From: Ignavibacteria bacterium
Lineage (GTDB): Bacteria > Bacteroidota > Ignavibacteria > Tepidaquicellales > OLB5
DNA length: 49,976 bases
Direction of reading: 5' to 3'
Assembly (NCBI GenBank): GCA_030835025.1
Contig: JAUQWS010000029.1
Span: forward strand, 1 to 49,976
This document shows positions 1 through 49,976 of the stretch, one piece after another. Position 1 is the first letter of the stretch. Every line of letters begins with the position of its first letter. The translations under genes and the position numbers were made by a program. Below the pieces are notes generated by a model that was given only the letters and a program-made list of their open reading frames with translations, was not told where the DNA came from and made no database searches.

Positions 1-1613
1 GGCGCTCCGTACCTGAATGCATCAAGCAGGAACCCAAATTTCTCCGCCTGCTGTTCTTTGGTCAGGTTTAGCACTGTAAATACTTTCTGCTGAATATCGC
101 TTCTGTGTATCCTAATTGAACCCGAACCGAATTCGTTCCCGTTGCATACAAGGTCATAGCAAACCGCGCGTATAGCCGTCAGTGAATCAATATTGGCTTT
201 AGGGTCAAGGCAGCCTTTATCAAGTTTTTCCATATCTTCATCATGCGGCATAGTGAATGCATGGTGTTCAGCAACAAAGCTCTGTGTTTCCTCATCATAA
301 CCAAAAATCGGGAAATCATTTATCCAGATGAATTCATAGCGCGATTCATCAACAAGGTTGAATATCTCAGCCAGTTTCAGGCGCAGATTTCCGAGTCCCG
401 TATAAACTTTCTTTGCGGGTCCCGAAAGTATAAACACAGTATCTCCGCTGCCTGCCACGAAAGCAGATTTGATCCCGGCCTGGATATCTTCACTCAGGAA
501 CTTGAGCAAAGGAGATGAGGCTGTGCCGTCTGCATTATACTTTATGTAACCAAGTCCCCCGAATTTAAGAGTCTTCACATAATCTGTTAATGAATCGATT
601 ATTTTTCTTGTGACTTCCTGCGATGGCAATTTGATACCGGCAACTATTCCGCCTTGAGATATTGACTCTGAAAATACTTTGAAATCTGTTTGTTTAACTG
701 TTTCGGTTAATTCAACTATCCTCAACTCACCCTTTATTCTCAGGTCTGGCTTATCGCTGCCGTAGGTCTGCATGGCATTATCATAGCTCATAACAGTAAA
801 GGGTGCTTTCAATTCAGTGCCCGCAGTTTCCTTCCAGATATCAATTATCACACCTTCTACTATTTTGAATACGTCTTCTTCCGTTACGAAGCTCATTTCA
901 ATATCGATCTGTGTAAATTCCGGCTGCCTGTCAGCTCTAAGATCCTCATCACGAAAGCATTTGCATATTTGAACATAGCGGTCAATACCGCCTACCATCA
1001 GAATCTGTTTATATGTTTGCGGTGATTGCGGCAGTGCGTAAAATTTTCCTTTATGAACTCTTGAAGGAACGAGGTAATCTCTTGCACCTTCGGGAGTAGA
1101 TTTCATAAGTATAGGTGTTTCTATCTCAACAAAATTCTCACGTTCAAAATAGCGGTGAACTACCTGGTAGATCTTATTCCTCAGTACAAGATTATCAGCT
1201 ATCTTCTTTCTTCTCAGGTCAAGATATCTGTACTTAAACCTTAATTCTTCCGAAGCCTTTACTTCTTCTTCTATCACAAACGGTGTTGTTTCGGAAGTAT
1301 TCAGTATCTCAATACTGTTCACAAGAACCTCTATCTCACCAGTCAGCATATTCGGATTGGTCGAAGATCTCTTTTGGACAGTACCTGATGCTGAGATTAC
1401 GAATTCAAGTCCAAGTGATTTTGCAGTATCATATGCGTCTTTGTTATCGGGATTCAGTGTTAACTGTGTAACTCCGTACCTGTCGCGGAGATTCACGAAT
1501 ATAACTCCGCCAAGATCTCTCACTTGAGATACCCACCCGTTAAGAGTAACCGGCTTTCCTGAATCAGTGAGCCGAAGCTCACCGCAGGTATGTGTTCGCT
1601 TGGTAAATTGCAT
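1..1613 (-). CDS. aspS: Aspartyl-tRNA synthetase, C-terminus cut by window edge
   Basis: Class II synthetase that charges tRNA-Asp with aspartate in the cytoplasm. The reading frame runs from an ATG at 1613 to the left edge without a stop, giving about 537 residues of an expected 580-600; the missing part would carry motif 3. Seen in the translation: an N-terminal OB-fold anticodon-binding domain (start MQFTKRTHTCGELR, then GWVSQVRDLGGVIFVNLRDR), the YRYLDLRR segment, motif 2 region with FRDEDLRADRQPEFTQID near residue 215-235, and the bacterial insertion (GAD) domain followed by the FAEHHAF-type stretch (here FVAEHHAFTMP). These are typical of bacterial AspRS. A strong promoter lies 8 bp upstream of the ATG, so the mRNA probably has almost no leader. 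Divergent from rfaE1. Confidence 0.96.
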   Translation of the reverse strand, partial: MQFTKRTHTCGELRLTDSGKPVTLNGWVSQVRDLGGVIFVNLRDRYGVTQLTLNPDNKDAYDTAKSLGLEFVISASGTVQKRSSTNPNMLTGEIEVLVNSIEILNTSETTPFVIEEEVKASEELRFKYRYLDLRRKKIADNLVLRNKIYQVVHRYFERENFVEIETPILMKSTPEGARDYLVPSRVHKGKFYALPQSPQTYKQILMVGGIDRYVQICKCFRDEDLRADRQPEFTQIDIEMSFVTEEDVFKIVEGVIIDIWKETAGTELKAPFTVMSYDNAMQTYGSDKPDLRIKGELRIVELTETVKQTDFKVFSESISQGGIVAGIKLPSQEVTRKIIDSLTDYVKTLKFGGLGYIKYNADGTASSPLLKFLSEDIQAGIKSAFVAGSGDTVFILSGPAKKVYTGLGNLRLKLAEIFNLVDESRYEFIWINDFPIFGYDEETQSFVAEHHAFTMPHDEDMEKLDKGCLDPKANIDSLTAIRAVCYDLVCNGNEFGSGSIRIHRSDIQQKVFTVLNLTKEQQAEKFGFLLDAFRYGA

Positions 1614-1620
1614 AGAATAA

Positions 1621-1651
1621 CAAAAATACGCAAAATTTGCTTGGGTTTCAA
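1621..1651 (-). promoter_or_regulatory. Bacteroidota-type promoter of aspS
   Basis: On the minus strand a TTG (1651-1649) is followed after exactly 20 bp by TATTTTTG (1628-1621), matching the Bacteroidota -33/-7 consensus TTG and TAnnTTTG. Only 7 bp separate the -7 element from the aspS ATG, so the transcript would start within a few bases of the start codon. Confidence 0.7.
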
Positions 1652-1677
1652 TGAACTGTTAATTACAGTAAATTCAA

Positions 1678-1708
1678 TTGAATAAGCAATGAATTACATC
1701 TATATTTG
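1678..1708 (+). promoter_or_regulatory. Bacteroidota-type promoter of the rfaE1 operon
   Basis: TTG (1678-1680), 20 bp, TATATTTG (1701-1708). It is back to back with the aspS promoter; the two -33 elements are only 26 bp apart. A second TAnnTTTG (TATTTTTG, 1721-1728) follows but has no TTG at the right distance. Confidence 0.68.
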
Positions 1709-1743
1709 GCTAAATTATTTTATTTTTGGCAAATTATAAGTTG

Positions 1744-2745
1744 ATGACTTCAAAGATAACCTCTCATAAGCTCCAAAAAATATTCAAAAAGAGTAAAAAC
1801 AAGAAGATTGCGATTCTGGGTGACGTGATGCTGGATAAGTATGTTTACGGAGATATTTCAAGGATTTCCCCCGAGGCCCCCGTACCTGTTATAGATACAA
1901 TGAAAACAGAATATAAACTGGGGGGCGCTGCAAATGTTGCAAACAATGTAAAAGCACTGGAAGCTGAACCTATACTTATCGGGGTCATAGGAGACGACTA
2001 CGACGCCGGGCACTATCTTGAGGTGATGAGAAGCCAGGGGCTTTCAACTGTGGGGATCTTTAAGGATAAGTCAAGACCAACAACCTCAAAAACCAGAGTA
2101 ATTTCTCACTCACAGCATGTACTGAGAGTTGACAGCGAAAGAAAGCATGACCTTTCGCCAGAACTTTCAAAAAAAATACTCGGTTTCATAAAGAATAACC
2201 TTAACACATTTGAGGCTGTGATTTTACAGGACTATAACAAGGGCGTATTGACAAAAGAAGTGATAACATCGGTAATCAGCCTTTGCAGGAATTCAGGTAA
2301 ACCGGTCTACGTGGACCCAAAGTTCATGAATTTCTTTGAATATAAAGATGTTACAATATTTAAGCCAAACCGGAAAGAAGTCAGCGATATTCTTGCTATG
2401 AAACTTGATGGTGACGATTCAGTAAGGGAAGCAGGCAGAAGGATAATTGACAGCCTGAACTGCGAATACCTTGTTCTCACCAGAGGTGAAAAGGGAATGA
2501 TGCTGTTTGACAAGGAAAAAGGCAAGACTGTCGTACTGGATATCCCGACACGGGCAAGAAAGGTTGCAGATGTATCAGGAGCAGGTGATACAGTTATATC
2601 AACAATCGCCGTGATGCTTGCAGGCGGGGCAAATATAATTGAATCAGTAATGCTTGCCAACAGTGCAGCCGGAATTGTGTGTGAAGAAGTGGGAATAGTT
2701 CCAATATACAGGAAAGCATTGCTTGAATCGCTGAGATCGAATTAG
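1744..2745 (+). CDS. rfaE1: D-glycero-beta-D-manno-heptose-7-phosphate kinase
   Basis: PfkB/ribokinase-family kinase that phosphorylates heptose 7-phosphate at C1 in ADP-heptose synthesis for LPS core. Seen: the N-terminal KKIAILGDVMLDKYVYGD motif, GGAANVANN sugar-binding segment, PTTSKTRVIS, the KPNRKEV motif and the C-terminal SGAGDT anion hole with the catalytic Asp. This is the kinase half of E. coli HldE as a stand-alone protein of about 333 residues. I chose the ATG at 1744; an in-frame TTG at 1726 would add six residues (MANYKL) and lies inside a second promoter-like TATTTTTG. The next gene encodes the adenylyltransferase half, which fixes the pathway. Confidence 0.93.
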   Translation: MTSKITSHKLQKIFKKSKNKKIAILGDVMLDKYVYGDISRISPEAPVPVIDTMKTEYKLGGAANVANNVKALEAEPILIGVIGDDYDAGHYLEVMRSQGLSTVGIFKDKSRPTTSKTRVISHSQHVLRVDSERKHDLSPELSKKILGFIKNNLNTFEAVILQDYNKGVLTKEVITSVISLCRNSGKPVYVDPKFMNFFEYKDVTIFKPNRKEVSDILAMKLDGDDSVREAGRRIIDSLNCEYLVLTRGEKGMMLFDKEKGKTVVLDIPTRARKVADVSGAGDTVISTIAVMLAGGANIIESVMLANSAAGIVCEEVGIVPIYRKALLESLRSN

Positions 2746-2765
2746 GATCTCAGTCAACCGAAAAA

Positions 2766-2783
2766 AATTGTTAATCAACAATT
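2766..2783. repeat. Small inverted repeat between rfaE1 and rfaE2
   Basis: AATTGTT, 4-base loop, AACAATT, ending 9 bp before the GTG start of rfaE2. On the minus strand it is followed by seven T, so it could stop antisense transcription. On the plus strand no T tract follows, so it should not terminate the operon. Confidence 0.4.
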
Positions 2784-2792
2784 CAGAATAAA

Positions 2793-3284
2793 GTGAGACC
2801 CGGAAACATAATAAGCTCTTTGAATCCCGAGCTGAAAGAAATACTTAAGAATCTGCGTGCTCAGCGCAAAAAAATTGTTTTTACCAACGGTGTATTCGAT
2901 ATTATTCACCGCGGGCATGTTGAATATCTGAGCGAGGCCAAAAAACTCGGAGATATACTTATTGTCGGAATGAATTCCGATAGCTCCGTGAAAATGATAA
3001 AAGGCGATATGCGTCCGGTAGTGAATGAAGAAAACAGGTCAATTGTTCTGGCAAGCTTAAAACCGGTTGATTACGTGGTGTTGTTCTACGAGGATAATCC
3101 GTTCGATCTGATAAGCAGGATACTGCCTGATATACTTGTAAAAGGGGCTGACTGGAGCGAAGATAAAATAATCGGAGCCGATATTGTAAAGGCAAACGGC
3201 GGAGAAGTAAAGACTATAAAGTTTATTCAGGATAACTCATCGACAGGGATCATAGAGAAGATAGTTCAGCTGTACTCCAAGTAA
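2793..3284 (+). CDS. rfaE2: D-glycero-beta-D-manno-heptose 1-phosphate adenylyltransferase
   Basis: Cytidylyltransferase-like nucleotidyltransferase that makes ADP-heptose from heptose 1-phosphate and ATP. Seen: FTNGVFDIIHRGHVEYL with the HxGH signature at residues 39-42, GMNSDSSVKMIKG, and the C-terminal STGIIEKI (ISSTxII-type) motif. At 163 residues it is a normal length for the separate enzyme (C-terminal half of HldE). The start is GTG at 2793, 47 bp after the rfaE1 stop; no Shine-Dalgarno is visible. It is followed after 4 bp by the TamB-like gene, so the two are very likely co-transcribed. Confidence 0.94.
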   Translation: MRPGNIISSLNPELKEILKNLRAQRKKIVFTNGVFDIIHRGHVEYLSEAKKLGDILIVGMNSDSSVKMIKGDMRPVVNEENRSIVLASLKPVDYVVLFYEDNPFDLISRILPDILVKGADWSEDKIIGADIVKANGGEVKTIKFIQDNSSTGIIEKIVQLYSK

Positions 3285-3288
3285 ATAA

Positions 3289-6200
3289 TTGGCGGAAGAA
3301 AAAAAAATAGAGATCCAAAAGCCTAAAAAGAAATTCCGCTTCTTTTCATACCTTATTTTGTCTGTTTCAATAATGCTCCTTTTTCTTACCCTGATTGTAT
3401 CAGTCACTCAAACGTCGTTTTTCAGAAGCTGGCTGAAGGATTATCTTGTTGATACTGTAAATGAATCCTTTGCAGAGAAACAGTCATCACTGACTATCGG
3501 CAGTCTTGAAGGGAATTTTTTCAGTGAGATCATAATCAGCAATGCCGTTCTCAAGGTCAAACAGGATGAGATGGTGAAGTTTGACAGACTGAAAGTGAAC
3601 TTCAATATTTTCGGCCTGCTTAACAAAAACATACAGGTTACCGAAGCCGTACTCAGCAGCCCTTCTGTTAATTTTACGAGGATATTGGGAAACAAAGGGG
3701 ATTCGGTATGGAATTTCGCCCATTTGTTTTCATCCGAAGATACCGCAAAGGATACATCGGAATTTGACTGGAAGATCAGCGTACACAGGCTGAGGATCGA
3801 GAACCTGAATTTGGTAATGCTCGGAAGCAAAGAACTGGATATTCCTGTTTCAGCTATTAATATTCTTCCTTCAGCCTCACTTACAACTGATAATCTGAAG
3901 ATCACCGGACTTTCCATTGAAACCCGGGCAGAGTATGACAAAAACGCTGTACAATTGTGGATTGATCACCTTGGGTTCAAATCTAATTTCGGATTCGACC
4001 TCAAAGGCTTATCCGGAGATTTTTATATATCCAGATCCCGTGCAGAAATAAACAATCTGAACATTGAGTCATCCAGAAGCTGGGTACAGATGGAATATGT
4101 GTTTATTGATAAGCTTGATCTTATGAATATCGAAGGATTGCCTTCATTTAAGGGCAAAGATATGAGAATGAGCCTGGTAGGGAAGAACTTTGATTTTGAT
4201 GACCTTAAAGCTTTTTTGCCTGCTGTGGATTTTCTGGACGGGGACCTCTTCTTCGAGCTTAAAGCAAAGGGCAAGTTTGATGATATTCTTATTGAAAAAT
4301 GCAGGATCGAGACGCCTAATACTAACATGGGATTCAGCGGAAGGATGAAGAATCTTGTTGAACCCGAAAATCTTTGGTTTGACGTAAAGAGCAATGAGTT
4401 CAGAATTGACCCTGAAGATACAAAGCGCTACACACCCGGATTGCCGATACCTGACTATACACATCTTGGAGTTGTAACAGGTAATATATCCTATAAAGGT
4501 GAACCGCTGGATTTTGAATCAACATTTGATGTTCAGTCAACTGCAGGGAATGCAAAAGGATTTTTCAATCTCAATCTGAAGACGCAGAACTTCAACTATT
4601 CCACTTCAGTTGAATTCACCGGCGGAAACATCGGCAAGGTCATCAAAGACCAGAAACTTGAAAGCAATCTGAACGGGAAAGTAGAAGCACAGGGCAGCGG
4701 CTTTGATCTTGCAGTCATAAACACAACTCTTAAGTATGAACTCAAAGATTCGAAGATCTATGAACAGAAAATAGACCGCTCGGCAGGAACAATAAACTTA
4801 AGAGGATATAATATCGAAACTGATGTAACTTATGCTTCTGGAAAGATTGATGCTGCGGTGAAAGGTAACGTAAATGTAAGGGATTTCAATAATCCGGTAT
4901 ATGACCTTAAAGGACAGGTTCGGAACCTTGATATATCAATGTTCACAAAAAACGAGTCTGATAAAAGCAGCCTCACATTTGCATTTGATATCAATGGCAG
5001 GGGAATATCCCCTGAAGGGCTTGAAGGTACTTATGACATTAATCTTGCAAATTCATATTATGGTGAATATGATTTCCTGGCTACGCCCGTTAATCTGAAG
5101 ATCTCCACCTCTGGTTCCAATGATTATGTGACATTAAGCAGCAATCTTATAGATTTTAATGCCAGGGGAAACTTCAGGATCGCCGAGATAGGTAACGTAA
5201 TAGCCGGTAATATTGTAATGATACAAAATGAGATCAGCAAGAAATTCAATCTTGATACAATGCTTCCTGTAAAAAGTACTCAGATATCCGGGGCTGATAT
5301 GGATTTTACATACGAACTTAAGACCAAAGACCCCGAAGCAATATCGAAAATGTTCTTCCTGAACGATCTAAGTTTTGACGGTGATATTAAGGGCTACATC
5401 AGGAATTCAGCTAAAGAATTCAGCGGAAAGAGTGTAGTTAACCTCAGGAATTTCACCTATAAAGATACTGTGCTCGTGCTTTCAAACACAAATGCAGAGT
5501 TTGTGCATACTAATGCTTATCCCAGTTATAAGGATGTACCCAAAGGTGATTTTTCCTCATTCAGCTCAACCATTAATGTTGATATAGGCAGAATGAGGAA
5601 TAACTCGAATCTCTTTGACAGTGTGAGCGCAAAAATTGAACTTTCCGGTTCAAAACAGGCAATGTTCATTAAGGGAAAAAGGGATTCAACGGTCTATGCT
5701 TCGCTTAGCGGAGCGATAGACCTTTCACAGGATACGATCGTACTTGATCTGAGCAAGCTGGATCTGTATTATAACAAGTTCCACGTTCAAAATTCGGGAC
5801 CAGTTGTCGTAAGTTATGATCCATCCGGCAGTGAAAGAACATTGTCATTTCAGAAATTCACTCTCTCAAGCGATATCTTGAAAGTGGATATGTATGGTGA
5901 CGTATCTTTAAGCTCAGAGAGCAATTTTACAGCAGATATTACCGATATTGATATTCCCAGTATCCTTCAATATGCGTATGATCCAAAATCCGTTTATGCA
6001 GTTAAGGAGTCACAGAAATTCAAATCACCGTTAAAAGGCAAGATCAGAAGGATCTCGATGTATATGAAAGGGGACTTGAATGACCCGAAGTTAAGCCTGG
6101 AAATGAATACCGGAATAATCAGATATGACCAGATAAAGATAGGAAGGGTGGACGCTTTTATTGATTATGCAAATCAAAATCTTGCAACTGAAGTATTTGT

Positions 6201-7836
6201 AAGCAATACCCAGGCACAGGGAAGCCTGCGTTTGACAGGCAATGTTCCGTTTAACAACCCGCTCGTTACTCCTGACAGTGCTTCTTATATGCAGGTACTT
6301 GCAAAGCCGTTGGACCTTAAACTTAAGGCCAGCAATTTCCAGATAAACTTCTTCTCCAAACTCATTCCAAATTTCTCCGATATCCGGGGCTTCTTGAACG
6401 GAGAAATAAATGCGAAGGGTACCGTTGCGGAACCGGTGCTTTCGGGGAATGCAAATATTGATAAAGGCAGGTTCTTTTTCAGCTGGAACGGGCTTTATTA
6501 CAGGTTTGAGGCAAGCTTTAAGACTGACAGATCTGACCTGGTGGTTGAGAATTTTTCAGTCTATAATGATAGAGACAGGTCAAGGCATATTGATATATTC
6601 GGTAAGATAAATTTTGCGGGCTTGAGCGTTAATGATATTGACCTCACTACCCGTGGTGATATGTATTTCCTTGATGGTTCTTCTATTCAGAACAGGTTCG
6701 GATTTTACGGTGATATGCTTGCCGGGATCGGCGACCCGCCCATCAGAATTAAGGGTAATCTAAGCAATCTGCTGGTATCCGGGCAGCTTGTGGTTAAGAG
6801 CGCAAAGATATATTTCCCCGCCATCTCCAGTCTTGCATATGATGTGTATTCAGATGACTTCACCTACCGCATACTAACCGATGAAAGAGGGTTCAGATTT
6901 CTGGATACGACTATAGTTGTTACCAAGGATGACCTGGATAACCTTGATCCGTTTTTGAGATATAATTACATTCTTGATAAAAGAGAACCGACAGTTGCTG
7001 ATTACATAACTTATGACCTAGAAATTCTAATGGAGAAGAACATTCTGGTCAACATTAATATGAACAGCCTGACCCGTGAAGAGCTTAATGGTGAATTCCA
7101 GGGTAATCTGAAGCTTGATAACAGGACTCCGGACAAGAGATTCCAGTTATTCGGAAGATTGAATATTGTAGGAGATTCCTATTACAGGTTCTATAAGAAC
7201 TTCAGGATACAGGATAGTTATCTCGAGTTTTACGGTGATTACAACGATCCGAAACTTAACATTAAAGCAGAATATAAGAATATCAGAACAACCGGCTCGA
7301 ACGAACAGGAGATCATGTTTGTGGTTCTGGATATTAAGGGTACAAGGTACAAACCCGAGCTTACACTTTCTCTCAGAAGCGAAGACGGATCACAGCAAAC
7401 CGGAAATGAAGCACAGTCCAGGGCTATTTCGTACCTGCTATTCGGCGCTCCGACTGTTGTTGGGACTACTGCGCTAAACAACCTTGGTACCAATTTCGGG
7501 TCGGGACTTGCATCTTCATTTCTTTACGAAGCCCTGAGGAATATTGCACCCTTTGTACAGAATACGGAACTGATATATACCGGCGGGAATCTTAGCGCAA
7601 CCGATATCAGGATAACATCTGCATTTGGCGATGCAATCGTGAAATTCGGAGGCAAGATCCTCACCAACATTAATAATCTTGAGGTCAGCGTCGAGTATCC
7701 CCTTAACAAGCTTTTCAACATGAATGTTTCTAACAATTTAATTATAGAAATAGCCCGTGTTTATTCAAATTCACTGTTCAATCTTGACCAGGGATTTGAA
7801 ACCCGCGCTGGCTTGACATATAAGATTCGCTACTAA
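3289..7836 (+). CDS. tamB: TamB-like inner-membrane-anchored envelope protein (DUF490)
   Basis: Very large protein (1515 residues) with one N-terminal membrane helix at about residues 18-42 and a long beta-rich body. The C-terminal 350 residues look like the TamB/DUF490 domain, with GNLKLDNRTPDKRFQLFGRLNIV, repeated GxLxxxG elements and a terminal segment (GLTYKIRY) like an outer-membrane strand. TamB/AsmA-like proteins span the periplasm and are thought to move phospholipid to the outer membrane or help barrel assembly with TamA/BamA. The start is TTG at 3289, 4 bp after rfaE2, without a Shine-Dalgarno. No BamA/TamA gene lies in the window. Family assignment is from overall architecture and C-terminal pattern, since the central body is poorly conserved. 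Co-transcription with ADP-heptose genes ties it to outer-membrane building. Confidence 0.82.
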   Translation: MAEEKKIEIQKPKKKFRFFSYLILSVSIMLLFLTLIVSVTQTSFFRSWLKDYLVDTVNESFAEKQSSLTIGSLEGNFFSEIIISNAVLKVKQDEMVKFDRLKVNFNIFGLLNKNIQVTEAVLSSPSVNFTRILGNKGDSVWNFAHLFSSEDTAKDTSEFDWKISVHRLRIENLNLVMLGSKELDIPVSAINILPSASLTTDNLKITGLSIETRAEYDKNAVQLWIDHLGFKSNFGFDLKGLSGDFYISRSRAEINNLNIESSRSWVQMEYVFIDKLDLMNIEGLPSFKGKDMRMSLVGKNFDFDDLKAFLPAVDFLDGDLFFELKAKGKFDDILIEKCRIETPNTNMGFSGRMKNLVEPENLWFDVKSNEFRIDPEDTKRYTPGLPIPDYTHLGVVTGNISYKGEPLDFESTFDVQSTAGNAKGFFNLNLKTQNFNYSTSVEFTGGNIGKVIKDQKLESNLNGKVEAQGSGFDLAVINTTLKYELKDSKIYEQKIDRSAGTINLRGYNIETDVTYASGKIDAAVKGNVNVRDFNNPVYDLKGQVRNLDISMFTKNESDKSSLTFAFDINGRGISPEGLEGTYDINLANSYYGEYDFLATPVNLKISTSGSNDYVTLSSNLIDFNARGNFRIAEIGNVIAGNIVMIQNEISKKFNLDTMLPVKSTQISGADMDFTYELKTKDPEAISKMFFLNDLSFDGDIKGYIRNSAKEFSGKSVVNLRNFTYKDTVLVLSNTNAEFVHTNAYPSYKDVPKGDFSSFSSTINVDIGRMRNNSNLFDSVSAKIELSGSKQAMFIKGKRDSTVYASLSGAIDLSQDTIVLDLSKLDLYYNKFHVQNSGPVVVSYDPSGSERTLSFQKFTLSSDILKVDMYGDVSLSSESNFTADITDIDIPSILQYAYDPKSVYAVKESQKFKSPLKGKIRRISMYMKGDLNDPKLSLEMNTGIIRYDQIKIGRVDAFIDYANQNLATEVFVSNTQAQGSLRLTGNVPFNNPLVTPDSASYMQVLAKPLDLKLKASNFQINFFSKLIPNFSDIRGFLNGEINAKGTVAEPVLSGNANIDKGRFFFSWNGLYYRFEASFKTDRSDLVVENFSVYNDRDRSRHIDIFGKINFAGLSVNDIDLTTRGDMYFLDGSSIQNRFGFYGDMLAGIGDPPIRIKGNLSNLLVSGQLVVKSAKIYFPAISSLAYDVYSDDFTYRILTDERGFRFLDTTIVVTKDDLDNLDPFLRYNYILDKREPTVADYITYDLEILMEKNILVNINMNSLTREELNGEFQGNLKLDNRTPDKRFQLFGRLNIVGDSYYRFYKNFRIQDSYLEFYGDYNDPKLNIKAEYKNIRTTGSNEQEIMFVVLDIKGTRYKPELTLSLRSEDGSQQTGNEAQSRAISYLLFGAPTVVGTTALNNLGTNFGSGLASSFLYEALRNIAPFVQNTELIYTGGNLSATDIRITSAFGDAIVKFGGKILTNINNLEVSVEYPLNKLFNMNVSNNLIIEIARVYSNSLFNLDQGFETRAGLTYKIRY

Positions 7837-7854
7837 TTTAAATACATATCATAC

Positions 7855-9978
7855 TTGCCCAGGAAAAAACCAGGTAACCTGAAAGATGAGATCCTTAATC
7901 TTTTCAAGGGGAATCCTTCGCTATCTATCAAATTCAACATGCTGTTCAACAAGCTGAAGCTTGATAAATCTATGAAAGCCGAAGTGCGTGAAATTCTGCG
8001 GGAGCAGGTCCTCTCAGGCGAGCTTCAGAAGAACGGAAAATACTACGAATTTAACCAGCCTACTGCGTTTTATGAAGCTGTCATTATACTTGATGATAAA
8101 AACGATTTTGCTGCTGAGATAAAGACTGAAAGAGGCATTGAAATACTTCCGGTAAAAAAGAGGAACCTGCAGACAGCACTCCCGGGAGATTCTGTCAAGG
8201 TCACTATAATAGAATATGCATACACCGAAGACAGGGAAGCGATCGTTGAAAGTATCGAAAAGCGTGCCAAACATGAGCTTGTCGGGAAGCTTGAATTCAG
8301 CTCAAAAGGACAGGACTATGCATTTGTTATTCCTGATGATAAGAAATTCCGTAAGGATATCTTCATCCCCAGATCAGCACTTAAGGGTGCTACGCACGGC
8401 GATAAAGTTATTTGCGAGATAGTGAACTGGGAATACCAGGACCTTTCACCGGAAGGGAAGATTACCCAGGTAATGGGAAAAGCAGGTGATGTTAAGACAG
8501 AATTCAAAGCGCTGATTAAAAAATACGGTCTCACAAAAACATTTCCAAAAGCCATTAAAGATGAACTCAAGAAGATGGAAGATGGCGGAATGTTTGAGAT
8601 ATCTAAAGATGAGATCAAAAAAAGGCGTGACCTGAGGAAAGAGCTAATATTTACAATTGACCCTGTTGATGCGAAAGATTTTGACGACGCAGTTTCACTG
8701 GACATGCTGAAAAATGGCAATTACAGACTAGGTGTTCATATAGCGGATGTGAGCCATTACGTTAAGGAGGGTACAGCCCTTGAAGCCGAGGCACTGGAGC
8801 GCGGTACAAGCGTTTATTTGATGAATGATGTTGTGCCGATGCTTCCTGAAAAGCTATCCAACGATATTTGTTCTCTTAAGGAAAAGGTTGACAGGCTTGT
8901 TTTTTCGTGCTTTGTTGAAATTGATAAAAAGGGGAGTATTATAAGTTATGAGATATGTAAATCTGTTATTAACAGCAAAAAAAGATTTACATATGAAGAG
9001 GTTCAGGAAATTCTTGATAAACAAAAGGGAAAATTCCTTGATAAGCTGAACGAAATGAACGAGCTTCACAAGATCCTGTTTGCCCGAAGGCTGAAAGAGG
9101 GGAGCCTGGATTTTGAATCGACAGAAGTTAAAGCAGAGATCGAGAACGGACTGATAAAAAGCATAAAACCCAAAGAACGGCTCGATTCTATGAGGCTGAT
9201 CGAGGACTTTATGCTGACTGCGAACAAATGCGTTACATTGTTTATTGAAAGGCAAAAGAATAAACCGCCCTTTATTTACAGAATTCATGACATTCCCGAT
9301 AAGAAACGCATTCAGGAACTTTCGCAGTTTGTGAAGCAATTTGGTATAACACTTAACCCCGAAAGCAAGAAATCAATTCAGAAGATGCTGATGGATGTGC
9401 AGGGAAAACCTGAGGAATTCCTCATAAGCGATATCACTATACGCTCAATGTCCAAAGCGATATATTCAGAAGAGAATATCGGGCATTACGGTCTGGGGTT
9501 TGACCATTACACTCATTTCACTTCTCCGATACGGCGCTACCCCGATCTGGTTGTTCACAGGATACTCTTTGAAACTCTTGGTACAATGAACAACAGCAGA
9601 ATGCAGCATTACAAAAAGATACTTCCGGATGTCTGCAAACACTCTACCGATAAGGAAATAAATGCAGTACGTGCAGAGCGCGAAGCGATCAAAATTCTCC
9701 AGTGCCAGTATATGGAAAGCAGAGTAGGGCAGGAGTTCAAGGCTATTGTTTCAGGAATATCCGAATACGGCATATATGTTGAAATAACCGAAAGCATGAT
9801 AGAAGGAATGATCAGGCTAAGAGACCTCAATGATGACTATTACATACTTGACCAGCAGAATTTCCAAATTGTGGGCAGGCACAGAAGAAAGAAATACAGA
9901 ATTGGCGATAACGTGAAGGTAAAGGTGCACAAGGTAAATACAGAAAACAGGTGGATCGACCTGGTTTTTGTCAGGTAG
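7855..9978 (+). CDS. rnr: Ribonuclease R (RNB-family 3'-5' exoribonuclease)
   Basis: Processive 3'-5' exoribonuclease that degrades structured RNA. Domains in order: an N-terminal winged-helix part (1-70), two cold-shock/OB domains (about 75-235), the RNB catalytic domain with IDPVDAKDFDDAV at 268-280 (metal-binding Asp269, 275, 277, 278), the HYGLGFDHYTHFTSPIRRYPDL motif near residue 545, and a C-terminal S1 domain (about 625-705). 707 residues is short for E. coli RNase R (813) but usual for Bacteroidota. The start is TTG at 7855, 18 bp after the TamB stop. It has no Shine-Dalgarno. It probably belongs to the rfaE1 operon by spacing. Confidence 0.95.
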   Translation: MPRKKPGNLKDEILNLFKGNPSLSIKFNMLFNKLKLDKSMKAEVREILREQVLSGELQKNGKYYEFNQPTAFYEAVIILDDKNDFAAEIKTERGIEILPVKKRNLQTALPGDSVKVTIIEYAYTEDREAIVESIEKRAKHELVGKLEFSSKGQDYAFVIPDDKKFRKDIFIPRSALKGATHGDKVICEIVNWEYQDLSPEGKITQVMGKAGDVKTEFKALIKKYGLTKTFPKAIKDELKKMEDGGMFEISKDEIKKRRDLRKELIFTIDPVDAKDFDDAVSLDMLKNGNYRLGVHIADVSHYVKEGTALEAEALERGTSVYLMNDVVPMLPEKLSNDICSLKEKVDRLVFSCFVEIDKKGSIISYEICKSVINSKKRFTYEEVQEILDKQKGKFLDKLNEMNELHKILFARRLKEGSLDFESTEVKAEIENGLIKSIKPKERLDSMRLIEDFMLTANKCVTLFIERQKNKPPFIYRIHDIPDKKRIQELSQFVKQFGITLNPESKKSIQKMLMDVQGKPEEFLISDITIRSMSKAIYSEENIGHYGLGFDHYTHFTSPIRRYPDLVVHRILFETLGTMNNSRMQHYKKILPDVCKHSTDKEINAVRAEREAIKILQCQYMESRVGQEFKAIVSGISEYGIYVEITESMIEGMIRLRDLNDDYYILDQQNFQIVGRHRRKKYRIGDNVKVKVHKVNTENRWIDLVFVR

Positions 9979-10003
9979 AGTTTTTCTTAATCAGTAAAAA
10001 CTC
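9978..10003. terminator. Bidirectional terminator between rnr and priA
   Basis: GAGTTTTT, 10-base loop, AAAAACTC. The left arm begins at the last base of the rnr stop codon and the right arm lies within the last codons of priA. The T/A-rich stem gives a T tract in either direction, so it can serve both convergent genes. Confidence 0.55.
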
Positions 10004-12510
10004 AGCGGGTCAACATCTACGTTAACTCTTTCGGTTGATTTCAGCTTTAATTCTTCAACAAGAGTGTACAATTCCTTGATCATATTTGTGCTTAATGAAA
10101 TAGTATCATTTGTCGATTTCATTATCTTTAATATAATGTGCATTCTGAAGGAATTCTTTATCTTATAAATAAGAGCAGGTGCGGGCTTCAGTAATTCCAT
10201 ACCTTCTGCGCTTCCGGAAAGGCTGATCTTCTTATTCAGGAAGTGAAATATCTTCCACGCAATATTGTTAACATTTACCTGGTTAGGCGATACAACTTCG
10301 AGAAGTATCATTTTTGAAAACGGCGGATATTTATGAACAGCCCTGTGTTTTATTTCCTTTTCAAAAAACGTGATAAAATCGTGTTTCTCCACCAGAGGGA
10401 AAACAAAGTTATCCGGGTTCATTGTCTGGATTATGACCTTACCGTTATCGCTTATCCTTCCGGAGCGGCCCGATACCTGCATCAGAAGCTGAAATGTCTT
10501 TTCGGATGCGCGGAAATCAGGCAGGTACAGCCCGATATCAGCAGAGATAACCCCTACCAGGTAAACATTCGGAAAGTCGAGACCTTTTGAGATCATTTGT
10601 GTGCCTATGAGTATATCAAATTCACCCTCATGAAAGCTCTTTAATATTTTCCTGTGTGCATCCTTGCCCTTTACCGTATCGGAATCCATTCTCATGCTTT
10701 TTGCATTGGGGAATAGCCGGGTGATCTCTTCTTCAATTTTTTCGGTTCCAACCCCAACCAGCTTCAGATTCAGGCTTCCGCAGATCTCGCATTTTTCGGG
10801 CAGCTTTTCATTATAACCGCAATAGTGGCAGCGGAGATCATTCTTATACTTGTGATATATCATTGTAATATCACAATTGCGGCACATCTTTACTGTCCCG
10901 CAATCCAGGCATTGCTGATATGCAGAATAGCCACGTCTGTTCTGCATCAAAATCACATTCTGTTTCTGTTTCAGGGCTGAATCAATATACGAAATAAGCC
11001 TTGAAGATAGCACACGCTGCTCAGGTGTTTCGTATTTTTTGTACTTGCTTGATTGCTTCATCTCATCGAGCATGTTCACTATTTCAACCTTGGGCTGTTT
11101 AGTCTTCAACGCTCTGTGAGGAAGCTCAAGCAAACTGAATTTACCGGCCTTGTAGTTGTAAAAGCTTTCAAGCGAGGGTGTGGCAGAACCGAGCACAGTA
11201 ACGGCATTGTTTATTTTGGCTCTTACAATTGCCGCATCACGTGCATTATATTTCGGGTTCTTTTCTGTTTGCTTGTAAGAATGGTCATGTTCTTCATCAA
11301 CAATAATAATGCCGAGATTTTTCAGAGGAGCAAAAAGTGCTGAGCGTGCACCTATTACTATCTTTATCTCACCGGAGCGGATCCTGTTATATACATCAAA
11401 TCTCTGTCCTTCCGAAAGCTTGCTGTGAATTACCCCGATAATATCTCCAAAATATGTACGGAATCTGTGGATCAGCTGCGGTGTAAGTGATATTTCAGGG
11501 ACAAGTACAATGGCAGTCTTGCCCTGCTCAATAGCATACTGAATTGCCTCAATATAAACCTGTGTCTTCCCGCTTCCAGTTACGCCGAACAAAAGGTAAG
11601 TATGGAACAGGTTTTTATTTAGCGTGGAGTTGATTTCGGCAAGTACTGTTTTTTGGTCACTGTTTAATTCAACAATTTTTTTGTCGGGACTGAATTCATG
11701 TTCTCCAGCACGGTCAACCTGTTTATATTTGAATGAAACGTATTCCTTTTTTGCAAATGCGTTTAATGAGTATGCCGTTGCGCCTGTAGCAGTAAGCAGA
11801 TCTTTTGCACTTATTTCGGAAACATTTTTCCCGACCAAATACTTAAGCAGTTTGTTTTGGCATGTTGAGCGGATTTTGTTCTCTTTTATGAAAATATCAA
11901 GCATTTGGCTGGTGTACCCCGAAAAATCATCTTTCAGGTCAAACACAACATACTTTTCAAGTTTTGCCCTTATCTTCTCATTTGATGTTATGTGCTCCTG
12001 TATAAGGATATCCCTTGCAGCAAGAGCCATCACTGCATTTCTGATGCTCGTGTTCTTAAGTCTGTGACCGATCTGTTTGATGGTTAATCCAAATTTCGAG
12101 GTTGATACAATTTCAACAATTGCACCCTGCAACTCTGTGAGTGAGCTTACATCAGCCTCGGGATTGATTCTGTACGTTATCTTTGATCCAACAAGTATGC
12201 CCTTTGGTACAGCGGCAAATATCACTTCTCCAAGCGGGCAAATGTAGTATTTTGATACCCACTTGCAGAATTCCATCATTTCCTCAGCAATTACAGGTAT
12301 CGGGTCCAGAACTTTCAATACCGGTTTCACTTTTTTCAGTTCTGTTTTCGCAGCAATATCTACAACTATGCCGGTTATGTTCTTTTTGCCGAACTGAACC
12401 AATACTCTTGAACCGCAAGAGACCTCCTCAGTTAGTTCTTTTGGAACAGAATACGTGAAAAGTGAATCAAGCGGCAGATTGAAAGCGATATTTGCGAATT
12501 TATCAGGCAT
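9991..12510 (-). CDS. priA: Primosomal protein N' (PriA replication restart helicase)
   Basis: Superfamily 2 3'-5' DNA helicase that reloads the replisome at stalled forks. Seen: the N-terminal 3'-DNA-binding domain (NIAFNLPLDSLFTYSVP at residues 7-23), a winged-helix region, Walker A GVTGSGKT at 309-316, DEEH box at 405-408, and a zinc-binding block around residues 545-595 with paired CxxC motifs (CLDC, CRNC, CHYC, CEIC). QVSGRSGR is the helicase motif VI. Length 839 fits the Bacteroidota form. ATG start at 12510. It lies downstream of trxB on the same strand with a 59-bp gap containing a hairpin. Confidence 0.96.
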   Translation of the reverse strand: MPDKFANIAFNLPLDSLFTYSVPKELTEEVSCGSRVLVQFGKKNITGIVVDIAAKTELKKVKPVLKVLDPIPVIAEEMMEFCKWVSKYYICPLGEVIFAAVPKGILVGSKITYRINPEADVSSLTELQGAIVEIVSTSKFGLTIKQIGHRLKNTSIRNAVMALAARDILIQEHITSNEKIRAKLEKYVVFDLKDDFSGYTSQMLDIFIKENKIRSTCQNKLLKYLVGKNVSEISAKDLLTATGATAYSLNAFAKKEYVSFKYKQVDRAGEHEFSPDKKIVELNSDQKTVLAEINSTLNKNLFHTYLLFGVTGSGKTQVYIEAIQYAIEQGKTAIVLVPEISLTPQLIHRFRTYFGDIIGVIHSKLSEGQRFDVYNRIRSGEIKIVIGARSALFAPLKNLGIIIVDEEHDHSYKQTEKNPKYNARDAAIVRAKINNAVTVLGSATPSLESFYNYKAGKFSLLELPHRALKTKQPKVEIVNMLDEMKQSSKYKKYETPEQRVLSSRLISYIDSALKQKQNVILMQNRRGYSAYQQCLDCGTVKMCRNCDITMIYHKYKNDLRCHYCGYNEKLPEKCEICGSLNLKLVGVGTEKIEEEITRLFPNAKSMRMDSDTVKGKDAHRKILKSFHEGEFDILIGTQMISKGLDFPNVYLVGVISADIGLYLPDFRASEKTFQLLMQVSGRSGRISDNGKVIIQTMNPDNFVFPLVEKHDFITFFEKEIKHRAVHKYPPFSKMILLEVVSPNQVNVNNIAWKIFHFLNKKISLSGSAEGMELLKPAPALIYKIKNSFRMHIILKIMKSTNDTISLSTNMIKELYTLVEELKLKSTERVNVDVDPLSFY

Positions 12511-12519
12511 AAATGAAGA

Positions 12520-12544
12520 AGGGATAGAACAATATCCTATCCCT
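12520..12544 (-). terminator. Hairpin between trxB and priA
   Basis: AGGGATAG, 9-base loop, CTATCCCT; perfect 8-bp stem. On the minus strand it follows the trxB stop and sits 9 bp before the priA ATG. Only a weak T tract (TCTTCATTT) follows, so it may be a leaky terminator or a 5' structure in the priA message. A TAnnTTTG (12553-12546) lies beside it but without a TTG at 20 bp. Confidence 0.4.
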
Positions 12545-12569
12545 GCAAAAATATGAAATTAAGTTTTGA

Positions 12570-13520
12570 TTAACCGTGTAATGATTCCAGGTATCTTTCT
12601 GCGTCAATTGCTGCCATGCAACCGGAGCCGGCAGCTGTAATTGCCTGCCTGTAAACATGGTCCTGTGCGTCACCGCAGGCAAACACACCGGGGATATTTG
12701 TGTAAGTATTAACCTTGCTGGTTTTGATATACCCGTTATCTTCCAGGTCTATCTGGCCTTTAAAAACATCTGTATTCGGCTTATGCCCGATACCGAGGAA
12801 TATCCCTTCTACTTCCATAACGGATTCTTCGCCGGTCTTTACGTTTTTCAGTCTTGCACCGGTAACACGTTTCTTGCCATTTTCGTTTAAACCAAGCACT
12901 TCTTCAAGAACTGTATTTGTTATCAGCCTTATCTTGGGATTACTCTTTGCTCTGTCAAGCATGATCTTCGATGCACGGAATTCATCCCGCCTGTGTATTA
13001 TGGTAACTTCTTTTCCGAATTTTGTCAGGTAGTTAGCTTCTTCCATAGCAGTATCGCCGCCGCCAATTACTATGATCCTTAAATCTTTAAAGAAAAATGC
13101 ATCACAGGTTGCACATGCTGATACTCCAAACCCCATAAATTCTGTTTCTGAAGAGAGTCCAAGCAGTTTTGCTGAAGCTCCCGTAGCAATAATTACTGTT
13201 TTAGCCAGATGCACTTCTTTACCGACATATACTTTGAAAGGCTGTGCTGAAAAATCTACTTTATCAACCAGCTTGAACTGGCAATCTGCTCCGAATCTTT
13301 GTGCCTGTTTGCGCATAATATCCATAAGCTCCGGACCCATTATACCGTGCTCGAAGCCGGGATAATTTTCTACTTCTGTTGTAATGGTCAATTGTCCGCC
13401 CGGCTGGAGTCCCTCAAAAACCAGCGGATTCAGATTCGCTCTTCCGGTGTATAGTGCTGCTGTCAGCCCGGCCGGCCCCGAGCCGATTATAATTACATTG
13501 TGTACAATGTTGTCACTCAT
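12570..13520 (-). CDS. trxB: Thioredoxin-disulfide reductase
   Basis: FAD flavoprotein that reduces thioredoxin with NADPH. Seen: FAD-binding GSGPAG at residues 13-18, the redox-active CATC at 136-139, the NADPH-binding GGGDTAMEEA and the C-terminal FACGDAQD FAD motif. 316 residues is the normal length for the low-molecular-weight bacterial enzyme. ATG start at 13520, 32 bp downstream of the TPR gene stop, so the two are likely on one message. Confidence 0.96.
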   Translation of the reverse strand: MSDNIVHNVIIIGSGPAGLTAALYTGRANLNPLVFEGLQPGGQLTITTEVENYPGFEHGIMGPELMDIMRKQAQRFGADCQFKLVDKVDFSAQPFKVYVGKEVHLAKTVIIATGASAKLLGLSSETEFMGFGVSACATCDAFFFKDLRIIVIGGGDTAMEEANYLTKFGKEVTIIHRRDEFRASKIMLDRAKSNPKIRLITNTVLEEVLGLNENGKKRVTGARLKNVKTGEESVMEVEGIFLGIGHKPNTDVFKGQIDLEDNGYIKTSKVNTYTNIPGVFACGDAQDHVYRQAITAAGSGCMAAIDAERYLESLHG

Positions 13521-13552
13521 TTGAATTATTCAGTAATATTAATGTTATTGGG

Positions 13553-15211
13553 TTATTTGAATTTATCTATTTTGCTCTTTATTGTAACATTATCGGGTTC
13601 CATCTGTAATGCTTCGTTCCAATATTTAAGAGCTTTCACAACCTCTCCCATTCCTTCATAAACATCTCCAAGGTGGTCAAGCAACGTTGCATTCTTTCCC
13701 GATTTTATGGCTTTTTCTATGTAAATGGCAGCATTTTTATAATCCTTCATCTTATAAAGTATCCAGCCGTATGTATCAAGGTAAGATGAGTTTTCCGGTT
13801 CCTTTTCAATCGTCTTCTTTGACATTTCAAGTGCTTCTTTCAATCTTTCACCGCGCTCTGAAAGATGGTACGCATAATTGTTCAGAAGCAGAATATTATC
13901 CGGAAAATGCTTGAAGGCAACCTCATAAAGCCTGTCTGTTTCCGGGTACATTTTCAGGTCGTCATACACCAGTCCAAGATTAGAAAGGACATTCAAGTCA
14001 GCCGGGTTTATTTCAAATGCTTTTTCAAGGTAAGGAAGTGCATCGCGATTCTGCCCAAGCGAATAGTATGAGTTCCCCGTCAGGTAATTCAGCCTGAAAT
14101 CTTCCGGAAATTTTACCGCTCCCTGTTTGAACACTTCCATTGCAGGTTTGAACTTTCTCTGCTCGTAATAATAAAATCCGACCTGAACGTAAAGCTCAGC
14201 TGAAGTATCGACTCTTGAAAGCAGGTCACTGAATTTCTTCTCTGCTTCATCGGGATTATCACGCGAATCCATGTACGCCAGGTAATAATCAGGCATCCAT
14301 TCATTGGGATAAGCTGCCTGCAGGTTTTGCAGAATATTCCTCGAAACGTTTAAGGCTTCTTTATCTTCAGCGGAAGCCTGCATAAATGCAATGGCAACGT
14401 CCATTTTCGTCATGAAATCAACACTGTCTTTGTTGATCAACTTGCTGTACTTCTCAAAAGCTTCGTTGTTTCTGTTCTGCCTGAAATAAAGTTTTATCAC
14501 TTCTGTCTGAACGTCACGGTTACCCGGATTTGTACTCAGAATTTCTTCATAGATCCTTATAGCATTGTCATAATCAGGGATTTTGACATACGCAGCAGCA
14601 GCAGAATATTTGAGATTAATATCTGTTGGGTTCAGTACAAGGAGTTTTTCAACAGTGGCTGCTGTATTTGCATAATCATTGAACGATTCATAGATATCTG
14701 CCATTCTGATTAGAACTGTCTCATCATACTGATAATTTTCGGTGATATTCTCATAATATTTTATGGCTTCTGAAGGCTGTTTAGTGGCCTCATACATCCT
14801 GCCGATATTGTAGAGTATATTAATGTCATCCGGCCGCTTTTCGGAGATCTCTTTCAGGTACTTAAGGGCATTAGCGTAATCGCCAAGAATTATGTAAGTA
14901 TCTGAAACGTGTTCTTTATAATCCAGATTGCCGGGATTAAGCTTTATTGCCTCAAGCCCGAACTCTAAAGATTTTTGATGCTGCGTTACGTTAGAATATA
15001 GTTTTGAAAGAGCAAAATAGATCCCCGGGGCTTTCTCGATCCTTAAAGCATCATTGTATTTGCTGATGGCAGCAAGATAATTATCTTTAAGCTCAAAGGT
15101 TTTGGCTTCGATAAATAGCTCAAGCGCCTTAGGATCTGCGGGCTTATCCTGCGCTTTGGTTTGATGAAAAACCGCTAAAAATAGTATAAAAACGACAAAA
15201 ATTCTCTTCAT
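13553..15211 (-). CDS. Exported tetratricopeptide-repeat protein
   Basis: About 552 residues with a cleavable signal peptide (MKRIFVVFILFLAVFHQTKA, cut before Q) followed by at least ten TPR units across the whole protein, for example PDDINILYNIGRMYEATKQ and PADLNVLSNLGLVYDDL. TPR arrays bind other proteins; the partner is unknown. The frame is open 13 codons further up to 15250, but the promoter (15250-15220) occupies exactly that stretch, so the ATG at 15211 must be the start. The location is periplasmic or outer-membrane associated. Bacteroidota have many such TPR exports in gliding, secretion and envelope assembly, but nothing here picks one role. Confidence 0.87.
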   Translation of the reverse strand: MKRIFVVFILFLAVFHQTKAQDKPADPKALELFIEAKTFELKDNYLAAISKYNDALRIEKAPGIYFALSKLYSNVTQHQKSLEFGLEAIKLNPGNLDYKEHVSDTYIILGDYANALKYLKEISEKRPDDINILYNIGRMYEATKQPSEAIKYYENITENYQYDETVLIRMADIYESFNDYANTAATVEKLLVLNPTDINLKYSAAAAYVKIPDYDNAIRIYEEILSTNPGNRDVQTEVIKLYFRQNRNNEAFEKYSKLINKDSVDFMTKMDVAIAFMQASAEDKEALNVSRNILQNLQAAYPNEWMPDYYLAYMDSRDNPDEAEKKFSDLLSRVDTSAELYVQVGFYYYEQRKFKPAMEVFKQGAVKFPEDFRLNYLTGNSYYSLGQNRDALPYLEKAFEINPADLNVLSNLGLVYDDLKMYPETDRLYEVAFKHFPDNILLLNNYAYHLSERGERLKEALEMSKKTIEKEPENSSYLDTYGWILYKMKDYKNAAIYIEKAIKSGKNATLLDHLGDVYEGMGEVVKALKYWNEALQMEPDNVTIKSKIDKFK

Positions 15212-15219
15212 TGGAATTT

Positions 15220-15250
15220 CAAATATAGCCCTATCTGTTCTCAATAACAA
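15220..15250 (-). promoter_or_regulatory. Bacteroidota-type promoter of the TPR-trxB-priA run
   Basis: TTG (15250-15248), exactly 20 bp, TATATTTG (15227-15220) on the minus strand, 8 bp before the ATG at 15211. It decides the start codon of the TPR gene and predicts a nearly leaderless message. Confidence 0.7.
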
Positions 15251-15417
15251 AGTAAAAAAAGGGCTATAGTACCTGATATCAAAAATTTACAGTGTATAAA
15301 TCTCATTTTAAAGCTAAATTGGTTTCATAAGTTTAATCAAAAATAAAAAGAATTAATTCCTTCAGTTTACTGCAACCAAATTAATCGAATAAGTTTTATC
15401 TTAAACACTCAATACAA

Positions 15418-17208
15418 ATGAAAAGAACATTCTTAATAATTGCTTTCATAATATCAATTGTATATTCAGGTTTTGTCTTTCAGCCTCATTACGGCGGATA
15501 CGTAACAGATGTTAATCCCGTAATACCGGATGTGATGGGTTACGTAAACGTGATTGAAAGTGACGGTATCACTTCAAACACGGCTGTATATAATGTAGAT
15601 TCATTCCCGCTCTTCTCTGGTTTTCCCAAAACGCTTCCCGGGCGTCCTTTTGAAGGCGGAATTTACTGCAATATGGATTCAGATAATGATCTTGAAATAG
15701 TATATAATATGGGCTACACCGTTCAGGCATGGAACTACGACGGTTCAGATGTCCCCGGCTGGCCGCAGACAGTTCCTACTTATGTATTGGAAGGTGCACC
15801 TGCATTTGGCGATATTGACGGTGACGGACAGGGTGAGATTGTTGTAACCAATCATGGCCTTACTTCCGGTGGATCCATATTCGCTTTCAGAAAGAACGGA
15901 ACAACCGTGCCGGGGTTCCCGATCAATCACGGTTACAACACCAGGACACCGGTTCTTGCAAATGTGGATAATACAGGCGGACTGGAAATAATTGTTAACA
16001 AAAGGCTTTCTAGTTCAGGAGAAGTCTGGGTTTACTCCGGAAACGGTATTGTTTACCCCGGCTGGCCAAAGACCATTAACCATGTACCTGCATCAAGCTC
16101 TGCAGTTGGAGATATCACCGGCGACGGTTTTGTTGAAATAGTCTCAGAATCATATTCCTCACTATTTGCATGGGATAGGAATGGAAATGCAATTTCCGGT
16201 TTCCCTTTCACAATGCCAAATGGAGATGTAAATTCATATTCCTCGCCTGTGCTTGCAGATGTTGATGGTGACAATATCAGGGAAATAGTATTCGGAACTC
16301 ATTCATTAAGCGGCGGAGGTTATGTATACCTTTTGAAGAACAACGCTGTGGTTATGAGCGGCTGGCCAAAAGCAGTCGGACAGTGGATATACGGTCCGCC
16401 ATCGGTTGGCTTCATTGATTCGGATAATATCATTGATATTGCAGTTGGAGACCAGGTCTTAAGCGGCTCTCCTTCTGACTACATCTCCGCATGGAATAAA
16501 AACGGTACAGAATTGACCGGCTTCCCGATCGGACCGCTTTGGGCAATTAATTCCCAGATCCTTATCGGTGATATTGATAATGATAACAATATGGAGCTTA
16601 TCTGTGATGACAATACTAGCTCCAACGGCAGGGGCAAATATCTTGCTTTCAATCACAACGGCACGCCGCTTGCAGGCTGGGATGTTAATACCGACGGCTC
16701 TACCTTCTTCAGCACACCTATGTTAGGGGATGTAAACCGTGACGGATTACTCGACATAGCCGGAACTGGCAGTATTCCAACCCCGCCGCCACTGGGTACC
16801 AATTTTCCGTATTTGTGGAATTCTGCTATTCCTTACAATCCTTTAAGAATAACCATTGCAATGTGGCAATACAACAGCAGGCACAACGGAGTTTACGGAG
16901 ATAATCCATTGGTCGGCATCGAGCCATCTGCATCTGAAATACCCGGAGCTTACAGACTTGGACAGAACTATCCGAATCCGTTCAATCCAAGTACAAAGAT
17001 CAGTTTTGATGTGCCAATTCAGGGTTACGCAAAGCTGAGTATTTATGATGTTCTTGGACGGGAAGTGAATGTGCTTATTGAAGGTGATATCCGGCCCGGG
17101 GCCTATGAAGTGAGTTTTGACGGTGATAAACTCAGCAGCGGAATATATTTCTATAAGCTGGTAAGCGGCAACTTCACAGAAACCAAGAAAATGATGCTTG
17201 TGAAATAA
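15418..17208 (+). CDS. Secreted FG-GAP/VCBS repeat protein with type IX sorting domain
   Basis: 596 residues. N-terminal signal peptide (MKRTFLIIAFIISIVYSGFVF). The body holds six to seven beta-propeller FG-GAP-like repeats, each with a calcium-binding type loop such as GDIDGDGQGEIVV, ADVDGDNIREIVF, GDIDNDNNMELIC and GDVNRDGLLDIAG, alternating with AWxxxGxxxxGFP or GWP strands. The last 80 residues are a Por/type IX secretion C-terminal sorting domain: GQNYPNPFNPSTKISFDVP, LSIYDVLGREV, GAYEVSFDG, LSSGIYFYKL, KKMMLVK. The protein should be exported across the outer membrane and held at the surface or released. Ligand unknown; integrin-like propellers often bind glycans or proteins. Monocistronic, convergent with the TonB receptor. 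Confidence 0.9.
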   Translation: MKRTFLIIAFIISIVYSGFVFQPHYGGYVTDVNPVIPDVMGYVNVIESDGITSNTAVYNVDSFPLFSGFPKTLPGRPFEGGIYCNMDSDNDLEIVYNMGYTVQAWNYDGSDVPGWPQTVPTYVLEGAPAFGDIDGDGQGEIVVTNHGLTSGGSIFAFRKNGTTVPGFPINHGYNTRTPVLANVDNTGGLEIIVNKRLSSSGEVWVYSGNGIVYPGWPKTINHVPASSSAVGDITGDGFVEIVSESYSSLFAWDRNGNAISGFPFTMPNGDVNSYSSPVLADVDGDNIREIVFGTHSLSGGGYVYLLKNNAVVMSGWPKAVGQWIYGPPSVGFIDSDNIIDIAVGDQVLSGSPSDYISAWNKNGTELTGFPIGPLWAINSQILIGDIDNDNNMELICDDNTSSNGRGKYLAFNHNGTPLAGWDVNTDGSTFFSTPMLGDVNRDGLLDIAGTGSIPTPPPLGTNFPYLWNSAIPYNPLRITIAMWQYNSRHNGVYGDNPLVGIEPSASEIPGAYRLGQNYPNPFNPSTKISFDVPIQGYAKLSIYDVLGREVNVLIEGDIRPGAYEVSFDGDKLSSGIYFYKLVSGNFTETKKMMLVK

Positions 17209-17234
17209 CGGATGCTAAGATTTGGATCAAGCAG

Positions 17235-19604
17235 TTAAAACTCTATTCTTATGCCTGAGTTAAAGCTCCGGTTGGGTGCCTGTGTTCTTTCGAGCTCCTG
17301 GTAAGACTTATTCAGCACATTATTGACTGCAACGAATATGGTTGCGTTTGCAAATAGTTCTTTGCTTAATTTCATATCCATCAGGAAATATTCATCAGGT
17401 TCTTCAAACTTATAGAACAGATCTTCTTCGACCTTGCTAACGTATTTGCCGTTTATATTGAAATTGAATCCGAAGCAATTCAGATCAGCAGAAAAATTCA
17501 TTATGTCGCGCGGCTTATATGGAAGAAACTCATCTTTGCGGCTGCTTGATAGATCCCTTGCATCGATCAAACTGTAATTATAGCTTAATGAATATCCGAA
17601 ATTCTCTCCAAGAAGTTTGAATCCCGAGGTATAGTCAACCAGAAACTCAAGCCCTTTGATCTGAGCTTTTGCAATATTCTGAACCTGGAACGGGCCGTAT
17701 AATCCGCCTCCTACATTAACATACTGGATAAGATTATCATATTCATTAATGTACGCGCTGATATCAAGCGTAAACCTTCTATCGTATTGTTTACGGAAGC
17801 CAAGCTCAAGTGATACCATTTCTTCAGGCCTCAGGTTCGGATTAAAGATGAAATCAAATCCCCCGAAAAGTTCTTTCTTGAAATACAATTCTGCTATTGA
17901 AGGTGCACGGAATGCCCTTCCCACCAAAAACCTGAAAGAAGTGTTCTTCAGCGGTTCAATTCCGGTTTGCGGCGCAAACAGGAATGAAAGCTTTGGGCTT
18001 AACTGGAAGAACCTGTTCATCCCGACGAATTTATTGTAATCCAGCCTGATCCCTGCCGTTGTTGAAAGTACTGAATTGCCGCTGTTATCGGTTATTATTT
18101 TGTGCTGGTCCTGAACAAAGACGCCAAAATTGTTAACCTGCTGGTTGCCGTAAAGGATATCTTCGGGATTTGACCTGACAACATTCCACTGCAGATCAGT
18201 ACCGGTGATAAGATAATTTTTTTTGGAAACCTGGTAATCGATCTGCGAAATATTCCCGAAATTATATGATGTGATAAATGTTTCAAAGCCATTTGAAGGA
18301 TCAGGTGAAAACTGCAGTGTCACAGGATTCTTCGGATTGTAAAAAGATACGCTCTTTAGCTTATAATAATAAAATCTTGAGGTATATTTTGTCTTTACAG
18401 AAGGTATTACAGTGTAAAACACATCAAAACTGTGTGTTTCCTTGTCGATCTTATCACCAATGTAATGTTCTGCAACTCTGTAGGGCATTGAGTAACCACC
18501 TGCATCTTTTCTCCAGTAATGGGGGAAATCGCTTTTGGACTTTGTATACTGCAGGGTAACTTCAAGGTCCCTGTTATTTATCACATCATACATAAGCTTC
18601 GCAATCCCGCTGTAGAACTCATATCCCGTCTGCATGGCATGTCCGTCGTTTTGCTTATAGTTGAAGTTCAGCAAATAGGCGAGCTTATTAATTGTATTGC
18701 TGTGAAGCAGGTCAACACCTTTAAATGAGCGCAGACCGCTGGAGAACTTCAGGCTGTCATTCAGCTTTTCATAAAAACCAAAATTTGTATTTATGCCTGT
18801 GAATGATTTATATGTCGGCTTCTTTGTGATCACGTTTATGACACCGCCAATTGCGCTTGAGCCGTATAACGATGAAAATGCACCTTTAACAACCTCGGTC
18901 CGGTCAATAATAGATATCGGGATAAGCGACCACAGCGCGCCTTTAGAATCACCTGTAAGTGATGGCCTTCCGTCCAGAAGCAATAGCACCCTGTTGCCGA
19001 TACCGCCGCCTGCTACATCTGATGAACCGCGTATGGAAAGACTCTGAACATTGATACCGCTTGTCTTAAAGACAGTTACGCCCTGCACATCACTTAGTAT
19101 TTCGTCAAAAGTCAGGGGATTCCTGTTGCGAATCTCCTCTGCGTTCACTACTGAGATGGAAGACGGAGTTTGCTTCAGGGTGAGCTCTGTCTTTGTTGCT
19201 GTTACATTTATTTTATCTATTTCAATGTTGACAGGTGTAAGGAAAATATTCACTGTTTGTGTTTCAGAAGCTGTGACTGTGATGCCCTCTATATCTTCTT
19301 TTTGGTACCCCAGGCGCTTGACTGATATATTATAGGTGCCAGCCGGGATACCTTTGAAAACATACTTACCAACTAGGTCAGAGTTTGTTTCTGCGCTGAA
19401 TCCCGATTTCGGGTCCGCTGCAGAAAGCAATATTTTTGCATAGCTGACAATTCCGTCATTTGACTTATCGATGACTACACCCGCTAAGGAACCTGTGAGC
19501 TCGTCGGCAATAAGAACTCCGGATAAGGATAAAAACACAAGTAACACTCTGCTCAAATAAAGCAGCGTGTTACTTGATGAATGCTTTGAACTAACGCGGT
19601 GCAT
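17235..19604 (-). CDS. TonB-dependent outer-membrane receptor
   Basis: 789 residues. Signal segment (to about residue 33), a carboxypeptidase-regulatory-like domain (about 36-115, GSLAGVVIDKSNDGIVSYAK), a plug domain (about 125-255, ending YGSSAIGGVINVITKKP) and a 22-strand barrel with a terminal Phe (GIRIEF). It imports a ligand across the outer membrane using TonB energy. FRAP near residue 560 and NPNLRPE near 586 are seen; these boxes are typical of heme receptors but occur in other TonB receptors too, and no His lies between them. Its ATG overlaps the stop of the upstream lipoprotein by one base (TAATG), showing translational coupling. Heme or iron as ligand is inference, helped by the IsdG-like gene nearby. 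Confidence 0.93.
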   Translation of the reverse strand: MHRVSSKHSSSNTLLYLSRVLLVFLSLSGVLIADELTGSLAGVVIDKSNDGIVSYAKILLSAADPKSGFSAETNSDLVGKYVFKGIPAGTYNISVKRLGYQKEDIEGITVTASETQTVNIFLTPVNIEIDKINVTATKTELTLKQTPSSISVVNAEEIRNRNPLTFDEILSDVQGVTVFKTSGINVQSLSIRGSSDVAGGGIGNRVLLLLDGRPSLTGDSKGALWSLIPISIIDRTEVVKGAFSSLYGSSAIGGVINVITKKPTYKSFTGINTNFGFYEKLNDSLKFSSGLRSFKGVDLLHSNTINKLAYLLNFNYKQNDGHAMQTGYEFYSGIAKLMYDVINNRDLEVTLQYTKSKSDFPHYWRKDAGGYSMPYRVAEHYIGDKIDKETHSFDVFYTVIPSVKTKYTSRFYYYKLKSVSFYNPKNPVTLQFSPDPSNGFETFITSYNFGNISQIDYQVSKKNYLITGTDLQWNVVRSNPEDILYGNQQVNNFGVFVQDQHKIITDNSGNSVLSTTAGIRLDYNKFVGMNRFFQLSPKLSFLFAPQTGIEPLKNTSFRFLVGRAFRAPSIAELYFKKELFGGFDFIFNPNLRPEEMVSLELGFRKQYDRRFTLDISAYINEYDNLIQYVNVGGGLYGPFQVQNIAKAQIKGLEFLVDYTSGFKLLGENFGYSLSYNYSLIDARDLSSSRKDEFLPYKPRDIMNFSADLNCFGFNFNINGKYVSKVEEDLFYKFEEPDEYFLMDMKLSKELFANATIFVAVNNVLNKSYQELERTQAPNRSFNSGIRIEF

Positions 19605-20152
19605 TAGAATATTTTGTATGTTGTATCTGCCCAGCTGAGGAAATCAATATTCCCCACCCCAGCTTCATTGATAATTTGAGCTTTTAGTGTTGGGCTAAGC
19701 AAACAATTGGAGGCCGGGAATCTGGCAGTGTCACATCCATAAATTCCCATTATCGGACTTTGTCCGCCTGAGAATTTTCTGAAACCAACTGAAACGACAT
19801 AATTTCCACTGTTTAAACCGACCAACTTGTAACAATATGATAATTTATTACCAGCAATACGAATTGTATCATATGATGAAGGTGGCCCCATCGGTGGCCA
19901 TCCAGATTCTGGATATGCTGAAATCAAATATGTGCCACCAGTTCGAATGAAATTCGTGTCAACAAAACATACTTTACCGTAAATTGTATTGTTAGAATAT
20001 GGGGTATCAATACAAGTAGTATCGCCACAAGGATTTGCAGACGGTGGATTATTCGGATTGTTTACAGTATCTTCCCCACAACTATTTATGAGAAGTCCGG
20101 TAATAGCAACGAAGGCAAATAGAATAATGTTGTTTCTTAAAGATTTGTTCAT
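19604..20152 (-). CDS. Small lipoprotein coupled to the TonB receptor
   Basis: 182 residues with a lipoprotein signal peptide and lipobox LINSC, lipidated Cys25. The mature part starts with a low-complexity Asn/Pro linker, followed by a beta-rich domain at about 55-182. That domain is a paralog of the C-terminal domain of the lipoprotein at 24128-25258: both carry FVDTNF/FVDNGF, a WPP motif, GCDTAR (139-144 here) with a further SNC, and end in FLSWADT followed by KIF or NIF. I do not recognise the domain by name. Stop codon overlaps the start of the receptor gene, so the lipoprotein is likely a surface partner of the receptor, in the manner of SusD or HmuY, though it resembles neither. Confidence 0.85.
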   Translation of the reverse strand: MNKSLRNNIILFAFVAITGLLINSCGEDTVNNPNNPPSANPCGDTTCIDTPYSNNTIYGKVCFVDTNFIRTGGTYLISAYPESGWPPMGPPSSYDTIRIAGNKLSYCYKLVGLNSGNYVVSVGFRKFSGGQSPIMGIYGCDTARFPASNCLLSPTLKAQIINEAGVGNIDFLSWADTTYKIF

Positions 20153-20196
20153 TTTATGTTATTTAGAATTGTTTAGAAGATTTCATTTGCTTGCTA

Positions 20197-20204
20197 CAAA
20201 GTTA
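20197..20204 (-). promoter_or_regulatory. Possible -7 element of the lipoprotein/TonB receptor operon
   Basis: TAACTTTG on the minus strand, 44 bp before the lipoprotein ATG. There is no TTG 20 bp upstream; that place is instead taken by a perfect inverted repeat (20214-20231), which suggests that an activator or repressor controls this promoter. Confidence 0.4.
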
Positions 20205-20213
20205 AATATACAG

Positions 20214-20231
20214 GTCATATTAAAATATGAC
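20214..20231. promoter_or_regulatory. Inverted repeat, possible operator
   Basis: GTCATATT, AA, AATATGAC: a perfect 8-bp dyad with 2-bp spacer just upstream of the -7 element of the receptor operon, at the -33 position. The form fits a dimeric regulator. It does not match the Fur or FNR consensus by eye. Confidence 0.45.
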
Positions 20232-20298
20232 ATTTATCATACAGGTACAAGATTTTGGTCATTTTAAGGTTTTTACGTATTTCCGGGGTGTCAGGTTC

Positions 20299-20424
20299 TT
20301 ATTTCAGGCTGAAATATGCTGCAACCGTAGGAACAAGCAGCCAAAGAAGTCCTTTTATCAGGAAGAACAAAAAGCCCCAAAATCCCAGTTTCTTGGCCCA
20401 TTTCGCAAATGCATGGTTAGTCAT
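20299..20424 (-). CDS. 41-residue membrane peptide coupled to the IsdG-like gene
   Basis: Small frame: starts MTNHAFAKWAKKLGFWGF and ends AAYFSLK, then TAA. A basic amphipathic start (KWAKKLG) leads into a hydrophobic helix of about 22 residues rich in Phe, Leu and Trp, so it should sit in the inner membrane. The ATG at 20424 overlaps the TGA of the upstream monooxygenase gene in the classic ATGA arrangement, which is strong evidence of translation. I do not recognise the peptide. A role as membrane anchor or partner of the monooxygenase is inference. Confidence 0.72.
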   Translation of the reverse strand: MTNHAFAKWAKKLGFWGFLFFLIKGLLWLLVPTVAAYFSLK

Positions 20425-20762
20425 CTTGCAATGACTTCATAGGTCTTAAAACTGGAGGTCATTGGAGGTTCTTCTCCCTTTTCCCTGGCGATCTTTATAT
20501 CTTCAAATCCGCGTTTGTGGCCTTCGATGAATTCCGGTGACTTTGTCCATTCCTTAAAATGGTCTGCACTATCCCAATGGCTTACAATAAGGTAATTATC
20601 TCCGCTATCCTGAGGCTTAAGTACTTCCATGTGTTTGAATCCGGGCATCTTGTCAATTGCCTTAGCCCTTGTCGCGAAAAGCTCCTCGAATCTTTCTCTG
20701 TAATGTCCCTTGCAGCTGATGTAATTTATCGCCACAAATTTCTTTTCTGAATTTTCTTGCAT
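20421..20762 (-). CDS. IsdG/HmoB-like antibiotic-biosynthesis-monooxygenase (ABM) fold protein
   Basis: 113 residues, a ferredoxin-like ABM-fold protein. The three residues that bind and cleave heme in IsdG are present with the same spacing: Asn13 (in VAINYIS), Trp72 (KEW) and His82, ten residues after the Trp as in IsdG (TKSPEFIEGH between). IsdG-type enzymes open heme to release iron in the cytosol. GFKHMEVLKP and YLIVSHWDS are family strands. It has its own promoter 28 bp upstream (20821-20791) and overlaps the 41-residue peptide at its end. The TonB receptor operon follows on the same strand about 150 bp on, which supports an iron/heme role. Other ABM proteins act on quinones, so the substrate needs proof. 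Confidence 0.82.
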   Translation of the reverse strand: MQENSEKKFVAINYISCKGHYRERFEELFATRAKAIDKMPGFKHMEVLKPQDSGDNYLIVSHWDSADHFKEWTKSPEFIEGHKRGFEDIKIAREKGEEPPMTSSFKTYEVIAR

Positions 20763-20790
20763 ATATTGCCCCTTTGATTTCTAGAATTAA

Positions 20791-20821
20791 CAAACATAAA
20801 AATAAATATCGGACTAATCAA
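20791..20821 (-). promoter_or_regulatory. Bacteroidota-type promoter of the IsdG-like gene
   Basis: TTG (20821-20819), 20 bp, TATGTTTG (20798-20791) on the minus strand, 28 bp before the ATG at 20762. Confidence 0.7.
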
Positions 20822-20896
20822 GTCCTATAAGCCCGAATTAGTTTTTTAAGTTATCTATAGGTTTTCGCACAAATTCTTATGAACTAATTCAAATGA

Positions 20897-20926
20897 AAAG
20901 AGACTGGTCTGTAGATCAGTCTCTTT
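20897..20926 (-). terminator. Intrinsic terminator of the M16 peptidase gene
   Basis: A 14-bp stem (AAAGAGACTGATCT paired with its near-complement, one G-T wobble) with a tiny loop, 22 bp after the peptidase stop. On the minus strand it runs into TTTTCATTTG. Confidence 0.75.
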
Positions 20927-20948
20927 CTTTACAGAAACGAAATCTTGT

Positions 20949-23885
20949 TCAATATCCAAATATTTCTTCCAATGTCAAAGTGCTAACACTGCCGTACTTT
21001 TCAAGAGTTTTCATATCAAGTTTGTTCACATCTCCAAGCACCAGGATAGTGTAATTGGAATCCTTAATGTTGTCATTCTGAAACTTCTTAATATCATTAA
21101 TGGACATTTGCATGGCCTTCTCATAAACATCTTTTCTAAGGTCGTGGTCCACTCCAAGTTTTTGTGCTGCCAGAAAACTGTTAAGTATCCCTGCTTTGGT
21201 GATTCTCTCTGTATTGATCTTCTGCAGAATACTTTCTTTAGCCGAGTTGAAGGTATTTTCTGAAACGGGCATATCGTTCAATAGCCCGAACAATCCCGCC
21301 ATCGCCTCAGGCAGCTTATCGGCCTGTGTGCCGATGTATGCAAGATTATAATGTGATTCATCCTTTTTATCCGGATTAGTGTATGCAGAAAATGAACTGT
21401 AAGCCAGAGCTTTAGATTCCCTTAATTCCTGGAAAACAATTCCTGACATTCCGCCTCCGAAATATTCGTTATAAAGGGATATGTATGGTACCAGGTCCTT
21501 ATTATAATTTTCTTTCTTTGAAAGCATAAGTATTTCTGCCTGAACCATATCGGGATAATTGACCACAAATATCCTGTTTTCAGGCGTGGAAAGCTGTTCA
21601 AATTTCTTTTGTGGCGGTATAACAGTTTTTCCGGTTGTGCTCTTAATATATCTTGAATTCAGTTTTTCAGATATAACAGATGTCTCAAGGGGTCCGTAAT
21701 ACAATATCTTCTGCTTGTAATCAGGCAATCCTTTGATAATTGCTGTCAATTCATCTCCGTAGATCGAGTTCAGTTCAGCTTCCGATAATATATCCATAAA
21801 GGGTGAATTCTTTCCGTAAACTCCGAAACTGTACATTGCATTCCACAGTATCTTCTCCTTGCTTAACTTGTCATCAGCTCTCACTTTCAGGATGTCCGAA
21901 ACCAGATTCTTCAATGCTTCTTCGTTTGGTTTAACCTCCCTTAAGACTGATTCAAGCAGTTCAATGGCTTTTTCAAAATTTTCATCAAGTCCGCTCAAGC
22001 TAACAGTCGTCTCTTCGTTTCCGGAAGAAATACTGTAATTGCATCCCAATTTGTAAAACTCCTCCTTAAGCTGAGACGGAGTGAAACGGGATGTTCCCAA
22101 ATAAGAAAAATATGAGGCCGCAAGCGGGATTTTCTTATCATTCGATGAACCCAGCTCAAGAACAATGCTAAGACTGAAATAATCATTCTCTTCATTTTTC
22201 TTATAGATCATCGGAATGTCATTATTCAGCTTCGCTTCAGTCAGATCTTTGCTGTAATCAACAAAAACCGGCTTTATATCCTCTGTTTTTGATTCAGCTA
22301 TAGAACGCAGAAACGGTGATTGCTCCTGCCTGTTAACTTCAACGGGAGTTATCTGAGGCTTTTCGACTTTCTTTACGTTCTTATCTTCGCCTGTTTTTTT
22401 GTAGACAACAACATAATTCGATCCATAGTTTTTATTAACAAAGTCAACGATCTGCTGCTTCGTTATCTTTGAAAGCCTCTCCATTCTGCTCACCTGGTCT
22501 TCCCAGGGTACATGCTTTATAAATGAATTGACCAGCGCATCAGCTCTTGACCTGTTGCTTTCCTGCCTGCGCAGTTCTGAAAGCTTAAGATCGCTTATAA
22601 TGGCACCCGGCAGCCAGTCCGGAAATTCACCCTTCTTCAACAATTCAATTTGTGAAAGCAGTAGATCCCTTACTTCCTCAAGTGTCTGTCCGTTCCTTGC
22701 ATTCCCCGAAAGTATGTGAGTAGAGTAATCCCTGAAATTCATCACAAAAGAACCTGAACTTAACACTTTCTGATTTTGATTCAGATTCAGGTCAAGCAGA
22801 CCGGCACCGCTGTTTGCCAGGACCATATCCACCATTGTAACAAGATCGTTTTCAGCTGTATTATATCCGGGGAAACGATAACCCAAATACAAATATTCTG
22901 CATCCTGGCCGTAAACGCTTTTTGTAACAGGAGCGGTTATTGGTTTTTCAACAGCCGGAATGAACTCAGGTACATTTCCCGGTTTCTTATTTCCCCAATA
23001 CTTATCGATGAGCTCAATTGTCTTATCGGGATCAAGATCGCCTGAGAGTACAATTGCCATGTTATTTGGAACATAATACGTATTATAGTAATCAATAACC
23101 TTCCTTATGGAGGGGTTTTTCAGATGTTCAATTGTTCCTATTGTGGTCTGAGTTCCGTACTGGTGAGTTGGGTACAAGCCAAGGAAAAGCGCATCCCAGG
23201 CCTTATCTCCGTCATCATCAAGCCCGATATTTTTTTCTTCATAGACCGCTTCAAGCTCAGTGTGAAAAAGCCTCATTACCGGGTTGCGGAATCTCTCGGC
23301 TTCGATCCTGACCCAGTTTTCAAGCTGGTTCGAAGGAATATCATTGGTATATACAGTCTGTTCAACCCAGGTATATGCATTAGTGCCCTTAGCTCCAATG
23401 ATGTTAAGCATTTTGTCATATTCATTGGCAATTGCATATGTTGCAGCAATACCCGAGACACTATCTATCCGGCGGTATATTTCTTTCCGTTTCTTTTCAT
23501 CTTTAGTGTTTCGGTGCTTTTCATATAGCGAGATTATTTCATCTATCAAAGGTTTCTCTTTGGAATAATCCCTTGTTCCGAACTTATCTGTTCCCTTAAA
23601 TAACATGTGTTCAAGGTAATGAGCAAGGCCTGTAGCATCAGGAGGATCATTCTTGCTTCCTGTTCTCACGGGGATGTACGTCTGAATCCTCGGCTCATTT
23701 TTGTAAACTGTCAGGTAAACCGTTAGCCCGTTATCCAGTTTATAAATTCTTGTTTTCATAGGGTCGCCGTGAACCGTTGTGTATGAATACTTGCCTTCAT
23801 CAACGGTTACTACTTGTGAAGCTGCCTGAATAACAAACAAAAGCAGCAATAAAAGAATTGAAGAAAATCTTAATTTTCCTGTCAT
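20949..23885 (-). CDS. Exported M16-family zinc metallopeptidase, two-lobed
   Basis: 978 residues, a double-length M16 (pitrilysin/insulinase-like) enzyme. Signal peptide at residues 1-23 (MTGKLRFSSILLLLLLFVIQ, cut near AASQ). The inverted zinc motif HYLEH is at 89-93 (GLAHYLEHMLFKGT), with the downstream acidic HTELEAVYEEKN segment at 208-219 that should supply the third ligand. The C-terminal half (from about 520) is the second, inactive M16 repeat with no HxxEH. Such enzymes digest peptides inside a closed chamber in the periplasm; some process imported peptides. Single gene with its own terminator and a possible upstream promoter about 97 bp away. Confidence 0.92.
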   Translation of the reverse strand: MTGKLRFSSILLLLLLFVIQAASQVVTVDEGKYSYTTVHGDPMKTRIYKLDNGLTVYLTVYKNEPRIQTYIPVRTGSKNDPPDATGLAHYLEHMLFKGTDKFGTRDYSKEKPLIDEIISLYEKHRNTKDEKKRKEIYRRIDSVSGIAATYAIANEYDKMLNIIGAKGTNAYTWVEQTVYTNDIPSNQLENWVRIEAERFRNPVMRLFHTELEAVYEEKNIGLDDDGDKAWDALFLGLYPTHQYGTQTTIGTIEHLKNPSIRKVIDYYNTYYVPNNMAIVLSGDLDPDKTIELIDKYWGNKKPGNVPEFIPAVEKPITAPVTKSVYGQDAEYLYLGYRFPGYNTAENDLVTMVDMVLANSGAGLLDLNLNQNQKVLSSGSFVMNFRDYSTHILSGNARNGQTLEEVRDLLLSQIELLKKGEFPDWLPGAIISDLKLSELRRQESNRSRADALVNSFIKHVPWEDQVSRMERLSKITKQQIVDFVNKNYGSNYVVVYKKTGEDKNVKKVEKPQITPVEVNRQEQSPFLRSIAESKTEDIKPVFVDYSKDLTEAKLNNDIPMIYKKNEENDYFSLSIVLELGSSNDKKIPLAASYFSYLGTSRFTPSQLKEEFYKLGCNYSISSGNEETTVSLSGLDENFEKAIELLESVLREVKPNEEALKNLVSDILKVRADDKLSKEKILWNAMYSFGVYGKNSPFMDILSEAELNSIYGDELTAIIKGLPDYKQKILYYGPLETSVISEKLNSRYIKSTTGKTVIPPQKKFEQLSTPENRIFVVNYPDMVQAEILMLSKKENYNKDLVPYISLYNEYFGGGMSGIVFQELRESKALAYSSFSAYTNPDKKDESHYNLAYIGTQADKLPEAMAGLFGLLNDMPVSENTFNSAKESILQKINTERITKAGILNSFLAAQKLGVDHDLRKDVYEKAMQMSINDIKKFQNDNIKDSNYTILVLGDVNKLDMKTLEKYGSVSTLTLEEIFGY

Positions 23886-24127
23886 TTTGAAGAATTAAAT
23901 TAAATTATTAAAATCTATTGCAGAGAGGGCCTCTACTCAACTATTTAGATCGAAGCTGCAAAAACTGTCCTGTTAGTACTGCAAAAATACGCATTTACTT
24001 TTTGTTAATCCAGAACTGCTTTAAGCAGAAAGGATAATGCTTATAATTAATTCAAAAACATTTGTTTGTGTGCCGGGGAAAGTACCAAGGATCTTTTTGG
24101 TTGAGTTGCTCAAATCCTGAGCGTTGA
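23886..24127. other. Intergenic region between the M16 peptidase and the FnIII lipoprotein
   Basis: 242 bp without a convincing gene. It contains the possible peptidase promoter and a small CTGCTT-T-AAGCAG dyad at 24016-24028. No clear terminator for the upstream lipoprotein gene is seen. Confidence 0.5.
23982..23989 (-). promoter_or_regulatory. Possible -7 element of the M16 peptidase gene
   Basis: TATTTTTG on the minus strand, 96 bp before the ATG. The triplet 20 bp upstream is TGG, not TTG, so the match is partial. Confidence 0.35.
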
Positions 24128-25258
24128 TTATTCGAATATGTTTTTTGAAGTATCTGCCCACGAGAGAAAGTTTATGCCTGTAATCCCCTGAGTTGTGCCT
24201 AATTGCACAAGGCTTGGGTTACTTAGTGCGCAGTTCGAAAACTGTATTCTGGCAGTATCACAACCGAACACTCCCTTAGTATCCAGCGAGTTTGCAAAAT
24301 TCTGATCAAACAAAAGAGCTGCAATAACATAATCACCTTCAGGAAGTGCCCTGATCTTGTAATTGGCAATGTACTCATTATTTACAAACTGTATTTCAAG
24401 CTGATCAAACCGAAGAGGCATCTGCTGATCGGGCGGCCAGCGGTTCAACGTATAGGCACCGGCGAGAAAATATGACCCGTTAGTGAGAAAACCATTATCA
24501 ACAAATCTGATCGTGCCGCTTACCGAACCCGGCTCCGGCGAATCAACAGTTGTAAAACTGAAAACCTGTGACCATGGGCCTATACTTATACCGTTGGAAT
24601 TGGAGGCATTAACACGCCAGAAATATTGTGTATTTGATTCAAGAATAAATTGCGGGCAAAGGAACTCCGAGGGCAGGATCTGCTGCTCGTTAAGTACCAA
24701 ACCTGAGAAATTCTGGTTTCCCGATATTTGTAAACTATAGTACTGAGCTCTGGGCGTATTCTCCCAGTCAAATAAAGGCCTGAAATCAATGTTCGAGGAA
24801 TTATTTGCCGGTGAAAGAAGAACTGGAGCGGCTGGCGGCTCAAGTATCAGGCGGAATCTCCACACGGCGGACCATGGGCTGAATGTGGAATTTGAATACT
24901 CTGCAATCACCCTCCAGTAATAATAAGAATTAGTTCCTATATCACCATCACGAAGGTTAAGCGAGGTTCCGTTCAATGTTGTATCTACATTGACCGATGT
25001 AATGAAATTTGCATCCGTTGAAATCTGCACCCTGTAAGAAACAGCTCCGCTTAATCCTTCCCACTCCAGAAGTTGTTCAGGGTTATTAACGGTTGCGTTA
25101 TTATACGGCTGTACAAGCTGTGGAGCGTTTTGTACCTGGGGATCATTCTCTTCAGGCTTGCTATTAACAGCGTCTTCTTTGCAGCCCGCAGACAAAAACA
25201 GGCTGATTAAAATAGCTAAAAACAAAAATCTGTTATCTGCTCTCAATATTCCGATCAA
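24128..25258 (-). CDS. Lipoprotein with two FnIII-like domains and the GCDTAR/FLSWADT domain
   Basis: 376 residues. Lipoprotein signal with lipobox LSAGC, lipidated Cys26. Two fibronectin-III-like repeats (about 46-137 and 143-237) with SYRVQISTDANF / YYSLQISGNQNF and YYYWRV / QYFWRV strands; then a domain at 244-376 that is a paralog of the whole mature region of the lipoprotein at 19604-20152 (FVDNGF, RWPP, GCDTAR 332-337, FLSWADT 364-370). The ATG at 25258 lies inside mlaD, a 26-bp overlap, so it is co-transcribed with the Mla transporter. A role as extracytoplasmic partner of that transporter is inference; the FnIII part suggests binding to protein or glycan. Confidence 0.85.
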   Translation of the reverse strand: MIGILRADNRFLFLAILISLFLSAGCKEDAVNSKPEENDPQVQNAPQLVQPYNNATVNNPEQLLEWEGLSGAVSYRVQISTDANFITSVNVDTTLNGTSLNLRDGDIGTNSYYYWRVIAEYSNSTFSPWSAVWRFRLILEPPAAPVLLSPANNSSNIDFRPLFDWENTPRAQYYSLQISGNQNFSGLVLNEQQILPSEFLCPQFILESNTQYFWRVNASNSNGISIGPWSQVFSFTTVDSPEPGSVSGTIRFVDNGFLTNGSYFLAGAYTLNRWPPDQQMPLRFDQLEIQFVNNEYIANYKIRALPEGDYVIAALLFDQNFANSLDTKGVFGCDTARIQFSNCALSNPSLVQLGTTQGITGINFLSWADTSKNIFE

Positions 25259-26282
25259 GTTTTAATTTTTCTTCTAAGTCTTTTAATTCTTTTTCTCTCT
25301 TTATAAGTTCCTGTTCTTTTATTCTTAATTCAAGGGCTTTTTTATCCATATTTTTTTCCCAGTCCTGCTGGCTCCAATAGCCTATATCTTCAAAATAACC
25401 TTTAAAAAGAAAATTATGCTTTAATGCTTCCATATTCTGCGCAAAACTGAATGAGCCGGTTTCAAGGTTTTTTGTCGTCATATTTGCGTTTTGCATCAGA
25501 GACTTCAGATTGTTGGCAAATACAGTATCTGTCAGCAGTGTACCAACAATACTCTCACTGGAATTCATCTTTCGCGTAATTTCGGATATATCGGCTGTAA
25601 TATTTCTTATCGTTACTGTAAGCTGAGAGACGTCTCCTGTCATACCGTCAACTGCACCGGCTATTTTATACAATATTTGGTTTACGTTGCCCGAAATGCC
25701 GACGAAACTCTGCATACTGGAATCAATACTCTTATAAAGCTGGTCATTATTTACCAGCTGCCCTAAGGTTCCTTCGCCGTTATTTATACGGCCCGTAATT
25801 TCAGAAAGGTCTTTAGTGATCAAAGTTGCGTTGTCACTGGTTTCTTTTAGACCGGAGATAATATCCTGCACTTCAATTGGTTTGACCGAAACAATAAATT
25901 CGTTATCAATAATGCTTGGAGCTTCTGAGCTTCCCGGAATTATCTCAACGATCTTATTCCCTACAAGTCCTTCGGAATTTATGGTTGCTTTTGAATCTTT
26001 CTTAATGAATTTCTGAACTCCTTTTTCGAGTGTCATTTCCACAAGTACTGTGGTCTTGCTTTTTATCTCAACATTATCCACTTTTCCGACATTAATGCCG
26101 TTCATTCTGACCGAAGCCCCCGGCTTTAGTCCGCTTATCGTTTCAAATTCAGAATTCAATTTAAATGTGGGAGTGAACAGGTTCTCTTTACTTCCTATTA
26201 CAAATATTGCAACTGTAAAGAGAATAAATCCCAGAACAATGAATAATCCTACAATTATTTTCTTACTCTTTCCGGGTTCCAT
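25233..26282 (-). CDS. mlaD: MCE/MlaD-family lipid-transport substrate-binding protein
   Basis: 349 residues. One N-terminal membrane helix (about 8-30) then an MCE domain (about 37-115): FKLNSEFETISGLKPGASVRMNGINVGKVDNVEI is the family signature region. The middle is a long helical needle-like segment and the C-terminus (about 315-349) a charged coiled coil (KREKELKDLEEKLKLDR). MCE proteins form hexameric rings on the inner membrane that pass phospholipids to or from the outer membrane. ATG at 26282, 29 bp after mlaF. The C-terminal extension is much longer than E. coli MlaD (183 residues). Confidence 0.92.
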   Translation of the reverse strand: MEPGKSKKIIVGLFIVLGFILFTVAIFVIGSKENLFTPTFKLNSEFETISGLKPGASVRMNGINVGKVDNVEIKSKTTVLVEMTLEKGVQKFIKKDSKATINSEGLVGNKIVEIIPGSSEAPSIIDNEFIVSVKPIEVQDIISGLKETSDNATLITKDLSEITGRINNGEGTLGQLVNNDQLYKSIDSSMQSFVGISGNVNQILYKIAGAVDGMTGDVSQLTVTIRNITADISEITRKMNSSESIVGTLLTDTVFANNLKSLMQNANMTTKNLETGSFSFAQNMEALKHNFLFKGYFEDIGYWSQQDWEKNMDKKALELRIKEQELIKREKELKDLEEKLKLDRNIESR

Positions 26283-26311
26283 GATGTTATATTTTTATTT
26301 TATAATAATTT

Positions 26312-27052
26312 TTATACTTCTTCAAAAAATGAACGTACAAATTCATCAGTTGAATCTGCAAGTTCCTTATACGTACCCGAAGATCCGTAAGCTCCGTCAT
26401 TAAGCACAAGGATCCTGTTGGCAACCATGTTTGCGCAGATCATATCATGTGTTACTACAATTGAAGAAACTTTGTATTTCTCCTGCATACTCACAATCAA
26501 ACGGCTGATATCACGGGTAGTTTCGGGGTCTAAACCTGTTGTAGGCTCATCCCAAAGCATGATCTCAGGGTTCATTATGATCGTTCTTGCAACACCTATT
26601 CTCTTTCTCATTCCCCCGGAAAGCTCTGAAGGCATCTTATCTATTGCTTCAAGCAGACCAACATCATTTAATACTTCCTCAACTTTTTTGTCGATCTCCT
26701 GCCTGTTAAGCTTTGAATTTCTGACAAGCGGAAACTCCAGGTTTTGCCTTACAGACATTGAATCATAAAGTGCTCCCCCCTGAAATATGAATCCGATTCT
26801 TTTGCGTACTTCCTGCAGTTCGTTATATGAAAGATCAGGGATATTCTTTCCTAATACCTGGACTAAGCCGGAATCGGGTGTAATTAAACCGACTATACAT
26901 TTTAATGTAACAGATTTGCCCGTGCCGGATTTTCCCAGAGTTACAATAGTTTCACCGCGCTCCAGCTGAAGATTGATATCCTTCAAAATTTCGCTTGAGC
27001 CGAATGACTTTTTCAAATGCTCAATATTTATGACAATGTCTTTTCTGTCCAA
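26312..27052 (-). CDS. mlaF: Mla ABC transporter ATP-binding protein
   Basis: 246 residues. Walker A GKSGTGKS at 40-47, Q-loop GFIFQGGALYDSMSVRQNL (88-105, typical of MlaF), signature LSGGM at 144-148, Walker B WDEPTTGLDP at 167-176 and the switch His in VTHDM. It drives lipid movement through MlaE and MlaD. The start is TTG at 27052; no ATG fits since MDRKDIVINIEHL is needed for the first strand. 4 bp after the mlaE stop. Confidence 0.95.
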   Translation of the reverse strand: MDRKDIVINIEHLKKSFGSSEILKDINLQLERGETIVTLGKSGTGKSVTLKCIVGLITPDSGLVQVLGKNIPDLSYNELQEVRKRIGFIFQGGALYDSMSVRQNLEFPLVRNSKLNRQEIDKKVEEVLNDVGLLEAIDKMPSELSGGMRKRIGVARTIIMNPEIMLWDEPTTGLDPETTRDISRLIVSMQEKYKVSSIVVTHDMICANMVANRILVLNDGAYGSSGTYKELADSTDEFVRSFFEEV

Positions 27053-27056
27053 GATT

Positions 27057-27830
27057 CTAAAACAATAAGTTTGTGATCTGCACTGCTATCATATCCCATA
27101 TTATGACCATAAGTGAAGCAATCACAACTGAAGTATTTGCGGCTACTCCAACGCTTGCTGTACCCTTATCTGCGGTATATCCTTTATAACAGCCTACTAC
27201 TCCAATTGTAAATCCGAAGAAAAAGGTCTTTATTGTTGCAGGGACCACGTCTTCGAAACCTATCGTATCAAAGATCTGTGAGAAATAAACCTGCAATGAA
27301 GTATCACTTACCAGATATAACGCAAGGTATCCTCCGAGCAATGCAATCGTATCGGCATAGACTATTAATAGAGGTATCATAAGTGTAGTTGCCGTAATCC
27401 TGGTTATGACAAGGTATTTGAACGGATTACAGGCAGATACTTCCATTGCATCTATCTGTTCAGTAACTTTCATTGAACCGATCTCTGCCCCGATTCCAGA
27501 ACCGATCTTACCTGCACAAATAAGCCCGGTTATTACTGGCCCGATCTCACGGACTATTCCGATCGAGATCATTGCGGGAACTAATGCGGTTGCACCGAAA
27601 GGCTCTAAAGTTGGTATAGCCTGCAGGGCTAGTACAAATCCTATTATGAAACCCGTTATACTTACTAAACCAAGTGATTTGTAACCGATCTCAAAGAATT
27701 GCCTTAATTGCTCATTCAGTTCGTACGGCGGTGCCAGTACGTGTTTAAAATACCTTCCGGAAAAATTGACCATTCCCCATATTTCTATGAGTACTTTCTG
27801 AACTGACCTTGGTATTATATTTTCCAGCAA
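27057..27830 (-). CDS. mlaE: Mla ABC transporter permease (MlaE family)
   Basis: 257 residues with five to six membrane helices. Typical MlaE/YrbE segments are seen: ALQAIPTLEPFGATALVP, REIGPVITGLICAGKIGSGIGAEIGSMKVTEQIDAMEV and a C-terminal KGYTADKGTASVGVAANTSVV. It forms the transmembrane dimer of the lipid transporter with MlaF beneath and MlaD above. The start is TTG at 27830 (MLENIIP); no Shine-Dalgarno. Order mlaE-mlaF-mlaD on one strand with gaps of 4 and 29 bp shows an operon. Confidence 0.95.
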   Translation of the reverse strand: MLENIIPRSVQKVLIEIWGMVNFSGRYFKHVLAPPYELNEQLRQFFEIGYKSLGLVSITGFIIGFVLALQAIPTLEPFGATALVPAMISIGIVREIGPVITGLICAGKIGSGIGAEIGSMKVTEQIDAMEVSACNPFKYLVITRITATTLMIPLLIVYADTIALLGGYLALYLVSDTSLQVYFSQIFDTIGFEDVVPATIKTFFFGFTIGVVGCYKGYTADKGTASVGVAANTSVVIASLMVIIWDMIAVQITNLLF

Positions 27831-27891
27831 AACTTTATTGTTTAATGGAGTGAAGTTTCAAAGCTGTATCTTATGTTATTCCTATTCATTT

Positions 27892-28512
27892 TCAATATTT
27901 TCTTCTGATCTCGACATCAATGAAGGGATTAGCGATACCGAGCATTATTCCGAACGAAAAATCCGTAATATCACTTTTTCCTTCAGTCAGCATGAAAGTG
28001 TGCCTGAGTTTTATGTGAGGATAAAATAACAATTTGTGATTTCTGATAGAGTATCCAAAAGTAAATTCCGGAAAAACGCCTTTACCCTTAAAATCAGTAA
28101 AATATCCGCCGCCCGCCGAAAACACACCGGTACCCTGAAGCATATGCGATGGCTTTATATCATCAGCAAGAAGAAAATCATATTTGTATGAAAGCCTGAG
28201 ATAATGCCTTACATTACCCCCAAGTATTAATGAATATTCGATCGCTGTACGGTGTTCACCCAGCTTGCCCCAGCCTACGGATATTTCTTTGGTAAAACCG
28301 GCGTATATTTTCTTTTCAGTATATTCAATAATGGGGTTCAGAAGGTATACAACGCTCAGCACTCCGATTGAGATCGGCAAGACCGAGCTTGTTGTACTGC
28401 TTTTCTTATAGGGGTTTTTGAGCTCTTTAAAAAATGACTGAGTGAATGTGCATATGCTGCATACAAGCAATAGTACTATAACTAAAACCGAATGCCTGTA
28501 CGTTTTTATCAT
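27892..28512 (-). CDS. Predicted outer-membrane barrel-like protein upstream of mlaE
   Basis: 206 residues. N-terminal signal peptide (to about residue 25, IVLLLVCSICTFTQS). The rest alternates amphipathic strands (HYLRLSYKYDFLL, FPEFTFGYSIRN, LLFYPHIKLRHTF, ITDFSFGIMLGIAN) and ends in ...IRRKY, an aromatic terminal residue like outer-membrane barrels. I recognise no named family. Located 61 bp upstream of mlaE on the same strand, so it could be the outer-membrane end of the lipid system; this is inference. Confidence 0.7.
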   Translation of the reverse strand: MIKTYRHSVLVIVLLLVCSICTFTQSFFKELKNPYKKSSTTSSVLPISIGVLSVVYLLNPIIEYTEKKIYAGFTKEISVGWGKLGEHRTAIEYSLILGGNVRHYLRLSYKYDFLLADDIKPSHMLQGTGVFSAGGGYFTDFKGKGVFPEFTFGYSIRNHKLLFYPHIKLRHTFMLTEGKSDITDFSFGIMLGIANPFIDVEIRRKY

Positions 28513-28593
28513 ATAGTTTAATTAAGATCTCTGAATAACTGAAGAAATGGTACATATCACATCAGGACCGGCAACTTAATTTAACCTGTTTGC

Positions 28594-30828
28594 TCAATCT
28601 TTCATTATCCCCGATATAGAATTATAATATGCATCAGCGGCAATATCAAGTTTGACATTTATCTCATTGCCAATTTTTACTGAATTTCCTCCAACGATAC
28701 CCAATTCCATGTAATCAAGCCTGAGTTTTTTTGTAATCTTCCTGATCTTTTCAGCTTCTGAAGGATCGTATGAGATGAGCACTCTGCTTTGGGACTCATT
28801 AAATAGAGCGAAATCCTTCCTTCCCTTGTACGTGATATTAACATTGCAGCCCTGCATTAAGGTTCTGTTTATTAAGCATGATTCTGCAATCGCAACCGCC
28901 AGCCCGCCGTCTGAAATATCGTGAGCTGAGTTCAAAAGTTTGCCCCTGGTGAGTTCCAGAAGAGCCAAGATCAGGTTTTTCTCACTTTCCAGGCCTATTT
29001 CGGGGGCATCTCCCGCTACCAAATTATGCATCAGTTTCAGATATTCGCTTCCGCCAATACCGTCATGAGCCGATGCATCACCTATAATTGCAATAATATC
29101 TCCATCATTTTTAAAGTAAGAGGTTGTAACGCTTTCAATATTCTCAATAAGTCCTACCATGCCTATTGTCGGAGTAGGGTAAACTGCGTAATCGGGTGAT
29201 TCATTGTAGAAACTCACATTGCCTCCTGTAACCGGAGTGTTGAGTGTTCTGCATGCATCACCGATGCCGCGAATAGCTTCCCGGAACTGGTGGTAAACTT
29301 CCGGCTTGTACGGATTGCCGAAATTCAGGCAGTTTGTAATTGCAAGCGGTTCAGCTCCGGTACAAGCAACGTTTCTGGCTGATTCACATACTGCAATCAC
29401 CGCGCCGCGGTAGGGATTCAAATACACATATCTTCCGTTGCAATCGGTCTTCATAGCAAGGGCTTTTGTTGTTCCTTTTATCCTTACAACCGAAGCATCA
29501 CCGCCCGGCATTACTATTGTATTCGTTCTGACTTGAGTATCATACTGCTCATAAACCCAGCTTTTGTTTGTAATGTTTGGAGATGAAAGAAGCCTAAGCA
29601 GTACTTCGTTCAGATCTTTTGCTTCCGGAAGCGAGTCCTGGTCAAACTTCCTGAGTTCTTTATAATACCCGGGTTCCTTTGATTCTCTCTTATAAACCGG
29701 AGCTTCACCGCCAAGCACAAGAGTTACCGCAGGGACTTCAGCAACGACACTTCCGTGATACGATACCTTTACATTCGGTCCTTCCGTTACTGTGCCTATC
29801 TGAACACAGTTAAGGTCCCACTTTTTGAAAATCTCAAATGCAGTATCTTCCTTGCCTTTCTGAATAACAACAAGCATCCTTTCCTGGGATTCAGAAAGCA
29901 TCAGTTCATATGCAGACATGTTTTCTTCCCTTGCAGGTACGAAATCGAGATTGATGTCCATTCCCATTCTGTCTTTGGCGCTCATTTCGCTTGTAGAGCA
30001 TGTTATGCCCGCCGCGCCCATATCCTGCATGCCAACAACTACACCGCTTTTGATAAGCTCCAGCGATGCTTCAAGCAATAGTTTTTCTGTGAACGGGTCA
30101 CCGACCTGTACCGAAGGACGCTTTGCCTCAGATGCCTCGGATATTTCTTCTGATGCGAACGTTGCACCATGAATTCCGTCACGTCCTGTAGATGAACCTA
30201 CTATAAATACCGGATTTCCGACTCCCGATGCAGTAGCCTTTGCGACTTCATCATGTTTTACAATACCAACTGCCATTGCATTTACTAAAGGATTATCCCT
30301 GTAGCTTTCATCAAAATATATTTCTCCTGCAACCGTCGGAACCCCGAAGCAATTGCCGTAATCACCAATTCCTTTCACCACGTTTTTGAAAAGGTATTTT
30401 GTGCGTTCGTTCCCGTTGGAAATTGAACCAAATCTCAGCGAATTCAGCGCAGCAATGGGCCTTGCACCCATGGTGAAGATATCACGCAAAATACCGCCTA
30501 CTCCCGTAGCGGCGCCCTGATACGGCTCAACAGCCGAAGGGTGGTTGTGTGACTCTATCTTAAATGCAACGGCGAGTCCGTCACCGATATCAACAAGTCC
30601 CGCGTTCTCTTCACCCGCTTTAACCAGCAACCTTCCGCCTGAGCGGGGGAGCTTCTTAATTTCAAGGATTGAGTTCTTGTATGAGCAGTGTTCGCTCCAC
30701 ATAACGGAATAAATTCCAAGCTCAGTATAGGTCGGTGTTCTGCCTAGGATACCCAGTATCCTGCCGTATTCTTCTTCTGTAAGTCCAAATGTCTTTGCTA
30801 GCGCTGCGTTTACTTCGGGTTCGTTCAT
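28594..30828 (-). CDS. purL: Phosphoribosylformylglycinamidine synthase subunit II
   Basis: Fourth step of purine synthesis: FGAR + ATP + glutamine-derived ammonia to FGAM. 744 residues, the small PurL form that needs PurQ and PurS, which are not in the window. Seen: [12 protein letters not shown] (catalytic His), the [29 protein letters not shown] block, [17 protein letters not shown] and the second-half [12 protein letters not shown] and [12 protein letters not shown] motifs. ATG at 30828, 24 bp after the CysZ-like gene. Confidence 0.96.
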
Positions 30829-30852
30829 GTTAATCTGTTTTCTCGGATATAA

Positions 30853-31623
30853 TTAAGTTTTACTCGTTTTTGTGAATTGACTGGATATTTGAAAGTACTC
30901 TCTTTCATAATACAAACTTGTGCCCGCAACAACCAGTATCGGTTTCATAAATACATTAATAATGGGCAGGAACATCAGCAAAAATGCCGTACAGCCGAAT
31001 CCGTAAGTGAGCATTCTGCCTGAGTTAGTCACTCTCAGTTTTTGCCTGAATTTCATCTTCTTCCTTGTCATCGGGTAATCAAGAAAGTCCAAAGCATTAT
31101 AATAGAACGAAAATATCGTACCGAGTACCGCAGAAAAAACATTCCCTATAAGCGGTACAAAGTTCAGCAGGAAGATGAAAAGTAATATCACAAGATAAAA
31201 TATCAGCTTCTGAAGCTCACCCATAATGCTTGTATATGCATCTTCCCAGAATCCCATTTTGTGCTGCATGCCGCCTGAGACGATCTCTTCAACTCGCTGG
31301 GATATCTCTTCATTAAAGGGAGCCGTAACCAGGTTTCCCAAAATTGTAAACAGCAGGTAACAAACAAAAAGAACAAGCAAAAATCCTATTATCAACAGTG
31401 CTATATGCAAAAACCTTAGCCAAAAACCTGCAGCCGGGTCAGTTACACCGAGCCAGCTTTCAAGCGAATCAGTAAGCCACCGGTATGTGAAAAAGAAAAC
31501 ACTCCCGTAAATAACCAGATTAATTATCATGGGAGTGATAGAATACTTTATCAGTACCGGGTGCGAGAAAAAGAAATTTATGCTCCTAAACGGGTAAGTA
31601 AAACCGAATAGAAAATCCTTCAT
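30853..31623 (-). CDS. CysZ/EI24-type integral membrane protein
   Basis: 256 residues with four to six hydrophobic helices (about 20-45, 70-100, 135-160, 195-225). The start FGFTYPFRSINFFFSHPVLIKYSITPMIINL and the PFNEEISQRVEEI and FLDYPMTRKKM motifs are characteristic of the EI24/CysZ (DUF540) family. CysZ in gamma-proteobacteria admits sulfate, but the family is wider and the substrate here is unknown. It starts one base after the metK stop and is clearly co-transcribed with it. Confidence 0.82.
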   Translation of the reverse strand: MKDFLFGFTYPFRSINFFFSHPVLIKYSITPMIINLVIYGSVFFFTYRWLTDSLESWLGVTDPAAGFWLRFLHIALLIIGFLLVLFVCYLLFTILGNLVTAPFNEEISQRVEEIVSGGMQHKMGFWEDAYTSIMGELQKLIFYLVILLFIFLLNFVPLIGNVFSAVLGTIFSFYYNALDFLDYPMTRKKMKFRQKLRVTNSGRMLTYGFGCTAFLLMFLPIINVFMKPILVVAGTSLYYEREYFQISSQFTKTSKT

Positions 31624-31624
31624 C

Positions 31625-32767
31625 TTACTTTATCTTTTTGAACAAGCTTACCAAATCAAGCTTCTCCCATGTGAAATCTTTATCGTTCCTTCCGAAATGA
31701 CCGTAGGCTGCAGTCTTCCTGTAAATCGGCTTTCTGAGATTCAGGCGTTCCATAATTCCTTTCGGAGTCAGGTTAACATTCTTCTTTATGAAAGCCGCTA
31801 TCTTCTTATCAGCAACCTTGCCTGTTCCGTTAGTATTAACATAGATCGATACCGGCTGTGCAACTCCTATCGCATATGATAGTTGTATCATACATTCCTT
31901 AGCCAGCTTTGCTGCAACAATGTTCTTTGCAAGATGCCTTGCTGCATAAGCTGCGCTTCTATCGACTTTGGAAGGGTCCTTCCCCGAAAATGCGCCGCCG
32001 CCGTGGGGAGCCTTTCCGCCGTATGTATCAACAATTATCTTCCTTCCTGTTAATCCTGTATCGCCGTGCGGTCCGCCTATTTCAAACCTGCCGGTCGGAT
32101 TAACATGGAATATCGTCTTCTTATCCAGGAGCCTTGCGGGAATAACCTTCTTTATCACGTTCTTGATAACATCAGCTTTTATCTTTGCCTGTGTTACACT
32201 TGGGTCATGCTGAGTTGAAATAACAACCGTATCAACCCTCATCGGTTTATTGTCATCGCTGTATTCAATTGTTACCTGTGATTTTGAGTCAGGCCTTAAA
32301 TACGGCATTAAGCGCGGACTTCTTTTCCTGATATCGGCAAGCTTTTTCACCAGCTTATGTGCATATACCAGAGCCATCGGCATGTATTCTGGAGTCTCGT
32401 TCGTAGCGTAACCGAACATCATACCCTGATCGCCTGCACCGCCTGTATCAACTCCCATTGCAATATCGGGTGACTGTTTGTTAATGGCGCTCATTACATT
32501 TATGGAATGAAAATCGAACCTGTAATCGCCTTTTGTGTATCCGATATCTTTTACTACGCCCCTCACAACTTTCTGAATATCTACATAATGCGTAGTAGTA
32601 ATTTCTCCGCCTACTAATACAAGACCCGTAGCGCAGAACGTTTCGCACGCAACGCGCGCATATTTATCGTGTTTAAGTATATCATCTAAAATAGCGTCCG
32701 AGATCTGGTCGCATACTTTATCCGGATGTCCTTCGCTGACTGACTCCGACGTGAAAAAATAAGACAT
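31625..32767 (-). CDS. metK: S-adenosylmethionine synthase
   Basis: Makes S-adenosylmethionine from methionine and ATP. 380 residues, usual length. Seen: [20 protein letters not shown] (ATP and metal site), [13 protein letters not shown], and [23 protein letters not shown]. It has one of the few clear Shine-Dalgarno sequences in the window (AGGAGA, 6 bp before ATG). No SAM riboswitch is seen in the 30 bp to the upstream gene. Confidence 0.97.
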
Positions 32768-32773
32768 TTTTTA

Positions 32774-32779
32774 TCTCCT
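32774..32779 (-). promoter_or_regulatory. Shine-Dalgarno of metK
   Basis: AGGAGA on the minus strand, 6 bp before the ATG at 32767. Noteworthy because most genes here have none. Confidence 0.65.
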
Positions 32780-32797
32780 GAGTATGTTTTTAGTTTA

Positions 32798-34798
32798 TTA
32801 CTTACTTGATTCCAATACTAATTCCGCAAAATCCTTCACTTTTATTTCTTCGGCTCTTCCTTTTTCCTTAACACCGTCTGTCAGCATTGTCATGCAGAAC
32901 GGGCACGCTGTCGAGATTATATCAGGCTTCAATTCCAGTGCTTCTTCAGTACGCTCAATATTCACTTTTTTCCCAATTTTCTCTTCCATCCACATCCTTC
33001 CGCCGCCTGCGCCGCAGCATAAACCGCGGTCTTTGCTTCTTTTCATTTCCGGCATTTCGCCCGTATTGACTTTTTTCAAAAGGTCACGGGGCTCATCGTA
33101 AATATCGTTATATCTCCCAAGATAACATGAATCATGATAGGTTATCTTCTTATCAATCTTCTTTGTTTCGTCAATCTGTATTTTGTTCTCTGTTACCAGT
33201 TCGTTTATGAATTCTGAATGATGCACAACTTCGTAATCTCCGCCGAATTCCTTATACTCATTGCCTATTGTCTGCAGGCAGTGGGGACAGCTTACTAATA
33301 TTTTTTTGAACTTATACTTCTTCATCGTCTCAATGTTCTCTTTTATCATTGTTTGGGCAAGGAATTCATTCCCCAGCCTGCGGGCGGAATCACCATTGCA
33401 TTTTTCTTCTGTACCAAGTACCGCATAATTCACTTTGGCTTTATCAAGCAAACCTGCTACAGAGCGTGACACGTTTTGATACCGTGCATCAAACGAACCG
33501 GCGCAGCCTACCCAGTACAAAACATCAAATTCCTGCTTTTCTGCGGCAACCGGAACAGGATTGCTTAAGCCTTCAGCCCATTTGAGCCGCTCTGACTGCG
33601 GGTAAGCCCATGGCGCACCGTTATTTTCCATGTTCCCGAATACTGTCATCAGTTCTTCGGGGAAACGCGATTCGCTTTGCACAAGGAAGCGCCGCATATC
33701 AACTATCGGGTTTACATGCTCAATATTAACAGGGCATTCATTAACACAAGCCATACAGCTTGTGCATGCCCAAAGCTCTGCATCTGTTATGTAATGCTCG
33801 GATACCAGTTTTTTGCTTTCAACTTCTGCGGAAACTTCTTTCTTATTCACAAGCAGGGGAGCCTTCTCGGAAGTCCTTTCCCTGATATCCATTATTATCT
33901 TTCTGGGAGAGAGCGGCTTGCCCGTAAGGTTTGCCGGGCAAACGGAAGTACATCTCCCGCACTCCGTACACGCGTAACCGTCAAACATCTCTTTCCATGT
34001 GAGCTGCTCTATATCACCCGCTCCAAGGAAAACATTTTCCTTTTCAAAATCGATCTCTTCTGTATCCAGCGTCTGCGGCCCGAGCTTCGATAAATAAACA
34101 TTCGGCAGCGATGTTACAATGTGGAAATGTTTTGAATATGGCAGATAATTCATGAACGTCAAAATGATAACGATATGTCCCCACCAGAATAAATTGTAAA
34201 GAACTCCTGCATTTGAACCTGCAAACAGATCCGAAAGCTGTGAAGCAATAAAGTGTGCCCTGTAATATTCTGAATGTTCGGGATGCATCGCAGATTTCAA
34301 CGCATTCACTCCGAACATTGTTATCATCACACCCATTATCATCATCAGGATAAATGTTGCATCGGCATTTGTAGAGCCGTCGCCCTGAAGTCTCTTAGGC
34401 CTGAGAATATATCTTCTGAACAAAGCGTAGATAACGCTGAGTATTACAAGTGCACCGAAGAGGTCCTGAGAAAAAAAGAACACTTTCGAAAAAGATCCCA
34501 AAAATGTAAGCGAAAAACCTGAATAAAATCCCTGTATAAATGCTTCAAGCACTGCAGTTATCAGTATAAGGAAGCCCCAGAAAATAAATGCATGCATTAA
34601 ACCGGCAGCAGGTTCACGGAGTATCTTACTTTGCCCGATACCTATGCCAAGTACTCTCATTATCCTCGTTCCTGCGTTCTGGAAACGGTTTTCACTTCTG
34701 CCGAGCATTAAATATGAGCGGATCCGGAGAAGATTGTATGCAAATAGAGATAGTGCGGCGAGAAAGAGTATTAAAAATACAATATTTTGTAAATGCAT
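32798..34798 (-). CDS. Membrane-bound HdrD-like (Fe-S) oxidoreductase
   Basis: 666 residues. An N-terminal NarI-like membrane part with about five helices (5-25, 65-90, 108-130, 145-168, 200-220) leads to two 4Fe-4S motifs: Cys277/280/283/287P and Cys345/348/351/355P. Next come two CCG domains as in heterodisulfide reductase subunit D: GCAGSFDARYQN, SCPHC, YHDSCYLGRYND, GLCCGAGGGRMWME and ACPFC. Related proteins pass electrons between flavoproteins or a quinone pool and a thiol or ETF partner. The membrane half suggests b-type heme and quinone contact. ATG at 34798. A TAnnTTTG (34810-34803) ends 4 bp before the ATG, with TTT, not TTG, 20 bp upstream. Confidence 0.9.
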   Translation of the reverse strand: MHLQNIVFLILFLAALSLFAYNLLRIRSYLMLGRSENRFQNAGTRIMRVLGIGIGQSKILREPAAGLMHAFIFWGFLILITAVLEAFIQGFYSGFSLTFLGSFSKVFFFSQDLFGALVILSVIYALFRRYILRPKRLQGDGSTNADATFILMMIMGVMITMFGVNALKSAMHPEHSEYYRAHFIASQLSDLFAGSNAGVLYNLFWWGHIVIILTFMNYLPYSKHFHIVTSLPNVYLSKLGPQTLDTEEIDFEKENVFLGAGDIEQLTWKEMFDGYACTECGRCTSVCPANLTGKPLSPRKIIMDIRERTSEKAPLLVNKKEVSAEVESKKLVSEHYITDAELWACTSCMACVNECPVNIEHVNPIVDMRRFLVQSESRFPEELMTVFGNMENNGAPWAYPQSERLKWAEGLSNPVPVAAEKQEFDVLYWVGCAGSFDARYQNVSRSVAGLLDKAKVNYAVLGTEEKCNGDSARRLGNEFLAQTMIKENIETMKKYKFKKILVSCPHCLQTIGNEYKEFGGDYEVVHHSEFINELVTENKIQIDETKKIDKKITYHDSCYLGRYNDIYDEPRDLLKKVNTGEMPEMKRSKDRGLCCGAGGGRMWMEEKIGKKVNIERTEEALELKPDIISTACPFCMTMLTDGVKEKGRAEEIKVKDFAELVLESSK

Positions 34799-35063
34799 AT
34801 TGCAAAACTATTGAAAAATGAGCAAAATATAAAGGCTAATGTTGGTTATTTCCACTTAACTAAAGCTACTAATCAAAATTCAGGCAAACGTGTTTAAATG
34901 AATATTTGTATTGGAAAACCTACATTTTCAGCTTATTTTTAGGCTGTTGAATTAGACACATTTTGCCCGTCGGATTATCAGAGATACGATGCTGAATAAT
35001 AAGCAGCTATTATCTTAAAGAGCAGGTCACCTTCTTCCTTTATCCAATTTAATTATTATTGAA
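34799..35063. other. Intergenic region between divergent Fe-S oxidoreductase and barrel gene
   Basis: 265 bp without a convincing gene. It should hold both divergent promoters; a TAGTTTTG lies directly before the oxidoreductase ATG, and only a poor TATTATTG (35054-35061) precedes the barrel gene. Confidence 0.5.
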
Positions 35064-35882
35064 ATGAAAAAACTTGATTACATTTCAGCCCTGCTGATAT
35101 TGTTACCGGTTGTGTTTTCATCAAATATGCTCTTTTCGCAGCAGGCGGATAATAACACATATATGGTTGTACTTGGTGTGCCCAAATATGTGATTCAGAT
35201 CAACGGGTATTATGATAAATCAATACTCGAGCTTTCGGGAACGTACAATTCCGATTTTCATTCCGAGCTTGTTACAAGGGGTGAGACCTTTGGAGCGCAT
35301 TACGGATTCGGAGGCGGACTGGTTTCCAAATTGTCACTTGATGAAAGGTCAAATTTCTGGTTCACGCAAAGCCTTTCATATCACAGGGTTCAGAGCTATT
35401 TCCTCGAGGATAAATCAGGGAACATGGATCAGGGAAGGGCAGGATTTAACTGCATTACAGGCGGATTGGGAGTAGAATATAACTTCACACCCAACTATTC
35501 CGTAAAGATATTTGCCGGTGCAGAACTCAACGCAAGTTCAATAAGCGGAAATATGGAGATATGGTTCCCGAGCGGAAGAGACTCGTATATTGAAAACTAC
35601 AAAGTTCTCAGCAGCTTCAGGATGGGTTACGGACTGGTTGGAGGCGGTACATATATGATCGGCAAAAAAGTCGGGATAAATCTTTTCTTCAAGTTAAGCA
35701 ATCTAAATGCATTTGTCAGATATTCCGAAGGCAAAAGTGAAGATAAGGAATTCCGCCTTCGCGACGGTAGCTCCGGTGATGCACTCCTCTTTTCAGGAAA
35801 TAAGAGCTTCTCTTTCTATTCCATCGGAACAGGTGTATCGTTCTATTTCGGAATAAGCGAAAAAAGATACAGGCTTAGATAA
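35064..35882 (+). CDS. Outer-membrane beta-barrel paralog A
   Basis: 272 residues. Signal peptide (to about residue 26, VFSSNMLFSQ). One of five paralogs in the window; shared elements are an N-terminal PKYVIQINGYYDKSILELSG strand, a GFGGGLVSKL strand, TGGLGVEYNFTP, a conserved SFRMGYG, a GINLFFKLS strand, and the end GVSFYFGISEKRYRLR. Pattern and length fit an 8-12-strand barrel. Closest to paralog D (41079-41903), sharing LELSGxYNxD, RFTQSL/WFTQSL, and FGI.EKRY.L. It stands alone on the plus strand on the other side of lon. Function unknown. Confidence 0.8.
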   Translation: MKKLDYISALLILLPVVFSSNMLFSQQADNNTYMVVLGVPKYVIQINGYYDKSILELSGTYNSDFHSELVTRGETFGAHYGFGGGLVSKLSLDERSNFWFTQSLSYHRVQSYFLEDKSGNMDQGRAGFNCITGGLGVEYNFTPNYSVKIFAGAELNASSISGNMEIWFPSGRDSYIENYKVLSSFRMGYGLVGGGTYMIGKKVGINLFFKLSNLNAFVRYSEGKSEDKEFRLRDGSSGDALLFSGNKSFSFYSIGTGVSFYFGISEKRYRLR

Positions 35883-35997
35883 CATACAGACTGGGTAACA
35901 TTCAGAAACAGATAACATTCGCTCCCGAGTTTCTTCCGGTTTTATTACTTTGCCGGACTTTTGTGTGACAAAACGCTGAATTGAATGTACTGAAATT

Positions 35998-38457
35998 ATG
36001 AGCTATTTTTACCTTTATATGGATGAAATCACCGAAAAAACAGGTAAAACAGAAGAAATTCTGCAGAATAAACAGGATTTGCCAACCAACTTGCCAATTG
36101 TGCCCTTAAGGGATATTGTAATATTTCCCTATATGATGTATCCGATACTTGCCGGAAGAGAATCAACGATCAGCGCAATAAATTTCTCACTGGAAAAAGA
36201 GAAATACGTAATGCTTGTCACGCAGAAAGATTCACGCGTTGAAGATCCAAGCCCCGAGAATCTTTATACTTTCGGGACTGTTGCGAAGATTCTGCAGGTA
36301 ATCAAGCTCCCGAATAATCTTATCAAAGTGCTTGTTGACGGAATTACTCAGGCTAAAGTAATTGAGTTCAAACAGAATGTATTTATTGAAGCCGATATTG
36401 AATACATTTTCCCGAAGATCGAAGAAAATACAGAGCTTAAAGCAGTCATCCGACAGGCAACCAAACTGTTCACGGATTATGTGCAAAACAACAGGGGAGT
36501 GGCACAGGAATCACTTATGGCCTATGAAAACATTAAGGAGCCCGATAGAAAACTCTACTACATAGCATCAACTATTCTTGTATCAATTCAAAGGAAGCAG
36601 AAATTGCTTGAGCTTAACACCCTGCTTGAGCAGTATTACGAGCTTATTAATATCCTGAGTTCAGAAATTGAGATATTTAAAGTTGAAAAAGATATTGAGA
36701 CCAAGATAAACCAAAGCATGCAGAAGAACCAGCGAAGGTTTATTGTACAGGAACAGATAAGGATCCTGCAGGATGAATTAAACGATGAAGATGAAACCGA
36801 CCCCGATTTTGTGAAGCTGAAAGATGCGATAAAGAAATCAAAGATGCCGAAGGATGTTAAGGAAAAAGCAATGGAGGAATTTCAGAAGCTGAAGAAAATT
36901 CCCCAGATGTCTCCCGAGGCAACTGTTTCGCGGAACTTCCTTGACTGGATGGTTGGTGTTCCGTGGAATGAATTCACAAAAGATAACCTTGATATTGTTC
37001 ACGCAAAAGAGATCCTTGATGAAGACCACTTCGGGCTTGAAAAACCAAAGGAAAGGATTCTTGAGCATATTGCAATACTGAATAACCTTGAAAGCAAGAA
37101 CAAAGGTAAAAAAGTAAAAACAGACCTTAAGGCAAGAGCTCAGATATTGTGTCTTGTGGGTCCCCCGGGAGTTGGCAAAACATCGCTTGGCAAATCAATT
37201 GCGCGCGCGCTGAACCGTAAGTTTGTCAGGATATCGCTTGGCGGAGTGCGGGATGAAGCCGAAATTCGCGGGCACAGGCGCACATATATCGGCTCAATGC
37301 CGGGCAAGATAATTCAATCAATGCGCAAGGCAGGCACAAGCAATCCCGTGATACTTATGGATGAAATTGATAAGATGGGAATGGATTTCCGCGGCGACCC
37401 CGCAAGCGCGCTGTTAGAAGCTCTTGACCCTGAGCAGAACAATACATTCAATGATCATTACTTGGATGTTGATTACGACCTTTCGAAGGTGCTCTTTATA
37501 ACAACGGCTAATGTTCAGTACCAGATACCGCTTCCGCTGCAGGACAGGATGGAAATTATCCAGATGCCGGGATACCTTGAGCATGAAAAGCTTGAAATTG
37601 CAAAACGCCATATTATCCCGAAGCTGTTAATTGAACACGGGCTATCCGAAGGTGAAGCTGAAATTCCGGAATTAGCACTGAAGAAGATAATCAATGAATA
37701 CACCCGCGAAGCAGGCGTAAGAAACCTTGAGCGCGAGATTGCATCGCTGATGCGCAAGATCACTAAAGAACATGTGCTCAGCAAGATAAAATCTAACGGG
37801 GTGAAGTCTAAGAAAAGTGATGCGATGAAGGTAACTCCCGCGCTTGTAGAAAAATACCTCGGCGTCCCAAAGTTCAAAGAGAAGCAGGCGGATAAGGAAG
37901 ATAAAGTTGGCACGGCTGTTGGTCTGGCGTGGACCTCTATGGGAGGCGATATACTGGATATAGAAGTTAGCGTTATGCCCGGAAAAGAAAAGCTTACTCT
38001 CACCGGTCAGCTTGGAGACGTGATGAAAGAATCAGCGCTTGCGGGATTCTCGTTTATCCGCTCAAACGCAAAGAAGTTCGGTCTGGCAAATAACTTCTTC
38101 AATAATAAGGAAATACATATCCATATTCCCGAAGGCGGCATACCTAAAGACGGGCCCTCGGCGGGGATAACAATGGCAATCGCTATGATATCAGCGCTTT
38201 CAGGCAATCCAACGCGCAGCGATGTTGCGATGACAGGCGAGATAACCTTAAGAGGCGAAATACTGCCAATTGGGGGACTCAACGAAAAGCTGCTTGCAGC
38301 CCAGCGCAGCGGAATAAAGAAAGTCCTGATACCAAAGGAAAATGAAAAAGACTTGAAGGAAATCCCTGATAAGATAAAAAAAGGTCTGGAGTTAGTGACA
38401 GTAGAAAAATTAGACGACGCAGTGAAACATATCTTTAAGAAGAAGTTTAGGAAATAA
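35998..38457 (+). CDS. lon: ATP-dependent protease La (Lon)
   Basis: 819 residues, cytosolic AAA+ serine protease that removes damaged and regulatory proteins. Seen: N-terminal Lon domain (LPIVPLRDIVIFPYM), helical region, Walker A GPPGVGKT, Walker B VILMDEIDKMG, sensor FITTAN, and the protease domain with the catalytic motif IPEGGIPKDGPSAGITMA (Ser in PSAG) and the Lys in GGLNEKLLAA. A second ATG at 36019 (MDEITEKTG) is an equally good start, since the first seven residues (MSYFYLY) are unlike known Lon. No CIRCE or other heat-shock operator is seen. It is followed by a cluster of hairpins. Confidence 0.97.
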   Translation: MSYFYLYMDEITEKTGKTEEILQNKQDLPTNLPIVPLRDIVIFPYMMYPILAGRESTISAINFSLEKEKYVMLVTQKDSRVEDPSPENLYTFGTVAKILQVIKLPNNLIKVLVDGITQAKVIEFKQNVFIEADIEYIFPKIEENTELKAVIRQATKLFTDYVQNNRGVAQESLMAYENIKEPDRKLYYIASTILVSIQRKQKLLELNTLLEQYYELINILSSEIEIFKVEKDIETKINQSMQKNQRRFIVQEQIRILQDELNDEDETDPDFVKLKDAIKKSKMPKDVKEKAMEEFQKLKKIPQMSPEATVSRNFLDWMVGVPWNEFTKDNLDIVHAKEILDEDHFGLEKPKERILEHIAILNNLESKNKGKKVKTDLKARAQILCLVGPPGVGKTSLGKSIARALNRKFVRISLGGVRDEAEIRGHRRTYIGSMPGKIIQSMRKAGTSNPVILMDEIDKMGMDFRGDPASALLEALDPEQNNTFNDHYLDVDYDLSKVLFITTANVQYQIPLPLQDRMEIIQMPGYLEHEKLEIAKRHIIPKLLIEHGLSEGEAEIPELALKKIINEYTREAGVRNLEREIASLMRKITKEHVLSKIKSNGVKSKKSDAMKVTPALVEKYLGVPKFKEKQADKEDKVGTAVGLAWTSMGGDILDIEVSVMPGKEKLTLTGQLGDVMKESALAGFSFIRSNAKKFGLANNFFNNKEIHIHIPEGGIPKDGPSAGITMAIAMISALSGNPTRSDVAMTGEITLRGEILPIGGLNEKLLAAQRSGIKKVLIPKENEKDLKEIPDKIKKGLELVTVEKLDDAVKHIFKKKFRK

Positions 38458-38465
38458 AATTTCAT

Positions 38466-38488
38466 CCCCCCTTGTTTTTAAAGGGGGG
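38466..38488 (+). terminator. C/G-run hairpin downstream of lon
   Basis: CCCCCCTT, 7-base loop, AAGGGGGG, 8 bp after the lon stop. Strong stem but no T tract after it; may act as a 3' stabiliser or pause site. Confidence 0.55.
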
Positions 38489-38590
38489 AGTATGCACCCC
38501 ATCATTAGTGAAACAAAAATTAAACAATTAACATAAACCTTCGGGAATCATTAACGGGGGTTGCTTTTGAACAGTTAACAGTATTTGTAG

Positions 38591-38619
38591 TGCCCGTTCC
38601 CCGAACGGGCATTTTTTTT
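38591..38619 (+). terminator. Intrinsic terminator, plus strand
   Basis: TGCCCGTT, CCCCG loop, AACGGGCA, then eight T. Textbook form for lon, though 133 bp after its stop. Confidence 0.8.
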
Positions 38620-38625
38620 GCCGGT

Positions 38626-38674
38626 GTCTGCTCGGGGAGCAGACGATACAGGTAATAATTCACCGCGGGTGAAT
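38626..38674. repeat. Two further perfect hairpins in the lon / barrel B gap
   Basis: GTCTGCTC-GGG-GAGCAGAC (38626-38644) and ATTCACC-GCG-GGTGAAT (38658-38674). Both have 3-base loops and no T tract. With the neighbouring terminators, five hairpins lie in 273 bp of otherwise empty DNA. Confidence 0.6.
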
Positions 38675-38679
38675 GCAAT

Positions 38680-38702
38680 AAAAAAAGGCAGCTATTGCCG
38701 CC
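38680..38702 (-). terminator. Intrinsic terminator of the F-C-B barrel unit
   Basis: On the minus strand GGCGGC, AATA loop, GCTGCC, then seven T; 28 bp after the stop of barrel B. It ends the SPOR-barrel-barrel transcript. Confidence 0.75.
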
Positions 38703-38730
38703 TGAACTCTAAGCTGTGGTTGTGCTGTTA

Positions 38731-39591
38731 TTAGGGGAGCTTGTACTTGCGCTCTTTGGTCCCGAAGAAGAAGCTGATACCAACATTGCCGGTAAAATAC
38801 GCGAACTGTTTCCACCCGCCGAACTGTATAGGGTCAACAGTTGAATCATCGTTAAGCGGAACAGATGATGTTGGCGTGAACTCATCGGGGTCTTCTATGG
38901 GAATCTCAGTATGCTTAAGCAGGAGATTCGCGTGGGTGAATCTTAAACCGCAATTAATGCCTACATTCTTTGCAAGCGCGTACTCCATGCCAAGGAAAGC
39001 CTGGTAACCCATACGGAAGCTGCTTGTGATGTTGACATCTACACGGTTGTTATCGGGGTTGCTTAGCTGTGCATCACCCGAAATAAAGCTGAAGAGGGGA
39101 TTTGCCCCAAAATAGTATTTGACTTTATGGGTGGGCGTGAAGTTATACTCTATACCCAGTCCGAAGTTGATATTATTGTACGATACTTTTCCTTCACCGG
39201 TGTTATCGGCCATCAGGTCGCTTTGGAAGCGGTCAAATCCGGTTATGATATCCAGCCAGAAGTTTCCTTTCTTGCTGAGCGGTATCTTGCCGATCATGCT
39301 GAATCCGAAACCGTTCCTGACGCTGAAGTTCTTGCCGGTATTGTAGTCTTCTCTGCTGAATCCGCCGTTATGGCTTGTCAGCTCCAAGGCACCTACGTTA
39401 AGTCCGCCGCTTACGTGCAGTATGAATTTAGGGAGTGTCCTTGTGGTTACTATTTTGATTATCCTGGTCTTGTTGATCTTAACCGTATCATATTTGATGA
39501 TCACATCATTATCCTGCGAGTAAGTAACACTTCCCATAGCTGATGAAAGCAGGATGAATAATGCTGATATTTTCAAAATAGTGCTTTTCAT
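38731..39591 (-). CDS. Outer-membrane beta-barrel paralog B
   Basis: 286 residues. Signal peptide (to about residue 25, SSAMGSVTYSQ). Family elements: PKFILHVSGGLNVGALELTS, GFGFSMIGKIPLSKKGN, GLGIEYNFTPTHKVKYYFG, SSFRMGYQ, VGINCGLRFTHAN, GGWKQF, then VGISFFFGTKERKYKLP at the end. Shares with C and E the GGxK[QN]F motif near the end and a longer N-terminal region before the first strand. Last gene of a unit SPOR F - barrel C - barrel B, 4 bp after C, followed by its own terminator. Function unknown. Confidence 0.8.
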   Translation of the reverse strand: MKSTILKISALFILLSSAMGSVTYSQDNDVIIKYDTVKINKTRIIKIVTTRTLPKFILHVSGGLNVGALELTSHNGGFSREDYNTGKNFSVRNGFGFSMIGKIPLSKKGNFWLDIITGFDRFQSDLMADNTGEGKVSYNNINFGLGIEYNFTPTHKVKYYFGANPLFSFISGDAQLSNPDNNRVDVNITSSFRMGYQAFLGMEYALAKNVGINCGLRFTHANLLLKHTEIPIEDPDEFTPTSSVPLNDDSTVDPIQFGGWKQFAYFTGNVGISFFFGTKERKYKLP

Positions 39592-39595
39592 GTTT

Positions 39596-40426
39596 CTATT
39601 TCTTGTTCTTCATCCCGAAATAAAAATTTATGCCCGTAAAAAATGAACTGTATACAAACTGTTTCCACCCGGCATATGAAATTGGCTGTGAGAGGTCTGT
39701 CTCTTCATCGTTCAGGTATGTTTCACCCGAAACAGGGGACGCCTTTGATTCTTTGCCGATGATATTGGCGTGGGTTAACCTGTATCCAAGGTTGATCCCA
39801 ACCCTGTTGCTGAAGGCGTATTCAAATCCAAGATTAAAACGAACGCCGAATCTTGCAGCGCTTTTTATCTTCACTTCAGTATCGCCGAACTCACTTTTCA
39901 GCAGGGCTTTTCCGCTTATGAAACTTGAGACCAGGTCAAGACCGATATACGGTTTAAAGCGTTTGGTCGGCATAAAATTGTCTTCAATACCGACTGCTGC
40001 ACTGAATACATTGTAAGACACTTCGCCTTCGGGTGATTCACCGATAACAAAACTGCTTTGGAAGCGGTTGAATCCTGAAGTGATGTTAACCCTCATGTTT
40101 CCGGCTTTGTGGAGCGCTATTTTGCCGGTCAGAGTAACACCATAGCCGTATCTTGTGCCGAATGTTCCGCCGCTTTCAAAGTCTGCTCTTCTGAAGTAAG
40201 CGTTTTCATCGCCGGCAAGATCCATGTGGCCGATATCATAGTCAAAACTAAGCTGCAGGGTAAGCCTCGGAGCTTTACCCGGCTTAAGCATGTTAAGTAT
40301 CGTGTTATTGGCAATGAAGTTGTAAGAGGTATCTTTCTTTGTAACCTTTGGATTTACATCCTGTGCAGCAAGTCTGCCCGCAAAAGTAAAGACCAGCACG
40401 ATCAATATTATATATCTGAATTTCAT
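39596..40426 (-). CDS. Outer-membrane beta-barrel paralog C
   Basis: 276 residues. Signal peptide (to about residue 21, FAGRLAAQ). Family elements: PRLTLQLSFDYDIGHMDLAG, GYGVTLTGKIALHKAGN, SSFISGKALL, AARFGVRFN, VGINLGYRLTHANI, AGWKQF and the ending GINFYFGMKNKK. Lies between SPOR F (11 bp upstream) and barrel B (4 bp downstream), so all three are one transcript. The terminal KRYKL found in A, B and D is lost. Function unknown. Confidence 0.8.
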   Translation of the reverse strand: MKFRYIILIVLVFTFAGRLAAQDVNPKVTKKDTSYNFIANNTILNMLKPGKAPRLTLQLSFDYDIGHMDLAGDENAYFRRADFESGGTFGTRYGYGVTLTGKIALHKAGNMRVNITSGFNRFQSSFVIGESPEGEVSYNVFSAAVGIEDNFMPTKRFKPYIGLDLVSSFISGKALLKSEFGDTEVKIKSAARFGVRFNLGFEYAFSNRVGINLGYRLTHANIIGKESKASPVSGETYLNDEETDLSQPISYAGWKQFVYSSFFTGINFYFGMKNKK

Positions 40427-40437
40427 ATGCGTGATTC

Positions 40438-40881
40438 TTACCTTTTCTTAGTTATGATGAATGCATCAAAATAACCTTTGGATTTTACAAACTCGATGAA
40501 CCTCATAGTTTCTGCACGGTTTGTAAATGCACCAATTCTGACTCTGTACATGTTCCCGATGAGGTCATAATATACTTCATCACCAAGCCTTGCTTTTGCA
40601 GCCTGCAAAAACCTGGCAAAGAAATCAGGATTGAGGAATGCGCCGATCTGTACAGAGAAATTATATGATTCTTTAGTGAGGAACTTATCTTCTTTGATCT
40701 TATCTTCTTTAGTATTGTCTTCTTTTATGGCAACGTTCTTTATCGTATCGGCAGTGATGATGGTTTCGACATAATCAATACGGTATTCATTCAGCTCATA
40801 CTCTCCCGAAGAACATCCCCCGAAGTAAAGAGCACTAAGAATGAATATACAAACAGAGTATATTTTCAGTTTTTCAGTCAT
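40438..40881 (-). CDS. SPOR-domain lipoprotein F
   Basis: About 147 residues from the ATG at 40881 (frame is open eight codons more, to 40905; ATG at 40884 is also possible). Lipobox FGGC, lipidated Cys about 23, then CSSGEYELNE, a Lys/Asp/Glu-rich linker with KED repeats, and a C-terminal SPOR domain of about 70 residues (FSVQIGAFLN ... MYRVRIGAFTNRAETMRFIEFVKSKGY). SPOR domains bind peptidoglycan glycan strands stripped of stem peptides, as at division sites. The protein should tether an outer or inner membrane to the wall. First gene of the F-C-B unit. Confidence 0.84.
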   Translation of the reverse strand: MTEKLKIYSVCIFILSALYFGGCSSGEYELNEYRIDYVETIITADTIKNVAIKEDNTKEDKIKEDKFLTKESYNFSVQIGAFLNPDFFARFLQAAKARLGDEVYYDLIGNMYRVRIGAFTNRAETMRFIEFVKSKGYFDAFIITKKR

Positions 40882-41017
40882 CATCCCTAAATTAATATAA
40901 CTCATATTCTTATTTAATGCAAGACTTGTAAAGGGTTAATTTATAAAAAGGCTGTAACTGCTTTAAAATAATATCATTACCGGTCACAGTCAGATTCAGA
41001 AAGTTCAAAATTTAGAC

Positions 41018-41053
41018 AAAAAAGGCTAGCTGAAGTAACCAATTCAGTTAGCC
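41018..41053 (-). terminator. Intrinsic terminator of the G-E-D barrel unit
   Basis: On the minus strand an 11-bp stem (GGCTAACTGAA with TTCAGCTAGCC, one wobble), 8-base loop, then six T; 25 bp after the stop of barrel D. A-rich on the other side too, so it may work in both directions. Confidence 0.75.
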
Positions 41054-41078
41054 GTAAAAAAAAATTTCTGATGTTGTT

Positions 41079-41903
41079 TTAATTGAGTTTATATCTTTTT
41101 TCGATTATTCCGAAATAAAAATTGACTCCGGCCATTATGCTCCAGAATGAGAAGTTTTTATCATTATTTCCGGCGAACCTGAGGTTTGGGTTAGCCTTAT
41201 CCCGAAGCTTGAACTCGGTATCTGTATTTGTGCCTTCAGATTTCTTCATGAGACCGTTTGCATTAAACAGCCTTGCAGCCAGATTGAGGCCGAACCTGTC
41301 GGAAGTGAGTATTTCGGATCCAAACTGGAATGCGTATCCGATCCTGAATGTATTCTTGATGTTAAACTCTTCATTTGTAGAAGGTTCACCGCCGTTATCA
41401 AACCATATCTTGGTGTACCCGTTGATCATACTGGCATTTATCTCTCCGCCAAGGTACATTTTGAAGCGGTGAGCTGGAGTGAAATTGTATTCCAAACCCA
41501 GCCCGCCGGAATAGCAGTTGTAATTAGCTTTTCCGTTATCGGCAACTGTTGTTTTATCGCCAAATGTATATGAAAGGATCCTGTTGTATGTTAATGACTG
41601 TGTAAACCTGATGCTTCCTTTGCTGTTCAAACCGATCTTTGACATTACTGTTCCGCCAAAGCCTTTATCAGCTCCGAAACTCTGGCCGTCGTACACACTT
41701 TCGGACTGGTAGTCATCATTATAAGCGCCGGAAAGCTCCAGCACAGACTGATTGTAATCGAAGTTTACCTGGATCGTGTACTTTGGTGCACTCCTGACTA
41801 TCATGTATCTCTTAATGACCGTTTTTTGTGAAAAGACTTCAGATTGCAGGGCGAATAGGAACACAAGAACACAGAAAAAAAACTTATAGCAGTTTGTTAT
41901 CAT
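41079..41903 (-). CDS. Outer-membrane beta-barrel paralog D
   Basis: 274 residues. Signal peptide (to about residue 25, LQSEVFSQ). Family elements: PKYTIQVNFDYNQSVLELSG, GFGGTVMSKIGL, GGLGLEYNFTPAHRFKMYLGGEINAS, NTFRIGYAF, FGLNLAARL and the end FYFGIIEKRYKLN. Closest to paralog A. Last gene of the SPOR G - barrel E - barrel D unit, 8 bp after E, followed by its own terminator. Function unknown. Confidence 0.8.
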   Translation of the reverse strand: MITNCYKFFFCVLVFLFALQSEVFSQKTVIKRYMIVRSAPKYTIQVNFDYNQSVLELSGAYNDDYQSESVYDGQSFGADKGFGGTVMSKIGLNSKGSIRFTQSLTYNRILSYTFGDKTTVADNGKANYNCYSGGLGLEYNFTPAHRFKMYLGGEINASMINGYTKIWFDNGGEPSTNEEFNIKNTFRIGYAFQFGSEILTSDRFGLNLAARLFNANGLMKKSEGTNTDTEFKLRDKANPNLRFAGNNDKNFSFWSIMAGVNFYFGIIEKRYKLN

Positions 41904-41911
41904 AGGTCAGA

Positions 41912-42769
41912 TTATTTGTTGAACTGATAGACAATATCTTTGACACCAAAATAGTAGTTCACTCCAAGGAAAAATGAAGTGAATATGAAGTTCTTAAAGC
42001 CGCCGAACTCGACTATCAGGTAATCGTTCTTTTTATCTCTCAGCGGTACTTCGTTAGGATCACTGCTATCTTTTGTTTGTTTAAGTACCTGGTTAGAATT
42101 GGTCAGCTTCAATCCGCCGTTGATCCCAAGTTTTTTTGTAAACATGTATTCCAGTCCGCTGTAAACCATGTACCCTATCCTGAAAGAAGGCTTGAACTTA
42201 ACATGCCTTGTACTGCCTGTCGAAAGGGTGGTCATTTCAGCTTCACCCTTTATGATATTTGCCTGGATCTCTGCGGCAATAAAAGGCTTAAGCCTGAAAC
42301 TGGGATTGAACGAGTTTTCGATGCCTGCTCCGAATGCAAATACTTCGAACTTAACATTGCCAAAGGGAGAGTCATCTGCGAGGAAATTGCTGCTGAATGT
42401 GTTATAGTTAACAGAAGCATTCAGCCTGATATTGCCTTCTCTGTGAAGCGGCACTTTTCCTATCAGCATAAAACCGTATCCGTTTTTCACTCCGAAATTC
42501 AGCCCGTCTGAAAATTGAAGTGAATCAAATACGTTCTGAAAATTGGAGGAAAGCTCAGCCATTCCCAAATTCAGTGAGCCGGAAAACTGAAGCGTGAATC
42601 TTGGTGGAGTCTGAATTCTGTAAAAGTTCTTTAGCTTAGCGCCGGTTGATTTATACTTGGTTGTATCCTTGTAATCGCCTTTTTCTATGTTGTAAGAGCC
42701 GGAGCCGCAGCCAAACAAAAAGGGAACCAGAGCAACCATCAATGCAGCAGTAAAATGAGATAATTTCAT
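41912..42769 (-). CDS. Outer-membrane beta-barrel paralog E with a lipobox
   Basis: 285 residues. Family elements: PRFTLQFSGSLNLGMAELSS, GYGFMLIGKVPLHREGN, FGAGIENSFNPSFRLKPFI, PSFRIGYMVYSGLEYMF, LGINGGLKLTNSN, GGFKNF, LGVNYYFGVKD. Unlike the other four it has a lipoprotein signal (LFGC, Cys21), and the residues after the Cys (CGSGSYNIEK) resemble those of the SPOR lipoproteins F and H. A barrel with a lipidated N-terminus is unusual. Middle gene of the G-E-D unit; 124 bp lie between SPOR G and this gene. Function unknown. Confidence 0.8.
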   Translation of the reverse strand: MKLSHFTAALMVALVPFLFGCGSGSYNIEKGDYKDTTKYKSTGAKLKNFYRIQTPPRFTLQFSGSLNLGMAELSSNFQNVFDSLQFSDGLNFGVKNGYGFMLIGKVPLHREGNIRLNASVNYNTFSSNFLADDSPFGNVKFEVFAFGAGIENSFNPSFRLKPFIAAEIQANIIKGEAEMTTLSTGSTRHVKFKPSFRIGYMVYSGLEYMFTKKLGINGGLKLTNSNQVLKQTKDSSDPNEVPLRDKKNDYLIVEFGGFKNFIFTSFFLGVNYYFGVKDIVYQFNK

Positions 42770-42893
42770 AGGACGTCTGTACCCCGCTAAAATTAAATAG
42801 GTAAAAAAGATCTCAATACAAGATCAATTGTACCGGACAATTTCCGTAAATTATCCAAAAAAAACAATAAATTCAAGTAATTTTACTTACTTG

Positions 42894-43391
42894 TCATTTA
42901 GCGGACTGCAATTCGAGTATGAAAGTATCGTTGTATCCTAATGAGTAGATTTCTCTTAATCTGTTACCTGCCAGATCAAGTGAGCTGAAGCTGCCGATGA
43001 GAATTTTGTACAGATTATCCTGGTTTTTGCAGTATATGCCGTAGCGTTCTACCAGGCTTTTATTTGTTTCAATAAACTGCTTTGCATTTTCTTCATCATT
43101 AAAAGCAGCTATCTGAACTGCAAACATCTTTTTATTGCTAAGTGAATTTGAGAATTTTGTTTCTTCCGTGTTTCTCTTTTCAGGAAAACTGCTGTCTGAG
43201 TTTTCCGTGATCTTATCACCTAACTTTACGTCGTCCTGTATTGCCTGCCCGCCCGGGAGCTTGCTATCCAGGTCTTCCTGTACTAACCCTTCATCATCAA
43301 CGGTCACATCAACTTCGCTGGAACCGCATCCAATGAGGATTCCGGCAAAGAGTAAGACAAGTGAAAAGTATTTTAAGAAGCTTAAGTTCAT
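42894..43391 (-). CDS. SPOR-domain lipoprotein G
   Basis: 165 residues from the ATG at 43391 (MNLSFLKYF); the frame is open to 43433 but that would put 14 polar residues before the signal peptide. Lipobox LIGC, Cys22. A polar acidic linker follows, then a SPOR domain in the last 75 residues (MFAVQIAAFNDEENAKQFIE ... NLYKILIGSFSSLDLAGNRLREI). Should bind denuded peptidoglycan. Heads the G-E-D unit with barrels E and D. Confidence 0.83.
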   Translation of the reverse strand: MNLSFLKYFSLVLLFAGILIGCGSSEVDVTVDDEGLVQEDLDSKLPGGQAIQDDVKLGDKITENSDSSFPEKRNTEETKFSNSLSNKKMFAVQIAAFNDEENAKQFIETNKSLVERYGIYCKNQDNLYKILIGSFSSLDLAGNRLREIYSLGYNDTFILELQSAK

Positions 43392-43433
43392 TGAGCGCTC
43401 TCTGGTTATATTTTTGAAAATATTTGTAGTCAA

Positions 43434-43662
43434 TTTAACTACAAAATAGCGTGTACTGCCTGAATCATCAATACCGTGTAATTAGTAGTTTATAATCTTT
43501 TAAAAAATATAACGAAAGTAGCTAGAGAAAAGTTGATTTAAATTAAGGTTTTGAGGTTTTTGGGTGAAAAATATTTTTCATACCTCAATTTATCTTTAAA
43601 ATTATATAAAAACAATAGTTTAAAACTGAAGATAAGCGATATGAGGGGAATCCAGATATGTG
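43434..43662. other. Intergenic region between SPOR genes H and G
   Basis: 229 bp, AT-rich, no convincing gene. It contains the perfect 16-bp palindrome TGAAAAATATTTTTCA (43565-43580) about 130-175 bp before SPOR G. No TTG-N20-TAnnTTTG was found for SPOR G. Confidence 0.5.
43565..43580. promoter_or_regulatory. Perfect 16-bp palindrome upstream of SPOR G
   Basis: TGAAAAATATTTTTCA reads the same on both strands. In AT-rich DNA such dyads arise by chance, but the position between two SPOR genes fits an operator. Confidence 0.3.
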
Positions 43663-44154
43663 CTATTCCGCTTTGACTTTAGTTACTTCAACAACAAATG
43701 AATCTCCAAATCGTAAAGCCCAAATCGTTTTGAGGTATTCAATTGCTTCATTCTTGTCGGTGAATTCTCTGCTTAATCTCACTTTATAGAGCCCGTCCAC
43801 AAGCTTATAGGTAATGTTAGGATCGGCAATTCTGGCGGAAGCCTTCCTGATAAGCTTCTCAGCGGAAGATTCGTTTATGTAAGCTCCAATCTGTACAACG
43901 TATGTGCGCGAAATAACTTGTTTCTCTGTGTATTTGGATTCAACAGATCTTGTTTCTTCAACAACGCTTTTATCGCCTATACTTTCGTTCTTTGAGTCTG
44001 TATCGGTTTTGATATCACTTTCGGGCTGCTTTACTTCTTCTTTAAACTCAACCGGTTCTTCAACTTCAATTATCTCGTATACTGCGGAATTACAGCCGGC
44101 AAAAGCCAGAAAAGCTGCAAAAACCATCAATGTTACTATATTTGTGAATTTCAT
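43663..44154 (-). CDS. SPOR-domain lipoprotein H
   Basis: 163 residues. Lipobox FAGC, lipidated Cys21; CNSAVYEIIE follows, then a Glu/Lys/Asp-rich linker of about 55 residues, and a SPOR domain (about 84-160: TYVVQIGAYINESSAEKLIRKA ... LYKVRLSREFTDKNEAIEYLKTI). Third SPOR lipoprotein of the cluster, alone with its own promoter (44255-44225) and not followed directly by a barrel; G comes next after 230 bp. Confidence 0.85.
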   Translation of the reverse strand: MKFTNIVTLMVFAAFLAFAGCNSAVYEIIEVEEPVEFKEEVKQPESDIKTDTDSKNESIGDKSVVEETRSVESKYTEKQVISRTYVVQIGAYINESSAEKLIRKASARIADPNITYKLVDGLYKVRLSREFTDKNEAIEYLKTIWALRFGDSFVVEVTKVKAE

Positions 44155-44224
44155 TTCAGGATTCCTAATTTTGGAAAATAATGCATAAGCTTTTATTCTG
44201 GTATTGTATTCATTTAATTACCGA

Positions 44225-44255
44225 TAAAAATATACTAAAAAACCCGAGTATTCAA
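44225..44255 (-). promoter_or_regulatory. Promoter of SPOR lipoprotein H
   Basis: TTG (44255-44253), 20 bp, TATTTTTA (44232-44225) on the minus strand; one change from TAnnTTTG. Leader of about 70 bases. Confidence 0.5.
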
Positions 44256-44526
44256 TCACGCAAATACGGTAGGAAATTAACGCTGCAAATAATGGACCAG
44301 TCTCAAAATTATTTGTTTGCTAAGAATACAAACTTGTTTTCTGCAATAATTAAAGAACTGACATTATTGAAACCGGATCATCACAATATACCATTTAGTT
44401 TGCAGAATATATCTAACTTTGCTCTTTTAAGAATCAATTGATTTCAATTAACAACTGCATATATTCAAATCACATGATTGTCAGGTCGTTGTTTTGTAAA
44501 TGCGGAAAACGGCAAAAATAAGTTTC

Positions 44527-44557
44527 TTTCATTTCATAACTCATATCGCTAATTTTG
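44527..44557 (+). promoter_or_regulatory. Promoter of the pfkB-mtnA-recO run
   Basis: TAATTTTG (44550-44557) is a full -7 match; TTT, not TTG, stands 20 bp upstream (44527-44529). 51 bp before the kinase ATG. Confidence 0.5.
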
Positions 44558-44597
44558 CAGGATATATGGATACCCGCTTATCAGGGTTTATAAAATA

Positions 44598-44604
44598 AAG
44601 GAGA
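44598..44604 (+). promoter_or_regulatory. Shine-Dalgarno of the PfkB kinase gene
   Basis: AAGGAGA, 4 bp before the ATG at 44609; one of three clear ribosome sites in the window. Confidence 0.6.
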
Positions 44605-44608
44605 ATAA

Positions 44609-45529
44609 ATGTCTTTACTTGTTGTTGGTTCACTTGCACTTGATACCATTGAAACACCCTTCGGAAAAGCGGAACGCACGCTAGGCGGCTCTGCAACCTT
44701 TATCTCGGTGGCTGCATCATATTTTACACAGCCTGTAAGGCTGGTAGGAGTCGTTGGCGGCGATTTCCCCAAAAAAGAACTTGAATACTTCGAAGAACGT
44801 GAGATTGATCTTGAAGGTCTGCAGATCGTTGAAGACGGGAAAACATTTCACTGGCACGGCAAATATGATTACGATCTTAATAACCGTGAGAGCATAACAA
44901 CTGAGCTGAATGTATTTGCAGATTTCGACCCGATAATACCGGATACTTTCAGAAAGAGCCGTTATCTGTGCCTTGGGAATATCAATCCTGAGCTGCAGAA
45001 AAAGGTCTACTTGCAGATGGAAAATCCGAAGCTGATAGTGGCAGATACGATGAACTTCTGGATATCCGGAAAGAAGGAAGCTTTGATAGATGTTCTACAG
45101 CATATTAATGTTTTTATACTAAATGATTCTGAAGCAAGAGAACTTTCAAAGGAAGCTAATTTATTCAAGGCTGCAAAGAAGATCCAGAGTTATGGCCCGA
45201 AGATCGTGATAATCAAAAAGGGTGAACATGGCGCATTGTTGTTTTACGAAGATGAACTTTTCAGTGCCCCGGCATATCCCCTGGAATCAATATACGACCC
45301 GACTGGCGCCGGTGACAGCTTTGCCGGAGGTTTTATTGGGTACATCGCAAAGACCGATGATATCTCATTCGAAAATATGAAACGCGCCGTGATATTCGGC
45401 AGTACAATTGCATCATTTTGCGTTGAGAAATTCTCGCTTGATGGAACGCGCGATCTTTCTCATTTAGTAATCAAAGACAGGTTTAATGAATTTACCCGCT
45501 TTTCGGCGTTTGAGCCGGCAGAGCTGTAA
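44609..45529 (+). CDS. PfkB-family sugar/nucleoside kinase
   Basis: 306 residues. N-terminal LLVVGSLALDTIETPFG with GGSATF substrate loop (26-31), and the C-terminal DPTGAGDSFAGGF with the catalytic Asp236 in GAGD (233-236). PfkB kinases phosphorylate sugars or nucleosides with ATP; this subgroup is often annotated only as sugar kinase. Next gene, 17 bp on, is mtnA, so a kinase for methylthioribose, 5-deoxyribose, ribose 1-phosphate or a related nucleoside is plausible. Classic MtnK is a different fold, so this would be an alternative entry to the MtnA step. Substrate not shown by sequence. Confidence 0.88.
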   Translation: MSLLVVGSLALDTIETPFGKAERTLGGSATFISVAASYFTQPVRLVGVVGGDFPKKELEYFEEREIDLEGLQIVEDGKTFHWHGKYDYDLNNRESITTELNVFADFDPIIPDTFRKSRYLCLGNINPELQKKVYLQMENPKLIVADTMNFWISGKKEALIDVLQHINVFILNDSEARELSKEANLFKAAKKIQSYGPKIVIIKKGEHGALLFYEDELFSAPAYPLESIYDPTGAGDSFAGGFIGYIAKTDDISFENMKRAVIFGSTIASFCVEKFSLDGTRDLSHLVIKDRFNEFTRFSAFEPAEL

Positions 45530-45546
45530 ACATTCTAAAAAAATTA

Positions 45547-46617
45547 ATGATCGATAAGCTTGAATATACAAACAAACACGAGCTTATATTTTTAGACCAG
45601 ACACTACTTCCCTTAAAAGAAAAGTACGTAAAGACAAAGAACTACAAGGATGTTGTGGATGCGATCGTGGAGCTGAAACTTCGCGGTGCCCCGCTTATTG
45701 GAATAGCTGCAGCCTATGGCATAGTGCTTGGAGTGCATCATTACAGGACAGAGAACAGGAAGAATTTTGAGATACATTTCCATAAGGTCGCTGAAAGTTT
45801 CAGGAATTCAAGACCGACTGCAAGGAACCTGTTCTATGCCATTGAAAGAATGAGCAGGGTTTACGATGAGAACTCAGGTAAGGACTTTATTGAGATTGAA
45901 GACCAGCTTCTTAGAGAAGCCGATGCGATTTTTGATGAAGATGTTGAAATGTGCAACCGCATCGGGGTAAATGGCGCAGACCTGATAGGCGAGAAGGCAA
46001 GTGTGTTAACTCACTGCAACGCAGGTGAACTTGCAACAGGAGGTATTGGAACAGCGCTCGGGATTATCTATACAGCATCAAAGCAGGGCAAGGATGTTTT
46101 TGTTTACTCCTGTGAAACACGCCCGCTCATGCAGGGCGCAAGGCTTACAACGTACGAGCTTGAAAAGAATGGAATTGAGTTTGACTTGGTTATTGACTCA
46201 ATGGCCGCGAACCTGATGAAAGAACAGCAGATCGACTGTGTGATAATTGGTGCTGACAGGATCGCTTCCAATGGTGATGTTGTTAATAAAGTGGGGAGCT
46301 ACTCGCTTGCAGTGAACTGCGCATTTCACAAGATACCGTTCTATGTTGCAGCCCCCGGAAGCACTATAGATTTTGATATCACAAGCGGCGATTTGATAGA
46401 AATTGAAGAGCGCGATGCTGATGAGATAAGAGAGATCAGAGGTGAGAAGATAACAGGTAGTGTACCGGTAATGAATCCGGCATTTGACCTCGTCCCCGCA
46501 TCACTAATTACTGCTATTGTTACAGAATATAAAGTGCATTACCCTCCTTATAATTTCGGTGGAGTTAAACAAATGTTCCAAAGCTACATTCAGACCATCA
46601 GAAAAGACGAAGAATAA
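45547..46617 (+). CDS. mtnA: S-methyl-5-thioribose-1-phosphate isomerase (MtnA/eIF2B-like)
   Basis: 356 residues. Converts methylthioribose 1-phosphate to methylthioribulose 1-phosphate in methionine salvage; relatives act on 5-deoxyribose 1-phosphate or ribose 1,5-bisphosphate. Seen: KLRGAPLIGIAAAYG, RPTARNLFYAI, THCNAGELATGGIGTALG with catalytic Cys157, ETRPLMQGARLTTYEL, and IGADRIASNGDVVNKVG with catalytic Asp237. No other salvage gene (mtnB, C, D or an Ald2 aldolase) is in the window. It directly precedes recO without a gap. Confidence 0.94.
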   Translation: MIDKLEYTNKHELIFLDQTLLPLKEKYVKTKNYKDVVDAIVELKLRGAPLIGIAAAYGIVLGVHHYRTENRKNFEIHFHKVAESFRNSRPTARNLFYAIERMSRVYDENSGKDFIEIEDQLLREADAIFDEDVEMCNRIGVNGADLIGEKASVLTHCNAGELATGGIGTALGIIYTASKQGKDVFVYSCETRPLMQGARLTTYELEKNGIEFDLVIDSMAANLMKEQQIDCVIIGADRIASNGDVVNKVGSYSLAVNCAFHKIPFYVAAPGSTIDFDITSGDLIEIEERDADEIREIRGEKITGSVPVMNPAFDLVPASLITAIVTEYKVHYPPYNFGGVKQMFQSYIQTIRKDEE

Positions 46618-47334
46618 ATGGCAATAGTAAAAACTGAAGCGGTCATACTGAAGTGTGATAATTACAGGGAAACGAGTAAGATTGTAACATTCTATACTCA
46701 GGAATATGGAAAGCTGAGAGGTATTGCCAAAGGTGTGCGGAATTCAAAGACAAAATGGGGCGGAGCACTGCAATCAATGGCTTATGTGAACTTGATATTC
46801 TATTTAAAAGAGAACAGGACGCTGCATTTGATTTCGGGAGCTGAACATGCAGGGCAAATACAGAACATTTCTGATGATTATGATAAAATGAGAATCGGTT
46901 TCAGGATAGTAGAACTCGTAAACCAAACTACACCGGAGCATCACGAAAACAAAGATCTCTTCAGATTACTTACAGAATCGCTTAAAATGCTGAATGATGC
47001 AACTAAAAACTATGTAAATGTGTTATTTAACTTTGAGTTCAGGCTCCTTAAAATACTTGGATTTGAAGTTAGCGCGGAGTTGTACGGGGAAGGAAGTGTT
47101 GAAAAATCAAAGGGAAACAAGTATGTTTATGATACAAGAATTGATGCAGGTGATATGAAAATTATGAGTGCATTAAGCAGCGGGAACTTTAATAGTTTAA
47201 TGACACTTAATATATCCAAATCACAGGAAATTTTCCTTGAAAGGTTTTTTGAGAATTACGTGAGAGATCATTTTGAACATGCAGGGTATCTTAAATCAAA
47301 AAGGGTCTTTGAATCAAAGGAGATGATCTTATAA
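46618..47334 (+). CDS. recO: DNA repair protein RecO
   Basis: 238 residues. Helps RecR load RecA at gaps. N-terminal OB fold (TEAVILKCDNYRETSKIVTFYTQEYGKLRGIAKGVRNSKTKWGG) and an all-helical C-terminal domain. The four Cys zinc motif of many bacterial RecO is absent; Cys13 is the only Cys. Its ATG follows the mtnA stop directly, so the pair is co-transcribed. Confidence 0.9.
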   Translation: MAIVKTEAVILKCDNYRETSKIVTFYTQEYGKLRGIAKGVRNSKTKWGGALQSMAYVNLIFYLKENRTLHLISGAEHAGQIQNISDDYDKMRIGFRIVELVNQTTPEHHENKDLFRLLTESLKMLNDATKNYVNVLFNFEFRLLKILGFEVSAELYGEGSVEKSKGNKYVYDTRIDAGDMKIMSALSSGNFNSLMTLNISKSQEIFLERFFENYVRDHFEHAGYLKSKRVFESKEMIL

Positions 47335-47378
47335 TTCCATTCTTACTATTTTTTATTTCAAAATTGTAAAGAAATTAA

Positions 47379-47386
47379 AGAGGAGA
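47379..47386 (+). promoter_or_regulatory. Shine-Dalgarno of the HtrA gene
   Basis: AGAGGAGA, 10 bp before the ATG at 47397. Confidence 0.55.
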
Positions 47387-47396
47387 AACAAATCAT

Positions 47397-48914
47397 ATGC
47401 CTAAAAAATCTATTATAGCAGCCGGATTCGTTGTGCTGCTTTCAATAATCTTCGGTGCAGTGCTGATAGCCAACTTCAGCGGCGTAAAAGTGGTGCACTC
47501 CGATTCACAGATAGAGTTCAACACAACTCCGCCTATAACAATAAACCCTGAGGTTAAAAGCCTCAACGATGCATTTGTTGAAATAAGCAAAACAGTGACC
47601 CCGACAGTGGTTTATATCCAGGTCAAATCCGGCCCAAAGGATAACCAGCAGCAGCCGGAGGGAAATGACCCGTTCAAGTTCTTTTTCGGACCTGACGGAC
47701 AGATGCCGGACCCGGGTCCCGAAATGGGAAGCGGTTCTGGTGTTATCATATCCAGAGATGGTTATATTGTAACCAATAATCATGTTGTTAGAGGAGCAGG
47801 TGACCACGGAATAAAAGTTGTGCTTACGGATAAGAGAGAGTTTGATGCAAAAGTGATCGGGCTTGATGAAAACACAGATCTTGCAGTGATTAAAATAGAA
47901 GCAAACGACTTACCGGTTATGTCGCTTGGTAATTCAGATAATATACAGGTTGGTGAGTGGGTGCTTGCTATTGGAAATCCGCTTGGACTTAATTACACTG
48001 TGACTGCCGGTATAATCAGTGCGCTTGGAAGGAATATCGGTATCAACGGAGGCGGTTATGCAATTGAGAATTTCATACAGACCGATGCCGCTATCAATCC
48101 GGGCAACTCAGGCGGTGCACTGGTAAACGTTCAGGGTCAGCTTGTCGGAATAAACTCCGCTATCAAGACCAATACAGGTTATTATCAGGGATATGGATTT
48201 GCGATTCCCGTTAACATAGTTAAAAACGTTACTGAAGAGCTTATAAAATCAGGAAAAGTTGTAAGAGGGTACATTGGAGTTCAGATCCAGACTGTTGATG
48301 AAACAATGGCTAAAGGGCTTGGACTTGATAAAGCCAAAGGCGTACTTGTTCAAAGCGTACAAAAAGGCGGCGGCGGTGATGAAGCAGGCCTTCAAGCCGG
48401 TGACGTTATCTTATCAGTTGACGGCAGGGAAGTAAACGCTTCGAACGAGCTGCAGGTAATAATCAACAGCAAACGCCCCGGTGATGTAGCAAAGCTCACA
48501 ATTTTCCGCGACGGCAAAACTATGGAAAAAGATGTAACTCTAAAACCGCGCCAGGAAGATAGCAACCAGACAACGATGAATAATATGCAGAAGAAGGATG
48601 AAACCGGAAATAAAGGTGTTTCATCAACAACAATCAAGACCCTCGGTATCAGTGTACAGGATGCACCGTCATCTTTGAAGGAAAAGCTCAACATTTCAGG
48701 CGGTGTACTTGTTACATCGGTTGATAAATTTTCGGACTCATTTTTAAGGGGAGTCCAGGAGGGAGTTGTGATAATTGAGGCGAATAAAAAGAAGGTCAAT
48801 GATTCGGCTGATCTGGAAAGTGCGATAAGTGACAAAAAGTCAGGGGACTCTGTCCTGCTGAAAGTCATGGATAAAAGCGGCACTGAACGTATCATTGCAG
48901 TTAAGCTTCAGTGA
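47397..48914 (+). CDS. degP: DegP/HtrA-family periplasmic serine protease
   Basis: 505 residues. N-terminal membrane or signal helix (6-26), trypsin-like domain with catalytic His129 (TNNHVV), Asp161 (NTDLAVIKI) and Ser238 (NPGNSGGAL), then two PDZ domains (about 275-370 with YIGVQIQ, and 410-500 with LGISVQDAP). A Gln/Pro/Asp-rich stretch between helix and protease domain (85-112) is the family's flexible LA loop. It acts as protease and chaperone on misfolded envelope proteins, which fits the many barrels and lipoproteins in the window. Own ribosome site and terminator. Confidence 0.95.
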   Translation: MPKKSIIAAGFVVLLSIIFGAVLIANFSGVKVVHSDSQIEFNTTPPITINPEVKSLNDAFVEISKTVTPTVVYIQVKSGPKDNQQQPEGNDPFKFFFGPDGQMPDPGPEMGSGSGVIISRDGYIVTNNHVVRGAGDHGIKVVLTDKREFDAKVIGLDENTDLAVIKIEANDLPVMSLGNSDNIQVGEWVLAIGNPLGLNYTVTAGIISALGRNIGINGGGYAIENFIQTDAAINPGNSGGALVNVQGQLVGINSAIKTNTGYYQGYGFAIPVNIVKNVTEELIKSGKVVRGYIGVQIQTVDETMAKGLGLDKAKGVLVQSVQKGGGGDEAGLQAGDVILSVDGREVNASNELQVIINSKRPGDVAKLTIFRDGKTMEKDVTLKPRQEDSNQTTMNNMQKKDETGNKGVSSTTIKTLGISVQDAPSSLKEKLNISGGVLVTSVDKFSDSFLRGVQEGVVIIEANKKKVNDSADLESAISDKKSGDSVLLKVMDKSGTERIIAVKLQ

Positions 48915-48932
48915 ATATAGTACATTTTGTAG

Positions 48933-48958
48933 GAAAACGGCGATTCGTCGCCGTTTTC
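48933..48958 (+). terminator. Intrinsic terminator of the HtrA gene
   Basis: GAAAACGGCGA, TTCG tetraloop, TCGCCGTTTTC, then TGTATTTTTGG; 18 bp after the stop. Very stable tetraloop hairpin. Confidence 0.8.
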
Positions 48959-48996
48959 TGTATTTTTGGCATCACGGGTTTCCAGTATATATTATA

Positions 48997-49027
48997 TTGA
49001 CATTAAAAACATTTATTTTTAACTTTG
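48997..49027 (+). promoter_or_regulatory. Bacteroidota-type promoter of the small sorting-domain gene
   Basis: TTG (48997-48999), 20 bp, TAACTTTG (49020-49027); 21 bp before the ATG at 49049. Confidence 0.7.
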
Positions 49028-49048
49028 CATAAGTATTTTATAAGGTAA

Positions 49049-49417
49049 ATGACGAAAGTTTACGTAGCCATATTTAGTCTATTCTTTGTCTTCGGTACTT
49101 TAAGGGTAAGCGCCGATAATAAAGAACAGCTTGTGGATTTTAAGGGTAATCCCGATAAGTTCGAACTCAATCAGAATTATCCCAATCCATTCAACCCATC
49201 TACACAGCTTTCGTATGTGCTGAAAGTCGACGGCGAAGTTAAATTAACAGTGTTTAACGTAGTCGGACAGTCAGTTCGCCTGCTTGTGGACGGCTACCAG
49301 ACAGCCGGTTACTATGAAGTTATGTTTGATGCAAACGAACTTCCTGCAGGAATTTACCTCTATAAGCTCCAGGTCGGCAACTATTCCTCTGTTAAGAGGA
49401 TGACGCTTGTCAAATAG
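49049..49417 (+). CDS. Mini secreted protein made mainly of a type IX sorting domain
   Basis: 122 residues. Signal peptide (MTKVYVAIFSLFFVFGTLRVSA), about 15 residues of linker, then a complete C-terminal sorting domain: LNQNYPNPFNPSTQLSYVL, VKLTVFNVVGQSV, AGYYEVMFDANELPAGIYLYKL and the terminal KRMTLVK. There is no cargo domain between signal and sorting domain, and the own strong promoter argues that it is not a gene remnant. It may be a competitor, regulator or attachment seed of the secretion system, or the tail of a lost gene. Function unknown. Confidence 0.85.
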   Translation: MTKVYVAIFSLFFVFGTLRVSADNKEQLVDFKGNPDKFELNQNYPNPFNPSTQLSYVLKVDGEVKLTVFNVVGQSVRLLVDGYQTAGYYEVMFDANELPAGIYLYKLQVGNYSSVKRMTLVK

Positions 49418-49473
49418 AGCTTAGAATACCTACAATCTAATATTATTAACTTTACCAGGGGGTAATTCAATTA

Positions 49474-49976
49474 ATGATCAAGATCATTACGAGATTTGTG
49501 TTTATAATTCTTGCAATTTTGTTTTCAGCTTCAGCAGTACTCTCACAGTCAGATAATTACTTTGTAATCGATAGCTTCGGAGATCACACTATGCCCGGAT
49601 GGTATTCAGGCGGCGATCTTGCTATGAAGTATTCTCACAAAGAAGATAACCTTGAAAACGGATATGGCGTAATTTCATCTTCAGCAAAAGTAATTACACC
49701 GAATTCGTTTGCTGGACTTGTTCGCAAAGACAACAAAATGCAGGTTGCGGAGGATAATATCCTTTCAGTGATGGTACAGGGTATCAATAACGATATGACT
49801 GTGACTGTTCAGGTGCTTTTTGATATGAATAACGACGGCAAGTACGATGAATTGCAGGATGCAAGGCTTGAATCAAAACCGCTCAGCATGAATTTTTCAG
49901 GCTGGAAGGAAGTTCACTTCAACATCAATAAGAACGAATTCAGGATAGTATCAAAGAACAAAGATGACGATTTCTC
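49474..49976 (+). CDS. Secreted protein, C-terminus cut by window edge
   Basis: From ATG 49474 the frame stays open to the right edge (167 residues). Signal peptide MIKIITRFVFIILAILFSAS, cut near VLSQ. The mature part begins SDNYFVIDSFGDHTMPGWYSGGD, a beta-rich start that looks like a jelly-roll or carbohydrate-binding type domain, and contains a calcium-like loop DMNNDGKYDE. AGGGGGT (49457-49463) 10 bp before the ATG may serve as ribosome site; TAACTTTA (49447-49454) is a weak -7 element. I cannot name the family from the visible part. Other proteins of this kind end in a sorting domain, which would lie outside the window. Confidence 0.75.
   Translation, partial: MIKIITRFVFIILAILFSASAVLSQSDNYFVIDSFGDHTMPGWYSGGDLAMKYSHKEDNLENGYGVISSSAKVITPNSFAGLVRKDNKMQVAEDNILSVMVQGINNDMTVTVQVLFDMNNDGKYDELQDARLESKPLSMNFSGWKEVHFNINKNEFRIVSKNKDDDF

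Follow-up and report, generated by a model that had tools for sequence, protein, structure and literature searches.

A block of SPOR lipoproteins and predicted eight-stranded barrels in one family of uncultured Ignavibacteria: a possible split tether between outer membrane and wall

SPOR domains of known proteins bind glycan that is without stem peptides, as is made at the division septum. In E. coli the outer membrane is linked to the wall by Lpp, Pal and OmpA, and in the Terrabacteria by OmpM; Pal is confined to the Gracilicutes and the distribution of OmpA is patchy (PMC10628300). A Gln, an Ala and basic residues in the SPOR domain of RlpA touch the denuded glycan (PMC6895207). The locus described here lies in a contig of an Ignavibacteria bacterium, of which we analysed a stretch of 49,976 nucleotides, called the window below. 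It contains three SPOR lipoproteins and four related barrels in a single one-strand block, with a terminator closing each half.

Read along the minus strand, on which the entire block is encoded, the first gene is SPOR H (43663-44154), with the lipobox FAGC and a C-terminal SPOR domain (PF05036, 31.3 bits against a cut-off of 21). It is followed by SPOR F (42894-43433; 35.5 bits), which has a TTG start and a likelier ATG start at 43391, and then by barrel C (41912-42769) and barrel B (41079-41903), which are 8 bp apart. The intrinsic terminator 3' of B (41053-41024) consists of a stem of -11.2 kcal/mol and then TTTTTTGT. The second unit opens with SPOR G (40438-40905), a predicted lipoprotein with a C-terminal SPOR domain (35.9 bits), the orthologues of which begin about 8 codons downstream of the start in the window. 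Barrel E (39596-40426) follows after 11 bp and barrel D (38731-39591) after another 4 bp, and 3' of D is a second intrinsic terminator (38703-38686). Barrel A (35064-35882), a paralogue of B on the plus strand, is located beyond lon and outside the block proper. The genes of the block, their strand and both terminators are as given in the original prediction, and the terminators recur in relatives. The genome as a whole has 5 SPOR proteins, 3 of them in the window, and 12 barrels of the wider family (with barrel B as query), 5 of them in the window. The remaining two SPOR proteins, with domains read by eye, are an RlpA-like protein and a protein of about 630 amino acids with a central membrane segment.

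With 31-36 bits, F, G and H are all above the Pfam SPOR cut-off. In an alignment of 30 SPOR sequences Gln88 and Ala91 are invariant and Lys124 and Arg126 nearly so, and these positions were compared with Q270, A273 and R309/R311 of RlpA. The most conserved SPOR positions of the block include the glycan contacts known from RlpA. Membership of F, G and H in the RlpA family was rejected, as only the SPOR end of the RlpA models was matched, far below the cut-off, and there is no DPBB domain; membership in the FtsN family was rejected as well, the other domains of FtsN being missing.

Barrels A to E are mutual homologues (30-47% identity, BLASTP E values of 1e-26 to 1e-77), A being closest to B at 47%, and so belong to one family as had been proposed. 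The shared motifs listed in support of that proposal are mostly right, with exceptions: E has ARFGV in place of FR[IM]GY and starts PRL, D ends in FFG, and GK is replaced by SK in A and B. Against the OMP_b-brl profile (PF13505, cut-off 28.7) E scores 36.4 bits, D 27.4, slightly below the cut-off, and B 13, and A and C have no match. Matches of C and D to opacity-porin or OMP_b-brl profiles are marginal, and A is without any Pfam match. AlphaFold2 models of C (pLDDT 85.9) and B (88.6) each show eight long strands forming a barrel, with a long last loop that, judging from the topology, would lie on the outer side; in C this loop is conserved. The nearest solved folds in the PDB are NspA, OmpA, Ail, OmpX and OmpW, at about 10-17% identity, and the nearest by sequence profile are Opa60 and NspA. 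The comparison thus returned generic OMP_b-brl and opacity-porin profiles and folds of the OmpA/OmpX type, and no named family with an unrelated role. A wall-binding domain like that of OmpA was not found in A to E by Pfam search, and the models of C and B end just past the last strand.

Barrel C also has a lipobox, LFGC, which the original prediction had missed. Its Gly20-Cys21 is invariant in 14 of 14 orthologues, and in the AlphaFold2 model a linker some 30 residues long, of low confidence, follows it. Barrel C is therefore probably lipidated itself; to our knowledge lipidated single-chain outer-membrane barrels are rare, and C would be an unusual case. A Tyr at Cys+5 is common to C, H and G; of 84 other open reading frames with a lipobox at the loci examined, only 4 have it. 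The simple lipobox pattern used for the count passed over some members of H and G, and these were read from the alignment.

The order H, C, B, terminator, G, E, D is found in the family's 15 genomes, which represent three genera, as far as their contigs can be read; one genome shows only G-E-D, another begins at C and a third is split across two contigs. Wherever contigs reach, C adjoins B and E adjoins D, and G precedes E in all family loci read. H adjoins C or F in 12 of the 15 genomes. F is present in three, that of the window included, absent from 10 and unreadable in two. H is therefore the core SPOR partner of C-B and F is an optional extra, so that the first unit reads H-(F)-C-B. The SPOR-barrel-barrel units originally described stand in the case of G-E-D, and in the first unit F has to give way to H as the core SPOR gene. 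The gaps are short within units (6-12 bp between C and B; 0-15 bp between G and E, with one overlap), and B and G are 168-207 bp apart, a gap that in 11 of 13 loci holds a terminator-like stem with an energy of -11 kcal/mol or lower. A terminator-like stem is found 3' of D in most loci. The flanking genes, named by sequence as a PfkB-type kinase, mtnA, recO, htrA and lon, are also conserved in the window's genus, and synteny within this genus is for that reason the weaker evidence. In one genome of another genus (G002), however, the upstream neighbours differ and yet the order C-B-G-E-D is unchanged. H is not beside C in G002, which has a small SPOR protein on another contig, and this copy is the one exception to the rule that the family's small SPOR lipoproteins are all within the block. 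Chance neighbourhood, which had been disputed from the window alone, is ruled out by the gene order across the family's genomes, and the SPOR-barrel arrangement is far from chance.

Phylogenetic analysis places B, C, D and E in one fully supported clade each, and all four were therefore present in the family's ancestor. The block barrels together with A and the barrels termed X form one clade against the barrels of the sister family and others (100/98.8), and the SPOR proteins H, F and G likewise make up a single clade, distinct from those of the sister family (100/98). Because both sets form family-specific clades, barrels and SPOR proteins have both multiplied on the family stem. Within these clades A groups with B (100/99), C groups with E and X (94/85), F is the sister clade of H, and H/F and G are sister groups. 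The original prediction had taken the repeated gene order and the separate terminators to show a duplicated module. Duplication of a whole unit is possible and compatible with the trees, which pair H/F with G and C with E as it would predict; B does not group with D, and a constraint joining B, D and A was not rejected (AU p 0.457 and 0.148).

The block is specific to one family of uncultured Ignavibacteria. The relatives in this family are placed among uncultured members of the class, one of them being 'Chlorobi bacterium OLB5', and it is among these relatives, wherever contigs are readable, that the adjacency of SPOR and barrel genes is kept. Among 29 genomes of the sister family the block is absent, with only more distant barrels, none of which is close to a SPOR gene. 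A profile of barrel C matched two of 296 genomes of the phylum, both from the window's genus. At the level of the class, 20 loci with small SPOR proteins are without an adjoining barrel of this kind, and some have FadL-like proteins.

A possible role for the block is that of a split, OmpA-like tether between outer membrane and wall, positioned by its SPOR domains at denuded, septal glycan, and we put the probability of this reading at roughly one half. SPOR H, SPOR G and, in the genomes that have it, SPOR F would be anchored in the outer membrane through their lipids, with the SPOR domain reaching the peptidoglycan, and barrels C, B, E and D would sit in the same membrane, C probably being lipidated too. 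Each SPOR lipoprotein may then associate with the barrel pair encoded behind its gene, such that SPOR protein and barrel together would amount to an OmpA divided into separate chains. The outcome would be a non-covalent link between outer membrane and wall, enriched where amidases denude the wall. The conserved order, the kept glycan contacts, the predicted barrel fold, the invariant lipobox of C, the Tyr at Cys+5 and the family-specific clades argue for such a tether, as does the lack of Pal or TolB above cut-off. On the other side, the terminators divide the block into two transcripts, eight-stranded barrels serve many other roles, and large OmpA-domain proteins, mostly of about 490-640 amino acids, are present and could hold the outer membrane.

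The most serious alternative is that the SPOR lipoproteins act by themselves as septal linkers between outer membrane and wall, presumably as in the sister family. The barrels would then be surface proteins of ordinary types (adhesin-like, porin-like or stress-related), sharing a transcript for dosage or timing and making no contact with the lipoproteins. In the sister family, one or two SPOR lipoproteins of 130-157 amino acids are encoded beside folD/prmA-like genes, and no such barrels were found next to them in 11 loci; since these small SPOR lipoproteins are kept without barrels, barrels are not required for SPOR function. Barrel A and the X barrels, which lie outside the block without SPOR genes, and the adhesins Ail and Opa among the nearest folds also suit this explanation. 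It accounts poorly, however, for the twofold SPOR-barrel-barrel order preserved in three genera, for the Tyr common to C, H and G, and for the multiplication of barrels and SPOR proteins on the same stem, and we regard it as possible but rather unlikely.

Across 44 genomes of the order, no Pal or TolB match rose above the curated cut-off of its model; these models are tuned to Proteobacteria, and E. coli and Caulobacter pass them but Bacteroides does not. Because of this result, and because the OmpA-domain proteins are mostly large, it is reasonable to propose for the small SPOR lipoproteins a role like that of Pal, although the argument applies equally to those of the sister family. The bolder proposal that the SPOR lipoproteins and a lipidated eight-stranded barrel join in a mixed complex, as a previously undescribed, clade-specific machine that attaches outer membrane to wall at the septum and replaces Pal where canonical Tol-Pal is absent, seems doubtful to us.

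Less probable again is a septal surface assembly, in which SPOR proteins would place effector barrels that transport or modify lipids or wall fragments and any tethering would be a side effect. Barrel D weakly matches, at its cut-off, the profile of PagL, a lipid A deacylase barrel, and the conserved long last outer loop of C would also fit an effector. However, the generic OMP_b-brl and Opacity profiles match D as well or better, and narrow eight-stranded barrels are usually non-transporting. A role as a type IX secretion accessory, with PorP/SprF-like barrels and a wall-binding partner such as PorE, was rejected as very improbable: a protein in the window (49049-49417) carries, by its sequence, a type IX-like sorting domain, so that the organism probably has type IX secretion, but no barrel has a PorP_SprF Pfam match at E<=1, C and B are modelled with eight strands where PorP-type barrels have more, and the block is confined to a single family of a phylum in which type IX secretion is widespread.

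If the split tether is real, a family-restricted block in which different chains carry wall binder and barrel would be a novel answer to the question of how diderms that lack canonical Tol-Pal keep and constrict the outer membrane. We found no description of a SPOR-lipoprotein/barrel system in the open-access literature, and to this extent the original view that the arrangement corresponds to no named system holds.

Among the known systems, OmpA shares its eight-stranded fold class with the block barrels, and the block would likewise join outer membrane and wall non-covalently; the difference is that the wall binder of the block is a SPOR domain on a separate lipoprotein and that its barrels are without a periplasmic domain. 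Like Pal of the Tol-Pal system, the SPOR proteins of the block are small, wall-binding and lipid-anchored by prediction, and possibly septal, but they have a SPOR and not an OmpA domain, would be linked to barrels, and occur without a TolB above cut-off. RlpA, FtsN, DamX and DedD of E. coli and Pseudomonas have in common with them a SPOR domain with kept glycan-contact residues, and RlpA is also an outer-membrane lipoprotein, as is predicted for the SPOR proteins of the block; unlike proteins of the RlpA/FtsN type, these have neither a DPBB lytic domain nor a transmembrane anchor, and barrel genes follow them. OmpM of the Terrabacteria likewise anchors a barrel of the outer membrane to the wall (PMC10628300), but there a single chain combines an SLH domain with a large porin barrel, and OmpM is not found in Gracilicutes. 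The OMP_b-brl and opacity-porin barrels (PF13505, PF02462; NspA, OmpX, Ail, OmpW) resemble the block barrels in fold and in weak profile matches, but the block barrels are a clade of their own in one Ignavibacteria family, and C carries a lipobox. None of Lpp, Pal, OmpA and OmpM has SPOR lipoproteins with separate barrels. The block matches no named system that we found; we infer its function, its parts are known, and their combination is new.

In the window's own genome, a tandem array of five more divergent barrels lies on contig C23 (locus L016, 5183-10208). The array contains no SPOR gene, and similar arrays are found repeatedly across the window's family. The gene for barrel A is single in the window, whereas one relative carries two A-type barrels in tandem (L068, 4651-6534). 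A further barrel clade, X, which is placed near C and E, occurs as a solitary gene in five relatives (L071-L075); no member of it was seen in the genome that the window comes from.

A short secreted protein is encoded at 49049-49417 of the window (plus strand), with the motifs PNPFNPST ... GIYLYKLQVGNYSSVKRMTLVK. Since a type IX-like sorting domain takes up nearly the whole length of this protein, its sequence suggests that type IX secretion is present in the organism.

In the sister family of the same order, two small SPOR lipoproteins are encoded in tandem, adjoining folD/prmA-like genes (L093-L098). Four loci from a different family within the class (L166, L167, L173 and L176) have a SPOR lipoprotein near a FadL-like outer-membrane protein, and in three of them an additional lipoprotein separates the two; here SPOR is linked with a barrel type other than that of the block.
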